64,000 bases of DNA from Tistrella mobilis KA081020-065 (GTDB lineage: Bacteria > Pseudomonadota > Alphaproteobacteria > Tistrellales > Tistrellaceae). Made by a program: the position numbers and the translations under genes. A model generated the notes under the pieces. It was not told where the DNA came from. It ran no database searches and saw nothing but the letters and a program-made list of their open reading frames with translations. This document shows, piece by piece, positions 1 to 64,000 of this stretch (positions are counted from its first letter, which is position 1; every line of letters starts with the position of its first letter). The stretch covers positions 479,501 to 543,500 of the forward strand of contig NC_017956.1 of NCBI RefSeq assembly GCF_000264455.2, given 5' to 3'.

Positions 1-627
1 CGGGGCCTGGGCGCGCTGTTCGACGAGGCCCGTGCGCGGCTGCTGCCGGCGCGCTTCGCCGGGGCCGGCGTCGTGGCCCATGGCGATGCGCACAACGCCA
101 ATGTCTGGTTCGAAGCGGGGGCGGGGGATGTGGCCGATCGGCTGGTCTTCTTCGATCCGGCCTTCGCCGGTGCCCATGTGCCGGCCCTGCTGGCCGAGGT
201 GAAGGCGACCTTCCACAACATTTTCGCCCATCCCTTCTGGCTCTATGATGCGGCGGTGGCCGAGGGGCTCTACACCGTGCGGGCGCGGCTCGATGCCGAC
301 GGGCGGGGGATCACCATCGATCACGATCATGATCCGGGCCCCCTGCGCCGGGCCTTTCTGGCGGCCAAAGGGGATCTGCTCTGGCGGCCGCTGCTGCAGG
401 CCCTGGCGGCATGCGGGCAGCTTGATGCAGACTGGCGACGGGTGGTGAAGCTGGCGCTGTTCTGCTGCCCGACCCTGGTGATGAACCTGCGTGCCGGCCC
501 GGATGGCGGCCATCACGGCCCCGCCGCCTCGGCGCTGGGGCTTGCGATCGCGGTCGCCATGGGGGCCGAGCCTGCAGGCGGCGCCACCGATCCGCTCTCC
601 ACCATGCTGGACGCCGTCACTCCCTGA
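1..627 (+). CDS. Phosphotransferase (aminoglycoside/choline kinase-like), 5' truncated
   Basis: The reading frame is open from the first base of the window, so the N-terminal ATP-binding half lies outside it; the GTG at 73 is internal. The visible part carries the family catalytic motif HGDAHNANV followed by FFDPA, corresponding to the Brenner loop and the metal-binding acidic residue of the APH/choline kinase/homoserine kinase fold. It probably phosphorylates a small hydroxylated or amino compound, but the substrate cannot be read from this fragment. It stops 108 bases before an ABC importer on the same strand and could belong to that uptake system. Confident about the fold, not about the substrate. 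Confidence 0.75.
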   Translation, partial: RGLGALFDEARARLLPARFAGAGVVAHGDAHNANVWFEAGAGDVADRLVFFDPAFAGAHVPALLAEVKATFHNIFAHPFWLYDAAVAEGLYTVRARLDADGRGITIDHDHDPGPLRRAFLAAKGDLLWRPLLQALAACGQLDADWRRVVKLALFCCPTLVMNLRAGPDGGHHGPAASALGLAIAVAMGAEPAGGATDPLSTMLDAVTP

Positions 628-735
628 CGGAAACCGCCCGTGCCGCATGCTGCGGCAGGCCGGGCGGGCGATCTTGACAGTTTTCCGACGATCCGGTGGA
701 CTGGCCGCCGAACCCTTCCCTGGAGCAGAACATCG

Positions 736-1863
<1,128 letters not shown>

Positions 1864-1868
1864 GCGAT

Positions 1869-1901
1869 GACCCCGGCCTACGACGACCCCCGGCCTACGA
1901 C
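1869..1901. repeat. Tandem 16/17-bp duplication after the ATPase stop codon
   Basis: The unit gaccccggcctacgac at 1869-1884 is repeated at once at 1885-1901 with one extra C. It lies in the 92-base gap between the ATPase gene and the binding-protein gene. Two more short duplications occur at gene ends in this same locus. Confidence 0.85.
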
Positions 1902-1955
1902 TTCACGATCAGGGACGGCCGCCGCATGCGGCCTGCAAGAACAGGGAACAGGGCG

Positions 1956-3083
1956 ATGACCAAGCATGACGACGCGATGCGCGGCGCCAGCCGCCGTCAG
2001 GTGCTGAAGGGCGGCGTGATGGCCGCGGCCGGGGCGGCGCTGACCGGAACCCCGGCGCTGGTTCTGGGCCGCCGGGCCTTTGCCGCCGAGCCGGCCAAGC
2101 CGGCCGAGATCATCGTCCGCGCCTGGGGCGGTGTCTGGGTCGAGGCGCTGGACAAGGGCGTGTCGCAGAGCTTCACCGAGGCGACCGGCATCCGTGTGCG
2201 CCACGACCTGACCGAGGACAACGAGATCCAGCCCAAGATCTGGGCTGCGGTGGCGCAGAAGCGGGTGCCGCCGATCCATGTCAACTGGGACACCTCGACC
2301 AACGCCACCAAGTCGGCGCTGCGCGGCGTGACCGAGGATCTTTCGGATCTGTCCAACCTGCCGCAGTTGCTGCCGGTGGCGAAGCCGGTCGGCCTGGAGG
2401 GCTGGCCGATCGTCAACACCTATTCCTATGTCTACGTGCTGGCCTATCGGACCGAAGCCTTCCCCGACGGCGCGCCGAAGAGCTGGACGGTGATGCTCGA
2501 CCCGAAGTTCAAGGGCCGGGTCGCGCTCTACAATGACGGCATCGGCTTCCATCCGGCGGCGCAGGTCGCGGGCGGTGGCAAGGTGTCTGACATTCCGGCC
2601 AATATGGAGCCGGCCTGGGCGTTCATCCGCAAGCTGAAGGCGCAGCAGCCGCTGCTGGGCGAGGATCCGGACTTCACCAACTGGTTCCAGCAGGGCGAGA
2701 TCGACGTCGCCTGCACGATCATCTCCAATGCCCGCGAAGCGAAGCAGAACGGCATCAAGGTCAATTGGACCGTGCCGGAAGAGGGTGCCAAGGTCGATAC
2801 CGATGCGCTCTGGGTGCCCAAGGGCCTGCCCGAAAGCGAGCTGTACTGGGCCAAACAGTATGTGAACCATGCCATTTCCAAGGGCGCGCAGCAGACCTGG
2901 ACCGAGAAGCTGGGTCTTCCCGGCGTCCAGCCCGGCCTGACGCCGCCGGCCGATCTGGCGGGCGACCCGGCCTATCCGACCACGCCTGAAGACTTCGCCC
3001 GGCTGATCAGCGTGCCGACCCCGGTGCTGGTCGAGCACGAGCGCGAATGGTTCCAGACCTTCAAGGAAATCATGCAGGGCTGA
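1956..3083 (+). CDS. Periplasmic substrate-binding protein of polyamine-type ABC importer (Tat-exported)
   Basis: Binds the solute in the periplasm and delivers it to the permeases that follow. The ATG at 1956 has a GGGAACAGGG stretch just upstream and gives 375 residues; GTG at 1860 and ATG at 1926 are in frame but less likely. The N-terminus has a twin-arginine motif (SRRQVLKGG) and an Ala-rich hydrophobic stretch ending near FAAEPAK, so the protein is probably exported folded. The mature part begins IIVRAWGGVW, as in the PotD/extracellular solute-binding family 1 group. A folded-export signal on a binding protein is less common than Sec export. The ligand is not evident. Confidence 0.9.
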   Translation: MTKHDDAMRGASRRQVLKGGVMAAAGAALTGTPALVLGRRAFAAEPAKPAEIIVRAWGGVWVEALDKGVSQSFTEATGIRVRHDLTEDNEIQPKIWAAVAQKRVPPIHVNWDTSTNATKSALRGVTEDLSDLSNLPQLLPVAKPVGLEGWPIVNTYSYVYVLAYRTEAFPDGAPKSWTVMLDPKFKGRVALYNDGIGFHPAAQVAGGGKVSDIPANMEPAWAFIRKLKAQQPLLGEDPDFTNWFQQGEIDVACTIISNAREAKQNGIKVNWTVPEEGAKVDTDALWVPKGLPESELYWAKQYVNHAISKGAQQTWTEKLGLPGVQPGLTPPADLAGDPAYPTTPEDFARLISVPTPVLVEHEREWFQTFKEIMQG

Positions 3084-3125
3084 CGCCCTGCGGAATATTA
3101 GGGGTCATTCAGGGCTGACGCCCTG
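3075..3125. repeat. Duplicated stop-codon hairpin
   Basis: The 16-base element cagggctgacgccctg occurs at 3075-3090, where it contains the TGA stop of the binding-protein gene, and again at 3110-3125. Each copy is itself an inverted repeat (CAGGGC, loop tgac, GCCCTG). Confidence 0.85.
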
Positions 3126-3126
3126 G

Positions 3127-3156
3127 GGGCGGCACCGGCGCAATCCGGTGCCGCCC
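3127..3156 (+). terminator. Hairpin between binding-protein and permease genes
   Basis: A perfect 12-bp stem (GGGCGGCACCGG at 3127-3138 with CCGGTGCCGCCC at 3145-3156) with a six-base loop and no T-tract. In importer operons such a structure after the binding-protein gene often stabilises the upstream message or attenuates read-through, giving more binding protein than permease. That role is an inference here. Confidence 0.6.
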
Positions 3157-3194
3157 GATCCGTGACACATCTTCCGAGGATGCCGGTCGCCGCC

Positions 3195-4160
3195 ATGCTC
3201 CGCCCGTCGAAACGCGCCTATCCGCTGTCCTGGCGGCTGCTCGATGCGGCCGAGGCTGCCGTGGGGCTGATCCGCCCGAAACGGCCTGAACTGGTCGCGC
3301 CGGCCCTGTTCCTTGCCCCCGCCATCCTGCTGGTGGCGGTGCTGGTCTGGGGCCTGGTCGACATGGCGTCCGACAGCCTGCACATGCTCGACACGGCGAC
3401 CTTCCTGCCGGCAGAGGCGATGAGCCTCGGCAATTACGCCCAGCTGATCGACCGGCCCATCTATGCCACCGTCATCTGGCGCAGCCTGCTGGCGGGCGTG
3501 ATCGTGACCGCGGCGACTCTGCTGCTCGCCTTCCCCTATGCCTATGTGATGGTGCGCACGCCCTCGCCGGTGATACGGCGGGTGCTGCTGATCAGCCTGT
3601 TCCTGCCCTTCTTCATCGGCCAGGTGGTCCGTGCCTATGGCTGGCTGATCATCCTGGGCGCCAAGGGCATCGTAAACAGCGCGATCACCGGCCTCGGGTT
3701 TGAGCCGCTGAAGCTGATCTACACCTACGAGACCATTCTGTTCGGGCTGGTCCAGTACATGCTGCCTTTCGCCGTGCTGCTGATCGCGCCCGCGATCACC
3801 GCGATCGGCGAGGAGGTGGAGATGGCGGCGTCCTCGCTTGGTGCCAACTGGTGGCGGGGCTTCGCGACCGTGGTGCTACCCATGGCGCGGCCGGGGCTGA
3901 TCGCGGCCGGGGTGGTGGTCTTCACGCTGACCCTCACCGATTTCGCCATTCCCAACATCCTGGGCGGCGGCACCAACGACTTTGCGGCCAACGCCATCTA
4001 CGACGCCTTCTTCCGGATTTCGGACAGCGGGCTCGGGGCGGCACTCGCCATCGTGCTCACCTTCCTCGGCAGTACCATCGTTGGCATCATCCTGGCGATC
4101 GCCGGCGCCGGCACGCTCGGCATGGGCGGGCGCGCACCGGTAAAGGGAGGCGGAGCATGA
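3195..4160 (+). CDS. ABC importer permease, PotB-like
   Basis: First inner-membrane subunit of the polyamine-type importer. After a charged N-terminal segment there is a first membrane helix (PALFLAPAILLVAVLVWGL) and at least five more hydrophobic segments. The coupling-loop region reads EEVEMAASSLGANWWRGF, matching the EAA motif of binding-protein-dependent permeases that contacts the ATPase. I chose ATG 3195 because GAGGA lies about 14 bases upstream; GTG 3162 and ATG 3180 are in-frame alternatives. It overlaps the second permease by four bases (ATGA), implying translational coupling. Confidence 0.9.
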   Translation: MLRPSKRAYPLSWRLLDAAEAAVGLIRPKRPELVAPALFLAPAILLVAVLVWGLVDMASDSLHMLDTATFLPAEAMSLGNYAQLIDRPIYATVIWRSLLAGVIVTAATLLLAFPYAYVMVRTPSPVIRRVLLISLFLPFFIGQVVRAYGWLIILGAKGIVNSAITGLGFEPLKLIYTYETILFGLVQYMLPFAVLLIAPAITAIGEEVEMAASSLGANWWRGFATVVLPMARPGLIAAGVVVFTLTLTDFAIPNILGGGTNDFAANAIYDAFFRISDSGLGAALAIVLTFLGSTIVGIILAIAGAGTLGMGGRAPVKGGGA

Positions 4161-4969
4161 GCGCCGGCGGCACCACGCCCCGCTCCAAGCGGCTGCTGCT
4201 CTGGTCGGTGATCGGCTTCGATCTGCTGATCCTGGCCCTGCCGACCCTGATCGTGCTCGGCGCCTCGTTCACCGCCGGCAATATCGTGACCTTCCCGCCC
4301 GACGGCCTGTCGCTGCAATGGTACGAGAAGGTGGTCGGCGCCTACGAGCTGCGTCAGGCTTTCTGGCGGTCGCTCTGGGTGGCGGTGGTCTGCACGCTGA
4401 TCAGCCTGCCGGCGGGCACGCTGGCCGCCATCGCGCTCGCCCGCTGGCGGATCGCCTTCGGGCGGACGCTTCAGGTCTATCTGCTGCTGCCCTTCACCGT
4501 GCCGCTGATCGCCTCGGGCATCGGCATGATGCTGCTCTTCGGGCGGATCGGCATTCTGGGCCAGCTCTGGCCGGTGGGGCTTGCCTGTGCGGTGATCAAC
4601 CTGCCCTTCATGATCTGGGCAGTGGGCGCCTCGGTGAACGCACTCGACCCCGATCTTGAGAATGCGGCGGCCAATTGCGGCGCGCCGCCGGTGCAGACCT
4701 TCCTGACCGTCACCCTGCCCGCGGTGATGCCGGGGGTGATCACCGGTGCGCTGCTGATGTTCGTGCTCGCCTTCAACGAGTTCCTGGTCAGCCTGCTGCT
4801 GGTCGATGCACGCATCGTGACCCTGCCGGTGCAGATCTACAATTCGATCCGCAGCGTGATCACGCCGGATCTCGCGGCGGTGTCGGTGGTCTATATCCTG
4901 GTCGCCGCCCTCGCCATCCGGGCTCTCGACAAGCTGGTCGGGCTCGACCTGTTCCTGCGCTCGAAATGA
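4157..4969 (+). CDS. ABC importer permease, PotC-like
   Basis: Second inner-membrane subunit, 270 residues. It has about six membrane segments beginning with LLLWSVIGFDLLILALP, and an EAA-type loop (DLENAAANCGAPPVQTF). ATG 4157 overlaps the previous stop and is preceded by AAAGGGAGGCGGAG, a strong ribosome site. Downstream, the histidinol-dehydrogenase-like gene follows after 29 bases, so the enzyme probably acts on the imported compound. Confidence 0.9.
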   Translation: MSAGGTTPRSKRLLLWSVIGFDLLILALPTLIVLGASFTAGNIVTFPPDGLSLQWYEKVVGAYELRQAFWRSLWVAVVCTLISLPAGTLAAIALARWRIAFGRTLQVYLLLPFTVPLIASGIGMMLLFGRIGILGQLWPVGLACAVINLPFMIWAVGASVNALDPDLENAAANCGAPPVQTFLTVTLPAVMPGVITGALLMFVLAFNEFLVSLLLVDARIVTLPVQIYNSIRSVITPDLAAVSVVYILVAALAIRALDKLVGLDLFLRSK

Positions 4970-4998
4970 GCATCTACCTCCCTGAGGAGTCCTGCGCC

Positions 4999-6321
4999 AT
5001 GCCGGCCGTCAACCTCCACGACCTTTCGACCCTCGACGCCGCCGCCCGCGCCGACCTGCTCAAGCGCGCCGAAAGCGATCTCGGCCCCTTCCTCGACAAG
5101 GTCCGGCCGATCATCGAAGCAGTGCGCACCGAGGGAGATGCGGCGCTGGCCCGTTTCGCCCGTGATTTCGACAGGGCGCCTGTCGATCCGGCCCGGATCC
5201 GGGTCGAGCCCGAGGCCTTCGACCGGGCCTTCGATCAGGTCGAGCCCGAGGTGATCGAGGCGATCCGCTTTGCGGTCGACAACATCCGCCGCTTCCATCA
5301 GGACCAGAAGCCCGAGGAGATGTGGCTGCACGAGGTGCGCCCCGGTGCCTTTGCCGGTGACCGCTTCCTGCCGATCCCGTCGGTCGCCTGCTATGTGCCG
5401 CGGGGCAAGGGCTCGTTTCCGAGCGTGGTGATGATGACCACGGTGCCGGCGGTGGTGGCGGGCGTGCCCGAGATTTCGATCATCACACCGCCCGGCCCCG
5501 ATGGCGAGGTCGATGCGGCGACGCTGGTTGCGGCACGGCTCGCCGGTGTCGAGACGGTCTACAAATGCGGTGGCGCTCAGGGTGTCGCGGCGGTAGCCTA
5601 TGGCACCGAAACCGTCCGCAAGGCGGTGAAGATCGTGGGCCCCGGCAGCCCCTGGGTGGTGGCGGCCAAGCGCCTGCTGTCGGATGTGATCGATCCCGGC
5701 ATCCCCGCCGGGCCGAGCGAGGCGATCATCTTCGCCGACGATACGGCGGATGGACGGCTGGCGGCGCTCGACCTGCTGGTCGAGGCGGAGCACGGCCCCG
5801 ACAGCTCGGCCTATCTGGTCACCACCAGCCGCAAGGTCGCCGAGGATGCGATCGTGGCCCTCGACGGATACTGGGCGAAGATGGGCAAGCAGCGCCGCGG
5901 CTTCTCGACCACCGTGCTCACCGGTCCGCGCGGTGGCGTGGTGCTGGCGCCGGATCTGGAAGCGGCCTATGCCTTCGTCAACGACTATGCGCCGGAACAT
6001 CTGGAAGTGCTGGGCGACGAGCCCTTCGCCCATCTGGGACGGCTGGTGAATGCGGGCGAGATTCTGCTCGGCAACCGTACCCCGGTGACGCTCGGCAATT
6101 TCGTGCTCGGGCCCAATGCCGTGCTGCCGACCAATGCCGCCGCCCGCACCTTCTCGCCGCTATCGGTCTTCGACTACATGAAGCGGTCCTCGGTCGGCTA
6201 TGTCACCGCCCGGGCCTATCCGGAGCTTGCCCGCCATGCCGGCGTGCTGGCCCGCTACGAGGGCTTCGAGGCCCATGCCGCCGCGGTCTCCGAAGTGCGC
6301 GACGCGCTGCTGAAGCGCTGA
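4999..6321 (+). CDS. Histidinol-dehydrogenase-family NAD-dependent alcohol dehydrogenase
   Basis: A 440-residue member of the HisD fold. ATG 4999 has GAGGAG nine bases upstream; ATG 4966, overlapping the permease stop, is in frame but lacks a good site. By hand alignment with E. coli HisD, the catalytic Glu/His pair is kept (E333-H334 in YAPEHLE), as are H265, E421 and H426. The metal ligand Gln259 becomes E262, the ligand Asp360 becomes N367 (TLGNF) and the substrate-binding His367 becomes A374 (GPNAVLPT). Together with its place behind an importer, this argues against histidine biosynthesis. Known HisD paralogues such as HpsN oxidise sulfonated diols; the substrate here is unknown. Confidence 0.85.
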   Translation: MPAVNLHDLSTLDAAARADLLKRAESDLGPFLDKVRPIIEAVRTEGDAALARFARDFDRAPVDPARIRVEPEAFDRAFDQVEPEVIEAIRFAVDNIRRFHQDQKPEEMWLHEVRPGAFAGDRFLPIPSVACYVPRGKGSFPSVVMMTTVPAVVAGVPEISIITPPGPDGEVDAATLVAARLAGVETVYKCGGAQGVAAVAYGTETVRKAVKIVGPGSPWVVAAKRLLSDVIDPGIPAGPSEAIIFADDTADGRLAALDLLVEAEHGPDSSAYLVTTSRKVAEDAIVALDGYWAKMGKQRRGFSTTVLTGPRGGVVLAPDLEAAYAFVNDYAPEHLEVLGDEPFAHLGRLVNAGEILLGNRTPVTLGNFVLGPNAVLPTNAAARTFSPLSVFDYMKRSSVGYVTARAYPELARHAGVLARYEGFEAHAAAVSEVRDALLKR

Positions 6322-6354
6322 TCGCGGTCCGGCGTAAGCGCTGATCGCGGTCCG
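6313..6354. repeat. 19-bp direct repeat spanning the dehydrogenase stop codon
   Basis: The unit aagcgctgatcgcggtccg occurs at 6313-6331, containing the TGA stop, and again at 6336-6354 after four bases. It lies in the 43-base gap between two convergent genes. Confidence 0.85.
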
Positions 6355-6364
6355 AGCGACCGGT

Positions 6365-7330
6365 TCAGCCGGGATTGCCACGGCGCAGCGCCTGATCGCG
6401 AACTTCGCGCGGGGTGCGGCCGTGGCGGCGGCGGACGGCGTCGGTGAAGGCGGCATGGCTGGCGAAACCGGCCTCATAGGTGATCCGGGCGATGGTCAGA
6501 TCGCTCGTCCCCGGATCCATCAGCATGTGGAGGCCGACGGCAATCCGGGTCTCGCGGATCAGCGTCTGGACCGTATGGCCGCTGCCGCGCATCGCCCGAT
6601 GCAGATAGCCGGGGCTGATACCCAGCCGTTCCGCCACAGCCTGGGGCGTCAGGGCGGGATCGGTGGCCTCGGCGCGGATCAGGGCTTCGGCCCGCCGGCG
6701 CAGCGCGGTCAGCCCCGGGGTGGGCGGGGCGGCGGCGGGGGGTGCTGCGAACATCAGGGCGATCAGGTCCAGCAGGGCCCGGGCGGCGTGTTCGGCGCGT
6801 CGCTGGTCGACCGGTTTCGGGGCTTCAAGCAGGGCGTCGATCATGGCGGTCACCGCGTGCAGCAGGGCAGGGTCTGCAGCACGCTGCCCATCGGTCACGG
6901 CGGGTGCGACCGCGAAACCGCCGCCCGAACAAGTCACCGCCGGCGGGATCTTCACGCAGACGCTCGTCAGGCCCTCGACGCATCGAAAACCGTAAGGGCG
7001 GGACAGATCGGTGACGAGCGCCTCGCCCGGGCGGATATAGCCGGATCTGTCGCCCTGGCAATGGATCATCCGTCCTGACACCGGTATCGACACGGAAAAC
7101 CCGGCCACCTCGTCCTGTCGGATGTGTGCCTCGCTCCGGATCACGGCGCAGTCGTCGCAGGTGAATCTGGTCAGCGACAATGGCCCGATCCGTCTCTCGA
7201 CGATCCGGGCATGGAAGGGCTGACGGTCGGGAATGACGTCGAACGAGCAATAGATGTCGGTGACCGCTTCGCGCCACCGCTCAACACCTGGCAGTGACCG
7301 GCAATCCAGGTCGAGGATCCGGACCCCCAT
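6365..7330 (-). CDS. AraC-family transcriptional regulator
   Basis: A 321-residue regulator. The C-terminal 100 residues hold the two helix-turn-helix AraC/XylS domain, including LTPQAVAERLGISPGYLHR and a second helix near ITYEAGFASHAAFTDAVRRR. The N-terminal two thirds resemble the AraC-binding-like sensor domain. I chose ATG at 7330 (MGVRILDLD) because GGAG lies 12 bases upstream and the residues further upstream look non-conserved; the frame stays open to 7435. It converges on the dehydrogenase/importer genes and may regulate them or act elsewhere. Confidence 0.88.
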   Translation of the reverse strand: MGVRILDLDCRSLPGVERWREAVTDIYCSFDVIPDRQPFHARIVERRIGPLSLTRFTCDDCAVIRSEAHIRQDEVAGFSVSIPVSGRMIHCQGDRSGYIRPGEALVTDLSRPYGFRCVEGLTSVCVKIPPAVTCSGGGFAVAPAVTDGQRAADPALLHAVTAMIDALLEAPKPVDQRRAEHAARALLDLIALMFAAPPAAAPPTPGLTALRRRAEALIRAEATDPALTPQAVAERLGISPGYLHRAMRGSGHTVQTLIRETRIAVGLHMLMDPGTSDLTIARITYEAGFASHAAFTDAVRRRHGRTPREVRDQALRRGNPG

Positions 7331-7640
7331 GATGACTTTGCGCTCCACGACCCGAACAAGTGCCAACGGCATATTGGATGTCGTGGAGAAAAGAGCATGC
7401 AATGGCAAACGCCGTGATGATGCATATTGCATCACACACGAACGATGTTTCGCCTTTCAGGTCACCCGGTCGAAAGCTTTTGTACACGCGACGGCAAGAC
7501 GCCGGTCTGACCGACGCCTTATGCTCGTCACATATCGACCAGCCGCCTGAGGCGATTATGGTCGATGTACCGATCCGTTCCGGGGGCACATCGCCTTGTG
7601 CTGGCGGCCCTTGTACTGACGGAACGGGTCGGGCGGGTCT
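7331..7640. other. Gene-free leader upstream of the AraC gene, with a palindrome
   Basis: About 310 bases without a convincing gene, presumably the araC-type promoter region. It contains a perfect inverted repeat TGATGC-ATATT-GCATCA at 7418-7434 that could be an operator. No other structure was seen. Confidence 0.5.
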
Positions 7641-7678
7641 GCGTGCGGTCCCGACAGGGCAGTGTCGGGGCCGCACGC
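7641..7678 (-). terminator. Strong hairpin downstream of ompW
   Basis: A 16-bp stem with one G-T wobble pairs 7641-7656 with 7663-7678 around a six-base loop, about 30 bases past the ompW stop. No clear T-tract follows on the minus strand, so it may act as an unconventional terminator or as a 3' stabilising element. Confidence 0.65.
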
Positions 7679-7709
7679 GGTTCGTCGTGGTGGTCAGCCG
7701 ACGGGTGGT

Positions 7710-8375
7710 TCAGAACCGGTAGCCGACACCCACGCCGAACAGCCACGGGTCGATGTCGACATCGGCCTTGATCGAGTTGTTGATCGTGACGTCGGTGTTC
7801 AGGAACAGCTTCTTCACGTCGATATTGGCGACCCAATGGTCGTCGATCGCGAAGTCGACACCGGCCTGCAGGGCGAAGCCGAAGCCATTGTCATAGTCGA
7901 TGTCGATGCCGGCCGGGGTGTCCTCGTTGTAGAACACGGTGTAGTTCACGCCGGCGCCGACATAGGGACGGATCTTGCCGTCCGGAATGAAGTGGTACTG
8001 CGCGGTCAGAGTGGGGGGCAGCAGCCAGACGCTGCCGAGATCCACACCGCCGACCGAGGTGCCCTTGGCGCGGACATCATGCTTGGTGGTGCCCAGGATC
8101 AGCTCGAAGGCGATGTTCTGGGTGGCGAAATAGGTGATGTCCAGCTCGGGGATGACCGAGTTGTCGATCGATACGTCGCCGCCGATCGGGCTGATCGATG
8201 CGCCCTCGTCGGGGACGACCGCCACGCCGCGGACGCGCAGCATCCAGGGGCTCTTGTCTTCGGCGGCGGCGGGCGCTGCACCGGCAAGAGCACCGGCAAG
8301 GGTGCCGGCGGCGACGAGGGCGGCGAGGCCGGCGGCCTTCAGGGCGCGGGGGGCTTTGTTGAGCGTGGTGGTCAT
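7710..8375 (-). CDS. ompW: OmpW-family outer membrane protein
   Basis: Eight-stranded outer membrane beta-barrel, 221 residues. It has a Sec signal peptide (Ala-rich, cleavage near AAAED), the early motif WMLRVRGVAVVPDEG, alternating amphipathic strands, and a C-terminal YRF as required for BAM-dependent insertion. The family passes small hydrophobic solutes. It is divergent from hemN across a region carrying FNR/FixK-type boxes; ompW is anaerobically controlled in enteric bacteria, so co-control by oxygen is plausible. Confidence 0.92.
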   Translation of the reverse strand: MTTTLNKAPRALKAAGLAALVAAGTLAGALAGAAPAAAEDKSPWMLRVRGVAVVPDEGASISPIGGDVSIDNSVIPELDITYFATQNIAFELILGTTKHDVRAKGTSVGGVDLGSVWLLPPTLTAQYHFIPDGKIRPYVGAGVNYTVFYNEDTPAGIDIDYDNGFGFALQAGVDFAIDDHWVANIDVKKLFLNTDVTINNSIKADVDIDPWLFGVGVGYRF

Positions 8376-8520
8376 TGATCTGGCCTTCGTTGGCAGCGGT
8401 CACCGGCCGGACTGCGGCGGCCTTGTCATGCACGGCCCGCCCTGCAGCCGGTGGTCCGGAACTCTCCGATACGTCACCGGTCGATGGCCCTCATAAAGCA
8501 CCTGTGTCCTTTTTCGGGCG

Positions 8521-8534
8521 TTGATCTGGATCAA
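8521..8534. promoter_or_regulatory. FNR/FixK-type box
   Basis: TTGATctggATCAA is a perfect match to the FNR/ANR/FixK consensus TTGAT-N4-ATCAA. It lies about 145 bases before each of the divergent starts of ompW and hemN. HemN-type enzymes are classic FNR/FixK targets. Confidence 0.85.
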
Positions 8535-8599
8535 CCGCCGCGAAGGATGCGACCGGATGTCGCGCCACCTGGCCGCATCAGGTTCTGGAACCATCGTTT

Positions 8600-8613
8600 T
8601 TGATCTTGCGCAA
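8600..8613 (+). promoter_or_regulatory. Second FixK-like box upstream of hemN
   Basis: TTGAtcttgcGCAA fits the looser FixK2 pattern TTGA-N6-(T/G)CAA. It lies 66 bases before the hemN start, where it could affect the promoter directly. Confidence 0.55.
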
Positions 8614-8679
8614 GGAAGCAGCGGCGTGGCCGGGGCAGGATCATGGCAATCAAGGTCACGCCCGGAGAGGTCAATGCCC

Positions 8680-10089
8680 ATGGCAACCGTCGTCGAACTC
8701 CGCCCCGCCGTGCAGACGTCCCCCGCCGCGCCGCGCGGTGGCGAGGCGATGCAGACGGCCCTGCGGGCCGCGCGTCTGCCGCGCTATACCAGCTATCCCA
8801 CGGCCCTGCAGTTCGATGCCGCGGTCGGGCCGGATCAGGCGGCGGCCTGGATGCGGGCGGTGCCGGCGGACGAGCCGGTTTCCATCTATGTCCATGTGCC
8901 GTTCTGCGACACGCTGTGCTGGTTCTGCGGCTGCCACACCCGGGTGGTGAATGTGCGCGGACCCATCGAGGCCTATGTCCGCAGCCTGGTGGCCGAGATC
9001 GAGATGGTGGCGGAGATGCTGGGCCGGCGGCACAGGGTCAGCCATCTGCATTTCGGCGGGGGCAGTCCCACCATCCTGGAGCCGGGTGACATCGACCTGA
9101 TCTTCCGGACCCTGACCCGCGCCTTCGACATCGGAACCGATGCCGAGATCGCACTGGAGATCGATCCGCGCGACCTGGATCCGGCCCGGCTGGATGCCTG
9201 GGCGACGGCTGGCGTCAATCGGGCGAGCCTGGGCGTGCAGGATCTGGATCCCGAGGTTCAGAAGGCGATCAACCGCATCCAGCCGGCCGAAGCGACCGCG
9301 CAGGCGGTGCGGGAACTGCGCGCGCGGGGAATTCATGCGATCAACATCGATCTGGTCCACGGCCTGCCCCACCAGACTGTCGAGGGCGTGATCGCCACCG
9401 TCGATCAGGTGCTGACACTGGCGCCTGATCGGGTGGCGTTGTTCGGCTATGCCCATGTGCCGACCCTGAAGCCGCATCAGCGGCTGGTGCCCGAACATGC
9501 CCTGCCGGGGGCGGTCGAGCGGCTGGAACAGGCCGAGGCGGCCGCGCGGCGCCTGATGGCTGCCGGCTATGCCGGCATCGGGCTCGACCATTTCGCACGG
9601 CCGGAGGATTCGCTGGCGGTGGCCCAGCGTGAAGGCCGCCTGCGGCGCAATTTCCAGGGCTATACCACCGACACGGCAACCGCCATTCTGGGCTTCGGCC
9701 CCTCGGCCATCGGGGACCTGCCGGGCGGCTATGTCCAGAACACCACCGATGTCCGGGCCTGGCGTGAGGCGATTGCCGCCGGGCGGCTGGGTACCGTGCG
9801 CGGTGTTGCCGTTACCGCCGACGATCTGCTGCGCCGGGCGGTGATCGAGCGGCTGATGTGCGATCACGCGGTCGACGTGGCGGCGGTGGCCGCCGGGCAG
9901 GGCCGCGATCCGGCGGAGCTTGCCGATGCCCTCGAACGACTGGCGCCGCTGGAGATGCGGGGCGTGGTGGTGCGCGACGGCTGGAAGCTGACGGTGCCGG
10001 CGGGCATGACGCCCGACGTGCAGCGTGTCGCCACCTGTTTCGATGTCTATCTTAACCCCGCGGTGCGGGCGATGGTCGCGGCCGAATAG
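8680..10089 (+). CDS. hemN: Oxygen-independent coproporphyrinogen III dehydrogenase
   Basis: Radical SAM enzyme of haem synthesis that decarboxylates coproporphyrinogen III without oxygen; 469 residues, cytoplasmic. The cluster motif C76-x3-C80-x2-C83 is followed by C85 in FCDTLCWFCGC, the four-cysteine pattern of true HemN. PRYTSYPTA near the N-terminus and HFGGGSPTIL are also typical. GGAGAGG lies nine bases before ATG 8680 and only three before ATG 8674, so 8680 was chosen. Two FNR/FixK-like boxes upstream suggest induction at low oxygen. Confidence 0.95.
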   Translation: MATVVELRPAVQTSPAAPRGGEAMQTALRAARLPRYTSYPTALQFDAAVGPDQAAAWMRAVPADEPVSIYVHVPFCDTLCWFCGCHTRVVNVRGPIEAYVRSLVAEIEMVAEMLGRRHRVSHLHFGGGSPTILEPGDIDLIFRTLTRAFDIGTDAEIALEIDPRDLDPARLDAWATAGVNRASLGVQDLDPEVQKAINRIQPAEATAQAVRELRARGIHAINIDLVHGLPHQTVEGVIATVDQVLTLAPDRVALFGYAHVPTLKPHQRLVPEHALPGAVERLEQAEAAARRLMAAGYAGIGLDHFARPEDSLAVAQREGRLRRNFQGYTTDTATAILGFGPSAIGDLPGGYVQNTTDVRAWREAIAAGRLGTVRGVAVTADDLLRRAVIERLMCDHAVDVAAVAAGQGRDPAELADALERLAPLEMRGVVVRDGWKLTVPAGMTPDVQRVATCFDVYLNPAVRAMVAAE

Positions 10090-10123
10090 GGGCCAGCCCC
10101 TCTTTCGGCCGCGCCACGCGGCA

Positions 10124-11041
10124 TCACTTCGGGGGGAAGAGCGGCTCGAGTGCCTGCGGCATGAAAGCGTCGGCCCATTCCTGAACGAAATGTCCGCCAT
10201 CTTCGACCTCGATCGGCGGCGGGCAGCCGCGGATGACCTGATGCAGGGCGGTCATGGCCGGCTTGCCCAGTACCGGATCGGCCATGCCGATCACCATCGA
10301 CGACCGGCCCGACCAGTCCGATCGCCACCAGTCGCGGGCGGCACGCGACAGCGGCGCACCTTCGGCATCCGGATGATCGGGGACCAGCGACGGGAAGACC
10401 CGGGCACCCGCCCGATAGCTGTCGTCGGGATAGGGGGCGTCATAGGCTGCAGCCTCTTCCGGCGTCAGATGCGGGCAGCCGCGCTGGAAGAGTTTCGAGA
10501 TCGAGAAATCCGGGCTGTTGGCGACGAAATCGCGCCAGGCCTCGAAGCCCTTGCCCAGCGGCCGGTCGCCAGTGCCGAGGGCGGTGTTCATGACCAGAAG
10601 CCCCTGGAAGCGTTCCGGCATCTCCGGCGGCAGCGTCAGGCCCAGCAGCCCGCCCCAATCCTGCACCACCAGGATAATGTTGTGGAGATTGAGCCGCTTG
10701 ATCAGCTCTACCAGCATGCCGCGGTGGAACAGGAAACCGTAGGCGCGATCGTCGGTGAGCTTGTCGGAGCGGCCGAAGCCGATCAGATCAGGCGCCACCA
10801 CCCGGCCGCGGGCGACCAGCTGGGGGATCATGCGGCGATAGAGATAGCTCCAGCTCGGCTGGCCGTGCAGGCAGAGAAAGGTCGGTGCATCGGCACCGGC
10901 ATCAGCGACGGCGGCCGGCTCGTCAACATATGCGATGCGGATGCCTTCATAGCCGGGCAGATCGTCGAGGTAATGCGGCACATAGGACCAGCCGGGCAGG
11001 TCCAGGAAGCGCGCATCGGGCGTGCGCAGGATCTGGGTCAT
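10124..11041 (-). CDS. Haloalkane dehalogenase (HLD-I type)
   Basis: Alpha/beta hydrolase, 305 residues, that hydrolyses carbon-halogen bonds of haloalkanes. Nucleophile D128 lies in VVQDWGG, with the halide-binding Trp next to it. The oxyanion-hole region is HGQPSWSYLYR, the acid is D255 (GMADPVLG) and the base H284 (GGHFVQEW). Placing the acid after strand beta-7 matches subfamily I (DhlA/DhmA). It stands alone and is convergent with hemN; native substrates of such environmental dehalogenases are usually unknown. Confidence 0.9.
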   Translation of the reverse strand: MTQILRTPDARFLDLPGWSYVPHYLDDLPGYEGIRIAYVDEPAAVADAGADAPTFLCLHGQPSWSYLYRRMIPQLVARGRVVAPDLIGFGRSDKLTDDRAYGFLFHRGMLVELIKRLNLHNIILVVQDWGGLLGLTLPPEMPERFQGLLVMNTALGTGDRPLGKGFEAWRDFVANSPDFSISKLFQRGCPHLTPEEAAAYDAPYPDDSYRAGARVFPSLVPDHPDAEGAPLSRAARDWWRSDWSGRSSMVIGMADPVLGKPAMTALHQVIRGCPPPIEVEDGGHFVQEWADAFMPQALEPLFPPK

Positions 11042-11155
11042 CGGGCGTTGTCTCCGGAATGGCTTCTCATGCCGCCGCCGTATGCGGCGGCGGCAGGGCC
11101 GGTTGCAGGACGGGGCTCGTCCCGCAATCCAGCATAGGGCATCCGGTTCCGGAGA

Positions 11156-11785
11156 TCAGCCGAGGAGCGTCACCGCGTCTGCGACCAGCCGGGCGGCGAT
11201 CGCCCACATCACCAGCGCGATGATCCCGTCCAGCACCCGCCAGGCGGCCGGCCGGCGGAACACCGGCACCAGCAGCCGGGCGCCCCAGCCCAGGGCCGAG
11301 AACCAGGCGATCGAGGCAATGGCGGCACCGCCCACGAACCACAGCCGTTCCGGCATCGGGTGGCGCCCGGAAATGCTGCCCAGCAGGACGACCGTGTCCA
11401 GATAGACATGCGGGTTGAGCAGGGTGACCGCCGCGACGGTCCCGAGTGTCGCAAGAAGCGGGGCAGGGGCCGCTTCGGAGGGCAGGAGGCGGCCCGGATG
11501 CAGGGCGCGGCGGGCGGCCATCAGGCCATAGACGCCAAGGAAGAGCGCGCCCGCGAGCGACACGTATCCAAGCAAGACCTCGTGACCGGCGATCAGCGAG
11601 CCGAGGCCGAGGGCACCGGCGCCGATGAGCAGCGCGTCGGTGGCGGCGCAAAAGGCGACGATCGGCAGGACATGGGCGCGGATCAGGCCCTGGCGGAGGA
11701 CGAAGGCGTTCTGGGCGCCGATCGCAATGATCAGCCCGGCACCGAGGGCAAAGCCTTCGAGTGCGGTTTCGATGGGAAGCGACAT
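11156..11785 (-). CDS. LysE/ArgO-family amino acid exporter
   Basis: Inner-membrane exporter of 209 residues with about six hydrophobic helices. The N-terminal signature GFALGAGLIIAIGAQNAFVLR is matched closely by the LysE/ArgO family, which exports basic amino acids; paralogues export other small solutes. A LYRR-type or Lrp regulator is not adjacent. The start at 11785 has only a weak ribosome site. Confidence 0.88.
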   Translation of the reverse strand: MSLPIETALEGFALGAGLIIAIGAQNAFVLRQGLIRAHVLPIVAFCAATDALLIGAGALGLGSLIAGHEVLLGYVSLAGALFLGVYGLMAARRALHPGRLLPSEAAPAPLLATLGTVAAVTLLNPHVYLDTVVLLGSISGRHPMPERLWFVGGAAIASIAWFSALGWGARLLVPVFRRPAAWRVLDGIIALVMWAIAARLVADAVTLLG

Positions 11786-12111
11786 GGAAAACGAAACCCG
11801 TCTGCGGGAATGGTCGGGGCCGCCTGTCGATGCACGACATCATCGCCCGCGCCGGTCTGTCGGGCGGGGGCGGGTGGCGGGAGGTGCTGGCACGGCAACC
11901 GGGCCGTGCGGACCTCAGACCTTCCGGCGGCTGATTTTCTCGAGATGGGCCGAGACGAGCAGAGCCATGGCGGGGCGGGTTCCGATCGCGGGATCAAGGG
12001 GTCGCCACTATGCCCGGCCGGACGCCCGGCTGCAACGGGGGCGATCGCATGACCCCATGCCGGAGGGATGTGCAGGCGGTGCAGGGCAGCCCCCGGAGAT
12101 CTTCCGTTCTG
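11786..12111. other. Gene-free region between the exporter and glpD
   Basis: About 325 bases between divergent genes with no convincing reading frame on either strand. It must hold the exporter promoter; the glpD control region follows immediately. Confidence 0.5.
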
Positions 12112-12154
12112 TTTCGTTTGAACTTTCACTTCGGTGCGAACATATTTCGTTTGA
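12112..12154 (+). promoter_or_regulatory. Candidate GlpR operator upstream of glpD
   Basis: Two exact TTTCGTTTGA direct repeats (12112-12121 and 12145-12154) lie 33 bases apart, about three helical turns, with a related TTTCACTTCGG between them. They end 66 bases before the glpD start. TTTCG-rich repeats are typical of DeoR-family GlpR sites; no glpR gene is visible nearby. Confidence 0.55.
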
Positions 12155-12220
12155 CGGGGCGGCGCGGGTGATCCGCAGCTTGCCCAGGGCGACCCGACCG
12201 GTTGCAGAGGGGCTTCGACG

Positions 12221-13765
12221 ATGTCCGGGCATGTGTATGATCTGGCGGTGATCGGTGGCGGCGTGAATGGCTGCGGCATTGCCCGCGATGCCGCCGGCCG
12301 CGGGCTGGATGTGGTGGTGGTGGAGAAGGGCGACCTTGCCGGGGCCACCTCGTCCGCCAGCACCAAGCTGATCCATGGCGGGCTGCGCTATCTGGAACAT
12401 CGCGAATTCCGGCTGGTGCGCGAGGCGCTGCAGGAACGCGCCGTGCTGCTGGATGCGCTGCCCCACATCGCCTGGCCGCTGCGCTTCGTGCTGCCGCATC
12501 ACCGGGGCCTGCGGCCGCGCTGGATGATCCGGCTGGGCCTGTTCATCTATGATCATCTGGCCGGCGGCAATGGCGGGCGGCGGAAGCTGCCGGGCACCCG
12601 GCGCCTGGATCTGTCGCGGGATGCGGCCGGCCTGCCGCTGAAGGATGACTACCGCACCGCTTTCGAATATTCCGACGCCTGGGTCGATGATGCCCGGCTG
12701 GTGGTGCTGAACGCGCTCGATGCGCAGGAAAACGGCGCCCGCATCCTGACCCGCACCGAGTTCACCGCCGCCGATCGCGGCGCCGATCTCTGGACGCTGT
12801 CGCTGCGCGATGTGGAGACGGGGGAGGTTTCGATCATCCGCGCCCGGGCGGTGGTCAATGCCGCCGGCCCCTGGGTCGCGGAAACCCTGGTGGACCGGCT
12901 GAAGGTGAAGACGCCCGAGCGGGTGCGTCTGGTGCGGGGCAGCCATATCGTGGTGCCCCGGCTGTTCGACCACGACCGCGCCTATATCTTCCAGAATGCC
13001 GACAACCGCATCGTCTTCGCCATTCCCTACGAGGACGACTTCACCCTGATCGGCACCACCGATGCCGATCACAAAGGTGACCCGGGCCGGGTCGCGATCA
13101 CGCCTGAAGAGGTCGACTATCTCTGCCGGGCGGTTTCGGGCTATTTCCGGCGCCCGGTCACGCCCGAGATGGTGGTCTGGACCTATTCCGGTGTCCGCCC
13201 GCTCTATGACGACGGCGCGAGCAAGGCGCAGGAAGCGACCCGCGACTATGTGCTGACGGTGGATACCGCGGCAGCACCGGTGATCAGCGCCTTCGGTGGC
13301 AAGATCACCACCTTCCGCCGCCTGGCTGAGGCGGCGCTGGCGAAGCTGGAGCCGCTGCTGCCGGCACGCACCGACGGCCGGGCGCTGCGCGGCCCCTGGA
13401 CGGCCGATGTGCCGCTGCCCGGCGGCCGCCTGCCCGCCGGCGGGGTCGAGGCGCTGGTGCAGAGCCTGGCGCTCAGCCATCCCGTGCTGGACGAACGGAC
13501 CCGCCGGCGTCTGGCCCGCGCCTATGGCGGCTATGTCCATCGCGTGATCGGCGATGCGGCGGCCGATCCGTCGGCGCTGGGCGAACATTTCGGCGCTGGT
13601 CTGCATGCCCGGGAGGTCGCCTGGCTGATGGATCATGAATGGGCGCGCACGGCAGAGGATGTCCTCTGGCGGCGCACCAAGCTGGGTCTCAGGATCGATG
13701 CCGCGGGTGTCCGCCGGCTCGATGCCTGGATGCAGGCCCGCAGCTCGGCGCGTCTCGCGGCGTGA
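12221..13765 (+). CDS. glpD: Aerobic glycerol-3-phosphate dehydrogenase
   Basis: Membrane-associated flavoenzyme, 514 residues, oxidising glycerol-3-phosphate to dihydroxyacetone phosphate and passing electrons to quinone. The FAD-binding Rossmann motif is DLAVIGGGVNGCGIARDAA, followed by the family signature TKLIHGGLRYLEH; GVRPLYDD and AFGGKITTFR are further conserved segments. AGAGGGG lies upstream of ATG 12221. glpK follows 179 bases later, so the pair converts glycerol to DHAP. Likely repressed by a GlpR-type regulator through the repeats upstream. Confidence 0.96.
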   Translation: MSGHVYDLAVIGGGVNGCGIARDAAGRGLDVVVVEKGDLAGATSSASTKLIHGGLRYLEHREFRLVREALQERAVLLDALPHIAWPLRFVLPHHRGLRPRWMIRLGLFIYDHLAGGNGGRRKLPGTRRLDLSRDAAGLPLKDDYRTAFEYSDAWVDDARLVVLNALDAQENGARILTRTEFTAADRGADLWTLSLRDVETGEVSIIRARAVVNAAGPWVAETLVDRLKVKTPERVRLVRGSHIVVPRLFDHDRAYIFQNADNRIVFAIPYEDDFTLIGTTDADHKGDPGRVAITPEEVDYLCRAVSGYFRRPVTPEMVVWTYSGVRPLYDDGASKAQEATRDYVLTVDTAAAPVISAFGGKITTFRRLAEAALAKLEPLLPARTDGRALRGPWTADVPLPGGRLPAGGVEALVQSLALSHPVLDERTRRRLARAYGGYVHRVIGDAAADPSALGEHFGAGLHAREVAWLMDHEWARTAEDVLWRRTKLGLRIDAAGVRRLDAWMQARSSARLAA

Positions 13766-13944
13766 GCGTGCGGCTGCAGCAGAGGGGTGCCCGGGCCACC
13801 GGCACCACCGGACTTGCCGGGGCCCCGTCCCCCGGCCCAAACTGACGCCTGAAACGACCGGGGCGGCCCAAGCCCCGGCGTGCCGGGCGTGCGGGGGGAG
13901 CATTCGCATGGCCGGCACAGCTTCCGAGGAGGATCGCCGTCCCC

Positions 13945-15489
13945 ATGCCCGCCAACCGCAAAGATGATGTTGTCCGCAAGGACGATGGTGCCCGCGAAGG
14001 CCTGATCCTGGCGCTCGACCAGGGAACCACCTCGACCCGCGCCATGCTGTTCAACCACGACATGCAGGTGGTCGCGACCGACCAGCAGGAATTTCCCCAG
14101 CACTTTCCCGCCTCCGGCCATGTCGAACATGATGCCGAGGATCTGTGGCGGACCAGCGTCGAGACCATGCGCGGCGCGCTGGCGAAGGCCGGCGTGGAGG
14201 CGGCCGCGCTTGCCGGCATCGGCATCACCAACCAGCGCGAAACCACGGTGGTCTGGGATCGCGAGACCGGGCGGGCCATCCATCCGGCCATCGTCTGGCA
14301 GGACCGGCGCACGGCGCGGATCTGCGGCGATCTGAAGCGCGACGGGCATGAACAGCTGGTCCGCGACCGTTCGGGCCTGCTGCTCGATCCCTATTTCTCG
14401 GCGACCAAGGCCTCGTGGATCCTGGACACGGTGCCGGGTGCCAGGGCGGCGGCGGAGGCGGGCAAACTCGCCTTCGGCACGGTCGATGCCTTCCTGATCT
14501 GGCGGATGACCGGCGGCCGGGTGCATGCGACCGATGCGACCAACGCCTCGCGTACCATGCTCTACGACATCCACCGCGGCGCCTGGTGCCCGGATCTCTG
14601 CAAGGTCTTCGGCGTGCCGATGGGTATGCTGCCCGAGGTGCGCGACAGCGCCGGTGATTTCGGCGAAACCCTGCCCGACCTGCTGGGCGTGCCGGTGCCG
14701 ATCCGCGGTGTCGCCGGCGATCAGCAGGCGGCGACCACCGGCCAAGCCTGTTTCAGGCCCGGCATGGTCAAGGCGACCTATGGCACCGGCTGCTTCGCCC
14801 TGCTGGTGACCGGCAATCAGTCGGTGCGGTCGCGCAACCGGCTGCTGACCACGGTGGCGCTGCAGCTGAACGGCCGGCGCAGCTATGCCCTGGAAGGCTC
14901 GATCTTTGTGGCCGGTGCCGCGGTGCAGTGGCTGCGCGACGGGCTGGGCCTGATCGAGAATTCCGCCCAGACCGAGGTGCTGGCGGCGGAGGCCGATCCG
15001 GCGCAGAGCGTCTATCTGGTGCCGGCCTTCACCGGTCTCGGTGCGCCGCATTGGGATGCCGATGCCCGCGGCGCCATGTTCGGCCTGACCAGGGCCACCG
15101 GCCCGCGCGAGATTGCGCGCGCGGTGCTGGATTCGGTCGCCTATCAGACCCGCGATCTGGTCGAGGCGATGCGTGGCGACTGGGAGGGGGACGGGTTTTC
15201 CGAAACCGTGCTGCGCGTTGACGGCGGCATGGTCGCCAGCGACTGGCTGATGCAGCGTCTGGCCGACATGCTGGCGACCCCGGTCGACCGGCCGAAACTA
15301 CGCGAGACCACCGCCATGGGGGCGGCCTATCTGGCCGGTCTCGCGACCGGCGTCTATCCCGATCCGGAGGTGTTTGCCGAGGGGTGGGCGCTTGACCGGC
15401 GCTTCGAGCCGGGCATGGCCGAAGCCGAACGCGAACGGCTGTATGGCGGCTGGCAGGATGCTGTGCGCCGGACGCTGACGCGCAGCTGA
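13945..15489 (+). CDS. glpK: Glycerol kinase
   Basis: Phosphorylates glycerol at the cost of ATP; 514 residues, FGGY kinase fold. [17 protein letters not shown] is the N-terminal phosphate-binding loop. [17 protein letters not shown] and WQDRRTA contact substrate, and [14 protein letters not shown] with [11 protein letters not shown] form the C-terminal ATP site. GGAGG precedes ATG 13945. The gap from glpD has no gene. No glpF or glpR lies in this window. Confidence 0.96.
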
Positions 15490-15611
15490 TCGGGGCGATC
15501 ACGAGCATGTGTCAACCCGCCCGGCGGGGTGGCGCGAACGGGGGATCCGCCCTATTCTGATGGGGGTGCGGATCCGCCCGTTCACGTTGCCTTGTGGGGT
15601 GATGCCTGACG

Positions 15612-16154
15612 ATGGTCAACGACGTTCTGAAGCTGGTCCTGAGCGGGGCCGAAAGACGACCGTCGCCGGTGATGTCCCGGCGCCTGGACGCCTTGTTCCG
15701 CGCCCTGCAGACGCCCACGGATGACCGTGATCCCGAGGACATCCAGGCGATGATCTGGGCGCTGTGGTGCGAACATCACGATCCGGATGCGACCCGTGCG
15801 CTGTCGCGGGCGATCGATGCCATGGTCGCCGGCCGGCTGGTGGTGGCGGAAGGTGTGCTGGACCGCACCGTGCTGCGCTGGCCCGATTTCGCCGAGGCCT
15901 GGAACCGCCGCGCCACGCTCTACTACATGCAGGAACGCGACCAGGAGAGCCTGGGGGACATCCGCACGGCGCTGGAGCTGGAACCCCGTCATTTCGGCGC
16001 GATCTGCGGCTTCGGCCAGATCTGCATGCGCCGCGGGGACCGCACCGCGGCACTGGCCGCTTTCGAAACGGCGCTGCGGCTCAACCCCTATCTCGCCAAT
16101 GTCCGCCAGATGGTCGAGGCCCTGGCCGAGGATCTGCCGCGCACGGTGAACTGA
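15612..16154 (+). CDS. Tetratricopeptide-repeat protein
   Basis: A 180-residue protein without a signal peptide. The C-terminal half forms two or three TPR motifs (for example FAEAWNRRATLYYMQERD, then HFGAICGFGQICMRRGD, then AALAAFETALRLNPY); the N-terminal 60 residues resemble no motif I know. TPRs mediate protein contacts, so a scaffold or chaperone role is possible but not shown. It stands alone between glpK and a lipoprotein gene. Confidence 0.8.
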   Translation: MVNDVLKLVLSGAERRPSPVMSRRLDALFRALQTPTDDRDPEDIQAMIWALWCEHHDPDATRALSRAIDAMVAGRLVVAEGVLDRTVLRWPDFAEAWNRRATLYYMQERDQESLGDIRTALELEPRHFGAICGFGQICMRRGDRTAALAAFETALRLNPYLANVRQMVEALAEDLPRTVN

Positions 16155-16285
16155 CGCCGTGATCAATTGGTGAAAAGACGCGCGGCCTGCACACGATCGA
16201 ATGGGCAACACTTGAAGATGATGCGCAGATGGGCGAGGTTTCTCGTCGTTCCGCATCATGTAGCCCATCATCCGGAAGGACCGGT

Positions 16286-16927
16286 ATGCGCATCGGCAGC
16301 CTCGTTGCGTCCCTGCTCGCAGCTCTTGCGCTTGCGGCCTGTTCCTCCTCGCGCGAGAGCCTGCCGTCCAGGACGGCGACCGAGCAGCTTCTGCTATCGT
16401 CGGCGGTCGACAGGGCGGCGCAGGAACTGACCCTGGACCTGCCGCAGGATGCCCCGGTCTTCCTGGATACCACCAATTTCGAAGCCATCGACGGCAAGTA
16501 TGCGATCGGGGCCGTGCGCGAACAGCTGCTGCGCCGCGGCGCCCGGCTGATGCCCGACCGGGCGCTTGCCGATGTCGTGATCGAGATCCGTTCGGGCGCG
16601 CTGTCGATCGATGACGAAAGCTCGCTGCTCGGCCTGCCGGCGATCGACATTCCCGTGCCGATGAGCGATGTCAGCACGCCCGAACTGGCCCTGGTGAAGC
16701 GCGACGAGCGCCGCGGCACGGTCAAGCTCGCCGCCGTCGCCTACGACGCTCATGACGGCCGCTTCGTCGACGCGACCGGCCCGGTCTACGGTTATTCGCA
16801 CATCACCGACTGGACGGTGCTGGTGTTCTCGTGGACCAGCAGCGACGTGCTGCCGGACGAGCAGCATGTGCCGGCGATCACCGCCAGCCTCAGGGATTTC
16901 GGCCTGGCGAGCGCGCCGGAGGATTGA
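16286..16927 (+). CDS. Conserved lipoprotein of unknown function
   Basis: 213 residues with a lipoprotein signal ending in the lipobox LALAAC, so it should be acylated at Cys and membrane-anchored. ATG 16286 has AAGGA just upstream; the longer frame does not encode a signal. The mature start SRTATEQLLLSSAVDRA resembles a family of uncharacterised lipoproteins. The body is mixed alpha/beta with a hydrophobic C-terminal stretch. It sits 150 bases before the kdp locus, but a link with potassium transport is not shown. Confidence 0.8.
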   Translation: MRIGSLVASLLAALALAACSSSRESLPSRTATEQLLLSSAVDRAAQELTLDLPQDAPVFLDTTNFEAIDGKYAIGAVREQLLRRGARLMPDRALADVVIEIRSGALSIDDESSLLGLPAIDIPVPMSDVSTPELALVKRDERRGTVKLAAVAYDAHDGRFVDATGPVYGYSHITDWTVLVFSWTSSDVLPDEQHVPAITASLRDFGLASAPED

Positions 16928-16932
16928 GACCG

Positions 16933-16957
16933 GCCGGCGGCCCTTCGGCACTTTTTT
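16933..16957 (+). terminator. Weak hairpin with T-tract after the lipoprotein gene
   Basis: GCCG (16933-16936) can pair with CGGC (16946-16949), followed by six T residues at 16952-16957. The stem is short, so it is only a possible rho-independent terminator separating the lipoprotein gene from kdp. Confidence 0.3.
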
Positions 16958-17076
16958 ATGCCCCGTTTACGCGGTCGGACCAGGATCGCCATCGCGATTT
17001 TACGGCCGTCCGGCCGACACTCCATCCTGACGGGAGCGTCCTCTTGCGGTCGCTCCGCACATCAAGGATCGGAGCC

Positions 17077-17160
17077 ATGATGGACATTCTGATGCTGGCG
17101 CTGGGATCCGGGCTGTTCGGCCTGGCAGCTCTCGCAGCTGTCGGGATCGCACGGCTATGA
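17077..17160 (+). CDS. Small membrane peptide at head of kdp locus
   Basis: A 27-residue peptide consisting of one hydrophobic helix, starting MMDILMLALGSG and ending AAVGIARL. GGATCGGAG lies just upstream of ATG 17077. Its stop overlaps the start of the next small gene by ATGA. Similar short peptides before kdpF/kdpA occur in other proteobacteria. It may be a second accessory subunit of the Kdp pump; no function is known to me. Confidence 0.7.
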   Translation: MMDILMLALGSGLFGLAALAAVGIARL

Positions 17161-17273
17161 CCCCCCTGCCTGAACCGGGGCTGGTCGATCTGATCGGGTT
17201 GATTCTGGGCGGCTTGGCCGTTGCGGCGCTGGCCGCATGGCTCACCGCCGTGCTGATCCGCCCCGATCGCTGA
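17157..17273 (+). CDS. kdpF: KdpF-like small subunit of potassium ATPase
   Basis: A 38-residue single-span peptide whose helix ends in AVLIRPDR, matching the basic Arg-Pro-acidic tail of KdpF, which stabilises the KdpABC complex in the membrane. It is slightly longer than the usual 29 residues because of an N-terminal extension. ATG 17157 overlaps the previous stop and kdpA follows after 30 bases. Confidence 0.75.
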   Translation: MTPLPEPGLVDLIGLILGGLAVAALAAWLTAVLIRPDR

Positions 17274-17303
17274 TCCCGCCCCTGAGACGGATCCTGCCAT
17301 CCC

Positions 17304-19004
17304 ATGATATCGACGGATTTCGGGCGGATCGCGCTTTATCTCGCGATCCTGGCCCTGATTGCGGTGCCGCTCGGCCGCTGGACGGTCGCCGCCGCGTCTT
17401 CCTCCGGCCGTTTGGGCCGCGTCTTTGCGCCGGTCGAGGCCGGCATCCTCGGCCTCTCGGGCGTGCGTGCCGGCCGCGAAAGCAGCTGGCTCGGCTATGC
17501 GCTGGGGCTGATCACCTTCAACTATGCCGGCTTTCTGCTGCTCTATGGGGTGCTGCGCCTGCAGGGCGTGCTGCCCTGGAACCCGGCCGGCATTCCGCCG
17601 CTCGATCCGGCGGTCGCCTTCAACATCGCGATCAGCTTCGTCACCAACACCAACTGGCAGGCCTATTCGGGGGAGGCGCAGCTGTCCTCCTTCTCGCAGG
17701 CCTTCGGGCTGGGGGTGCAGAACTTCCTGTCGGCCGCCACCGGCATTGCGGTGATGGTGGCGCTGGCCCGCGGCTTTGCCCGCGCCGAGACGCCGACCAT
17801 CGGCTGCCTGACGACCGACGTCACCCGCATCACGCTGCGCCTGCTGCTGCCGCTGGCGGTTGCGGTGACCATCCTTCTGGTGCTGCAGGGCGTGCCGCAG
17901 GTGATGACCGGCACGCTGGCATCCGTCGGTCTGGACGGGCATGCCCAGGCCATCCCGCTCGGGCCCGTGGCCTCGCAGGTGGCGATCAAGCAGCTCGGCA
18001 CCAATGGCGGCGGCTTCTACGGCGTCAATTCCGCCCATCCACTGGAGAACCCGACCGCCTGGTCGAACCTGATCGAGGTGGTGGCGATCCTGGCCCTGCC
18101 GGCGGCGATGCCCTTCGCCTTCGGCCGCCTTGCCGGCGATCCGCGCCAGGGCCGGGCGTTGTTCCTGGCCATGTTGATCCCCTTTGCCGTCTTTGTCGGG
18201 CTGACCGTCTGGGCGGAGACGACCGGCAACCCGATCCATCACGCGCTGGGCCTCGCCGGTCCCAATATGGAAGGCAAGGAGGTCCGCTTCGGGGCCGCCG
18301 ACAGCGCCATCTGGGCGGCGGCGACCACGGCCGCGTCCAACGGCTCGGTCAATGCCATGCATGACAGCTTCACGCCGCTCGGCGGCATGGTTGCCATGAT
18401 CGGCATGATGCTGGGCGAGGTGATCTTCGGTGGTGTCGGCAGCGGGCTCTACGGGTTGATCATCTTCGCCGTGATCGCGGTCTTCGCCGCCGGGCTGATG
18501 GTCGGCCGCACGCCCGAATACATGGGGAAGAAGATCGAGGCGCGCGAGATGACGCTGGCGATGCTGGCGCTGATCGGCCTGGCGGTCGCGATGCTGGTCC
18601 CGGCCGCCCTGTCGGCCGTGCTGCCCGCGGGCCGTGCCGCCGTGCAGGATGCCGGGCCGCATGGCCTGTCCGAGATCCTCTACGCCTATGCCTCTGCGGC
18701 CGGCAATAACGGCTCGGCTTTCGCGGGCTTCGGCGCAGCCCAGACCTTCCACGCCATCGCCGTCGGCATCGCGATGATGATCGGCCGCTATTTGCCGGTG
18801 GTGGTGGTGCTGGCGATCGCCGGCAGCCTGGCTGCCAAAAAGAAGATCCCGGCCACTGCCGGCACCCTGCCGACCCATGGCCCGCTCTTCATCGGCCTGC
18901 TGATCGGCACGGTTGCGATCATCGGCGGTCTTACCTATTTCCCGGCGCTTGCGCTGGGTCCCGTCGCGGAGCATCTGTCCATGCTCCTCGGCCGGACGTT
19001 CTGA
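17304..19004 (+). CDS. kdpA: Potassium-transporting ATPase subunit A
   Basis: Channel-like subunit that binds and translocates K+, 566 residues with about ten membrane segments. Selectivity-filter segments of the repeated pore fold are visible: [32 protein letters not shown] and [11 protein letters not shown]. Normal family length. It is the first large gene of kdpFABCDE, all on one strand with short gaps. Confidence 0.97.
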
Positions 19005-19018
19005 CGGAACCCGCTCCC

Positions 19019-21067
19019 ATGCGTACATCCGAGGACATCCGCCTCGTCGACCCGGCGCTGCTGTCGCGCGCCGCCCGCGAGGCCTTCACCAAGCTCGCGC
19101 CCCACGCCCTTGCCGGCAATCCGGTGATGCTGACCACCGCCGTGGTCGCAGCCGTCGCGACCATCCTGGCCGTGATCGATCTTGCAAGCGGCGGCCCCCA
19201 TGGTGCGGTGCTGGCGCAGATCTGCCTCTGGCTTTGGGCGACGGTGCTGTTCGGCAATTTTGCGGAAGCCCTGGCCGAGGGCCGCGGCCGGGCCCGCGCC
19301 GACAGCCTGCGCGCCACCCAGTCCGAGACGCCGGCAAAGCTGCTGCCGGCCATGCCGCGCGGCGATGTCCGGATCCATGACTGGCGCGAGGTCTCGTCCC
19401 GCGATCTGGGGCCCGATGACCTGGTCTATGTTGAGGCGGGCGACATCGTGCCTGCCGATGGCGAGGTCGTCGCCGGCATCGCCTCGGTCGACGAAAGCGC
19501 CATCACCGGCGAAAGCGCGCCGGTGATCCGCGAAAGCGGCGGCGACCGCTCGGCGGTCACCGGCGGCACCCGGGTGGTATCGGATGCGATCGTGGTCCGC
19601 GTCACCCAGCGGCCGGGCGAAAGCTTCCTCGACCGGATGATCGGTCTGGTCGAGGGCGCGACGCGGCGCAAGACGCCGAACGAGATCGCGCTGACCATCC
19701 TGCTGGTCTCGCTGACGCTGATCTTCCTGATCGTGGTGGCCAGCCTCGAAGCCTTCGCCGCCTTCTCGGGCACGCTGATCCCGGTCGGCTTCCTGATCGC
19801 GCTGCTGGTCACCCTCATCCCCACCACCATCGGCGGCCTGCTCTCGGCCATCGGCATCGCCGGCATGGACCGGCTGATCCGCGCCGGCGTCGTGGCCCGG
19901 TCGGGCCGTGCGGTCGAGGCGGCGGGCGATGTCGACGTGCTCCTGCTGGACAAGACCGGCACCATCACCTTCGGCAACCGCATGGCCGATGCCTTCCTGC
20001 CCCTGCCCGGCGTGGGGGAGGCGCGGCTGGCAGAGGTTGCGGCGCTCGCCAGCCTTGGCGACGAAACGCCCGAGGGCCGCTCGATCCTCGATCTGGCGCG
20101 CAAGGCCCATGGTTTCCGTGCCGAGGCGGCGGAGGTCGCGCGCATGGTGCCCTTCACCGCCCAGACCCGGATTTCCGGCGCCGACCTCAACGATGGCCGC
20201 CGCCTGCGCAAGGGCGCGGGCGATGCGATCCTGAAGCAGGCCAGGGGCAGCGTCCCGCCCCAGCTCGGCCATCTGGTCGATCAGGTCGCGCGCAGCGGCG
20301 GCACGCCACTGGTGGTGGCGGAAGACGACCGGCCGCTGGGTGTCATCCACCTGAAGGACGTGATCAAGCCCGGCATCCGCGAGCGCTTTTCGGAACTGCG
20401 GCGGATGGGCATCCGCACGGTGATGATCACCGGCGACAACCCGATCACGGCGGCCGCCATCGCGGCGGAAGCCGGTGTCGATGACGTGCTCGCCGAGGCG
20501 ACCCCCGAACGCAAGCTGGAACTGATCCGGGCTGAACAGGCCAAGGGCCGGATGGTCGCCATGTGCGGCGACGGCTCAAATGATGCGCCGGCGCTGGCCC
20601 AGGCCGATGTCGGTGTGGCGATGAACGAGGGCACGCCGGCTGCCAAGGAGGCCGCCAATCTGATCGATCTCGACAGCGATCCCACCAAGCTCATCGAAGT
20701 CGTGATGGTCGGCAAGCAGCTGCTGGTCAGCCGCGGGGCCCTCACCACATTCTCGATCGCCAATGACGTGGCGAAGTATTTCGCGATCGTGCCGGCGCTG
20801 TTCGCGAGCGTCTATCCGGCGCTGGGTGCGCTCGACATCATGCAGCTTTCAAGCCCTGAAAGCGCGATCCTCTCGGCGGTCATCTTCAACGCCCTGATCA
20901 TCGTGGCGCTGGTGCCGCTGGCGCTCAAAGGCGTGGCGGCACGGGCAACCTCGGCCGCGGCGCTGCTGCGCCGGAACCTGCTGATCTATGGCCTCGGCGG
21001 CCTGATCGCACCCTTCATCGGCATCAAGGCGATCGACATGGTCGTCTCGGGCCTGGGCCTGGTCTGA
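19019..21067 (+). CDS. kdpB: Potassium-transporting ATPase subunit B
   Basis: P-type ATPase subunit that powers Kdp, 682 residues. Phosphorylated Asp is D311 in DKTGT; the actuator motif TGES lies in DESAITGES, and hinge residues are in [13 protein letters not shown]. The metal/phosphate motif reads [16 protein letters not shown], with Ser where most KdpB have Thr, within the general P-type pattern GDGxND. The Ser of TGES is the site of inhibitory phosphorylation in E. coli KdpB. Gap to kdpA is 14 bases. Confidence 0.97.
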
Positions 21068-21084
21068 GCGAGGGAGACCGTCTT

Positions 21085-21675
21085 ATGCTGCACCCCATGT
21101 TGCGCAACATCCGCCGGGCGGTGGTGCCGCTCGTGCTGTTCTCGGGCCTGCTCGGCCTCGCCTATCCGCTGGCCATGGCCGGCCTTGCCGGGGCGATCGC
21201 GCCCCGGCAGGCGGCGGGCAGCCCGGTCACCGATGCGGCCGGGCGGGTGGTCGGCTCGGCGCTGGTCGGCCAGGATTTCACCTCCCCCGGCTATTTCCAT
21301 GGCCGCCCCTCTGCCGTCGACTACGACGCAGTGGCGGCCGGCGCCTCCAATCTCGGGCCGACCTCGGCTGCGCTGGCGGCAGAGATCCGCGACCGCATCG
21401 CCGCGGTCAGGGCCGAGACGGGGGCGGGCGGCGCGGTTCCGGGCGATCTCGTGACGGCCTCGGGCTCGGGGCTCGACCCGGATCTCTCGCCCGAAGCGGT
21501 TCGGCTGCAGATCCCGCGGGTCGCGAAGGCCCGGCAGATGGCGCCCGATGCGCTGGAGGCCCTGGTGGCCACCCATGTCGAGCGGCCGGTTGCCGGGCTG
21601 ATCGGCCAGCCCCGGGTCAATCTGCTGCGGCTCAACATGGCACTCGACGCCATGGCTGGCCCCGGGGCAGGCTGA
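21085..21675 (+). CDS. kdpC: Potassium-transporting ATPase subunit C
   Basis: Accessory subunit of 196 residues with one N-terminal membrane helix and a periplasmic domain. Typical motifs are VGSALVGQDFTSPGYFHGRPS, SGSGLDPDLSPEA and the C-terminal VNLLRLNMALD. GAGGGAGAC precedes ATG 21085. Confidence 0.96.
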   Translation: MLHPMLRNIRRAVVPLVLFSGLLGLAYPLAMAGLAGAIAPRQAAGSPVTDAAGRVVGSALVGQDFTSPGYFHGRPSAVDYDAVAAGASNLGPTSAALAAEIRDRIAAVRAETGAGGAVPGDLVTASGSGLDPDLSPEAVRLQIPRVAKARQMAPDALEALVATHVERPVAGLIGQPRVNLLRLNMALDAMAGPGAG

Positions 21676-21703
21676 GCCCTAAGCCCCGCGCGCGGAGAGC
21701 CCG

Positions 21704-24451
<2,748 letters not shown>

Positions 24452-24472
24452 TGCCCCCTCATCGGAGAGACG

Positions 24473-25204
24473 ATGCCCGTCGACATGAACACGGCCCGCA
24501 TTCTGGTGGTCGATGACGAACCCCAGATCCGCCGCTTTCTCAAGATCGCACTCGGTGCCGCCGGCTTCGAGGTGATCGAGGCGGCGACGGGGGAGGAGGC
24601 GGTCCGGGCCGCGGCGACCCGGGCGCCGGCGATGATCGTGCTGGATCTGGGCCTGCCTGATATCGACGGCACCGAGGTGATCGGCCGGATCCGCGACTGG
24701 TCGGGCGTGCCGATCCTGGTTCTGTCGGTGCGGGCTGACGAGGCCGGCAAGGTGGCGGCGCTGGATCGGGGGGCGGATGATTACGTCACCAAGCCCTTCG
24801 GCATCGCGGAACTCACCGCCCGCATCCGGGCGACGCTGCGGGCGCGCGGCACCACACCGGCCCAGCCGGGGCAGATCCCGGCCGCGCCTGATGACGAGGC
24901 GCTGATCCGCATCGGCACCCGGATCACCATTGATCAGCCCCGCCATGAAGTGACGCTCGACGGTCAGCCGGTGAAGCTCAGCCGGCGGGAATACGACCTG
25001 CTGCGCATCCTGGCCCGCAATCGCGGCCGGATGATGACCCATGCCCAGCTGCTGCGCGAGGTCTGGGGGCCGGCGCACGAGGCCGACACCCATTATCTGC
25101 GGATCTATGTCGGCCATCTGCGCCAGAAGCTGGGCGACGACCCCGCCGATCCGAAGCTGATCGTCAACGAGCCCGGCGTCGGCTACCGGCTCGACGGGGG
25201 CTGA
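24473..25204 (+). CDS. kdpE: KDP operon response regulator
   Basis: OmpR/PhoB-type regulator of 243 residues. The receiver has the acidic pocket VVDDE, phosphoacceptor D58 in VLDLGLPD, and switch K in DDYVTKPF. The C-terminal winged helix contains LSRREYDLLRILARNRGR and the recognition segment THYLRIYVGHLRQKLGDD. It activates kdp transcription when phosphorylated by KdpD. Confidence 0.96.
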   Translation: MPVDMNTARILVVDDEPQIRRFLKIALGAAGFEVIEAATGEEAVRAAATRAPAMIVLDLGLPDIDGTEVIGRIRDWSGVPILVLSVRADEAGKVAALDRGADDYVTKPFGIAELTARIRATLRARGTTPAQPGQIPAAPDDEALIRIGTRITIDQPRHEVTLDGQPVKLSRREYDLLRILARNRGRMMTHAQLLREVWGPAHEADTHYLRIYVGHLRQKLGDDPADPKLIVNEPGVGYRLDGG

Positions 25205-25228
25205 CGGGAAGAGACTGGTGACATCAAC

Positions 25229-25259
25229 CCCACCATCAACCCCGCGGGTTGATGGTGGG
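25229..25259. terminator. Bidirectional hairpin between kdpE and the nitrile hydratase operon
   Basis: A perfect 14-bp stem pairs 25229-25242 with 25246-25259 around a three-base loop. It lies between the convergent stops of kdpE and the nitrile hydratase accessory gene and probably ends both transcripts, though no long T-tract is present. Confidence 0.75.
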
Positions 25260-25264
25260 CGGAA

Positions 25265-25660
25265 TCAGGCCAGCCCCTTGGCGCGGGTGATGTCTTCCAG
25301 CGCCGCCAGCCAGTGATGGTAATAGGTGGTGCCGAGATCCGGATCACCGCCCAGCTGGGCGGTGACGATGCGGGCCGACAGGGTCGCCGCCCATTCGTTC
25401 CAGCTGAACAGGCCGGCCTCGTGCAGGGACACGACCAGGGCGAAAGCCTGGGCTTCCCAGGGTTCACGGAAGACCGGCCCCTCGGCATCCGCCGGCTGGC
25501 CCAGCAGCAATGGCGGCATCTGCCGGGACGCGGACGGCGTGCAGGTGATGCCGTGGGCGCCGGCATCCGGCGTGCCGGTGGCCGCGGGGCGGGCAGCACC
25601 GGCCGGCACCACGGTGATGGGGCGGGGTGTTGAGGGGGGTTGATGCTCCGTCGCCATCAT
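25265..25660 (-). CDS. Nitrile hydratase accessory (activator) protein
   Basis: 131 residues, related to the beta subunit N-terminus (FREPWEAQAFALVVSLHEAG, then FSWNEWAATLS and YYHHWLAALE). In cobalt nitrile hydratases this type of protein acts as a self-subunit-swapping chaperone that loads the metal into alpha. ATG 25660 overlaps the beta stop (ATGA). It is the last gene of the operon before the hairpin shared with kdpE. Confidence 0.9.
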   Translation of the reverse strand: MMATEHQPPSTPRPITVVPAGAARPAATGTPDAGAHGITCTPSASRQMPPLLLGQPADAEGPVFREPWEAQAFALVVSLHEAGLFSWNEWAATLSARIVTAQLGGDPDLGTTYYHHWLAALEDITRAKGLA

Positions 25661-26331
25661 GCCGGCTCCAGATAGTCGTCCCACAGATCGGCGTGGACGC
25701 AGTCGTTGGGATGGGCGGTTTCGCCCCAGAGATCGCGGGCGGCGAAGCGCACGGCATAGCAGGGCTGGGGATCCTCGCCGCGGCGGGCGGCGGCGGCATC
25801 CGGCAGCACGAAATCGCCGTGCAGGCGCTCGATCGTGCCCACGCGGCCGCGCACATAGCGCGGCGCCCTGGTATGAGCCAGGGTGTTGATATCGCGGACC
25901 TTTACCCGGTCTCCGGCTCTGAAGCGGGCGGGGTGGCCGCCGCCCTCCCGGCGGGCGCTGGCACCACGCGCCAGGATGGCGGCCGCCTGGGGCGCATCGG
26001 GGGCGGGTTTCAGGTCGGCGGGCAGGGCCGGGGCCGCCGGATCGGGCACCCCCGTTTCAAATTCAGCGACGGTCGCGAGGCCATGGCGGACCATCAACTT
26101 TTCGAGCCCGCGCAGCCAGATTTCATAGTAGCTGCTGGTCAGATAGACCGGCGGCGGCAGGCTTTCGCGGGCATGACGGGCCTCGTCGATCGACCAGCGG
26201 CCCAGGAAGCCGATGGCCAGCGTCACCGCGAGCGCGCGCGCCTCCCAGGGGGCATGGAAGACCGGCTCGTTGACCTCGATCCCGATCGGGCCGAAGCCCA
26301 TCATGCCGCCCAGATCCTGTGCGCCGTTCAT
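25657..26331 (-). CDS. nthB: Nitrile hydratase subunit beta
   Basis: 224 residues, the normal length. Starts [16 protein letters not shown], a nearly invariant beta-subunit beginning, and carries the C-terminal barrel segment [30 protein letters not shown] and ending WDDYLEPA. With alpha it hydrates nitriles to amides. Start 26331 overlaps the alpha stop by ATGA, so alpha, beta and accessory protein are translationally coupled. Upstream in-frame codons are shadow sequence of alpha. Confidence 0.93.
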
Positions 26332-27002
26332 GACCGCATCTCCGGTGTCTGGTCGGCCAGACGGGTGACGCCGATCATCGAATCGCGGGTGACGATCGCC
26401 GCCAGTTGATCCTCGTCCCAGTCTTCGGTGCCGGCAGGGCGCTGGGGCAGGACCAGATAGCGCAGCTCCGCGGTGCTGTCCCAGACCCGAACCTCGACAT
26501 CGTCGCCGACCCTGCAGCCGAATTCGGCGAGCACCCCGCGCGGGTCCAGCACGGCCCGCGAGCGATAGGGGGCGGATTTGTACCAGACCGGCGGCAGGCC
26601 CAGCACCGTCCAGGGATAGCAGGAGCACAGTGTGCACACGACCATGTTGTGCACCTGGTCGGTGTTCTCCAGCACCACCATGTCCTCGCCCTGGCGGCCG
26701 GTGAAGCCGAACTCGGCGATGGCGGCGGTGGCATCGCTCAGCAGCCGGGCCTTGTAGGCCGGGTCGGTCCAGGCGCGGGCGACCACGCGGGCGCCGTTGC
26801 GCGGCCCGACCTTGCTTTCATAGGTGTCGACGATCAGGTCGAGCGCCGCCGGATCGACCAGCCCCTTGGCCACCGCCAGCGCCTCGATCGCCTTCACCCG
26901 CGCCGCCATGGGCGAAGGCGGGGCCGCATGCGCGTGCCCCTGCCCGTCATGTCCGTGATCATGATCGTGATCATGGGCATGGTCATGATGATCGCCTGCC
27001 AT
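26328..27002 (-). CDS. nthA: Cobalt-type nitrile hydratase subunit alpha with His-rich leader
   Basis: 224 residues. The metal site is C123-T-L-C126-S-C128; Thr in VCTLCSC marks the non-corrin cobalt type, whereas iron enzymes have Ser. The two outer ligand cysteines of this motif are normally oxidised after translation. The first 26 residues contain ten His and six Asp ([14 protein letters not shown]), far richer than I recall for this subunit, and could hold or hand on cobalt. GGGAGGACAGG precedes ATG 27002. It is first in the enzyme operon, 40 bases after a LysR gene. Confidence 0.94.
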
Positions 27003-27042
27003 CCTGTCCTCCCTGGGGCGTCGTTTCCGTGCGCGGTTCCGT

Positions 27043-27996
27043 TCAGTCGACGGTAGGCCGCTCGGGTATGCGGCGCAAGTCGGTGCCGGGCAATGTGGAC
27101 CGGCCGGGCAGCCCGTCATCGGCCGTCATCGCCTGTTCCAGCCAGGCGGCGACGCGCTCGATCTCGGGGCGATCGGCGGCGCTCTCGCCGTGGATCAGCC
27201 AATAGGCGTCGGTCCAGGGGACGGCGGTGGCGAACAGCCGGGCCAGGCGGCCGGCGGCGATGTCGGTCGCGACCATGCGGTTCGGCGCCAGCGCCACGCC
27301 ATGGCCGGCGATGGCGGCGCCGATCAGATGGTCGTGATCGCCCAGAACCGGGCCGCGCGGCGGCTCGGCGCGGGAGATGCCGGCGCTGCGGAACCACAGA
27401 TCCCAGGCATCTTCGGGGCCGCGCAGCAGCCGGTAGCGCAGCAGGGCTTCGGGGGCCGCCGGCCGCCCCGCCCGGGCCAGATAGACCGGGGCGGCGACCG
27501 GCACCAGCATGTCGCCGGCCAACCGGTCGACCCGCTCGCTGCCGCGCGGCCGGGCCCCGATCCTCAGGATCAGGTCGGGCGGCGGGGCATCGCCATCGGG
27601 GGCGCCTTCCACCATCAGATGCGGCTCGATCCCGGGGACGGCGGTCTCCAGCTCGTCCATGCGCGGCATCAGCCAGCGGGTGGCGATCACCGCCGGGGCC
27701 GCGATGCGGACCGGCTCGGCCGGCAGGCCGTCCAGCTCCACCAGCCCGCGGGCGAGCAGGTCGAACATCTCGCGAGAGGTGGCATAGAGCCGCCGGCCGT
27801 GTTCGGTCAGCACCACCTTGCGGTGGAGCCGGCGGAACAGCCGCATGCCCAGCCGGTCTTCCAGATCGCGGATCCGGTGGCTGATGGCACCGTCGGTGAG
27901 GTGCAGTTCCTCGGCGGCGCGGGCAAAACTCTGATGGCGGGCGGCAGCCTCGAAGGCATGCAGGGCACCCAGGGGCGGAAGGCGACGACGTGACAT
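27043..27996 (-). CDS. LysR-family regulator (GcvA-like)
   Basis: 317 residues. N-terminal winged helix-turn-helix: [34 protein letters not shown], continuing as [18 protein letters not shown]; the rest is the effector domain. ATG 27996 has GGAG 11 bases upstream. It lies directly before the nitrile hydratase genes on the same strand, separated by 40 bases, an arrangement that suggests co-transcription; LysR regulators are more often divergent from their targets. Its inducer is unknown, perhaps a nitrile or amide. Confidence 0.9.
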
Positions 27997-28260
27997 GGCA
28001 GGACGCTCCGGATCTGGCGTCGACCGGGCGGCATCCGCTGGGCCTTTAGGGCAGCGAGGTGCGGTCAGGGGCGCGCGGTCCACATCGTGGGATCACGATG
28101 ATGGTCCGGGCCGGCCTTTCCGCACCATCCGCGGCCGGTCCGGCAATTCCTGTCTCCAGCAGGGGAAACGAGGTCGCCGAACCAACGGCCCGCGGCGGAT
28201 GCCGGGTCGAAGGCGGTCTGAATGACGAATGAGGGGAGCTTGGGCCGGGACCGGCCGCAC

Positions 28261-28611
28261 TCAGGCGGCGCGGGGTACTCCGGAACGGGCGGAGGCCGGC
28301 GGCGTGACGGCGCCATGCCGGGCGATCGGGGTGGCAGCGTGCAGCGGATGCATCACGGTACCACCCGGTCGCTTGTCATCTTTGCCGCGGCGACCGTCGA
28401 GGTCGAACTGGCGGCGCGAGATGGAGCCTCCATCGGCATGGTCGGCCTGCCAGCCGCCAAACCAATTGCGGTCGCGCCCCTGATTGCGGACGGCCTGCAC
28501 GGTCATCACAGTCACGGCGGCACCAAGAGTGACGGTCGCGATGGTGGTCGCGGTCACGGTGGTGGCGGTGGCGGTGCGAGCGGGCGAAGCGGCGGCGATC
28601 AGGGCGGACAT
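28261..28611 (-). CDS. Small hypothetical protein with one membrane segment
   Basis: 116 residues, not recognised. A Thr/Ala-rich hydrophobic stretch (residues about 10-40) is followed by a charged tail (NWFGGWQADHADGG, then RRGKDDKRP). ATG 28611 is preceded by GGAG at a spacing of nine, which favours it over the overlapping Gly-rich plus-strand frame at 28222-28743. It could be a signal-anchored periplasmic protein. Low confidence that it is expressed. Confidence 0.4.
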   Translation of the reverse strand: MSALIAAASPARTATATTVTATTIATVTLGAAVTVMTVQAVRNQGRDRNWFGGWQADHADGGSISRRQFDLDGRRGKDDKRPGGTVMHPLHAATPIARHGAVTPPASARSGVPRAA

Positions 28612-28746
28612 GTCGGCGATCTCCGTATCGGCACGCGGGCCGGGACGAAGTGTCCGGGCCGGGGTGCGGCTAGAGCCGGGCAAAGGATGCGCCGAAATGT
28701 CGCGCAATCCAACCCCGAATCCGTTGATCCTGCGACGATTTGATCC

Positions 28747-29187
28747 TTATGTCCGGCCCGCTGTGTCCTGGGGGTCGCGTGCCGCCCCTGCGGTCGGATG
28801 GCCGCCGGCCAGCGCCGCGGCCATGCGTTCGGCCTTGTCGATCATCAGCATCGCCGCCACCGGCGGGCAGGTGCGGATCGCGGTCTCGCGCCAGATCGCC
28901 AGCCAGCGGTGGAAATGACCCGGCGTCAGCTCGGGCATCGCCGCATGGGTGCGCATCGGATTGCCCTTATAGCTGCCGTCGTGGAACAGCACCGAGCGCC
29001 AGAACCCGACCACCCGGGCGATGTGGTCGGGCCAGGCATCATCGGCGACCCGGGCAAAGATCGGCGCCAGCATTTCGTCGTGGCGGGCACGATCGTAGAA
29101 GGCGGCGACCAGCCGTTCCAGGGTGGCGGGATCGACGGGGCTGTCGGTGACGGCTGCGCGCTGGCGGAGAGGTGGGGAGGTGGTCAT
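28747..29187 (-). CDS. Group III truncated haemoglobin
   Basis: 146 residues. The helical pattern FYDRARHDEMLAPIFARV, then HIARVVGFWRSVLFHDGSYKGNP and the proximal-His helix HFHRWLAIWRETA match group III (P) truncated globins, which bind haem and react with oxygen or NO. ATG 29187 gives a typical length; the longer frame adds unlike sequence. It is divergent from the L,D-transpeptidase gene. The physiological role is unknown in most bacteria. Confidence 0.85.
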   Translation of the reverse strand: MTTSPPLRQRAAVTDSPVDPATLERLVAAFYDRARHDEMLAPIFARVADDAWPDHIARVVGFWRSVLFHDGSYKGNPMRTHAAMPELTPGHFHRWLAIWRETAIRTCPPVAAMLMIDKAERMAAALAGGHPTAGAARDPQDTAGRT

Positions 29188-29306
29188 GTACGGGCTCGCG
29201 ACGGCTGCGGAAGAGGCGTGGGGCGGCGGCATGCGATTGGGGCCTTGCCCCCTGCCGCGTGGCAACGTAAACCATTGTGGGGCCAAGGGGACAGACGGAA
29301 AACCCG

Positions 29307-29969
29307 ATGACGGATCTGAAGGATCAGAAGCACTCTGTGCCACAGGGGCCGGCGACGCCGGGACGGCGGCGCTTCCTGCGTTTCGGCGTGGCCGGGCTCG
29401 TGGCCGGAACAGGCCTGCTTGCGGGCTGTGAGGCGCGTGCCCCCCGCCAGATGACGGTGATCGAGCCGGCGCCGATGCCCGAAACCCTGCCGCCGCAGGA
29501 GGTCGTGCCGGGCATGCCGCTGTTCCCGACCCGGGCGGTGCTGAGCAAGATGGAGCGCAGCCTGGTCTTCTTCGACGGCGACCGCGAGGTGAAGCGCTAT
29601 TCGGTCGCCATCGGCCGCGGTGGCCCGGGCCCGAAGCGGGAAGAGGGCGACGCCCTGACCCCAGAGGGCCGCTATCACATGATGCCGCCGGGACGCGAAT
29701 CCCTCGACGGGTTCCGCTGGTTCATCCCGATCAGCTATCCCAATGCCGAAGACAAGGCGCGTGCCGCCGCGGCCGGCGGGCGGCTTAAGCTCGGCGGCGC
29801 GATCGGTCTGCACGGCACCGGCGACGGCCCGTGGGAGAGCATTCATGCCCGCGGCGACCGCAGCTGGACACTGGGCTGCCTGGCCGTCACCAACCAGGAG
29901 ATCGACGAGATTCGCGAGATGATCTCGTATAACGGCCGCCGTCCCTTTCCGATCGACATGCGGGCCTGA
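29307..29969 (+). CDS. L,D-transpeptidase (YkuD domain) lipoprotein
   Basis: 220 residues. The N-terminus combines a twin-arginine motif (GRRRFLRFG) with a lipobox (LLAGC), suggesting Tat export and lipid anchoring. The YkuD domain spans about 70-220 with the active-site pattern LHGTGD, then WTLGCLAVTN, holding the catalytic His and Cys. Such enzymes form 3-3 peptidoglycan cross-links or attach proteins to the wall. The Arg usual after the Cys is replaced, as in the TLGC(I/L)AV subgroup. A DUF2272 lipoprotein follows after eight bases, so the two are probably co-expressed. Confidence 0.88.
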   Translation: MTDLKDQKHSVPQGPATPGRRRFLRFGVAGLVAGTGLLAGCEARAPRQMTVIEPAPMPETLPPQEVVPGMPLFPTRAVLSKMERSLVFFDGDREVKRYSVAIGRGGPGPKREEGDALTPEGRYHMMPPGRESLDGFRWFIPISYPNAEDKARAAAAGGRLKLGGAIGLHGTGDGPWESIHARGDRSWTLGCLAVTNQEIDEIREMISYNGRRPFPIDMRA

Positions 29970-29977
29970 GGCCGGCC

Positions 29978-30802
29978 ATGGGGTGGCGGCTCCGGATCCT
30001 GCCCGGGCTGATCGCGAGCCTGGTCCTCGCGGCCTGCGGGGGCGGCAGCATTCCGGGGCCCGATGCGCCACGGGCGGCACCTCTGGTCTGCGCGGCGGAG
30101 CCGCCGCCGGGTGGCATGGTTGCGGCGATGGTCAATGTGGCCGAGGGCGAATGGCGGGCTTTCGGCAGTCCGGTGGTCGATTTCCGGGGCGGCGCACCGT
30201 CCCTGAACCCGCCGGGCCTGGACGAGACCGACAGCCGGGTGCGCGGCCGGCTTCAGCTCTACTGGCGGGCGGCGGCGGATGATCACGGCCTGAAGATGGG
30301 TGCCTCCGACGTGCCGGAGCTGTCGCCCTGGTCGGCGGCCTTCATCTCTTATGTCGCCTGCATGGCGGGCATCTCCCCGGCCGATCTGCCGCCGGCCTCG
30401 CGGCATCTGGACTATGTCGATCATGTGATCTTCCGCGCCCTCGGCACCCAGGGCGATCTCACGGCCCGCTTCGTGCCTGCCGATCCGCACGAGACCTCGA
30501 TCCGGCCGGGCGATCTGCTCTGCGCCGATCGCGGCCGCGCCGAGGGCGGGCCGGAACTCGACGACTGGCATCAGCGCGCGCGGGAGGTATTGGATGCCCG
30601 CGCCCGCGGCTGGGATACGCGGCCGAGGGGCATGCATTGCGATCTGGTGGTCAGGGTCGGGCCGGGCACGATCGCGGCGATCGGCGGCAATGTCCGGGAT
30701 CGGGTGGCGATGAGCCTGTTTCCGGCCGATGCCTCGGGACGGCCGATCCCGGTCAGGGGCACGCCTCATTGGTTCGTGACGCTCGCCGCGGTCGACCACT
30801 GA
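29978..30802 (+). CDS. DUF2272-domain lipoprotein
   Basis: 274 residues. The signal peptide ends in the lipobox LVLAAC. The central segment LSPWSAAFISYVACMAG and later HCDLVVRVGPGTIAAIGGNV match DUF2272, related to papain-like cell-wall amidases; in this group Ser occupies the position of the expected catalytic Cys. Its proximity to an L,D-transpeptidase points to envelope or peptidoglycan work, as an inference. GAGG precedes ATG 29978. Confidence 0.8.
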   Translation: MGWRLRILPGLIASLVLAACGGGSIPGPDAPRAAPLVCAAEPPPGGMVAAMVNVAEGEWRAFGSPVVDFRGGAPSLNPPGLDETDSRVRGRLQLYWRAAADDHGLKMGASDVPELSPWSAAFISYVACMAGISPADLPPASRHLDYVDHVIFRALGTQGDLTARFVPADPHETSIRPGDLLCADRGRAEGGPELDDWHQRAREVLDARARGWDTRPRGMHCDLVVRVGPGTIAAIGGNVRDRVAMSLFPADASGRPIPVRGTPHWFVTLAAVDH

Positions 30803-30930
30803 CCGGGACGTCGCTGCGGTTTCATCCAGCGGTCACCGGACGGTCACGGAGCGGTCCGGAGCCCGGCGGCAGGATCGGCGGACCGGCGGGCCCTTGGGGC
30901 CCGCGCGCTCCAGCGGATCCGAGGTTTCTG

Positions 30931-31449
30931 ATGAGCGACACGGCACCCACTCCTGACCGCATCCACAACGTGCTGTTCCTGTGCACCGGCAATGCCGTGC
31001 GCAGCATTATGGCCGAAGCCCTGCTCAACCATCTGGGCAAGGGGCGTTTCCGGGCCTACAGCGCCGGCAGCCATCCGGCCGGTGCGCCCGATCCGCTGGC
31101 GCTGGCCCTGCTCCAACGGTCGCGCATCCCGACCGAAGGGCTGCGCTCGAAGAGCTGGGACGAATTCCGCGGCCCCGACGCGCCGCGCTTCGACTTTGTG
31201 TTCACGGTCTGCGATCAGGCGCGCGAGACCTGTCCGGCCTGGCCCGGCCAGCCGATGACCGCCCATTGGGGTGTGCCCGATCCGGCGGCGGTTCAGGGCA
31301 CCGATGCCGAGCGTGCCCTGGCGGTGGCCGAGGCCTTCCGCATGCTCAACACCCGCATCGGCATCTTCGCCAATCTCTCGATCGCGGCACTCGACCGCCT
31401 GTCCCTGCAGCAGCACATCGACGATATCGGCGACACCGCCGCAGCCTGA
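30931..31449 (+). CDS. arsC: Arsenate reductase-like low-molecular-weight protein phosphatase fold
   Basis: 172 residues. The C-x5-R loop is C18TGNAVRS, where CTGNSxRS is usual, and the redox partner cysteines lie in FTVCDQARETCPAW. This pattern fits thioredoxin-linked arsenate reductases rather than tyrosine phosphatases. GAGG precedes ATG 30931. There is no arsR, arsB or arsM nearby, so it is an orphan detoxification gene or has another role. It converges on the GntR gene, 22 bases away. Confidence 0.85.
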   Translation: MSDTAPTPDRIHNVLFLCTGNAVRSIMAEALLNHLGKGRFRAYSAGSHPAGAPDPLALALLQRSRIPTEGLRSKSWDEFRGPDAPRFDFVFTVCDQARETCPAWPGQPMTAHWGVPDPAAVQGTDAERALAVAEAFRMLNTRIGIFANLSIAALDRLSLQQHIDDIGDTAAA

Positions 31450-31471
31450 GCAGGACCTGCCCGGCGCGGTG

Positions 31472-32281
31472 TCAACCGCGCCGGGCGATCCCGCCGCCAT
31501 CCAGCCGGCGCAGCGAGGTGGCGAGCCGGGCCTCTGCCGCCGCGATCTCGCCCAGCGCCTGATGGACATAGCGGATATGAGCCTCTGCCGCGGTTTCGGC
31601 CGCGGCCGCATCGCCCGCCAGCACGGCGTCGTGGATCGCGCGATGCTGGGCGCGCAGCGCCTCGCGGGTTTCGGGACGGCGGAACATCGTTTCGCGATTG
31701 TCCATCACGCCCCGGCGCAGCAGGCCGGTCAGGGCGCGCATGACCTGCATCAGCACCAGATTGTGCGAGGCTTCGTAGAGCGCCAGATGCAGGGCGACAT
31801 CGGCCGCGGCCTCGGCCGGTTCCGGTCCGGCCTCATGGGCCCGGTCGATGGCGGCCATGGCCTCGCCGATCCGGGCGCGATCCACGTCGTTCGCCCGCCG
31901 TGCCGCCAGGCCCGCGGCCATGCGTTCCGCCGTGGCGCGGAATTCCAGATAGTCGTCGACCACCTCACCGTGATCGGCTATCAGCGCGATCAGCGGATCG
32001 GTCAGCCCGCGGCCCAGCGGTGCCACCAGCCGTCGCCCCTGATCGGCCAGGATCAGGCCGCGGCTTTCCAGCAGTTTCAGGGCCTGACGCAGCGTCGGGC
32101 GAGAGACGCTCAGCCTCTCGGCCAGCTCCCGCTCCGGCAGCAGCGGATCGCCGGGGCTGAGCGCCCCCTCCAGGATCAGCGTCTCGATCTGCCGGGCGGT
32201 CCGCGCCGCCGCGCCGTCGGCGACGGGCTTGCCCTCGTCCTGTTCCATCACGTCCGTCCTGTTGCGCATGGCTCTTGTCAT
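31472..32281 (-). CDS. GntR/FadR-subfamily transcriptional regulator
   Basis: 269 residues. The winged helix (PERELAERLSVSRPTLRQAL) is followed by an all-helical FCD effector domain with the typical metal/effector residues in FRATAERMAA and EAHIRYVHQAL. It resembles LldR/PdhR-type regulators of lactate or pyruvate use. ATG 32281 has AGGA five bases upstream; ATG 32248 is an alternative. It is divergent from the lactate-dehydrogenase-like gene with a palindromic operator between, so it probably represses that gene and itself. Confidence 0.9.
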   Translation of the reverse strand: MTRAMRNRTDVMEQDEGKPVADGAAARTARQIETLILEGALSPGDPLLPERELAERLSVSRPTLRQALKLLESRGLILADQGRRLVAPLGRGLTDPLIALIADHGEVVDDYLEFRATAERMAAGLAARRANDVDRARIGEAMAAIDRAHEAGPEPAEAAADVALHLALYEASHNLVLMQVMRALTGLLRRGVMDNRETMFRRPETREALRAQHRAIHDAVLAGDAAAAETAAEAHIRYVHQALGEIAAAEARLATSLRRLDGGGIARRG

Positions 32282-32289
32282 TGCGTTCC

Positions 32290-32308
32290 TGGTAAAATCA
32301 GTTTACCA
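32290..32308. promoter_or_regulatory. Palindromic operator between GntR gene and lldD
   Basis: A perfect inverted repeat TGGTAAA-ATCAG-TTTACCA. GntR/FadR regulators bind palindromes with TGGT...ACCA ends. It overlaps the likely leader of the regulator gene and lies 63 bases before lldD. Confidence 0.75.
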
Positions 32309-32371
32309 AGATATCGGTTCTGGTTCTCTTATACGACCGGCAGGCCCGGCCGTCATCCCCTGGAGAGCGTG

Positions 32372-33529
32372 ATGCGCCTTGCCGACTGCCATAATTTCCA
32401 CGATTTCCGCCGCATGGCCCGCCGTCGCCTGCCGGGGCCGATCTTCGACTATATCGACGGGGCAGCCGATGACGAGGTGACGCTGCGCCGCAACACCGCC
32501 GCCTTCGACGACTGCGATCTGGTGCCCCGGGTGCTGCGCGGCGTGGGTGCGGTCGACATGTCGGTGACGGTGATGGGCCAGAAGCTGGCGATGCCGGTCT
32601 ACTGCTCGCCCACCGCTTTGCAGCGGCTGTTCCATCATCAAGGGGAGCGGGCGGTGGCGGCCGCGGCCGGAAAGTTCGGCACCATGTTCGGTGTCTCGTC
32701 GCTCGGCACCGTCAGCCTGGAAGAGGCGCGGCGGATCTCAAACGGTCCGCAGGTCTATCAGTTTTATTTCCACAAGGATCGCGGCCTGAACCGGGCGATG
32801 ATGGAGCGTGCCCGCGATGCCGGCGTGCAGGTGATGATGCTGACGGTCGACAGCATCACCGGCGGCAACCGCGAACGCGACAAGCGCACCGGCTTCGCCA
32901 TTCCCTTCCGGCTGAACCTCGCCGGGATCACGCAGTTTGCGATCAAGCCGCGTTGGGCGATCGAACATTTCACCCATGAACGCTTCCGCCTGCCCCAGCT
33001 GGACGCCCATGTCGACATGGGTGGTGGCACCATGTCGATCAGCCGCTATTTCACCGAGATGCTCGACCCGTCGATGACCTGGGACGATGTCGCCGCCATG
33101 GTTCGGGACTGGGGCGGGCAGTTCTGCCTGAAGGGCATCATGTCGGTCGAGGATGCGAAGCGGGCGGTGGAGATCGGCTGCACCGGTATCGTTCTCTCCA
33201 ATCATGGTGGCCGTCAGCTCGACGGGTCGCGCACCGGCTTCGACCAGCTGGCCGAGATCGTCGATGCCGTGGGCGACCGGATCGATGTGATGATGGATGG
33301 CGGCGTCCAGCGCGGCACCCATGTGCTGAAGGCCCTGTCGCTGGGGGCCAAAGCGGTGGGGCTGGGGCGCTATTACCTTTTTCCGCTGGCAGCCGCCGGG
33401 CAGGCCGGGGTTGAGCGGGCGCTGGAACTGATGCGGATCGAGATCGAGCGTGACATGAAGTTGATGGGCTGCACCTCGGTCGACCAGCTTGGCCGGGATG
33501 GCCTGCGTTTCCGCAGCCGGGCCGGATGA
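32372..33529 (+). CDS. lldD: FMN-dependent alpha-hydroxy-acid dehydrogenase (L-lactate dehydrogenase-like)
   Basis: 385 residues. Probably oxidises L-lactate or a related 2-hydroxyacid with FMN, passing electrons to quinone. Signature motifs: N-terminal IFDYIDGAADDEVTLRRN, SPTALQRLFHHQGE, and the catalytic H278 in LSNHGGRQLDG followed by RTGFDQLAEI. GGAG precedes ATG 32372; longer upstream frame is the antisense of the regulator. The GntR regulator and operator upstream support a lactate-type role; the following isocitrate-lyase-like gene suggests other 2-hydroxyacids as alternatives. Confidence 0.88.
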   Translation: MRLADCHNFHDFRRMARRRLPGPIFDYIDGAADDEVTLRRNTAAFDDCDLVPRVLRGVGAVDMSVTVMGQKLAMPVYCSPTALQRLFHHQGERAVAAAAGKFGTMFGVSSLGTVSLEEARRISNGPQVYQFYFHKDRGLNRAMMERARDAGVQVMMLTVDSITGGNRERDKRTGFAIPFRLNLAGITQFAIKPRWAIEHFTHERFRLPQLDAHVDMGGGTMSISRYFTEMLDPSMTWDDVAAMVRDWGGQFCLKGIMSVEDAKRAVEIGCTGIVLSNHGGRQLDGSRTGFDQLAEIVDAVGDRIDVMMDGGVQRGTHVLKALSLGAKAVGLGRYYLFPLAAAGQAGVERALELMRIEIERDMKLMGCTSVDQLGRDGLRFRSRAG

Positions 33530-33600
33530 CTGGCAGGGACAGTCATCCTGCGCTATACCGTTGAAGGAACATTGAAACAGAACCGACTGGCGGTACCCAT

Positions 33601-34518
33601 ATGCGTCGCACCTCACGCTTCCGGGCCCTCGTCGAGGCCCCGGAGATCCTTGAAATGCCCGGTGTGCAGGATGCGCTGACCGCGCGGATTGCCGCTGAAG
33701 CCGGCTTCGAGGCGATCACCTGCGGCGGCTATGCCTCCACCGCTGCCCTGATCGGCGAGCCCGATACCTCGCAGCTGTCGATGCGTGAACTGGCCGATCA
33801 TTATGCCCGGATCTGCGATGCGGTCGATGTGCCGGTCTTTGCCGATGCCGATACCGGTTTCGGCAATGTCACCAACACCCGCCGGGCGGTCCGCGCTTAT
33901 GAACAGGCCGGCGTTGCCGGGCTGTTCATCGAGGATCAGGTCTTCCCCAAGCGCTGCGGCCATATGGCCGGCAAGGCGGTGGTGCCGGTCGAGGATATGG
34001 TGGCCAAGCTGCAGGCGGCGCTGGATGCGCGGCGCGATCCGGATCTGGTGATCATGGCCCGGACCGATGCGCTCGCCGTCGATGGGATCGAGGCTGCGAT
34101 CGACCGCGCCTGTCTCTATCGCGAGCTGGGTGCCGACATGGTTTTCGTCGAGGCGCCGCGCACGGTGGAGCAGATGCGCCGGATTTGTGCAGCGGTGCAG
34201 GCGCCGCTGCTGGCCAACAACATCGAGGGCGGCTTGACCCCGATGCTGACCGCGGCGGAGCTTGAGGAGATCGGCTATGCCGTGGTCACCCACCCGGTGG
34301 CCCTGACCTATGCGGTGGCCAGGGCCGCGCGCGACCTGTTCGCGACCTTGCGCCGCGACGGCATCACCACGGCCTTTGCCGATCGCATGCTCGATTTCGA
34401 CGGCTTCAACCAGCTGGTCGGGCTGCCCGATCTTCGGGCGCGCGAACAGGCCTATCTCGACCAGGCGGCGCGGGTGATCGCGGGCCGCCCCCATCCGGAT
34501 CAGGAGACCGGAGAATGA
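33601..34518 (+). CDS. Isocitrate lyase/PEP mutase superfamily enzyme
   Basis: 305 residues, TIM barrel. The catalytic loop is KRC119GHMAGK, with the active-site Cys that distinguishes lyases from PEP mutases; DADTGFGN and the acidic IEDQVFPK bind Mg. Close relatives include 2-methylisocitrate lyase, 2,3-dimethylmalate lyase and oxaloacetate decarboxylase, and the substrate cannot be fixed here. It follows lldD by 71 bases on the same strand and overlaps a small secreted-protein gene by ATGA. Confidence 0.85.
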   Translation: MRRTSRFRALVEAPEILEMPGVQDALTARIAAEAGFEAITCGGYASTAALIGEPDTSQLSMRELADHYARICDAVDVPVFADADTGFGNVTNTRRAVRAYEQAGVAGLFIEDQVFPKRCGHMAGKAVVPVEDMVAKLQAALDARRDPDLVIMARTDALAVDGIEAAIDRACLYRELGADMVFVEAPRTVEQMRRICAAVQAPLLANNIEGGLTPMLTAAELEEIGYAVVTHPVALTYAVARAARDLFATLRRDGITTAFADRMLDFDGFNQLVGLPDLRAREQAYLDQAARVIAGRPHPDQETGE

Positions 34519-34871
34519 CCGATCGGTCGGACAAGCCGTCCACGGGGCGGCGGCGTTTTCTCTCAGGGCTCGGCGCCGGTGCGGCCGGCGCGGCCATGCT
34601 GGCCGCCGGCCGGCCGGCAGCCGCCTTCACGGTAGAGCCGGCCACCGGCACGGCAGGTGCGGTGCTGGAAAACGCGCTCGCCGAACAGCGGCGTCATCTG
34701 GCCTTCCGTGCCGAAGTGCGTACCGAGATGGTCCGGCAGGGCGCCACGCCCGAGCGCATCGAACAGGCGCTGGCACTGATGGACTGCCCGATCTGCGGCA
34801 GCCGGCTCGGCCCCGACAGCATTTCGGCACTGCCGGCATCGGAGCGTGGGGAGGATACCGCCCGCGGGTGA
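34515..34871 (+). CDS. Small Tat-exported protein of unknown function
   Basis: 118 residues with a clear twin-arginine signal (GRRRFLSGLGAGAAGAAMLAAG, cleavage near AAAF). The mature part has a helical stretch, EQRRHLAFRAEVRTEM, and a CPIC pair near the C-terminus that might bind a metal or cofactor. Not recognised. Its start overlaps the previous stop, so it is translated with the lyase. Confidence 0.65.
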   Translation: MTDRSDKPSTGRRRFLSGLGAGAAGAAMLAAGRPAAAFTVEPATGTAGAVLENALAEQRRHLAFRAEVRTEMVRQGATPERIEQALALMDCPICGSRLGPDSISALPASERGEDTARG

Positions 34872-34943
34872 CCGCCTGCCGGCACCGTCGACGATGAAGC
34901 TGTTTTTTTATTTACATATAATAATCGTTAAATAAATATTGAT

Positions 34944-34973
34944 TTGACGTTTCCTGACGTGAAATCGTATGAA
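34944..34973 (+). promoter_or_regulatory. Candidate sigma-70-type promoter
   Basis: TTGACG (34944-34949) and TATGAA (34968-34973) are separated by 18 bases, within an unusually AT-rich stretch (about 34905-34950). It lies about 50 bases before the chosen start of the binding-protein gene and argues against the upstream ATG at 34969. Confidence 0.45.
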
Positions 34974-35025
34974 CCGCCCTGCGGAATTCCGGAGCGGGTC
35001 CGGACGCATGCGGGGGTATATATTC

Positions 35026-36252
35026 ATGACGAATTTCGGCGTGCATGCGGTGATGACCGCCGCGCTGGTGGCGGCGGTGCCGGCAATGGCCGCCGGAGAT
35101 GACGCGATCTCCGACGGCGTGATCAAGATCGGCGTGCTGAACGACATGTCCGGCATCTATGCGGACATGGCCGGCCGCGGCTCGGTGATCGCCGCCGAAA
35201 TGGCGGCCGAAGAGTTCGGCGGCGCGATCCGGGGCAAGCCGATCGTGATCGTCTCGGGCGATCATCAGAACAAACCCGATGTCGGTGTCACACTTGTCAA
35301 TCGCTGGATCGACGAGGAACAGGTCGATGTCATCGCCGACATCCCGACCTCGTCGGTTCTGCTGGCGGTGCAAGAGATCGGTCGCCAGAAGAACCGGCTG
35401 GTGCTGGCATCGACCGGCGGTTCGTCGGATTTCACCGGCAAGGCCTGTGCGCCCACCGGCATCCACTGGACCTATGATACCTATGGCCTGGCGGTCGGCA
35501 CCGGTCTGCCGCTCGCAGATCAGGGGCCCTGGTATTTCCTGACCGCAGACTACGCCTTCGGCCATGCGCTGGAGCGGGATACGACTGCCGCCGTTGAAGC
35601 CGCGGGCGGCAAGGTCGTGGGGGGCGTGCGCCATCCGCAGGGAACCTCGGATTTCTCGTCCTTCCTGCTTCAGGCGCAGGGGTCGGGGGCGCGGATGATC
35701 GGCCTTGCCAATGCCGGTGCCGATTCGGTGAACGCAATCAAGCAGGCGGCGGAATTCGGCCTGTCGGCCTCGGGTCTCAAACTCGCCGGACTCTATCTCC
35801 ACATCACCGATATCCATGCGATCGGGCTTGAGACCGCTCAGGGCCTGATCATGACCCAGGCCTTTTATTGGGATCTGAACGACGAGACCCGTGCCTGGTC
35901 GGAGCGTTTCTTCGCCCGCCATGGCGCCATGCCGACCATGGGCCAGGCCGGCACCTATTCGGCGGTCCGCCACTATCTTCAGGCGGTGACGGATGCCGGC
36001 ACCGATGCGACCGATGCGGTGAACGCGCAGATGCGCGCGACCCCGGTGAACGACATGTTCGCGAAGAACGGCCATATCCGGCCCGACGGCCGCGTGGTCC
36101 ATGATCTCTATGTGCTGGAGGTGAAGTCCCCGGCGGAATCGACCCGGCCCTGGGATTATCTGAAGCTGATCCGCACGGTGCCGGGCGATCAGGCCTTCCG
36201 GCCGCTCGACCAGGGTGGGTGCCCCCTGGTCACCGGCGGGGCGGCCGGCTGA
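35026..36252 (+). CDS. Branched-chain amino acid/urea-type ABC substrate-binding protein
   Basis: 408 residues, type I periplasmic binding fold. The Sec signal runs from MTNFGVHAVMTAALVAAV to cleavage near AMAAG. Mature landmarks are IKIGVLNDMSGIYADMAG, VSGDHQNKPDVG and DFSSFLLQAQGSGARM. ATG 35026 was chosen because a promoter-like sequence covers the earlier in-frame ATG. No permease or ATPase is adjacent. It is clearly a paralogue of the protein at 45671-46900, sharing many aligned segments. Confidence 0.88.
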   Translation: MTNFGVHAVMTAALVAAVPAMAAGDDAISDGVIKIGVLNDMSGIYADMAGRGSVIAAEMAAEEFGGAIRGKPIVIVSGDHQNKPDVGVTLVNRWIDEEQVDVIADIPTSSVLLAVQEIGRQKNRLVLASTGGSSDFTGKACAPTGIHWTYDTYGLAVGTGLPLADQGPWYFLTADYAFGHALERDTTAAVEAAGGKVVGGVRHPQGTSDFSSFLLQAQGSGARMIGLANAGADSVNAIKQAAEFGLSASGLKLAGLYLHITDIHAIGLETAQGLIMTQAFYWDLNDETRAWSERFFARHGAMPTMGQAGTYSAVRHYLQAVTDAGTDATDAVNAQMRATPVNDMFAKNGHIRPDGRVVHDLYVLEVKSPAESTRPWDYLKLIRTVPGDQAFRPLDQGGCPLVTGGAAG

Positions 36253-36258
36253 GGCCGG

Positions 36259-36660
36259 TCAGGACCGGCCCCGGCCCCATCGGTCACGATCCCTGTCCCG
36301 GTCGCGATCCCGATCGCGGTGGTGGGGCCGGTCGTCATCCCAGCGACCATCGCCGCGGCCGTGGTCGTCCCGGTCCCGGGGGCGGTGGTGATGTTCCCCC
36401 GGCCTCGGCCCGCGATGCGGCGGCGGCGTCACCACCCGCACCGGGGGGCGGGGCACATAGATCACCCGTGGCGGTGGCGGCGGGGCATAGCCGTAGCGGG
36501 GCGCATGATAGACCCGCGGCGGCGGATCGCCATATCCCCAGCTACGCCGTTCATGGGGAACGCAGGCGCCGAGCAGCAGGGCCGCCGCCGCGATGGTGAT
36601 CGCGATGGCGGCCGGGCCGCCCGGGCGGGATGCCGGACGGGCAGGCTGTGGGTCCGACAT
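36259..36660 (-). CDS. Low-complexity Pro/Arg/Asp-rich lipoprotein
   Basis: 133 residues with a lipobox (ALLLGAC). The mature part has proline-rich tracts (YAPPPPPRVIYVPRPPVRV) and ends in repeated Arg-Asp pairs. Such disordered tails are common in envelope lipoproteins of alphaproteobacteria. GAGGAGG precedes ATG 36660. It lies just after an OB-fold/PepSY protein on the same strand, possibly co-expressed. No function assigned. Confidence 0.7.
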   Translation of the reverse strand: MSDPQPARPASRPGGPAAIAITIAAAALLLGACVPHERRSWGYGDPPPRVYHAPRYGYAPPPPPRVIYVPRPPVRVVTPPPHRGPRPGEHHHRPRDRDDHGRGDGRWDDDRPHHRDRDRDRDRDRDRWGRGRS

Positions 36661-36714
36661 GGGCTTGCCTCCTCAGGCAGGGGCTTGCTGGGGCAGGGGC
36701 CTGCGGGCACCGGA

Positions 36715-37566
36715 TCAGTCGTCGCGGCGCTCGCGCAGGATGTTCAGGGTTTTGGGATCGATCTCAAGCTCGACGCGCTGATTGCCGCGGGCGACGGCAT
36801 CGACCTCGATCAGCCCGTCATCGATGCTGACATCGGTGATGGTCGCGTAGCCCCGGTCGCTGAGCATCCGGGCAAGGGCCGGCAGATCCAGCGCGATGTC
36901 GGGGCGGCGGTCGTCGTCGTCACGGCGCTCGCGGATGACTTCGTAGCTGCGCGGATCGATGCGCAGCTCCACCTGCAAGCCGTCGCGGGAGACGGCTTCG
37001 GCCGAGATGTGGCGGCGGTCGAGATCGACATCGGTGATCCGGGTATAGCCGCCTGCCGCCAGCCGTTCGCCCAGCACCCGCAGATCCAGTTCGGCGGCCG
37101 GTCGCGGACCGGGGCCCTCATGCGGCCGGTCATGGCGGGGGCCGTGATCGCGATCCCGTTCGGCCTTCTCGCGTTCCTTGCCGCCCCAGGGCGGCGGGCC
37201 GTCGGCGGGGCGGACGGTGAAGCTGCGGCCGTCATCCCAGGTGATGGTGGTGGCGTCGAAATTCGGGCCGGCGATGCGGCCGGTGACCGTCAGCCGGTCG
37301 CCTTCCTTCACCCCCACATCGTGGTACCAGTGGGGACCGGCATGGACGAGCACCTTGCCGCTCGGATCTTCGAGGACGAAATCATTACCCCAGACACCCG
37401 TGACACTGCCATGGATGGTGATGTCACGATACTGGTCCAGCTGGCCGATCGGCGTGTCGAGCGCCCGGGCCGGTGCGGCGGGCAGGGTGGCCGCGATCAG
37501 CCCCAGGGCCGCGGCCCCGAGGGTGGCTGCGGCGATCGGGCGGCGTCGCGTCGTCCTGGCGGTCAT
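36715..37566 (-). CDS. Periplasmic OB-fold (BOF-like) plus PepSY-like repeat protein
   Basis: 283 residues with a Sec signal (cleavage near ARALD). Residues about 40-120 form an OB-fold-like domain (ITIHGSVTGVWGNDFVLEDPSG and DRLTVTGRIAG). A charged linker is followed by two similar 65-residue repeats (YTRITDVDLD... and YATITDVSID..., each ending DPxxxxxxRERRDD) like PepSY modules. GAGGAG precedes ATG 37566. It is divergent from a PepSY-response regulator-kinase operon and shares its control region, so it is likely a target of that system. Confidence 0.8.
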   Translation of the reverse strand: MTARTTRRRPIAAATLGAAALGLIAATLPAAPARALDTPIGQLDQYRDITIHGSVTGVWGNDFVLEDPSGKVLVHAGPHWYHDVGVKEGDRLTVTGRIAGPNFDATTITWDDGRSFTVRPADGPPPWGGKEREKAERDRDHGPRHDRPHEGPGPRPAAELDLRVLGERLAAGGYTRITDVDLDRRHISAEAVSRDGLQVELRIDPRSYEVIRERRDDDDRRPDIALDLPALARMLSDRGYATITDVSIDDGLIEVDAVARGNQRVELEIDPKTLNILRERRDD

Positions 37567-37649
37567 GTCGTCACTCCTCTGCGTCTCCACACGCCGGATC
37601 CGGCGCGTCTCGATGAAGCCATCATGGCAGCCCGGCTCTCGCCGGAAAC

Positions 37650-37675
37650 TGAACGATCCGTTCATGTACCGTTCA
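37650..37675. promoter_or_regulatory. PhoP-like direct-repeat box between divergent operons
   Basis: CGTTCA at 37659-37664 and 37670-37675 are direct repeats separated by five bases, the hexamer-N5-hexamer layout of PhoP/OmpR-family sites. An inverted copy, TGAACG, lies at 37650-37655. The site sits between the OB-fold gene and the two-component operon, 26 bases before its first gene. Confidence 0.6.
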
Positions 37676-37700
37676 TGGAAGATCGGGCAGGATCCCGCGC

Positions 37701-38078
37701 ATGCGCGTGATCCGTCTCCACCGCCACCTGCGCCGCATCTCGACCGCCCTGGCCCTTGTCGTGCCGGTGGCGCTGACCGTTTTCGCCCCGCAGCCGGGCC
37801 TTGCCGATCCGCCCGGGGATCGCCGGGCGCTGCGCGAAGCTGTGCGCGAAGGTCGGGTGGTGCCGCTCTCGCGTATCGTCGCCTGGATCGGCGAGCGCTA
37901 TCGCGGCCGGGTGATCGAGGCGGAACTCGAACGCGACGACGATGACGACGACGACATGATCTATGTCGTCGACCTGTTGACCGAGGCCGGAACCGTGCTG
38001 AAATTCCGCTTCCGGGCCTCGGACGGCGCCTTTCTGGAAGTCGCCGGCCGGGGGATCGAGGCTGCGAGGATCCGATGA
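37701..38078 (+). CDS. Periplasmic PepSY-domain protein
   Basis: 125 residues: signal peptide (cleavage near GLADPP), then one PepSY-like module (VPLSRIVAWIGERYRGRVIEAELE, an acidic run of eight Asp, then YVVDLLTEAGTVLKFRFRASDG). It overlaps the response regulator by ATGA. Small PepSY proteins encoded with PhoPQ-like systems are thought to modulate sensing or envelope proteolysis; the exact role is unknown. Confidence 0.82.
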   Translation: MRVIRLHRHLRRISTALALVVPVALTVFAPQPGLADPPGDRRALREAVREGRVVPLSRIVAWIGERYRGRVIEAELERDDDDDDDMIYVVDLLTEAGTVLKFRFRASDGAFLEVAGRGIEAARIR

Positions 38079-38740
38079 GAATTCTGCTCGCCGAAGACGA
38101 TGCCGAGCTTGCCGACCGGCTGAAGAAGGTGCTGGTCGAGGCGGGGTTCACGGTCGACATCGCCGCCGATGGGACGCTCGCCGAATATCTGGGCCAGACC
38201 GAAACCTATGATGCGGTGGTGCTGGATCTGGGCCTGCCGGGCATGAACGGGGTCAGCGTGCTGCAGCGCTGGCGCGAGGACGGGCTCGACATGCCGGTGC
38301 TGATCCTGACCGCACGCGGCCGCTGGTCGGAAAAACAGGCCGGCTTCCATGCCGGTGCCGACGACTACATGACCAAGCCCTTCGAGATGGGCGAGGTGGT
38401 GTTGCGCCTTCATGCCCTGATCCGCCGGGCTTCGGGCCATGCGGCGGCGGATCTGCGCTGCGGCTCGCTGGTGCTCGATACCCGCGCCGGCCGTTTCCGG
38501 ATCGACGGCGCCGGGCTCGACCTCACCGCCCAGGAATACCGGCTGCTCGCCTATTTGATGCACAATCAGGGCCGGGTGGTCGGCCGGAGCGAAATCGTCG
38601 AGCATGTCTATGAACGCGATGCCGATCCGGACTCCAACGTCGTCGACGTGCTGCTCGCCCGCATCCGCCGCAAGCTCGACCGGCCGCTGATCCGCACCGT
38701 GCGCGGCCGCGGCTGGGTGCTGGAGGCGGGCGCCAGTTGA
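38075..38740 (+). CDS. OmpR/PhoP-family response regulator
   Basis: 221 residues. The receiver domain has EDD at the acidic pocket, phosphoacceptor D51 in VVLDLGLPG and switch K in DYMTKPFE. The winged-helix effector ends TVRGRGWVLEA. It overlaps its neighbours on both sides (ATGA and TTGA). Likely binds the CGTTCA repeats upstream of its operon; that is an inference from position. Confidence 0.93.
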   Translation: MRILLAEDDAELADRLKKVLVEAGFTVDIAADGTLAEYLGQTETYDAVVLDLGLPGMNGVSVLQRWREDGLDMPVLILTARGRWSEKQAGFHAGADDYMTKPFEMGEVVLRLHALIRRASGHAAADLRCGSLVLDTRAGRFRIDGAGLDLTAQEYRLLAYLMHNQGRVVGRSEIVEHVYERDADPDSNVVDVLLARIRRKLDRPLIRTVRGRGWVLEAGAS

Positions 38741-40182
38741 GCGAGGATCCCGCCTCCGCACCCCCGCCCCGCCGCGCGGGATCGATCGCGCTCCGCCTGG
38801 CCGCGGCGGCCCTGGTTTCGACCCTGATCGCCGTCACCGCCGGCGGTTTTGCGCTCTCCCATGCCTTCCATCGCTCGGTCGAGGCGGCGTTCGATCAGCG
38901 GCTCGAAGCCTTGCACCGGGCGCTGGTCGCGGCGCTCAGGGTGGGGCGCGATGGCGCCATCGGTCTCGACCGCGGCCTCGGCGACCCGCGCTTCGACCAG
39001 ATCTTTTCGGGCTGGTACTGGCAGGTGGAAGAGGTCGGCCAGGAAGGCATGACCGACGAGGTGGTGCTCGCCTCGCGCTCGCTCTGGGATCAGACGCTGG
39101 ATGTCGCCGGCACCCCCGGCTCCGGCCCGGCCGCCGTCCGTCAGATCGTCGACGGGCCGACCGAAGGCGTGCCGCTGCGTCTGGTTGCCCGCACCATCAC
39201 GCTCCCCGATCATGACGGTCCGCTGGTGGTGGCGGTGGCGGCCGATGCGGCCGAAATCGGGCTGGAGACCCGGCGTTTCGACCGCTTGCTGATCCTGATG
39301 CTGGGCGGGCTGGTGCTGGTGGCGACGTTGCTGACGCTGGTTCAGCTGCGCTGGGGGCTGGCGCCGCTCCGGCGGCTCTCGGGCGATCTGGATGCGATCC
39401 GCGCCGGCCGGGCGGCCCGGCTCGACGAACAGCGCCCGCGCGAGGTGCTGCCGCTGGTCCGGGCGATGAACGGCGTGCTCGACCATGATGCCGAGGTGGT
39501 GCGCAGAGCCCGCGCCCAGGCGGGCAATCTCGCCCATGGGCTCAAGACCCCGCTGACCCTGCTCGCGGCCGACATCGCCGATCTGCCCGAGGAACGGCGC
39601 GCGGCAGCCCGCCGGCAGATCGACGCCATGCGGCTGATCGTCGAGCACCACCTGACCCGCGCCTCTGCCGCCGCCAATGCCGCGGTGATCGGGGCGCGGA
39701 CGCCGGTTGCGCCGGTTGCCGCCGACATTGCCCGCAGTCTGGAGCGGATGTTCGCCCGCCGCGATCCGCCCCTTGCCATCACCGTCGATCTGGCCCCGGA
39801 TCTCGAGTCTCGTGGCGACCTCGACTTCCGCGGCGAGCGTCAGGATCTGGAAGAGATCCTGGGCAATCTGATGGAGAACGCCTGCAAATGGGCCGCCGGC
39901 CGCGTCCGGGTGAGCGGCGCGGCAGCCGGCGACGACATGCTCCTGATCCTGATCGAGGATGACGGCCCGGGCCTGACCCCCGACCAGGCCCGGGCGGCCC
40001 TCCAGCGCGGGCGGCGGCTGGACGAGCGGGTGCCCGGATCGGGGCTCGGCCTGTCCATCGTCTCGGATGTGGTCGAGATCTATGGCGGCACGCTCGCGCT
40101 GACCGCGAGCGAGGAACTGGGCGGTCTCGCCACCCGGGTGACGCTGCCCCGGGCGGAAGAGACCGGCCGGCGCCGCCGTTGA
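38737..40182 (+). CDS. PhoQ-like sensor histidine kinase
   Basis: 481 residues. Two membrane helices (about 15-40 and 185-210) flank a periplasmic sensor of about 140 residues. HAMP region, then the phosphoacceptor H267 in NLAHGLKTPL, typical of the PhoQ group, and an ATPase domain (NLMENACKWA, DDGPGL, GSGLGLSIVSD). TTG at 38737 overlaps the regulator stop. The partner is the upstream response regulator. Confidence 0.92.
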   Translation: MSEDPASAPPPRRAGSIALRLAAAALVSTLIAVTAGGFALSHAFHRSVEAAFDQRLEALHRALVAALRVGRDGAIGLDRGLGDPRFDQIFSGWYWQVEEVGQEGMTDEVVLASRSLWDQTLDVAGTPGSGPAAVRQIVDGPTEGVPLRLVARTITLPDHDGPLVVAVAADAAEIGLETRRFDRLLILMLGGLVLVATLLTLVQLRWGLAPLRRLSGDLDAIRAGRAARLDEQRPREVLPLVRAMNGVLDHDAEVVRRARAQAGNLAHGLKTPLTLLAADIADLPEERRAAARRQIDAMRLIVEHHLTRASAAANAAVIGARTPVAPVAADIARSLERMFARRDPPLAITVDLAPDLESRGDLDFRGERQDLEEILGNLMENACKWAAGRVRVSGAAAGDDMLLILIEDDGPGLTPDQARAALQRGRRLDERVPGSGLGLSIVSDVVEIYGGTLALTASEELGGLATRVTLPRAEETGRRRR

Positions 40183-40194
40183 GGCGGGCTCCGC

Positions 40195-42414
40195 TCAGGC
40201 ACTGAGCGCTTTCAGCACCCGTTCCGGCAGGAAAGGATAGTGCCGAAGCCGCACCCCTCCGGTGAGCCGGGCCACAGCGTTGGCAATCGCCGGCCCGACC
40301 GGTGGCAGCCCGGCCTGACCCATGCCGCCGACGGGACTTCCCGCCATCGGGACCACGGCCACCTCGATGTCCGGGGCCTCGGACATGCGGATCACCCGGT
40401 AGGTGTCGAAATTCGTTTCCTGCACCTCGCCATCCACGACGTTGATCTGTTCGAACAGCGCCTGGCTGGTTCCGTTGGTGATCCCGACCATGATCATGGC
40501 TTCGATGTGGCGGGGCTGGATCGCCACCCCCGGATCGACCGCACACCAGACTTTGTGCACGCGGATCGCGCCGCTGGTCCGGTCGAGCGACACTTCCGCC
40601 ACCTGGGCGCAATGAGAGCCGAAGGCGTCGGAATAGGCGATGCCGAGTGCCCGGCCCTCCCGCGGGCGCGTCCAGCCCGACATGCGCGCGGCGGTCTCCA
40701 CGACATGGCGGGCGCGCGGCTGATCCCGCAGAAGCTCCAGCCGGAGATCAACGGGATCGATCTCTTTCGCGGCGGCGATTTCGTCGATGAAGCACTCGAC
40801 ACCGAACCGGGTGTAGCCGACCCCCACGGCGAACCAGAAGCCGACATCCAGACCGTTGTCCTGGCGCAGATAGTCGATTCGATGGGTCGGCAGGGCGTAG
40901 TTGACATGGGCGCCTTCGGTGACGACGTCGTCATGGCCGCCCTGGCGCTCGAACAGCTCGGGCATGGTCCGGGCGAAAATGGAATCGGCCGCGATCCGGT
41001 GGCGCCAGCCGACGATGTTTCCGTCGCGATCCAGCCCGGCCTGCAGGTGCTGTGCCGCGAGAGGCCGGTACTTGTCGTGGCGGATATCGTCTTCCCGGCT
41101 CCAGATCACCTTGACCGGGCGGCCCTCCACGTCTCGGGCGAGCGACACTGCGTCGAGGATGAAATCCGCCTCCGCCTTGCGGCCGAAGCCTCCGCCGAGC
41201 AGGGTGGTGTGCACCGTCACCTTGTCGGGCGTGGTGCCGATCACCCCGGCCGCAAAGTGCTGGGTGCCGGTCGGCCCCTGGGTCGGGGCCCAGATCTCCA
41301 CCCTGTCGCCCATGACCAGAGCCGTGGCGTTCATCGGCTCCATGGTCGCATGGGCCACATGGTCGCTCATGTAGTCGGCCTCGATCACCGTTGCCGCGCC
41401 GGCAATCGCGGACGCGGCATCGCCTTCTGAATATGCGGTCACGCCGTCCCGGCCGATATCCCCGGCGGTCATGCGGTAGTCTTCGATCAGTCTGTCGCTG
41501 GTGTAGCGACGCACCCGCGACGATGTGCTCCAGGTGACCTTGAGGAGGTCCTTGGCCCGTTTCGTCGCCTCCACCGTCTCACCGATGATCCCGACGCCGT
41601 AAGAGAGCGGCAGGATGCGTATGATCCCGGTCACGGCCCTGGCCTCCGCGTCGTCGATCGCCTCTGGCCGCTCGCCCTGGACGGGCGGGCGCAGCACGGC
41701 ACCGTACAGCATCTCCGGACGCTGGATGTCCATGCCATAGATCGCGCGGCCGTCGACTTTCGAGGGGACGTCGATGCGCAGAATGTCTCGTCTGCCGATA
41801 TAGCGCCACTGCCCGGCCGGCTTCAGATCGGCCGCCGTCGCCTGCGGGAGCGGATCGGGGAGCGTGGCGGTCGCGGCGATCTCCCCATAGCCGAGCTTTC
41901 GGCCGGATGGCCGGTGGACGACCTGGCCTGGTCCGGTGATCAGTTCGCTTGCCGGCACCCTGAGCAATCCGGCCGCGGAGGCCAGGATGATCTTGCGGGT
42001 CTGTGCGCCGGCCAGCCGGAGCAGATCGTAATAGCCACGTGTGGATTCGCTGCCGCCGGTGAGCTGGATGCCGTAGAAGCCGGGATTGCCGTATGTCTCC
42101 GCATCGGACGGGGCCTGGACGATGCGGACCCTGTCCCAATCGGCATCCATCTCTTCGGCGATCAGCAGCGGCAGCGTGGTCATGATGCCCTGGCCCATTT
42201 CCGAGGCGGGCGACATGATGCTCACGATCCCGTCGGCAGCGATGGTCACCCAGGCATTCGGTCGGAAGTCACCTGTCGCTGCCCGCGCCATGACGGCGCC
42301 CAGGGCCGGCCGCAGAAGGTCGCCGAACGCGACGCCGATGCCGAGGTTGCCGGCCGTGACCAGAAAGCTCCGCCGGGACATCGGGCGGACGTGCAGATGA
42401 CGTGTCTCATCCAT
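40195..42414 (-). CDS. iorB: Molybdenum hydroxylase large subunit (isoquinoline 1-oxidoreductase beta-like)
   Basis: 739 residues with a twin-arginine signal (SRRSFLVTAG), so the complex is probably periplasmic. Xanthine-oxidase-family molybdopterin domain: SEMGQGIMTTLP, TLLGGGFGRK, EPMNATALV and the C-terminal PVGGMGQAGLPPVGPA. At residue 700 the sequence has Gln where the catalytic Glu of the GxGE motif is expected. Partner of the 2Fe-2S protein encoded four bases upstream. The substrate may be an aldehyde or N-heterocycle; the native one is unknown. Confidence 0.88.
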   Translation of the reverse strand: MDETRHLHVRPMSRRSFLVTAGNLGIGVAFGDLLRPALGAVMARAATGDFRPNAWVTIAADGIVSIMSPASEMGQGIMTTLPLLIAEEMDADWDRVRIVQAPSDAETYGNPGFYGIQLTGGSESTRGYYDLLRLAGAQTRKIILASAAGLLRVPASELITGPGQVVHRPSGRKLGYGEIAATATLPDPLPQATAADLKPAGQWRYIGRRDILRIDVPSKVDGRAIYGMDIQRPEMLYGAVLRPPVQGERPEAIDDAEARAVTGIIRILPLSYGVGIIGETVEATKRAKDLLKVTWSTSSRVRRYTSDRLIEDYRMTAGDIGRDGVTAYSEGDAASAIAGAATVIEADYMSDHVAHATMEPMNATALVMGDRVEIWAPTQGPTGTQHFAAGVIGTTPDKVTVHTTLLGGGFGRKAEADFILDAVSLARDVEGRPVKVIWSREDDIRHDKYRPLAAQHLQAGLDRDGNIVGWRHRIAADSIFARTMPELFERQGGHDDVVTEGAHVNYALPTHRIDYLRQDNGLDVGFWFAVGVGYTRFGVECFIDEIAAAKEIDPVDLRLELLRDQPRARHVVETAARMSGWTRPREGRALGIAYSDAFGSHCAQVAEVSLDRTSGAIRVHKVWCAVDPGVAIQPRHIEAMIMVGITNGTSQALFEQINVVDGEVQETNFDTYRVIRMSEAPDIEVAVVPMAGSPVGGMGQAGLPPVGPAIANAVARLTGGVRLRHYPFLPERVLKALSA

Positions 42415-42417
42415 CGA

Positions 42418-42870
42418 TCATGCCTCCCGTGCAGCGCGCTGAATGGCGCTGATGATCCGCAGATAGGTGCCGCATCGACAGATGTTGCCGTCCATGTGCT
42501 CGACGATCTGGTCGCGTGTGGGATGTGCATTGCGTCGCAGAAGGGCTGCCGCCTGCATGATCTGTCCGGACTGGCAGTAGCCGCATTGCGGCACCTGTTC
42601 GGCGATCCAGGCCTTCTGCAGCGGATGGGAGGCGTCGGGGGACAGCCCCTCGATCGTCGTCACCTCGCGGCCCGCGACGTCTTCGAGCCAGGTTACGCAG
42701 GACCGTGCCGGCTCACCGTCGACATGAACGGTGCAGGCGCCGCATTGGGCGATCCCGCAGCCGAACCGGGTGCCGGTGAGCTTCAGATGCTCGCGGATCA
42801 CCCAGAGGAGCGACGTGTCCGGTGCGGCATCGACATCGACCGGGCGTCCGTTGATCGTGAATGCTGTCAT
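42418..42870 (-). CDS. iorA: Molybdenum hydroxylase 2Fe-2S subunit (IorA-like)
   Basis: 150 residues. The N-terminal plant-ferredoxin cluster is bound by CGIAQCGAC and a downstream Cys; the C-terminal cluster uses CGYCQSGQ and CRCGTY. It transfers electrons from the Mo site of the large subunit, probably to a cytochrome as no FAD subunit is present. GGAGAGG precedes ATG 42870. The pair is divergent from an AraC regulator. Confidence 0.93.
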
Positions 42871-43090
42871 CAAAGCCTCTCCTTTACGAAGCTCACCTCC
42901 GCAGCTGTCTTCACGATAGAAATCGAGGATGGGGCAGGCTATGCGCCCGAATCCGTTTTATCTGCGCAATCGTCCGAATGGCCCCGGAGCCAGAACAGGG
43001 GTGGCAGACCATGGAAATTCGCGGCCGGAACGATTAGCTTCGGTTCATCCCGATACTGGTACCCGGTCTTGATGAGTGTCCGGAGGACCC

Positions 43091-44044
43091 ATGGATCCGC
43101 TCTCGGATGTGCTGTCGATTCTGAAACCGCGCCGCCACATGTCTGCCGGCTTCGATGCGGGCGGCGACTGGTCGGTCAGATTCTCCGGTCAGGAGGGCAG
43201 CATCAAATGCGGTGCCGTCGTCTCCGGCGATTGCTGGCTGGCGGTCGATGGCGTGGCGGCACCATCCTGTCTGGCGGCCGGTGACGGCTTTCTGCTGCCT
43301 CGCGGGCGGCCCTTCATTCTGACGAGCGACCCCGCTTTGCCGCCGGTGGATGCCAAGCCCCTGATCGCCCATGCAAGGGATGGCGGGATCGTCACCTGCA
43401 ATGGCGGTGGGGATACGATGCTGATCAGCAGCCGGTTTTCGCTCGACGGCGACCATGCGGCGCTGTTGATGCGCCAACTGCCACCGGTCGTTCATCTCCG
43501 GAAAAGGGCGGATCGGGTGGCGCTGCGTTGGTGCGTCATGCAGATGATGCAGGAGTTGCAGGATCCCCGGCCGGGCGGCCTTCTGCTGCTCCAGCATCTT
43601 GCCCACATGATGCTGGTTCAGGCCCTGCGCCTGCATCTGTCGGAAAGGGGGGAGGGGGGTGTCGGATGGTTTGCCGCCCTGACCGACCGGCAGATCGGCA
43701 AGGCGGTCGCGGCGATACACGACGATCCCGGGCATCGCTGGACCTTGCCGGCGCTGGCGCAGTGTGCCGGCATGTCGCGATCGACCTTCGCGCAGCGGTT
43801 CAGGGACCTGGCCGGAATGGCGCCCATGGACTATGTGACGCGCTGGCGGATGCTGCTGGCGGGCGACCGGCTGGAGGCCGGGAGCGACCCCGTTTCCGTT
43901 ATTGCCCTGTCGCTGGGCTATGAATCGGAAAGCGCCTTCAGCACCGCCTTCAAGCGGGTCATGGGCTGTGCGCCCCGGCAATACGGGCGCCGCCGCAACG
44001 GCGAGCGCCCGTCGGATGACGATCTGCTGACGGCAACCAGTTAG
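43091..44044 (+). CDS. AraC-family regulator (cupin type)
   Basis: 317 residues. N-terminal cupin-like sensor (about 1-190) and C-terminal AraC helix-turn-helix pair (WTLPALAQCAGMSRSTFAQRF and PVSVIALSLGYESESAFSTAF). GGAGG lies just before ATG 43091. It is divergent from the molybdenum hydroxylase genes across a 220-base gap in which I saw no clear operator; it most likely controls them. Confidence 0.9.
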   Translation: MDPLSDVLSILKPRRHMSAGFDAGGDWSVRFSGQEGSIKCGAVVSGDCWLAVDGVAAPSCLAAGDGFLLPRGRPFILTSDPALPPVDAKPLIAHARDGGIVTCNGGGDTMLISSRFSLDGDHAALLMRQLPPVVHLRKRADRVALRWCVMQMMQELQDPRPGGLLLLQHLAHMMLVQALRLHLSERGEGGVGWFAALTDRQIGKAVAAIHDDPGHRWTLPALAQCAGMSRSTFAQRFRDLAGMAPMDYVTRWRMLLAGDRLEAGSDPVSVIALSLGYESESAFSTAFKRVMGCAPRQYGRRRNGERPSDDDLLTATS

Positions 44045-44047
44045 GGA

Positions 44048-45613
44048 TCAGACCAGCCGGTCGCGCCCGCTCCAGAAGCGGTCGCGGACCGCGCGTTTCA
44101 GGATCTTGCCCACCGGGCTGCGCGGCAGGGCCTCTTCGAACAGCACCGATTTGGGCGTCTTGACCGGGCCGAGCTTCGACCGGCAAAGGGCGATCAGCTC
44201 TTCCGCCGTGACCTCGGCGCCGGGAACGGGCTCGACCACCGCGGTCACGGCCTCGCCCCATTTCGGGTCGGGGACGCCGATCACGACGCAGTTCTGCACG
44301 GCGGCATGACCCTGGATCACGTTTTCGACCTCGGCCGAATAGACGTTGAAGCCGCCGGTGATGATCATGTCCTTCTTGCGGTCGACGATGTAGACGAAAC
44401 CATCCGCATCCATCCAGCCGACATCGCCGGTATGGTGCCAGCCGAACTGGCTGACTTCCGCCGTCGCCTCGGGGCGCTTGTGATAGCCGGCCATCACCAG
44501 ATCACCGCGGACCACGATCTCGCCCCGCTCACCCCGGGGCAGGACGTTGCCGTCGTCATCCATGATCTCGACCCGGGTCAGCAGGGTCGGGCGGCCGCAG
44601 GAAGCGAGGCGGTGGACGAGGGCGGGATCGGCTGCCGCCGCCGCATGCTCGGCGGGCGACAGGAAGGTGCAGAGCATCGGCGCTTCGGCCTGGCCATAGG
44701 TCTGGGCCATCACCGGGCCGAAAACCCTGATCGCCTCGGCAAGCTTGTCGGGCGCCATGGGCGAGGCGGCATAGATGAAATGGCGGAGCGAGCCGTAGTC
44801 GAAGTCGCGCAGCCGCGGATGGCCGAGCATGCCGTAGATCACGGTCGGCGGCAGGAACAGGTCGGTGACCTTCTCGCGGTCGATCGCCTCCATCACCTCC
44901 AGCGGATCGGCGCGCTCGATGATCACCACCCGGGCGCCGGCGGCAAGCGCCGGAAAAGCCATGGCGCCCGCGGCATGGGTCATCGGGGCCGCGACCAGAT
45001 AGACCGGCCGGTCGGCCGGCGGCATGGCGGCATGGGTGATGGCGATCAGGGCCGTCCACACCCCCTCGGTCAGCCGCACGGCCTTGGAGCGGCCGGTGGT
45101 ACCGCCGGTGGGGAAGAGGGCGGCCAGACGGTTCGGGTCGGGGCGGAGATCCGGGACCGGCAGCCCCTCCGCCTGGTTCAGCAGATCATCGAGCGACAGC
45201 ACACCGTCGAGCGGGCCGTCGATGCAGATCACGTCTTCGAGCGTCGGTACCGTCTCGCGGATCCGCGGCAGGTAGCCGGCGAAGCTTGAATGGATGAACA
45301 GCGTCCGGCAGTCGGCGGTGTCGAGAAAGTCGATATTGTCGTCGGCATGGCCGCGGGCATTGATCGGGGCCCAGACACCACCCGCCCTCACGCCGCCGAG
45401 CAGGCAGGCGAAGGCGAGCGCGTGATTGGGGCTCCAGACCGCGACGGTGCCGACCGCCGCCGGATCGCCGCCCGCCCGGGCGACCAGGGCGGCGGCGATC
45501 CGGCAGGTGAGGGTGCGGGCTTCGGTATAGGTGAGGCTGTGTCCGGCCGAGACCAGGGCCTCACGATCGGGAGCGATGGCCGCCCCCCGATCGAAAAAAT
45601 CGATGATGCGCAA
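44048..45613 (-). CDS. AMP-forming acyl-CoA synthetase/ligase
   Basis: 521 residues, ANL superfamily. Phosphate loop FPTGGTTGRSKAV, A5-like YGQAEAP, the Asp of HHTGDVGWMD, and the catalytic Lys near SPVGKILKR. It activates a carboxylic acid as an adenylate and CoA thioester. With the binding protein and MarR regulator next to it, it may handle an imported aromatic or medium-chain acid. Substrate not determinable. It is convergent with the AraC gene, three bases away. Confidence 0.9.
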   Translation of the reverse strand: MRIIDFFDRGAAIAPDREALVSAGHSLTYTEARTLTCRIAAALVARAGGDPAAVGTVAVWSPNHALAFACLLGGVRAGGVWAPINARGHADDNIDFLDTADCRTLFIHSSFAGYLPRIRETVPTLEDVICIDGPLDGVLSLDDLLNQAEGLPVPDLRPDPNRLAALFPTGGTTGRSKAVRLTEGVWTALIAITHAAMPPADRPVYLVAAPMTHAAGAMAFPALAAGARVVIIERADPLEVMEAIDREKVTDLFLPPTVIYGMLGHPRLRDFDYGSLRHFIYAASPMAPDKLAEAIRVFGPVMAQTYGQAEAPMLCTFLSPAEHAAAAADPALVHRLASCGRPTLLTRVEIMDDDGNVLPRGERGEIVVRGDLVMAGYHKRPEATAEVSQFGWHHTGDVGWMDADGFVYIVDRKKDMIITGGFNVYSAEVENVIQGHAAVQNCVVIGVPDPKWGEAVTAVVEPVPGAEVTAEELIALCRSKLGPVKTPKSVLFEEALPRSPVGKILKRAVRDRFWSGRDRLV

Positions 45614-45670
45614 GGGGCGGTTCCTTCCCGGTTTTTTATTGGGAGCCTGGTTCCTGTTGTGAAACCAGCA

Positions 45671-46900
45671 TCACTTGACCAGAGGGCAGCCACCCTTGTC
45701 GAGCGGGCGGAAGGCCTCGTCGCCCGGAATGGCGCGCACCACCTTGAACACGTCGCCGCGGGTCTTCGATTCCGACGACGGCTTCACCTCGGTCAGCAGC
45801 ATGTCGTGGATCATCAGCCCGTCGGCGCGGACCTTGCCGCCCTTCACGAACAGATCCTCGACCGGCATCTCGCGCATCTTGGCCGCGACCTGATCGCGGG
45901 CATCGGTGCCGGCGGCCTCGACGGCCTTCAGATAGTGGTTCACCGCCGAATAGACGCCGATCTGCAGCGAGGTCGGCCAGGTGCCGTGCAGCTTGGCGAA
46001 GCGCTCACCGAAAGCCTGGGTCTCGGCATTCAGGCTCGCCTCATAGCCGTTGATCGCGGTCAGGCCCTTGAGGTCGTCGGCGCCGATCGCGAGCACGTCG
46101 GTGTTGAAGAACAGCATGGCGACCATCTTCTGACCCGAGTCGGCGAGACCGAACTCCTTCGCCTGCTTGAGCGCGTTGACCGTGTCGCCGCCGGCATTGA
46201 TCAGCGCCACGGTGTTGGCGCCCGAGCCCTGGGCCTGCAGCAGGTAGGACGAGAAGTCCGGCGTGTTCAGCGGATGCTTGACCGAGCCCGCGATCTTGCC
46301 CCCGGCCTCGGTGATCGCCTTGGTCAGATCGCCGGCCAGAGCCTCGCCGAAGGCATAGTCGACCTGGACCAGGAACCAGTTGTCGCCGCCTTCCGCGACC
46401 GTCGCACGGCCCAGCGCATTGGCGACCGAATAGGTGTCGTAGCTCCACTGGAAGCCGTAGGGCGAGCAGGCCTCACCGGTGAATTTCGACACGCCGCCAC
46501 CCGAGGAGACCAGGATGCCGTCCTTGTTGCGGACGATTTCCTGCAGCGCCAGCAGCACGCCTGAATTGGGCACGTCGAAGATGGCGTCCACACCCTCGAC
46601 ATCCAGCCAGCGGTTCACGGTCGACGAGCCGATATCGGCCTTGTTCTGGTGGTCGGCCGAGACGATCTCGACGTCCTTGCCCAGCGCCTTGCCGCCGAAA
46701 TCCTCCACCGCCATGCGGGCCGCGACCACGGCGCCTTCGCCGGTGGCGTCGGAATAGGGGCCGGAGCGGTCGTTCAGGATGCCGATCTTCACGGCACCAT
46801 CGGCACCGGCCATGGCCGGGGCGGCGAGGGCGAGGCTGGCGGTGCTGGCGAGCAGGGCCGCGGCCATCAGGCGGGTCAGTGGGGTCTTGAGCGCGATCAT
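45671..46900 (-). CDS. Branched-chain amino acid/urea-type ABC substrate-binding protein (paralogue)
   Basis: 409 residues. Signal peptide with cleavage near AMAGAD; mature protein starts VKIGILNDRSGPYSDATG and has VSADHQNKADIG and DFSSYLLQAQGSGANT, closely paralleling the protein at 35026-36252. GGGAGG precedes ATG 46900. It has no transporter partners nearby but lies upstream of the acyl-CoA ligase on the same strand and divergent from a MarR regulator. In other bacteria such proteins feed aromatic acids to remote permeases. Confidence 0.9.
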   Translation of the reverse strand: MIALKTPLTRLMAAALLASTASLALAAPAMAGADGAVKIGILNDRSGPYSDATGEGAVVAARMAVEDFGGKALGKDVEIVSADHQNKADIGSSTVNRWLDVEGVDAIFDVPNSGVLLALQEIVRNKDGILVSSGGGVSKFTGEACSPYGFQWSYDTYSVANALGRATVAEGGDNWFLVQVDYAFGEALAGDLTKAITEAGGKIAGSVKHPLNTPDFSSYLLQAQGSGANTVALINAGGDTVNALKQAKEFGLADSGQKMVAMLFFNTDVLAIGADDLKGLTAINGYEASLNAETQAFGERFAKLHGTWPTSLQIGVYSAVNHYLKAVEAAGTDARDQVAAKMREMPVEDLFVKGGKVRADGLMIHDMLLTEVKPSSESKTRGDVFKVVRAIPGDEAFRPLDKGGCPLVK

Positions 46901-46992
46901 CCTTGGGATCCTCCCGGGGGTCGGTGGCCTCTGCGGTCTTGCATGCCGCATCGGTCGGTTCTGGATGAGAGACTATCAGCTGATCATAGTAA

Positions 46993-47007
46993 CACAATAT
47001 TATTGTG
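46993..47007. promoter_or_regulatory. Palindromic MarR-type operator
   Basis: CACAATA-T-TATTGTG, a perfect 15-base palindrome in an AT-rich patch between the divergent binding-protein and MarR genes. Size and symmetry fit MarR dimers; it probably controls both genes. Confidence 0.7.
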
Positions 47008-47089
47008 CTATTTGGTTTGAAACATGGCTCGCTTGACCCCGGCCCCTGGCGGGACGCAGGATGTTTCAAAGCCCCCAGCCGGAGCCCCG

Positions 47090-47638
47090 ATGTCAGACAC
47101 CCCGCGAGACCCGTCCAGCCCGGACCTGCCGAAGCGCGCGCCGCTCGGCGATCTGGCGGATGCGACCGCCGCCGCCCATCGGGTCGCGCAGCTGTTTTTC
47201 TTCGCCCATCGCGGCTTCACCGGCGATGCCGACAGCTTCCTGCGCGAGCACGGACTTGGCCGCGCCCATTACCGGGTGCTGTATTTCGCGGCCCGGCTGC
47301 CGGGGATCACGGTGGGGGAGCTGCTCGACATCCTGGGGATCACGGCGCAGGGCGTGGCCCGGGTGCTGAACCGGCTGCTCGATGACGGGCTGTTGCGCCA
47401 GGAGACCGACCGCGGCGACCGGCGGCGGCGGCGGCTCTATCTCACCGAGGCCGGCATCCGGATGGAGCGGGCCGCCTTTGCCTGTCAGGAAGCGGTGATT
47501 TCGGCCGCGATCCGCGCGGCGGGGCCGCGCCATGCCGATGATTTCTCGACCATCATGATGGCGCTGGCCCGGGCCGAAGACCGGCCGCTTCTGGCGCGGG
47601 TGATGGCGGCAACCGGGGAGGGTGACGGCGGCAGCTGA
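47090..47638 (+). CDS. MarR-family transcriptional regulator
   Basis: 182 residues. Winged helix with LPGITVGELLDILGITAQGVARVL and wing LRQETDRGDRRRRRLYLT, the MarR DNA-binding signature. ATG 47090 has GGAG upstream; a longer start at 47024 is possible. Together with the operator, ligase and binding protein it forms a self-contained uptake and activation module, perhaps induced by an acyl-CoA or aromatic acid. Confidence 0.9.
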   Translation: MSDTPRDPSSPDLPKRAPLGDLADATAAAHRVAQLFFFAHRGFTGDADSFLREHGLGRAHYRVLYFAARLPGITVGELLDILGITAQGVARVLNRLLDDGLLRQETDRGDRRRRRLYLTEAGIRMERAAFACQEAVISAAIRAAGPRHADDFSTIMMALARAEDRPLLARVMAATGEGDGGS

Positions 47639-47645
47639 GCGCCGG

Positions 47646-48347
47646 TCAGCGGCAGATGCTCCAGCGGCCCATGTCCAGATGGAAATGGTCGCGATGGGCC
47701 GCGTTGTAGTCGGGGCCGAGCACGCCGCGAAAGGCCTCGCAGGCACCGTCGCGCAGCTCGCGCAGGAAGGCGCGCTTGCGGGCGTCGTCGCCCGACCAGT
47801 CCCGGGCGAGACTGATGCGCGTGCCATCGGCCAGCACCACGCCTGAGATGTCGATGGCATTGGCGGTGGCATGCTGGCTGGGGGTGCTGCCGCCACGAAC
47901 GGCGCGGCAGGCATAGGTGCCCAGATGATCGACCTGCGCAACCCGGCTCGCGAAATGCCGGCGGGCGGCGGGTTGCAGAACATGGCGATCGAAGATCGAC
48001 CAGGCGACCATCAGCGGACAGCTGGCGGTAAAGCCCGACGAGAAGCGCAGGCCCTCTGCGCCGCTGACCCGGACGGCATTCTCGAAGCCGCAGGTCGCTG
48101 CTGTCTTGCGGTCGGGAACCGTGCTGAAGCGCAGGGGCGCTGTCTCCAGCACGGCCAGACACTGGTCTGGGGCATCCTTGAGCTGCGCGATCTTCCAGCG
48201 GGTGAGCAGGTTGGGCGCATCGGCAATGACCGGCGGCGCGAAGGGGTTCCAGCGATCCGGAATCCGGATCAGCCCGCCGGCGAGAGCAAGGCCGCCGCCG
48301 ACGAGGCCGAGGATCAGGGCAAGCAGGGTCAGGCGTGCAGGTCGCAT
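47646..48347 (-). CDS. Extensin-like C-terminal domain protein
   Basis: 233 residues with an N-terminal membrane anchor or signal (LTLLALILGLVGGGLALAGG). The C-terminal 180 residues match the bacterial extensin family, with GSTPSQHATANAIDISG, ISLARDW, GACEAFRGVLGPDYN and HRDHFHLD; the His/Asp pattern resembles zinc D-Ala-D-Ala peptidases such as MepA/VanX, so peptidoglycan hydrolysis is plausible. Single gene, convergent with marR. Confidence 0.88.
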   Translation of the reverse strand: MRPARLTLLALILGLVGGGLALAGGLIRIPDRWNPFAPPVIADAPNLLTRWKIAQLKDAPDQCLAVLETAPLRFSTVPDRKTAATCGFENAVRVSGAEGLRFSSGFTASCPLMVAWSIFDRHVLQPAARRHFASRVAQVDHLGTYACRAVRGGSTPSQHATANAIDISGVVLADGTRISLARDWSGDDARKRAFLRELRDGACEAFRGVLGPDYNAAHRDHFHLDMGRWSICR

Positions 48348-48399
48348 GACCTGTCAGATAGGACGCTGGTCTCCGCGACCAAGCCGGGTCACGGATCGG

Positions 48400-49317
48400 T
48401 CACGCAGCGGCTGTGGCCACGACCGGAATGTTGTCGATCAGGCGGGTGCTGCCCAGGCGGGCGGCGACCAGCAGCCGTGCCGGACGGCCCGATACCGGTG
48501 CCCGGTCGAGTGGCGCCAGGGTCTCGGCATCCACCAGCGCCAGATACTCGATCCTGCCATAGCCGAGATCCGCCAGCCGCGCACGCCCCCGGGCGAGGGC
48601 GTTGCCGATGGGATCGTCGTCATCCGGATCGGCACCCAGAATGGCGGCGGCCGTGTCGTGCAGCACGCAGTTCAGCGCCTCGGCTGCCGGGCGCTCACGG
48701 GCGTCGAGATAGACATTGCGCGACGACCGGGCGAGACCCGATGGCTCGCGGCTGGTGGGGGCGCCCACGATCTCCACCGGGATGTCGAGATCCGTCACCA
48801 TCTGCCGGATCACCTGCAATTGCTGCCAGTCCTTCTCGCCGAACACGGCCACGTCCGGCCCGCAGCCGATCAGCAGCTTTGCGACCACTGTCGCCATGCC
48901 GTCGAAATGGCCGGGGCGCCAGGGACCGCACAGCCCCTCGGTCAACCGGTCGACATGCACGGTGGTGGCGGCGTCGGGGCGGTACATGTCACCGACCGCC
49001 GGCATCCAGGCAAGATCGACGCCCCGCGCCGCCAGCCGGGCCAGATCGCCGGCTTCGTCGCGCGGGTAGCGGTCGAAATCCTCTCCGGGGGCAAACTGCG
49101 TGGGGTTGACGAAGATGCTGACCACCACCCGGTCGGCCCGGGCGCGGGCGATGTCGATCAGGCTCAGATGGCCGTCATGCAGGGCACCCATCGTCGGCAC
49201 CAGGGCGATGCGTGCACCCTGGGCGCGCCAGCGCAGCACCCGGCCGCGCAGATCGGCGCGATCGCGAACGACATCGATGGCGGAGGGCGATGCAGCAGCG
49301 AGGGAGGGCGAGGACAT
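48400..49317 (-). CDS. panC: Pantoate-beta-alanine ligase
   Basis: 305 residues. Joins pantoate and beta-alanine with ATP in coenzyme A synthesis. Motifs: PTMGALHDGHLSLI with the HxGH of cytidylyltransferase-like ATP sites, VSIFVNPTQF, FGEKDWQQL and SSRNVYL. Cytoplasmic. panB is not in this window. It is divergent from an MFS gene. Confidence 0.95.
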   Translation of the reverse strand: MSSPSLAAASPSAIDVVRDRADLRGRVLRWRAQGARIALVPTMGALHDGHLSLIDIARARADRVVVSIFVNPTQFAPGEDFDRYPRDEAGDLARLAARGVDLAWMPAVGDMYRPDAATTVHVDRLTEGLCGPWRPGHFDGMATVVAKLLIGCGPDVAVFGEKDWQQLQVIRQMVTDLDIPVEIVGAPTSREPSGLARSSRNVYLDARERPAAEALNCVLHDTAAAILGADPDDDDPIGNALARGRARLADLGYGRIEYLALVDAETLAPLDRAPVSGRPARLLVAARLGSTRLIDNIPVVATAAA

Positions 49318-49504
49318 GGCGGCGGCGGTCTCCTCTGGCGATCATGGCGGCGCCTCTATTCGGGAAGGGGGGGCGCGTGACCGGCAAGCTAACCTGTTGC
49401 GGTGCAGCACGCCAGTTGTTTTCCAGGATCGGATACTTCCATCCATCAACAGGGAACATGCTCTGCCCGTGAGAGGCATTGCGCAGCAGGCGCAAAGCGT
49501 TCAG

Positions 49505-49529
49505 CATTCAATTTATCATGGGTTGAATG
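49505..49529. promoter_or_regulatory. Candidate operator between panC and the MFS gene
   Basis: CATTCAA (49505-49511) and TTGAATG (49523-49529) form an inverted repeat with an 11-base spacer, just upstream of the MFS start. The binding protein is unknown. Confidence 0.4.
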
Positions 49530-49542
49530 TCATCCCCAGGTC

Positions 49543-50808
49543 ATGAAGGTCTCGTCCATGCCGGGGTCGTCTTCCGCCGGTTCCACGCCTGCTGTCGCTG
49601 CACCGCCCGCGGGTGCCGTTCCACGCCATGCCCTGCGGCTGCTGGGGGCGGCTGTGGCGGTGATCGGGGCAGGCCAGGCCATCCAGGTCGCCATCGTGCC
49701 CGGGCTGATCGCCGCCACCGGCATCGATGCGGCCACGCTCGGCCTGCTGGTGGCCCTGGGCGTACTGCCCTTCATGGTCGGCGCACCGCTCTGGGGGCGG
49801 CTGAGCGACCGGTTCGGCCGCAGACCCGTGCTGCTGGCGGGGCTGGTCGGGGCCGCCCTGGCCCATGCCCTGTTCGCGGGCGCCGCCGATCTTCTGGCCG
49901 CAGGGCGCATCAGCCACGGGACCGGCCTTGGGGTGATGATCGTCTCGCGGCTGATCTTCGGCGTGGCGGGCTCGGCCATCTACCCGGTCGGTCAGGCCTG
50001 GGCGGTGGATCTGGCAGGGCCCGAGCGGCGCCTGGCGGCAGCCGGCGCGCTGGCCGCGGGCTTGAGCGTCGGCCGCCTGGCCGGGCCGGCGGTGGCGCTG
50101 GCCCTGCTGATGGTCGGGCCGGTGGCGCCGCTCTGGGGGCTGTCGGCGATCGGTGCCGGCTCGGCCGTGCTGGTCGTGGTCGGGCTGGGCGGCGCCGCCG
50201 CTGCGGCCGGACGCTGCGGTGCGGCCGTCGCAGCCGGGCGCCCGCCCCGGGCGGCCGAGGGCATGATGCGGCCTTTTCTGGTGGTCGGCATCGGCACCTT
50301 CGCCATGGGCATGATGCAGTTCGTGTTCGGCCTGCATGCCATGGCCCGGCTCGACATGGCGGCGCCCGCGGCCTCGCAGCTGGTGGCGATCGTCATGGCG
50401 GTGGCGGCTGTGGTGATGCTGGGGGTCCAGACCCTCGTCCTGCCGCGGCTTGGGTCCCGTCCGGCACTGGCGGCGCGCGCCTGGGCGGCTGGCCTGGCGC
50501 TGCTGCCGGTGTCGATCGCGCTCGGCTGGTGGGGCGGTGCATGGTGGGCCTTTGTGGCCTCGGCGATGCTGACCGGCGCCGGGATGGCGGTGGTGGTGGC
50601 GATGCTCTTCGCCCGCGTCACCGCCGATCCCCGCCTGCGTGGTACCCGCGCCGGCCTGCTGAATTCAGCCCAGACCGCAGGCTATGCCGCGGGATCGGCC
50701 GTGGGCGGGCTTTATGCCGCAGGGGCGGCGCTGCCCTTCGGGCTTGCGCTTGGGGCCCTGCTGGTGGCGGTGATGGCCGGCTGGCGTCTGCCGGCCCGCC
50801 CGATCTGA
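49543..50808 (+). CDS. Major facilitator superfamily transporter
   Basis: 421 residues with about twelve hydrophobic helices. The loop motif GRLSDRFGRRPVLLAG between helices 2 and 3 is the MFS motif A, and the overall look is that of drug-efflux (TetA/EmrD-like) members. The start could be ATG 49543 or 49558, the latter having AAGG upstream. Substrate unknown. It overlaps an inverted repeat upstream that may bind a regulator. Confidence 0.88.
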   Translation: MKVSSMPGSSSAGSTPAVAAPPAGAVPRHALRLLGAAVAVIGAGQAIQVAIVPGLIAATGIDAATLGLLVALGVLPFMVGAPLWGRLSDRFGRRPVLLAGLVGAALAHALFAGAADLLAAGRISHGTGLGVMIVSRLIFGVAGSAIYPVGQAWAVDLAGPERRLAAAGALAAGLSVGRLAGPAVALALLMVGPVAPLWGLSAIGAGSAVLVVVGLGGAAAAAGRCGAAVAAGRPPRAAEGMMRPFLVVGIGTFAMGMMQFVFGLHAMARLDMAAPAASQLVAIVMAVAAVVMLGVQTLVLPRLGSRPALAARAWAAGLALLPVSIALGWWGGAWWAFVASAMLTGAGMAVVVAMLFARVTADPRLRGTRAGLLNSAQTAGYAAGSAVGGLYAAGAALPFGLALGALLVAVMAGWRLPARPI

Positions 50809-50811
50809 TCC

Positions 50812-51216
50812 TTATTCACCGACGAAGCGGCAGACGAAGCCCGGCACTTCGGGGGTGAAGGCGATGGTCGCGTCGATGTCGCAGGCTGCAGCCGCGATAT
50901 TGCCCGCCGCCGTCCAGTCGGGATAAGCGGCGTAGGTCCGGTCGGCCTTGGCGGCCCCGGCCGGGGCATTGGCGGCATAGGGGACGTAGCCGCGCAGGGG
51001 ATTGCCGGCCTTGCAGGTCCGCGCCAGAAGCTTGCGGACCGCCGCGGCGAAATCGCCATCCTGCGCGGCGCCGCGTGTGGCGAGCGCGTTGGTGCGGTCC
51101 ACATCCACCCAGCAGACCGGATCGGCGGCCTGGCCTTCGGCCGTCAGGGCGAAGAGGCTGGTGGCGACACCTGCGGCCAGCACGATCTGGCGCAGGAGGT
51201 GTGGCATGGGGCGCAT
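50812..51216 (-). CDS. Small periplasmic protein of unknown function
   Basis: 134 residues with a Sec signal (cleavage near GQAADP). The mature part has four Cys (PVCWVDVD, ARTCKAG, AAACDID, FVCRFVG), which could form two disulfides. Not recognised. It is convergent with the MFS gene and follows ribH by 56 bases on the same strand. Confidence 0.7.
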   Translation of the reverse strand: MRPMPHLLRQIVLAAGVATSLFALTAEGQAADPVCWVDVDRTNALATRGAAQDGDFAAAVRKLLARTCKAGNPLRGYVPYAANAPAGAAKADRTYAAYPDWTAAGNIAAAACDIDATIAFTPEVPGFVCRFVGE

Positions 51217-51272
51217 GGGATCTCCGCAATGGCTCGATAGGGCCCGCCCCGTCTCCGGGGCGGGCGGGCAGG

Positions 51273-51791
51273 TCAGGCGGCGTCGGCCCTGGCAGTGATG
51301 CCCAGCCGGTCGCGCACGGCCGGGGTGGCAAGGCAGGCCTCGGCGGCCTCGTACCCCTTGGTGGTCATATGGCCGGTGAAGAAGGCCTGATGGACATCAT
51401 GCTCGTGGAAGTGGTGCGGTGTCAGCACCACCGAAAACACCGGCATGCCGGTGTCGAGCTGAACGCGCATCAGCCCCTCGATCACCGCGCGGGCGACGAA
51501 GTCGTGGCGGTAGATGCCGCCATCGACCACGAAGCCCACCGCGATGACGGCCACATGCCGGCCGGCTTCCGCGATGCGCTTGGCCTCCAGCGGGATTTCG
51601 AAGGCGCCGGGCAGGTCGATTACGTCGATGGCGTCGGCGGGGATGCCGCGTTCGGCCATGCGGGCTACAAAGCCGTCGACGGCGCGGTCGACCAGTTCGG
51701 CATGCCAGCGCGCCCGCAACACGGCGAAACGCGGCGCGACCTTGCCGTCCTGGCGGATGGTGGTGGGGGTCGTCTGACTGATCTGATTCAT
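51273..51791 (-). CDS. ribH: 6,7-dimethyl-8-ribityllumazine synthase (RibH2 type)
   Basis: 172 residues. Makes the riboflavin precursor lumazine from the aminouracil and dihydroxybutanone phosphate. LPGAFEIPLEAKRIA and VVDGGIYRHDFVARAVIEGLM mark the fold; the latter differs from the usual GxTxHxxxV of RibH1 and matches the second (RibH2) class found in alphaproteobacteria. GAGG precedes ATG 51791. An FMN riboswitch lies upstream, so it should be shut down when FMN is plentiful. Confidence 0.93.
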   Translation of the reverse strand: MNQISQTTPTTIRQDGKVAPRFAVLRARWHAELVDRAVDGFVARMAERGIPADAIDVIDLPGAFEIPLEAKRIAEAGRHVAVIAVGFVVDGGIYRHDFVARAVIEGLMRVQLDTGMPVFSVVLTPHHFHEHDVHQAFFTGHMTTKGYEAAEACLATPAVRDRLGITARADAA

Positions 51792-51857
51792 GGCGGTCCT
51801 CATCGGGATACCGGTTTGCCAGAATCAGGGCGCACGGGGAAACGCCCCCTTGGCCGT

Positions 51858-51894
51858 ACGGGCGGTCGGGGCACACAGGTGCAACGCCGCCCGT
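51858..51894 (-). promoter_or_regulatory. Expression-platform hairpin of the FMN riboswitch
   Basis: ACGGGCGG (51858-51865) pairs perfectly with CCGCCCGT (51887-51894) between the aptamer and ribH. No T-tract follows on the minus strand, so the switch may act on translation or through rho rather than by intrinsic termination. Confidence 0.5.
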
Positions 51895-51915
51895 CCCACC
51901 GGGGACGCGCCTCTC

Positions 51916-52092
51916 CGTTCTCTTCCATCCGGACTGTAACCGTCGGCTCCGGCATCGCACCGGATCTGCTGACCCCGCCATCGGTTCCGGCCGACCGGCC
52001 TTGAACCTCTGGCGGGCGCTCGCGGGCTCGCAACCGGGCCTGGGCCCGCTTGCATACCGCCGGTGGGGACTTCCACCCCGCCCCGAGAACGT
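51916..52092 (-). promoter_or_regulatory. FMN riboswitch (RFN element)
   Basis: Read on the minus strand, conserved blocks occur in order: GTTCTCGGGGCGGGGTG at the 5' end, CCCCACCGGCGGT, AGCCCGCGAGC, GATCCGGTG...CCGGAGCCGACGGTTA and CAGTCCGGATGGAAGAGAA at the 3' end. These match the RFN aptamer that binds FMN. It lies about 125 bases before the ribH start. Confidence 0.93.
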
Positions 52093-52197
52093 ATCGCCCG
52101 CAACCCGCCTTGCGGAAGGACGCGGACCGCCTCACCATACGCGCGCCCTGCCGTTTGCGGCAACAGCTTCCGATCACGCCGCCGGAGACGCCTTCAG

Positions 52198-52749
52198 ATG
52201 CCGGAAACCCAGCCCCGCCGCTATGCCCTGCTCGATCGCGACGGCACCATCAATCTCGACACCGGCTATCTGGCCGATCCGGCCGGGTTCGAGCTGCTGC
52301 CCGGGGCGCTGGCGGGCCTGAAGCGGCTTGTCGCCGCCGGTTTCGGCCTGGTGGTGGTGACCAACCAGTCGGGCATCGCCCGCGGCCTGATCAGGCCCGA
52401 GGCGCTGGAGGCGATCCACGAGCGGATGTGCCAGCTTCTGGCACCGCACGGCATCCGCTTCGATGCGATCGAGATCTGCCCCCACGGGCCCGAGGAGGGC
52501 TGCGACTGCCGCAAGCCGTCGCCCGGCATGGTGCGGCGTGCGGCGGCACGGCTGGGTTTCGATCCGACCCGGGCGGTGGTCTTCGGCGACAAGCCGTCGG
52601 ATATGGGCCTCGCCCGGGCGGTGGGGGCCATGGCCGTGCTGATCGGGGACGAGGCGGCGGCAGGGGCGTCCGAGCCGGCACCCGATCTCTGGGCGCCGGA
52701 TCTGGATGCGGCGGCGCGTCTGGTGATCGACGGCACGCCCCCGGCCTGA
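52198..52749 (+). CDS. gmhB: D-glycero-D-manno-heptose 1,7-bisphosphate 7-phosphatase
   Basis: 183 residues, HAD superfamily without a cap. DRDGT holds the nucleophile and acid, TNQSG is motif II, and FGDKPSDM motif III/IV. CPHGPEEGCDC is the zinc loop characteristic of GmhB, supporting a role in making ADP-heptose for lipopolysaccharide. ATG 52198 has GGAG 11 bases upstream. It is divergent from ribH; other heptose genes are not in the window. Confidence 0.9.
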   Translation: MPETQPRRYALLDRDGTINLDTGYLADPAGFELLPGALAGLKRLVAAGFGLVVVTNQSGIARGLIRPEALEAIHERMCQLLAPHGIRFDAIEICPHGPEEGCDCRKPSPGMVRRAAARLGFDPTRAVVFGDKPSDMGLARAVGAMAVLIGDEAAAGASEPAPDLWAPDLDAAARLVIDGTPPA

Positions 52750-52751
52750 CC

Positions 52752-53546
52752 TCAGCGGCCGATGAACCGGGGCGCGCGCTTCTCGACGAAGGCCTGCGCC
52801 GCCTCGCGGTGGTCGGCGCTTTCCGAACAGCGGGTGTGCTGGATCGCTTCCAGATCCATCACCTCCGACAGCGTGCCGGTCTGTGCCAGGTTCATATTGC
52901 GCTTGATGGCGGCATAGGTCAGCGCCGGCCCACGGGCAAGCGTCTCGGCCGTCATGCGAGTCTGGGCCTCCAGGGCCTCGGCGTCGACCACCCGGTTGAC
53001 CAGGCCCAGCTTCTCGGCCGCGGCCATGTCGAGCAGTTCGGCGGTCAGGTAAAGCTCCCGCGCCTTGGCCGGGCCGACGAGTTGGGTCAGGAACCAACTG
53101 CCGCCGAAATCGCCCGACAGCGCCACCTTGGCGAAAGCGGTGGTCATCACGGCGGTGCGGGCGGCGATGCGCATGTCGCAGGCCAGTGCCAGCGACAGGC
53201 CGGCACCAGCTGCGGGGCCGGGCAGGGCCGCGATGGTCGGCTTGCCCATCTCGTGCAGCCAGCGCGACGCTTCCATGACCTGGCGCAGTTCCGTGGCCCG
53301 GCGCTCGCTCGACTTCGCGGCTTCGGCCTCGGCGGTTTCCGCCATGCGCTTGACGTCGCCCCCGGCGCAGAAGGCGCCGCCGGCACCGGTCAGCACCACC
53401 ACACGAACCTCATCGTCGGCGGCGAGCCGGGTGAGGGCCGAGACCAGTGCGGCCAGCATGGGCCGCGACATGGCATTGCGCCGTTCCGGCCGGTTGAGCG
53501 TCAGCCAGGCGACGCCGTTTTCGATGCGTTCGAGCAGTTCCGACAT
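52752..53546 (-). CDS. Enoyl-CoA hydratase/isomerase family protein
   Basis: 264 residues, crotonase fold. GAGGAFCAGGDVKRM and AALPGPAAGAGLSLALACD form the oxyanion hole. The usual second catalytic Glu of hydratases is replaced by a region reading ALSGDFGGSWFLTQLVG; an Asp there is typical of isomerases such as PaaG. Isomerisation of an enoyl-CoA is thus as likely as hydration. It stands alone and converges on gmhB two bases away. Confidence 0.85.
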   Translation of the reverse strand: MSELLERIENGVAWLTLNRPERRNAMSRPMLAALVSALTRLAADDEVRVVVLTGAGGAFCAGGDVKRMAETAEAEAAKSSERRATELRQVMEASRWLHEMGKPTIAALPGPAAGAGLSLALACDMRIAARTAVMTTAFAKVALSGDFGGSWFLTQLVGPAKARELYLTAELLDMAAAEKLGLVNRVVDAEALEAQTRMTAETLARGPALTYAAIKRNMNLAQTGTLSEVMDLEAIQHTRCSESADHREAAQAFVEKRAPRFIGR

Positions 53547-53943
53547 GGGGTTCCTCCACCAGCCGTGCCGGCGCAGCTGGCCGGCTGGTCATGATGATTT
53601 TGAGCGATGCGCCGGTCCAAGCTTAGCCCGGCACCGCGGGGCGGGACATGCTGCGGCAATGCGGGTCCGCCATGCGAAGTATGACTGCATACACTGAGAT
53701 GACATAACGCCGTTACTAAACCGTTCCGCGATTATTATAGAATCATGATGCGTTGTAGTGGTCGTTCGACTATCGTAGATAGATAAGAAGTGCTGCAGAA
53801 CGAGACGGATGGTAGCGAGGTGCCAGCTTCCAGCAGCCCCGTGAGGAAGCTGGACGTATCCCCCCGAACCGTGCTCTGACGCATGAGGCGCCCGAGATGG
53901 TTCGACCGGCCCCCGCCCGGAGATCCGCCAGGGAGGATGTTCC
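53547..53943. other. AT-rich gene-free control region before the polyketide cluster
   Basis: About 400 bases without a gene. A stretch at about 53690-53790 is far richer in A and T than its surroundings. It contains the palindrome CTATC-GTA-GATAG at 53770-53782 and TATAGAAT-like sequence near 53737. It likely holds the promoter(s) of the cluster and of the divergent hydratase. No terminator or RNA gene was recognised. Confidence 0.5.
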
Positions 53944-55293
53944 ATGAAACGGGTACTTCTCACCACGGCGCCCAAGGAGGCGCTGGTGGAGATGAACGGT
54001 ATCGGCGGCAACTGGTACGATCGCACCGATACTTACATGGCCTGGACCTGCGCCAACGACCTCGCCGACCGCCTGTCGGTGACCTGCCCCCCCACCGGTC
54101 TGAACTTCCTGAAGGCCAATGTGCCGGATGTCGAGGTTCTGGAATATCCCACCTGGGCCGAATACGAAAAGGCGCTCGGCTCCGAGCAGTGGGACATGGT
54201 GGGCATCAGCTTCTACACCTGGTCTGTGCCGGTCGCGATCCAGATGGCGAAACTCGCCCGAGACTACGGGGTGAAAGAAGTCTGGGGCGGCAATTACGGC
54301 GCGATCACGCCCGGAATCCAGCCGCATTTCGACCGGCTGATCAAGGGGCCGGGCGAATACGTGCTGCATCAATACGTCTACGGGCGGCCGCTGGAGCACG
54401 TCACCCATCCGCCGATGATGGGCGAGTCGAGCTTCCGCGGCGTGAGTTCGAAGGTCGGCTATCTCTACAGCAAGCGCGGCTGCAACATCGGCTGCACCTT
54501 CTGCTCGACGCCGGTGTTCAATCCGAAGGAAGACGCGATCTTCATGGAGGACATGGAGTACGCGCTCGACACCTATAAGGAGAACAGCGTCGCCCATGTC
54601 ATCATCTACGACGAGTCGTTCTTCCTGAAGAACGACATCGCCGAGCGGGTGGTCGACGGGCTGGCCAAGCGCGGCCTCGGCTGGATCTGCCTGACGCGTG
54701 CCGATCTGCTGCGCGGCCGGATTTCGGAACTCACCGATCGCTGCATGGATGGCGCGATCATCGGCATCGAAAGCTATCGCGACAAGAACATCGCCGACGT
54801 GCAGAAGCGCGACGACGTCTACAACGTCCGCGCCACCGTCCGCGAGCTGATCAAGAACGGCCGCCGTGCCCTCGGCACCTTCATGGTCGGCTTCCAGGAC
54901 GACAGCATCGAAGACATGGAATACGACATCACCCAGCTGGCCGACGAGGGGCTGTTCGCCTGCCAGCTGACCCTGCTCACGCCCTTCCACGGCACCAAGC
55001 TGTGGAAGCAGATGGAGCATCTGGTGAACGAGCCGGACCTGTCGAAATTCGACCTCTACAACCTGGTCTGGAAGCACCCCAAGATGTCGCCGTCAGAGGC
55101 CCGCGACCTGATGGCCTGGGCCCAGCGCAAGGTGAACGACCCCGGCGTCGTGGCGCAGAAGATCAAGCAGGACATGAAGGAAAAGCTGCGCCGCGAAATG
55201 GCGGCCAAGCGCGGACAGCTGCCGATCGGCAGCCGGCCGTCGCGGCTGGGCGGTGGCATGGCCGCCGGCGCCTTCGCGGCCCCCGAGCGCTGA
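53944..55293 (+). CDS. Radical SAM protein with divergent B12-binding-like domain
   Basis: 449 residues. The 4Fe-4S site is C180-x3-C184-x2-C187 in RGCNIGCTFCSTP. The N-terminal 150 residues have the order of a cobalamin-binding fold, but key places differ from relatives: GGNYGA replaces GGPHA, KGPGE replaces RGEGE, and no DxHxxG motif is seen. B12 binding is therefore uncertain. The radical core continues through IIGIESYRDKNI and MVGFQDD, and the tail (about 400-449) is charged and Ala-rich. First gene of the cluster. It could methylate, cyclise or rearrange an acyl or polyketide substrate. Confidence 0.85.
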   Translation: MKRVLLTTAPKEALVEMNGIGGNWYDRTDTYMAWTCANDLADRLSVTCPPTGLNFLKANVPDVEVLEYPTWAEYEKALGSEQWDMVGISFYTWSVPVAIQMAKLARDYGVKEVWGGNYGAITPGIQPHFDRLIKGPGEYVLHQYVYGRPLEHVTHPPMMGESSFRGVSSKVGYLYSKRGCNIGCTFCSTPVFNPKEDAIFMEDMEYALDTYKENSVAHVIIYDESFFLKNDIAERVVDGLAKRGLGWICLTRADLLRGRISELTDRCMDGAIIGIESYRDKNIADVQKRDDVYNVRATVRELIKNGRRALGTFMVGFQDDSIEDMEYDITQLADEGLFACQLTLLTPFHGTKLWKQMEHLVNEPDLSKFDLYNLVWKHPKMSPSEARDLMAWAQRKVNDPGVVAQKIKQDMKEKLRREMAAKRGQLPIGSRPSRLGGGMAAGAFAAPER

Positions 55294-55407
55294 CCGGCGC
55301 CCGGACCACCTGTTCCGTCTGCTGCCGAAACGCCCGGTACCATCCGTCTGCCGCCCGCCCACCGCAAGGGCGGGCGGCGACGGGGGACCTGTCCAAGGGA
55401 CCGTCCG

Positions 55408-56943
55408 ATGAGCGCGCTCAAGATTCTGGCCATTCAGCTCGGCTTCCATCCCGACTATCCGGATGTGTCGACGCTCGCCACCACCTACAATGACGGCATC
55501 TATTACGTCGCCTCCTTCGTCGCCGATCAGCTCCCCGAGGCACAGCTGGACATGTGCCAGATGTTCTGGGGGGAGAACCCGGCCGATTTTCCGCTGGAGA
55601 GCTACGACGTCATTCTGGTCTCGGCGCTCGCCACCCATTTCTGGTCCAACATCCCGACCCTTGAGACGATCGCCCGGCGGCGGCGCAAGGACTCGCTCAT
55701 GATCATGGGCGGGCCGCATGCGGCTTTCGCCCCGCACGAGGCGCTGAAATATGCCGATGTGGCGGTGATCGGCGAGGGCGAACTGCCGACGCTGGAGTTG
55801 ATCGCCCGTCGCGCCGTGGGCGGCGTCGGCGGCCCGATCGACGACATTCCGAACATCGCCTGGATCGGCGACGACGGCCGGCTCGCCATTTCCGACGTGA
55901 AGCGGTTCGAGAAGGTCTCCACCGCCATCCGCCCGGAGCTGCTGGCGCGGGCGCCGCGGCTGCACTGGGCGACGGTGTCGATGTCGCGCGGCTGCCCCTT
56001 CGACTGCTCGTTCTGCTACGCCATCCGCCTGCTGGGCCGGCGGTTCCGGACCAAGACCGTGCCCGATATCGTGGCCGAGCTGGACGGCATCCATGCCCAG
56101 ACCGGCTGTACCCGGTTCTATGTCACCGATCTCAACTTCACCACCCGGCGCGATTTCTGTCATCAGGTGGCTCAGGCGGTGCGCGACCGGCCCTACAAGT
56201 TCATCTCGATGAGCCGGATCAACCATGCCGACGACATGGATCTGGTGCTGGAGATGAAGGCCTCGGGCTTCGACGAGTATTGCCTGGGCGTGGAATCCGA
56301 AGATCCGGGCGTGCTGCGTGCCTTCAACAAGAAGGTCGATGCCAGCGAGCAGACCGAGCGCCTCTGGCGATTCGCCGAGAACGACGTCTACATCCATTCG
56401 GCGATCATCTTCGGGCTGGAAGCCCAGGATCAGGGCGCCATCCGCCGCACCGCCCGGTGGTGCGCCGATGCCCGGATCGTGCATCCGACCTTCGTTTGCC
56501 TGGCCGAATATCCGTTCCAGAACCTGCTGTTCGGTGCGCGCCAGGACATCGAGGACCACCGGATCATCATGGAGGTTCCGACCTATCAGCACTATTCCTT
56601 CGTCGGCATCTTCCCGCGCCACATGCGCCCCTCCGACCTGCAGCGGGCGATCCTCGACAGCTATGACGTGTTCTTCGAGCGCGCCTTCGAGGTCGAGACC
56701 CGGCCGCAGCGGCGGATGCGTCTGAAATCCTATCAGCGCAGCGTTGCCCAGAGCCGTGGCGGCATGGAACGCCATATCGGCTTCCTCGAGAATCTGGAGA
56801 CGCCCTACTACACCCGCGAGGGCACGCTGAAAGAGGATCTGCTGCTGGGGGATTTCGAGGCCCGGCACGGTGCCACCCGTGACTGGCTGGCCCAGTCGGC
56901 CCGTGGGGCCGAGCCGGCCTTCGCCAAGGCCTATGCCCGCTGA
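55408..56943 (+). CDS. B12-binding-domain radical SAM protein
   Basis: 511 residues. N-terminal cobalamin-type domain (about 1-150) with MGGPHAAFAPHEAL and VIGEGELPTLEL, as in BchE-like and methyltransferase-like enzymes. The radical SAM site is C196-x3-C200-x2-C203 in RGCPFDCSFCYA, then LGVESEDPGVLRAFNKKV. A C-terminal extension of about 110 residues carries conserved-looking aromatic residues. Members of this class methylate unactivated carbons or make ring closures. It lies 114 bases after the first radical SAM gene and 20 before the acyl-AMP ligase. Confidence 0.88.
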   Translation: MSALKILAIQLGFHPDYPDVSTLATTYNDGIYYVASFVADQLPEAQLDMCQMFWGENPADFPLESYDVILVSALATHFWSNIPTLETIARRRRKDSLMIMGGPHAAFAPHEALKYADVAVIGEGELPTLELIARRAVGGVGGPIDDIPNIAWIGDDGRLAISDVKRFEKVSTAIRPELLARAPRLHWATVSMSRGCPFDCSFCYAIRLLGRRFRTKTVPDIVAELDGIHAQTGCTRFYVTDLNFTTRRDFCHQVAQAVRDRPYKFISMSRINHADDMDLVLEMKASGFDEYCLGVESEDPGVLRAFNKKVDASEQTERLWRFAENDVYIHSAIIFGLEAQDQGAIRRTARWCADARIVHPTFVCLAEYPFQNLLFGARQDIEDHRIIMEVPTYQHYSFVGIFPRHMRPSDLQRAILDSYDVFFERAFEVETRPQRRMRLKSYQRSVAQSRGGMERHIGFLENLETPYYTREGTLKEDLLLGDFEARHGATRDWLAQSARGAEPAFAKAYAR

Positions 56944-56963
56944 GCCGCGGAGGCGTGCCCGAG

Positions 56964-58760
56964 ATGACCATGGCGACCTCTCCTGCGGACCCGCATTTCC
57001 GTAGTTTCCATGACGCGTTGCCTGCGGCCACCACCTGGGAGGCGGTGGCCCGTGGGGCCGAGACCGCCCCCCATGGCTTCGCCTTGCGCGTGATCGAACG
57101 CGGCGGCGCCGAGGCGGTGCTGACGCGCGGCGATCTTGCGACGCTCGCCGCCGCCGGCGCCCGGGCTCTGGCGGCGGCCGGCATCGCGGCCGGTGATCGC
57201 ATCGTGCTGGCGCTGCCGGCCTCGCGGCTGTTCCTGGCGCTGCATCTGGGCGCCGGTGCGATCGGTGCCCTGCCGGTGGTCGTGGCCCCGCCCGCCGTGC
57301 CGGTGCCGGATCCCGCCCGCGCCCATCTGGCCGATATCGCCCGCAGGGCGGGCGCCCGGCTGCTGATCGCCGAGGCGGAACCGGCCGCGGCACTCGATGG
57401 CCTGGAGGCGCAGGCCCCCGGATTGACGGTTGCCGCGGCCGACCGGCTGCTGGCGGCGGGGCTGCGTGCAGCCCTGCCGGCGATGACCGCCGATCCCCGC
57501 GGCATTTCGCATCTTCAGCAGACATCGGGATCGACCGGAGCACCCAAGCTCGCGGTGGTGCATCACGACCGGCTCTCGGCCAATCTCGCCCAGATCGCGG
57601 CGGCGATCTGCCGGGGGCCCGAGGGTGTGGGTGGCGATGTTCTGGTCTCGTGGCTGCCGCTCTCCCACGATATGGGGCTGGTCGGGCTCAATTATGCGCT
57701 CCGTTGGGGCGTGCCCATGGTGCTGGCCGATACCGGCGAGTTCGTCCGCAATCCGATGAACTGGCCGGCCTGGATGTCGCGGCACAAGGGGACGCTGTCG
57801 CCGGCGCCCAACAGTGCTTTCCAGATGTGCGCGCGCCTCGCCCGGCTGCGCCCGCCGCGCGGGCTGGACCTCTCGGCCTGGCGGGTGGCGCTGTGCGGGG
57901 CGGAACCGGTTCATGCCCGCACCCTGCAGGATTTCAGCGCCGCCTTCGGCAGCCACGGTTTCGCGCCCGAGACCCTGCGCCCGGTCTATGGCCTGGCCGA
58001 GGCGACGCTGGCGGTGGCGATCCCGCCGGTGGGTGGCTGCGTGACCGACCCGGTCGATGCCGACCGGCTGGCGGCCGAAGGGGTGGCCGCACCGGCGGGA
58101 GACGAAGCCGGGCGCCGGCTCCATGCCGTCACCTTGGGGCCGGCCGTGCCGGGGGCTGCGATCCGCATCACCGCGCCCGACGGCACTGAACTGCCCGAAC
58201 GCCGGGTCGGCGAGATCGAGGTCGCCAGCCCCGCGACCGTCGGTGGCTATTGGCAGGATCCGGCCGAAAGCGCCCGGCTGACCCGGCCTGACGGCTGGCT
58301 GCGCACGGGCGATCTGGGCTATCTGGCCGATGGCCGGCTGCATGTCACCGGCCGGGCCAAGGATCTGCTGATCCTGGGCGGGCGCAATTTCACGCCTGCC
58401 CAGATCGAAGATGTGGCCGAAGCCGCGGCCGATGCCGCGATCACGCCCGCGGTCATCGCGGTCGGCCTCACCGACGAGACCATCGGCACCGAAACCCTGC
58501 ATCTGCTGCTCGACACCCGCCTCGGCCCCGAAGAGGCGCGTCCCGCCATTGCCCAGCGCATCCGCGATGCCCTGGCGGAGGCTTTCGGCCTGACCGGCAT
58601 CGGCACGCATTGGATCGCCGCCGGCCTGGTGCCGCGCACCCCCAGCGGCAAGGTTCAGCGCTTCCGCTGCCGCGAGATCGTGGCAGCGCGCCTGGCGGAC
58701 CGTCAGGCCGCGGCCTCAAAAAACAAGACGACACCCGCCCCAGGGAGGATCACCGGATGA
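56964..58760 (+). CDS. Fatty acyl-AMP ligase (FAAL)
   Basis: 598 residues, ANL superfamily. Motifs TSGSTGAPKL, LPLSHDMGLVG, YGLAEATLAV, RTGDLGYL and TPSGKVQRF. The LPL-HDMG and GLAEATL signatures and the length fit FAALs, which make acyl-adenylates and pass the acyl chain to an acyl carrier protein rather than CoA. GCGGAGG lies ten bases before ATG 56964; GTG 56955 is an alternative. It overlaps the PKS start by ATGA, strongly suggesting it loads a fatty acid starter for the PKS. Confidence 0.92.
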   Translation: MTMATSPADPHFRSFHDALPAATTWEAVARGAETAPHGFALRVIERGGAEAVLTRGDLATLAAAGARALAAAGIAAGDRIVLALPASRLFLALHLGAGAIGALPVVVAPPAVPVPDPARAHLADIARRAGARLLIAEAEPAAALDGLEAQAPGLTVAAADRLLAAGLRAALPAMTADPRGISHLQQTSGSTGAPKLAVVHHDRLSANLAQIAAAICRGPEGVGGDVLVSWLPLSHDMGLVGLNYALRWGVPMVLADTGEFVRNPMNWPAWMSRHKGTLSPAPNSAFQMCARLARLRPPRGLDLSAWRVALCGAEPVHARTLQDFSAAFGSHGFAPETLRPVYGLAEATLAVAIPPVGGCVTDPVDADRLAAEGVAAPAGDEAGRRLHAVTLGPAVPGAAIRITAPDGTELPERRVGEIEVASPATVGGYWQDPAESARLTRPDGWLRTGDLGYLADGRLHVTGRAKDLLILGGRNFTPAQIEDVAEAAADAAITPAVIAVGLTDETIGTETLHLLLDTRLGPEEARPAIAQRIRDALAEAFGLTGIGTHWIAAGLVPRTPSGKVQRFRCREIVAARLADRQAAASKNKTTPAPGRITG

Positions 58761-61700
58761 ATGCGCCCAAGGATATGGCCGCCGCAGAGGCCGCCGCCGT
58801 GGTTTCCTCCGTGGCCGAGCCGGTCGCCATCATCGGCATCGGCTGCCGTCTGCCGGGCGGTGCCTCCAGCCCGGCGGCCTTCTGGTCGCTGCTCCGCAAC
58901 CGGGTGGATGCCATCCGCGAGGTGCCCTCCGATCGCTGGAACGCGGCCCTGTTCCACCATCCTGATCCGGCCTCCCGTCCCGGCACCGTCGGCACCCGCA
59001 TGGGCGGTTTCCTGGACGGCATCGACCGCTTCGACCCAGGCTTCTTCGGCATCTCGCCGCGCGAGGCGCAGCTGATGGATCCCCAGCAGCGCCTGCTGCT
59101 CGAATCGGCCGTCGACGCCCTCGACGATGCCGGGCTGAAGCTTGAAGACATCGACGGCACGGATGTCGGCGTGTTCATCGGCATCGCGGCCTATGACTAT
59201 GCCGAAATCCAGCACGGCATGGCCAATCGCGAGCTGATTTCCGGCCACACCAATACCGGCCTCGCGCTTTCGATCGCCGCCAACCGCATCTCGTATCTTC
59301 TGAACCTCAAGGGGCCGAGCGTTGCGGTCGACACCGCCTGTTCCTCGTCTCTGGTCGCCCTCCACCTCGCCTGTCAGTCGCTGCGATCAGGCGAAAGCCG
59401 GGCGGCGATCGTGGGCGGGGTCAATGCGATCCTGAAGCCGGAGCCGACCATCGGCTTCAGCCGCGCTTCGATGCTGGCGCCGGATGGCCGCTGCAAGACC
59501 TTCGATGCCCGCGCCAACGGCTATACCCGCGGCGAGGGCGCCGGCATCGTCGTGCTGAAGCCGCTCTCGGCCGCGCTTGCCGACGGCGATCCGGTCTATG
59601 GCGTGATCAAGGCCACGGTCGTCAACCAGGACGGCCATACCAACGGCATGACCGTGCCGGGCGAGGATGCCCAGGCGCGCATGCTGGAGACCGCCTATGC
59701 CCGGGCCGGCATCGTGCCTGGCACGCTGCAATACATGGAAGCCCATGGCACCGGCACGCCGGTCGGCGACCCGATCGAGGCCCGCGCGCTCGGCCGCGTG
59801 CTCTCTCAGGGCCGGCCGGATGGCGATCGCTGCCTGGTCGGGTCGGTGAAGACCAATATCGGCCATCTGGAGGCGGCGGCGGGCATTGCCGGGCTGATCA
59901 AGGCGACGCTCGCCCTTCATCACCGGCATGTGCCCTCGAACCTGAATTTCGAGAGCCCCAACCCCGAGATCGATTTCGATGGGCTGAAGCTCGAGGTCGC
60001 GAGCAGCGACCGGCCCTGGCCGGATAACGGCCATCCGCCCCGCGCGGGCGTCAATTCCTTTGGATTCGGCGGCACCAACGCCCATGCGGTGCTGGAAGCG
60101 GCACCCGCCGAAGCCGTGCGCCCGGCCCTGTCGGACGAGGGGGCGCCTGGCATCGCCTCCGATGCCGGCAGGACCGGCGCACCCGTCCTGATCCCGGTCT
60201 CGGCCCGCAGCGCCGAGGCGCTGGCCGAGGCCGCCCGCCACCTGGCGGAGGCGTTGACCGACGAGGCACAGCCGGCCCGGCACCGGCCGCTCGCGGAGGT
60301 CGCCGCCTGGGCGGGCACCCGGCGCAGCCAGCACGATCACCGGCTCGCTGTCGTGGCGGCCGACCATGCCGAGGCGGCGGAACGGCTGCGCGATGCCGCT
60401 GCCGGCACCGCCGGCCCCGGCATCATCGCCGGCCGCGGCCGGGCCCGTTCTGCGCCCGGCAACCCGGTCTATGTCTTCTCGGGCATGGGCCCGCAATGGT
60501 GGGCGATGGGCCGCCAGCTGATCGAGCGCGAACCCCTGTTCCGGGTCGCGATCGAGGAATGCGATGCCCATCTGCGCGCGGCCGGCGCGCCCTGGTCGCT
60601 GATGGACGAGATGTGCCGCGACGAGGCACAGAGCCTGATGGCCGAGACCTATATCTCGCAGCCCTCGAACTTCGCTCTTCAGGTCGGCCTCGCCCGGCTC
60701 TGGAGCCATTGGGGCATCCGGCCCGCGGCCATCGTCGGCCATTCGACCGGCGAGGCGGCCGCCGCACATGTCGCCGGCCAGCTGGACCTCGCCACCGCCT
60801 GCACCGTGATCTATCACCGCTCACGCGTGCAGCAGCGGGCCAGCGGCAAGGGCCGCATGCTGGCGGCGGCGCTGACCGAGGCCGAGGCGCTGGAGCGGAT
60901 CGCCCCCGTGGCCGACCGGGTGTCGATCGCGGCCATGAACGGCCCCGGCATCCTGACGCTCGCGGGCGATGCCGAACCGCTGGAGGCCATCGCGGCGGGC
61001 CTTGCCGCAGAGGGGCGGTTCAACCGCTTCCTGACCGTGGCCGTGCCCTTCCACAGCCACCACATGGATCCGCTGCGCGAGGATCTGGAAGCCTCGCTCG
61101 CCGCGATCCGGCCGGCTGCGGCGGACCTGCCGCTCTATTCCACCGTCACCGGCGATCTGGCGGAGGATCTGCCCTATGACGCCGCCTATTGGTGGCGCAA
61201 TGTCCGCCAGCCGGTGCGCTTCGCCGATGCGATCCGCAGCCTGATCCGCGACGGCCATCGAACCTTCCTGGAGGTCGGGCCGCATCCGGTCATCTCATCC
61301 TCGATCGACGATACCGCGGGCGAGCTGGGCGAGCGGGTGATGACGGCGCATTCGCTCCGCCGCCAGACGGAAGAGCGTGCGGTTCTGCTCGGCAATCTGG
61401 GCCAGCTCTATGCCGCCGGCCACCGGGTCGACTGGCAGGCGGTCTCGGGCGTCGACCGGCTGCGGCCGGTCCGGCTGCCGGCCTATCCCTGGCAGGACAA
61501 GCGCTACTGGCAGGAGGTGGCGGAGAGCCTGGACGGCCGCGCCGGCCTGCCTGCCCATCCCTTCATCGGCCGGCGGATCGCCGCTGGCCTGCCGCTCTAC
61601 GAGATCCGCATCGATCTGGAGCGGCTGCCTTATCTCGCCGACCATGCCGTCGGCGGCTCGGTGCTCTTCCCCGGTGCCGGTTTCATCGAAGCGGCGCTTG

Positions 61701-64000
61701 CGGCCTGGACCGCGGCCATGGGCGCCGTGCCGGCCGCGGTCGAGGATGTGCGCTTCCTGAAGGCCCTGATCCTGGGGGCCGATCGGGCGGTGAAGCTGCA
61801 GGTGGCGCTCGATCCCGCCAGCGGTGGCGCGCGCGTCCTCTCCCGGCCGCTGGGTGAGGACGAGGCGCCGTGGACGCTGCACGCGTCCATGACGCTGAAG
61901 GCTCAGGGGGCGCTCCCGGCTCAGGCCGTGGACCTGGCGGCAGCAGCGGCCCGCTGCATTGACGTCGTGGAGGATCGTGGCTACGGCGCCTTCGCGGCCC
62001 GCGGGCTGAATTACGGCCCGGCCTTCCAGGCCATCGCGGCGCTGTCGCGCGGGCCGGCCGAGGCGCTGGCCCGGCTGACCCTGCCGGCCGCGGCGCGGGC
62101 GGGCGACGGCGCGCCGGATGCCGCGGGCGGCTATCTCTTCCATCCCTCGCTGCTGGATGCCTGTTTCCAGGCGGTGCTGGGCGCGATCGACAGCCGCAGC
62201 GCGGCCGCCGGTGCCTATCTGCCGGTGGCGGTGGAGCGGCTCAGGCTGTCGGGGCCGATCGACGACGGTGCCGAACTCCACGCCCATGCCCGGCTGCTGA
62301 CGCTGAATTCCAGGCAGCTGGATGCCGATATCCGTCTGACCGATGCGGCGGGTCGGGTGCTGGCCGAGGTGCAGGGCTTCTCGTGCATGGCGCTGGATCA
62401 GGCCGAGGGCGGCCGCGGCGCCGGCCGCGACATCGACCGCCGGCTGTTCGCCGAGCATTGGGTGGAGCAGGCGGCGGGCGTCGTGGCGGCGGATCTGCCC
62501 GATCCGGCCGATCTGGTCGACGAAACCCGGCCGATGGTGCTGCCGCTGATCCGCAAGCTCGACCGCGCCGGCTATTATGCCGAGGCGCAGCCGCTGCTCG
62601 ACCGGCTGACCGCCGCCTATGCCGCCCGCGCCTTCGCCGAGCTGGGCATCGACGCCGATGCGCCCGATCCGGCGCGGGTCGATCCCGTTCATCACCGGCT
62701 GCTGGCACGGCTGGCCCAGGTGGTCAGGGCCGAGACGGCGACGGGCCCGTTGCCCGAGCCCGAGGTGCTGGGCGCCGAGATCGACCGCCGTCATGCCGGG
62801 CTTGCGCCTGAGATGGTGCTGATCCGCCGCTGCGGCGAAGCGCTGGCCCGGGTGCTGACCGGGGCGCAGGATCCGCTGGATCTGATCTTCCCCGACGGGT
62901 CGCAGGTCGATGCCGAACGGGTCTATCGCGACAGCCCGAGCTTCGGCACCTATAACCGCATCCTGGAACAGGCGGTCCGCGCCCTGATCGACCGGCTGCC
63001 GGCCGACCGGCCGCTCAGGATCCTGGAGATCGGTGCCGGCACCGGCGCCACCGCCGCCCATCTGCTGCCGGTGCTGCCGGCCAGCCGCACCGATTATGTC
63101 TTCACCGACATTTCCACCGCCTTCACCACCAAGGCCGAGCAGAAGTTCCGCGCCTTCGATTTTGTCCGCTACCGCCTGCTCGACATCGAGAAGGAGCCGG
63201 CGGCCCAGGGCTTCGCGCCGGCGAGCTTCGACCTGGTGGTGGCGACCGACGCGCTTCACGCGACCCGGGCGATCGACACCGCAATTGCCCATGCCGCCGG
63301 TCTGCTCCGTCCGGGCGGGTTGATGGCGCTGGTCGAGCTGACCGCGCCGCCGCCCTGGTTCGATCTGGTCTTCGGCATGCTCAAGGGCTGGTGGGCCTTC
63401 GACGACGCCGGAACCCGTCCCGATCATGCCTGCATGACCCTGCCGGCCTGGGAAGCGGCGCTCATGCGCGCCGGCTGCCCGGCGGTGGCGGCGCTCGACG
63501 ACCGCGAGGATGGCGGGGCGACCGTTCACAGCGTCATCCTGGCCCGGCGGTCGACCACCGAGACCGCCCGGACTACCGGCGAGGCGCCGGCGGCCGAGAC
63601 CGACGAGTTGGATGCTCTGCTGGGGCTCAGCACCATCACCCGGGCAAAGCCCGGCTGGCTGGTGCTGGCCGATGGTCGTGGTGTCGGTGCGGCGGTTGCC
63701 GCAGCGCTTGAGGCGCGCGGCCATCCCGTGAGCACCGTGACGGCCGGCGAGGTTGCCGACATCCGTGGCCTGGTGGACCGGGCGCTGATGGATCTGCCCG
63801 AGGTGGGCGGCATCCTGCATCTCTGGTCGCTCGATGCCGGCCCGACCGAAGCGGCCGACATGACGGCCGTGGAGGCACGTGGTGCTGCGGTCCTGATGGA
63901 GCTGGTCCAGGCGGTGACCGATCCGAGTTTCGGCAATCCGCCACGCCTGGTGCTGGCGACTTCGGGTGCCCGGCGGGTGCGGCCCGACGATCCGGCCCCC
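58757..64000 (+). CDS. Highly reducing-type type I polyketide synthase, 3' truncated
   Basis: At least 1748 residues; the frame is open to the window end. Ketosynthase about 20-445 with active C195 (DTACSSSL), H330 (EAHGTGTP) and H370 (GHLEAAAG). Acyltransferase about 570-880 with S663 in GHSTGE; VPFHSHH around H766 is of the malonyl-type FH class. Dehydratase about 930-1220 with H963 in HAVGGSVLFP and D1134 in DACFQ. C-methyltransferase about 1290-1570 with LEIGAGTG at 1423-1430. A structural ketoreductase-like region starts near 1610. No loading or carrier domain precedes the ketosynthase. The order resembles iterative reducing synthases. ATG 58757 overlaps the ligase stop. Confidence 0.95.
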   Translation, partial: MNAPKDMAAAEAAAVVSSVAEPVAIIGIGCRLPGGASSPAAFWSLLRNRVDAIREVPSDRWNAALFHHPDPASRPGTVGTRMGGFLDGIDRFDPGFFGISPREAQLMDPQQRLLLESAVDALDDAGLKLEDIDGTDVGVFIGIAAYDYAEIQHGMANRELISGHTNTGLALSIAANRISYLLNLKGPSVAVDTACSSSLVALHLACQSLRSGESRAAIVGGVNAILKPEPTIGFSRASMLAPDGRCKTFDARANGYTRGEGAGIVVLKPLSAALADGDPVYGVIKATVVNQDGHTNGMTVPGEDAQARMLETAYARAGIVPGTLQYMEAHGTGTPVGDPIEARALGRVLSQGRPDGDRCLVGSVKTNIGHLEAAAGIAGLIKATLALHHRHVPSNLNFESPNPEIDFDGLKLEVASSDRPWPDNGHPPRAGVNSFGFGGTNAHAVLEAAPAEAVRPALSDEGAPGIASDAGRTGAPVLIPVSARSAEALAEAARHLAEALTDEAQPARHRPLAEVAAWAGTRRSQHDHRLAVVAADHAEAAERLRDAAAGTAGPGIIAGRGRARSAPGNPVYVFSGMGPQWWAMGRQLIEREPLFRVAIEECDAHLRAAGAPWSLMDEMCRDEAQSLMAETYISQPSNFALQVGLARLWSHWGIRPAAIVGHSTGEAAAAHVAGQLDLATACTVIYHRSRVQQRASGKGRMLAAALTEAEALERIAPVADRVSIAAMNGPGILTLAGDAEPLEAIAAGLAAEGRFNRFLTVAVPFHSHHMDPLREDLEASLAAIRPAAADLPLYSTVTGDLAEDLPYDAAYWWRNVRQPVRFADAIRSLIRDGHRTFLEVGPHPVISSSIDDTAGELGERVMTAHSLRRQTEERAVLLGNLGQLYAAGHRVDWQAVSGVDRLRPVRLPAYPWQDKRYWQEVAESLDGRAGLPAHPFIGRRIAAGLPLYEIRIDLERLPYLADHAVGGSVLFPGAGFIEAALAAWTAAMGAVPAAVEDVRFLKALILGADRAVKLQVALDPASGGARVLSRPLGEDEAPWTLHASMTLKAQGALPAQAVDLAAAAARCIDVVEDRGYGAFAARGLNYGPAFQAIAALSRGPAEALARLTLPAAARAGDGAPDAAGGYLFHPSLLDACFQAVLGAIDSRSAAAGAYLPVAVERLRLSGPIDDGAELHAHARLLTLNSRQLDADIRLTDAAGRVLAEVQGFSCMALDQAEGGRGAGRDIDRRLFAEHWVEQAAGVVAADLPDPADLVDETRPMVLPLIRKLDRAGYYAEAQPLLDRLTAAYAARAFAELGIDADAPDPARVDPVHHRLLARLAQVVRAETATGPLPEPEVLGAEIDRRHAGLAPEMVLIRRCGEALARVLTGAQDPLDLIFPDGSQVDAERVYRDSPSFGTYNRILEQAVRALIDRLPADRPLRILEIGAGTGATAAHLLPVLPASRTDYVFTDISTAFTTKAEQKFRAFDFVRYRLLDIEKEPAAQGFAPASFDLVVATDALHATRAIDTAIAHAAGLLRPGGLMALVELTAPPPWFDLVFGMLKGWWAFDDAGTRPDHACMTLPAWEAALMRAGCPAVAALDDREDGGATVHSVILARRSTTETARTTGEAPAAETDELDALLGLSTITRAKPGWLVLADGRGVGAAVAAALEARGHPVSTVTAGEVADIRGLVDRALMDLPEVGGILHLWSLDAGPTEAADMTAVEARGAAVLMELVQAVTDPSFGNPPRLVLATSGARRVRPDDPAP

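Follow-up and report, generated by a model that had tools for sequence, protein, structure and literature searches.

The window, a stretch of 64,000 nucleotides from Tistrella mobilis (G000:C1:479501-543500; genome of 6.5 Mb in 5 contigs), ends inside an operon of seven genes that encode two radical SAM proteins (RS1 and RS2), a fatty acyl-AMP ligase (FAAL), a PKS, a hotdog thioesterase, a stand-alone ACP and a FabF-like ketosynthase (KAS). The coordinates of the operon and its upstream neighbour, listed below, follow the window numbering, which is continued past the window end.

52752-53546, reverse strand: crotonase-family gene, just upstream of RS1
53944-55293, forward strand: RS1 (Radical_SAM domain, E = 2.9e-12; CNIGCTFC motif)
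55408-56943, forward strand: RS2 (Radical_SAM, E = 3.7e-14; B12-binding domain PF02310, E = 4.4e-11; CPFDCSFC motif)
56955-58760, forward strand: FAAL (AMP-binding domain, E = 2e-48)
58757-66373, forward strand: PKS of one module, KS-AT-DH-cMT-ER-KR-ACP, cut by the window end at 64000
66426-66860, forward strand: hotdog thioesterase (4HBT domain)
66931-67182, forward strand: stand-alone ACP, 3' of the thioesterase gene
67200-68534, forward strand: FabF-like KAS, the last of the seven operon genes

An earlier note on this window had described four adjacent genes on the same strand, the last two sharing ATGA, which combine an acyl-AMP ligase, a PKS with a C-methyltransferase and two radical SAM proteins, at least one of them of the B12 type. 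Coordinates and domain searches confirmed both the layout, in which a 4-base ATGA overlap joins the FAAL and PKS genes, and the combination of enzymes. The sequence beyond position 64000, which the note had proposed to obtain, completed the PKS gene to 66373 and added the thioesterase, ACP and KAS genes on the same strand. The G+C content was lower in RS1 (0.632), RS2 (0.648) and ACP (0.587) than in FAAL, PKS and KAS (0.71-0.73). In the window species and in G033, a genome of the same genus, KAS is directly followed by a tandem of three genes (68678-70380) that carry phage tail collar domains and separate KAS from a carbon-nitrogen hydrolase gene. At that place in a third genome of the genus, G162, the tail-collar genes had no match, and a carbon-nitrogen hydrolase gene directly followed KAS.

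RS1 and RS2 each have a Radical_SAM domain and a CxxxCxxC motif, the two features that define the radical SAM superfamily, and the cluster cysteines of both motifs were invariant in all nine aligned sequences, the window included. The B12-binding domain of RS2 precedes the radical SAM core, and the protein is predicted to belong to the cobalamin-dependent class. A profile search of solved structures with RS2 found TokK, 9ccb (MgmA, a radical SAM core protein), CysS and OxsB. Foldseek ranks 1-12 for a low-confidence RS2 model (mean pLDDT 66.8) were all B12-fold radical SAM enzymes (OxsB, MgmA, CysS, TsrM and AprD4), with a clear gap before rank 13. Solved structures of CysS are titled with pantetheine-bound (pantetheinylated) substrates, and since CysS was found by the RS2 profile, a carrier-bound substrate appears plausible for RS2.

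The N-terminal part of RS1 shows a B12-type Rossmann pattern, while the Pfam search gave no B12-binding match for this protein and its profile found nothing in the PDB at E <= 0.01. Its model, also of low confidence (pLDDT 60.5), had AprD4 at rank 1 and AprD4, MgmA, CysS and TokK across Foldseek ranks 1-6; these were closely followed by further radical SAM proteins and by ordinary barrels, and many ordinary barrels had similar Z values in a second structural comparison, which therefore argues against no fold family. The best NCBIfam model was BchE, an oxidative cyclase, for RS2 and HpnJ for RS1, and both proteins scored far below the cut-offs of these and all other NCBIfam models listed. Among the best 20 of 25 matches to RS1 in the plasmid collection, one was 76.3% identical and the other 19 were 21.4-26.2% identical; for RS2, the best 12 of 93 matches comprised one at 70.1% and 11 at 22.0-27.5%. 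Because the NCBIfam scores were under cut-off and the further plasmid matches listed were only distant, RS1 and RS2 look like isolated families. RS2 resembles the B12 radical SAM enzymes BchE, OxsB, CysS and TokK in its B12-binding domain and radical SAM core, its CxxxCxxC motif and its fold, but differs from them in falling far below every listed equivalog cut-off.

The closest PDB match of the FAAL was 3pbk, a fatty acyl-adenylate ligase. Of its 18 PDB matches at E <= 1e-30, seven were named fatty acyl-adenylate ligase or FadD23/FadD28/FadD32, and the other 11 carried names such as acyl-CoA synthase, polyketide synthase or adenylation domain. The two best NCBIfam models were fatty acyl-AMP ligase (336.6 bits against a cut-off of 600) and acyl-CoA ligase (328.3 bits against a cut-off of 572), and the protein stayed under the curated cut-off of all NCBIfam models listed. 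The TSGSTG motif for ATP/AMP binding is present. The alignment to 3pbk showed no large gap through the stretch behind the YGLAE motif, where we take the FAAL-specific insertion, which lowers CoA ligation, to be placed. In S. orinoci, one of ten relatives checked, the FAAL gene (L007 12846-14540) contains in-frame stops and is either broken or affected by an assembly error.

The PKS is a reducing, single-module protein of 2538 aa with KS, AT, DH, methyltransferase (1399-1574), ER, KR and ACP domains. Its catalytic motifs are present, including the KS Cys and two His, the AT GHSxGE, the DH His and Asp motifs, the glycine motif of the methyltransferase, the nucleotide motifs of ER and KR, the KR Ser/Tyr and the LGLDS of the ACP. 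By domain set and catalytic motifs it is a highly reducing type I PKS, and the domain search found no thioesterase domain in it. Among solved structures the best match was mycocerosic acid synthase (MAS), which has the same domain set without the methyltransferase and uses a methylmalonyl extender; the methyltransferase domain places the present PKS outside the MAS family. The AT motif reads, by our assumption, malonyl-like, so that the methyltransferase domain of the PKS itself would introduce the methyl branches. The operon resembles the FadD28-MAS pathways in having a FAAL beside a single-module reducing PKS that is most MAS-like among solved structures, but differs from them in the C-methyltransferase and the malonyl-like AT motif. 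By analogy with these pathways, a methyl-branched saturated chain would be expected here. To our knowledge, a B12-type radical SAM pair, a free ACP and a His-less ketosynthase are all lacking from the mycobacterial FadD28-MAS pathways. The PKS gene of a Telmatospirillum metagenome-assembled genome (MAG; L034 5470-13102, continuing in L035) lies in two overlapping frames, again a broken gene or an assembly error.

KAS proteins from the window, nine actinobacteria and Telmatospirillum (n = 11) were aligned with E. coli FabF as the yardstick. The active-site Cys and the Lys were kept in 11/11, the first catalytic His was replaced by Gln in 10/11 and the second by Tyr in 10/11. The window protein has Gln and Tyr, and thus lacks the Cys-His-His set of a decarboxylating beta-ketoacyl synthase. 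According to Rattray et al. 2009 (PMC2649909), both His of FabF are indispensable for malonyl decarboxylation. With the Cys kept and the two His replaced, KAS probably acts as a shuttle that transfers acyl chains rather than condensing malonyl. The only one of the 11 to keep both His is the KAS of S. olivoreticuli (L010 14815-16077), which might still condense malonyl. The ACP Ser was present in 5/5 sequences inspected. The actinobacterial thioesterase has 132 aa and is 80-92% identical to the S. camelliae copy in 8/9 loci; its alphaproteobacterial counterpart resembles a second hotdog family more than it does this actinobacterial protein.

Short peptide patterns, scanned across 84,980 species genomes, yielded eight loci, seven in actinobacteria (five Streptomyces, one Streptantibioticus and one Actinocrinis) and one in the Telmatospirillum MAG. 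The plasmid collection contributed one further actinobacterial locus (S. camelliae), and genomes sampled from the genus of S. alfalfae another (G639). Gene presence was counted by tblastn, as simple ORF calling had missed FAAL and other genes. The order RS1-RS2-FAAL was kept in all 13 loci, nine actinobacterial and four alphaproteobacterial; the ligase, most FAAL-like by its matches, therefore belongs with both radical SAM genes, as the earlier note had assumed. RS1-RS2-FAAL-ACP-KAS, with the thioesterase right behind, was found in 9/9 actinobacterial loci. The search for the four-gene set across genomes, also suggested by the note, located the PKS only in alphaproteobacterial loci: it lies between FAAL and ACP in 4/4 of these, which represent two lineages, and was absent from 9/9 actinobacterial loci (20-41 kb each, tblastn), where PKS matches corresponded to KAS. 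Telmatospirillum and the two other genomes of the window's genus share the order RS1-RS2-FAAL-PKS-ACP-KAS; the thioesterase gene precedes ACP in the window's genus and lies behind KAS on the other strand in Telmatospirillum.

These patterns changed the picture of a lipo-polyketide cluster drawn in the earlier note: as the PKS is absent from the nine actinobacterial loci, this name misses the essence of the gene set, whose core looks like a cassette for acyl editing. They also spoke to the concern that the radical SAM genes might belong to an unrelated conserved operon: the operon is indeed conserved and independent of the PKS, but it includes the acyl-AMP ligase. Flanking genes mostly varied between loci. 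A crotonase-family gene sits just behind the thioesterase in 5/9 actinobacterial loci (L007, L008, L010, L013 and L033), and the window and Telmatospirillum likewise have genes of this family, about 30% alike, close upstream of RS1.

RS1 of the window was 72-76% identical to its actinobacterial counterparts and 71% to that of Telmatospirillum; RS2 was 70-71% and 75% identical, respectively. Towards actinobacteria, the identities of RS1 and RS2 (about 70-77%) exceeded those of FAAL (45-49%), ACP (53-59%) and KAS (48-51%). With the radical genes most conserved and the chain-handling genes more variable, the radical reaction is probably the same in all cassettes, while the length or the fate of the chain differs.

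Selection within the genus was assessed by comparing the window species with its two close relatives, G033 and G162. The dN/dS values ranged from 0.00 to 0.17 across the eight genes compared (the seven operon genes and the crotonase neighbour). RS1 was the most constrained (0.017 vs G033 and 0.000 vs G162) and KAS the least (0.170 and 0.168); in the same order, the values were 0.044 and 0.036 for RS2, 0.034 and 0.059 for FAAL, 0.064 and 0.068 for PKS, 0.049 and 0.143 for the thioesterase, and 0.070 and 0.092 for ACP. All operon genes are maintained by selection. A chance cluster was ruled out by these low values and by the gene order kept in relatives.

A shared set of flavin-related and ATP-grasp-type genes (set identity 58-81%) adjoins the cassette in 2/9 actinobacterial loci, on the S. 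camelliae plasmid and in Streptantibioticus rubrisoli, at the following positions.

L015 1719-31350: cassette and flavin neighbourhood of S. camelliae
L008 17735-20816 and L043 2447-17117: cassette and flavin neighbourhood of Streptantibioticus rubrisoli

The set comprises ribA, ribC, ribX, a substrate-binding protein, BKACE, a methyltransferase, a GNAT/FemAB-like gene, two ATP-grasp-type genes and a gamma-glutamyltransferase. An FMN riboswitch adjoins the cassette in both species. The cassette-side riboswitch of S. rubrisoli is followed by a DHBP synthase (ribB) gene, and that of S. camelliae by a similar ribB-type frame (L015 17887-18552) that was named by eye only. The nine actinobacterial genomes contain 11 FMN riboswitches, and only S. 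camelliae and S. rubrisoli have a second copy, one of the two adjoining the cassette. The full flavin set was found neither around the other seven actinobacterial cassettes (about 36-61 kb each) nor in 103.5 kb around the window; the search there gave only single matches, among them a 45% ribA-like hit in the S. olivoreticuli genome, a SigJ gene and ABC ATPases. In S. camelliae and S. rubrisoli, the cassette may supply the acyl part of a larger flavin-related product.

Control by B12 through a cobalamin riboswitch was considered and rejected, as 12 stretches covering 11 cassette loci (two of them for Telmatospirillum) contained none at the gathering score; the only riboswitches in these stretches were FMN riboswitches, in two of them. 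A general link to roseoflavin was likewise discarded, as RosB matches (E <= 1e-10) occurred in 4/11 genomes and, with the exception of the S. camelliae copy that had served as the query, were 35-42% identical and lay away from the cassette. The window genome has a RosB-like frame (G000:C2:345106-345786) of 35% identity with two in-frame TGA codons.

Given the gene set, its order, domains, motifs, co-occurrence and selection, we infer a pathway in which substrate, step order and chemistry would be as follows. The FAAL would convert a free fatty acid to an acyl-AMP and load it onto the stand-alone ACP, as family knowledge and gene layout suggest. RS1 and RS2 would then act on the acyl-ACP at an unactivated carbon, and KAS, with its Cys and without the two His, would hand the edited chain on. 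The natural acceptor from KAS in the window species would be the PKS, which has a fully equipped KS, and this MAS-like enzyme with its own C-methyltransferase would add methyl-branched, saturated units in alphaproteobacteria. The hotdog thioesterase would free the chain and end the pathway. We put the chances of such a mobile cassette for fatty-acyl editing, with FAAL loading, RS1 and RS2 editing, KAS transfer, thioesterase release and the PKS as an optional extension, at about even.

Several accounts of the radical step compete within this framework. The formation of a ring or of another new C-C or C-O bond, similar to the reactions of BchE, HpnJ or OxsB, is a tentative proposal, and plain methylation is about as likely. 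The fuller version of the former, in which RS1 and RS2 are co-dependent B12-fold enzymes that build a ring or C-C bond at unactivated positions of a FAAL-activated, ACP-bound fatty acid, within a self-contained cassette that spans phyla, uses a His-less KAS as its shuttle and feeds host-specific larger pathways (the MAS-like PKS in alphaproteobacteria, the flavin and ATP-grasp genes in two actinobacteria), is possible, and we hold it with less than even confidence. The methylation account, by which RS2, alone or possibly together with RS1, would act as a simple cobalamin-dependent C-methyltransferase and place one or more methyls on an ACP-bound chain, draws on the methylases TokK, CysS, MgmA and TsrM among the profile and fold relatives and on the methylase models PhpK and HpnR among the NCBIfam matches. 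However, the best models were BchE and HpnJ, for all their low scores, and methylation alone does not explain the constant pairing of two unlike radical enzymes; we hold this account, too, with less than even confidence.

The editing cassette of the window species could also be read in another order, with the FAAL loading the PKS directly, KAS moving the finished chain to the ACP and RS1 and RS2 acting last. Such direct loading is the role ascribed to FadD28 towards mycocerosic acid synthase, the present PKS is closest to that synthase among solved structures, and its gene lies between FAAL and ACP, with ACP and KAS downstream. This late tailoring nevertheless appears improbable to us, since the actinobacterial cassettes have no PKS and the radical pair thus seems not to need its product. 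We would give similarly little credence to a reaction of RS1 and RS2 on a non-acyl partner, such as a flavin or amino acid unit, with the fatty acid being attached afterwards: the FMN riboswitch and the flavin, ATP-grasp and GNAT genes beside two of the nine actinobacterial cassettes are consistent with it, as is a tandem pair of ATP-grasp ligase-type genes that precedes the S. cupreus cassette by about 4 kb (L013 3124-5840), but the lack of the full flavin set at the other seven cassettes and around the window argues against it. Finally, the PKS missing from actinobacterial cassettes might indicate that the four genes are unrelated neighbours, or that the PKS is a separate pathway beside an acyl cassette. 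The 4-base overlap of the FAAL and PKS genes and the position of the PKS inside the cassette, ahead of ACP and KAS, in 4/4 alphaproteobacterial loci make this highly improbable.

The earlier note knew of no characterised pathway with this gene set, and a search of the open-licence literature turned up no cluster that joins FAAL and radical SAM enzymes like the present one. The ladderane clusters of anammox bacteria, as described in PMC2649909, are alike in having an ACP, radical SAM enzymes of which one carries a B12 domain, and a 'phenylacetyl-CoA ligase' among their shared genes. They are also alike in FabF paralogues with both His substituted, which lie beside the radical SAM genes and were suggested to recruit foreign acyl units (PMC2649909). 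They differ in that the passages of PMC2649909 considered name no PKS gene and the paper nowhere uses the term 'AMP ligase', and in that the Cys of Kuste3348 is also replaced, by Ser (PMC2649909), whereas the present KAS keeps it. RS2 matched the ladderane B12 model weakly (1.7e-15; 56.6 bits against a cut-off of 360), and both RS1 and RS2 scored far below the cut-off of the ladderane radical SAM equivalog TIGR04072.

Few enzymes break the unactivated C-H bonds of plain fatty acids, and those that do are useful. RS1 and RS2, for which the collections searched contain no close relative outside the cassette, travel across two phyla together with a loader, a carrier and a release enzyme. The actinobacterial version, with six genes, is compact enough for expression as a whole, allowing the radical pair to be tested directly, and the version with the PKS shows how an edited acid might serve as the starter of a polyketide. 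The cassette may also bear on the role of FabF paralogues that lack the two His and lie beside radical SAM enzymes, which PMC2649909 did not settle for ladderanes.

The cassette is rare in the small samples examined at strict E thresholds. RS1 and RS2 occurred together in the same 3/295 Streptomyces of a genus sample, one of which was the search centre. RS1 was found in 3/385 Alphaproteobacteria sampled (E <= 1e-20), all of the window's genus and including the window, in 1/398 Pseudomonadota (E <= 1e-50), the window's own genome, and in 1/394 genomes sampled from the class of Actinocrinis (E <= 1e-40), the search-centre genome. This patchy presence, together with an identity of about 75% across phyla, points to horizontal transfer of the cassette between phyla. 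Elsewhere in the window genome, a stretch on G000:C4 (L041 3807-4494) was 72.6% identical in DNA to a gene for a KedN5-family B12 radical SAM methyltransferase on a Streptomyces plasmid, which further hints at exchange between the window lineage and Streptomyces.
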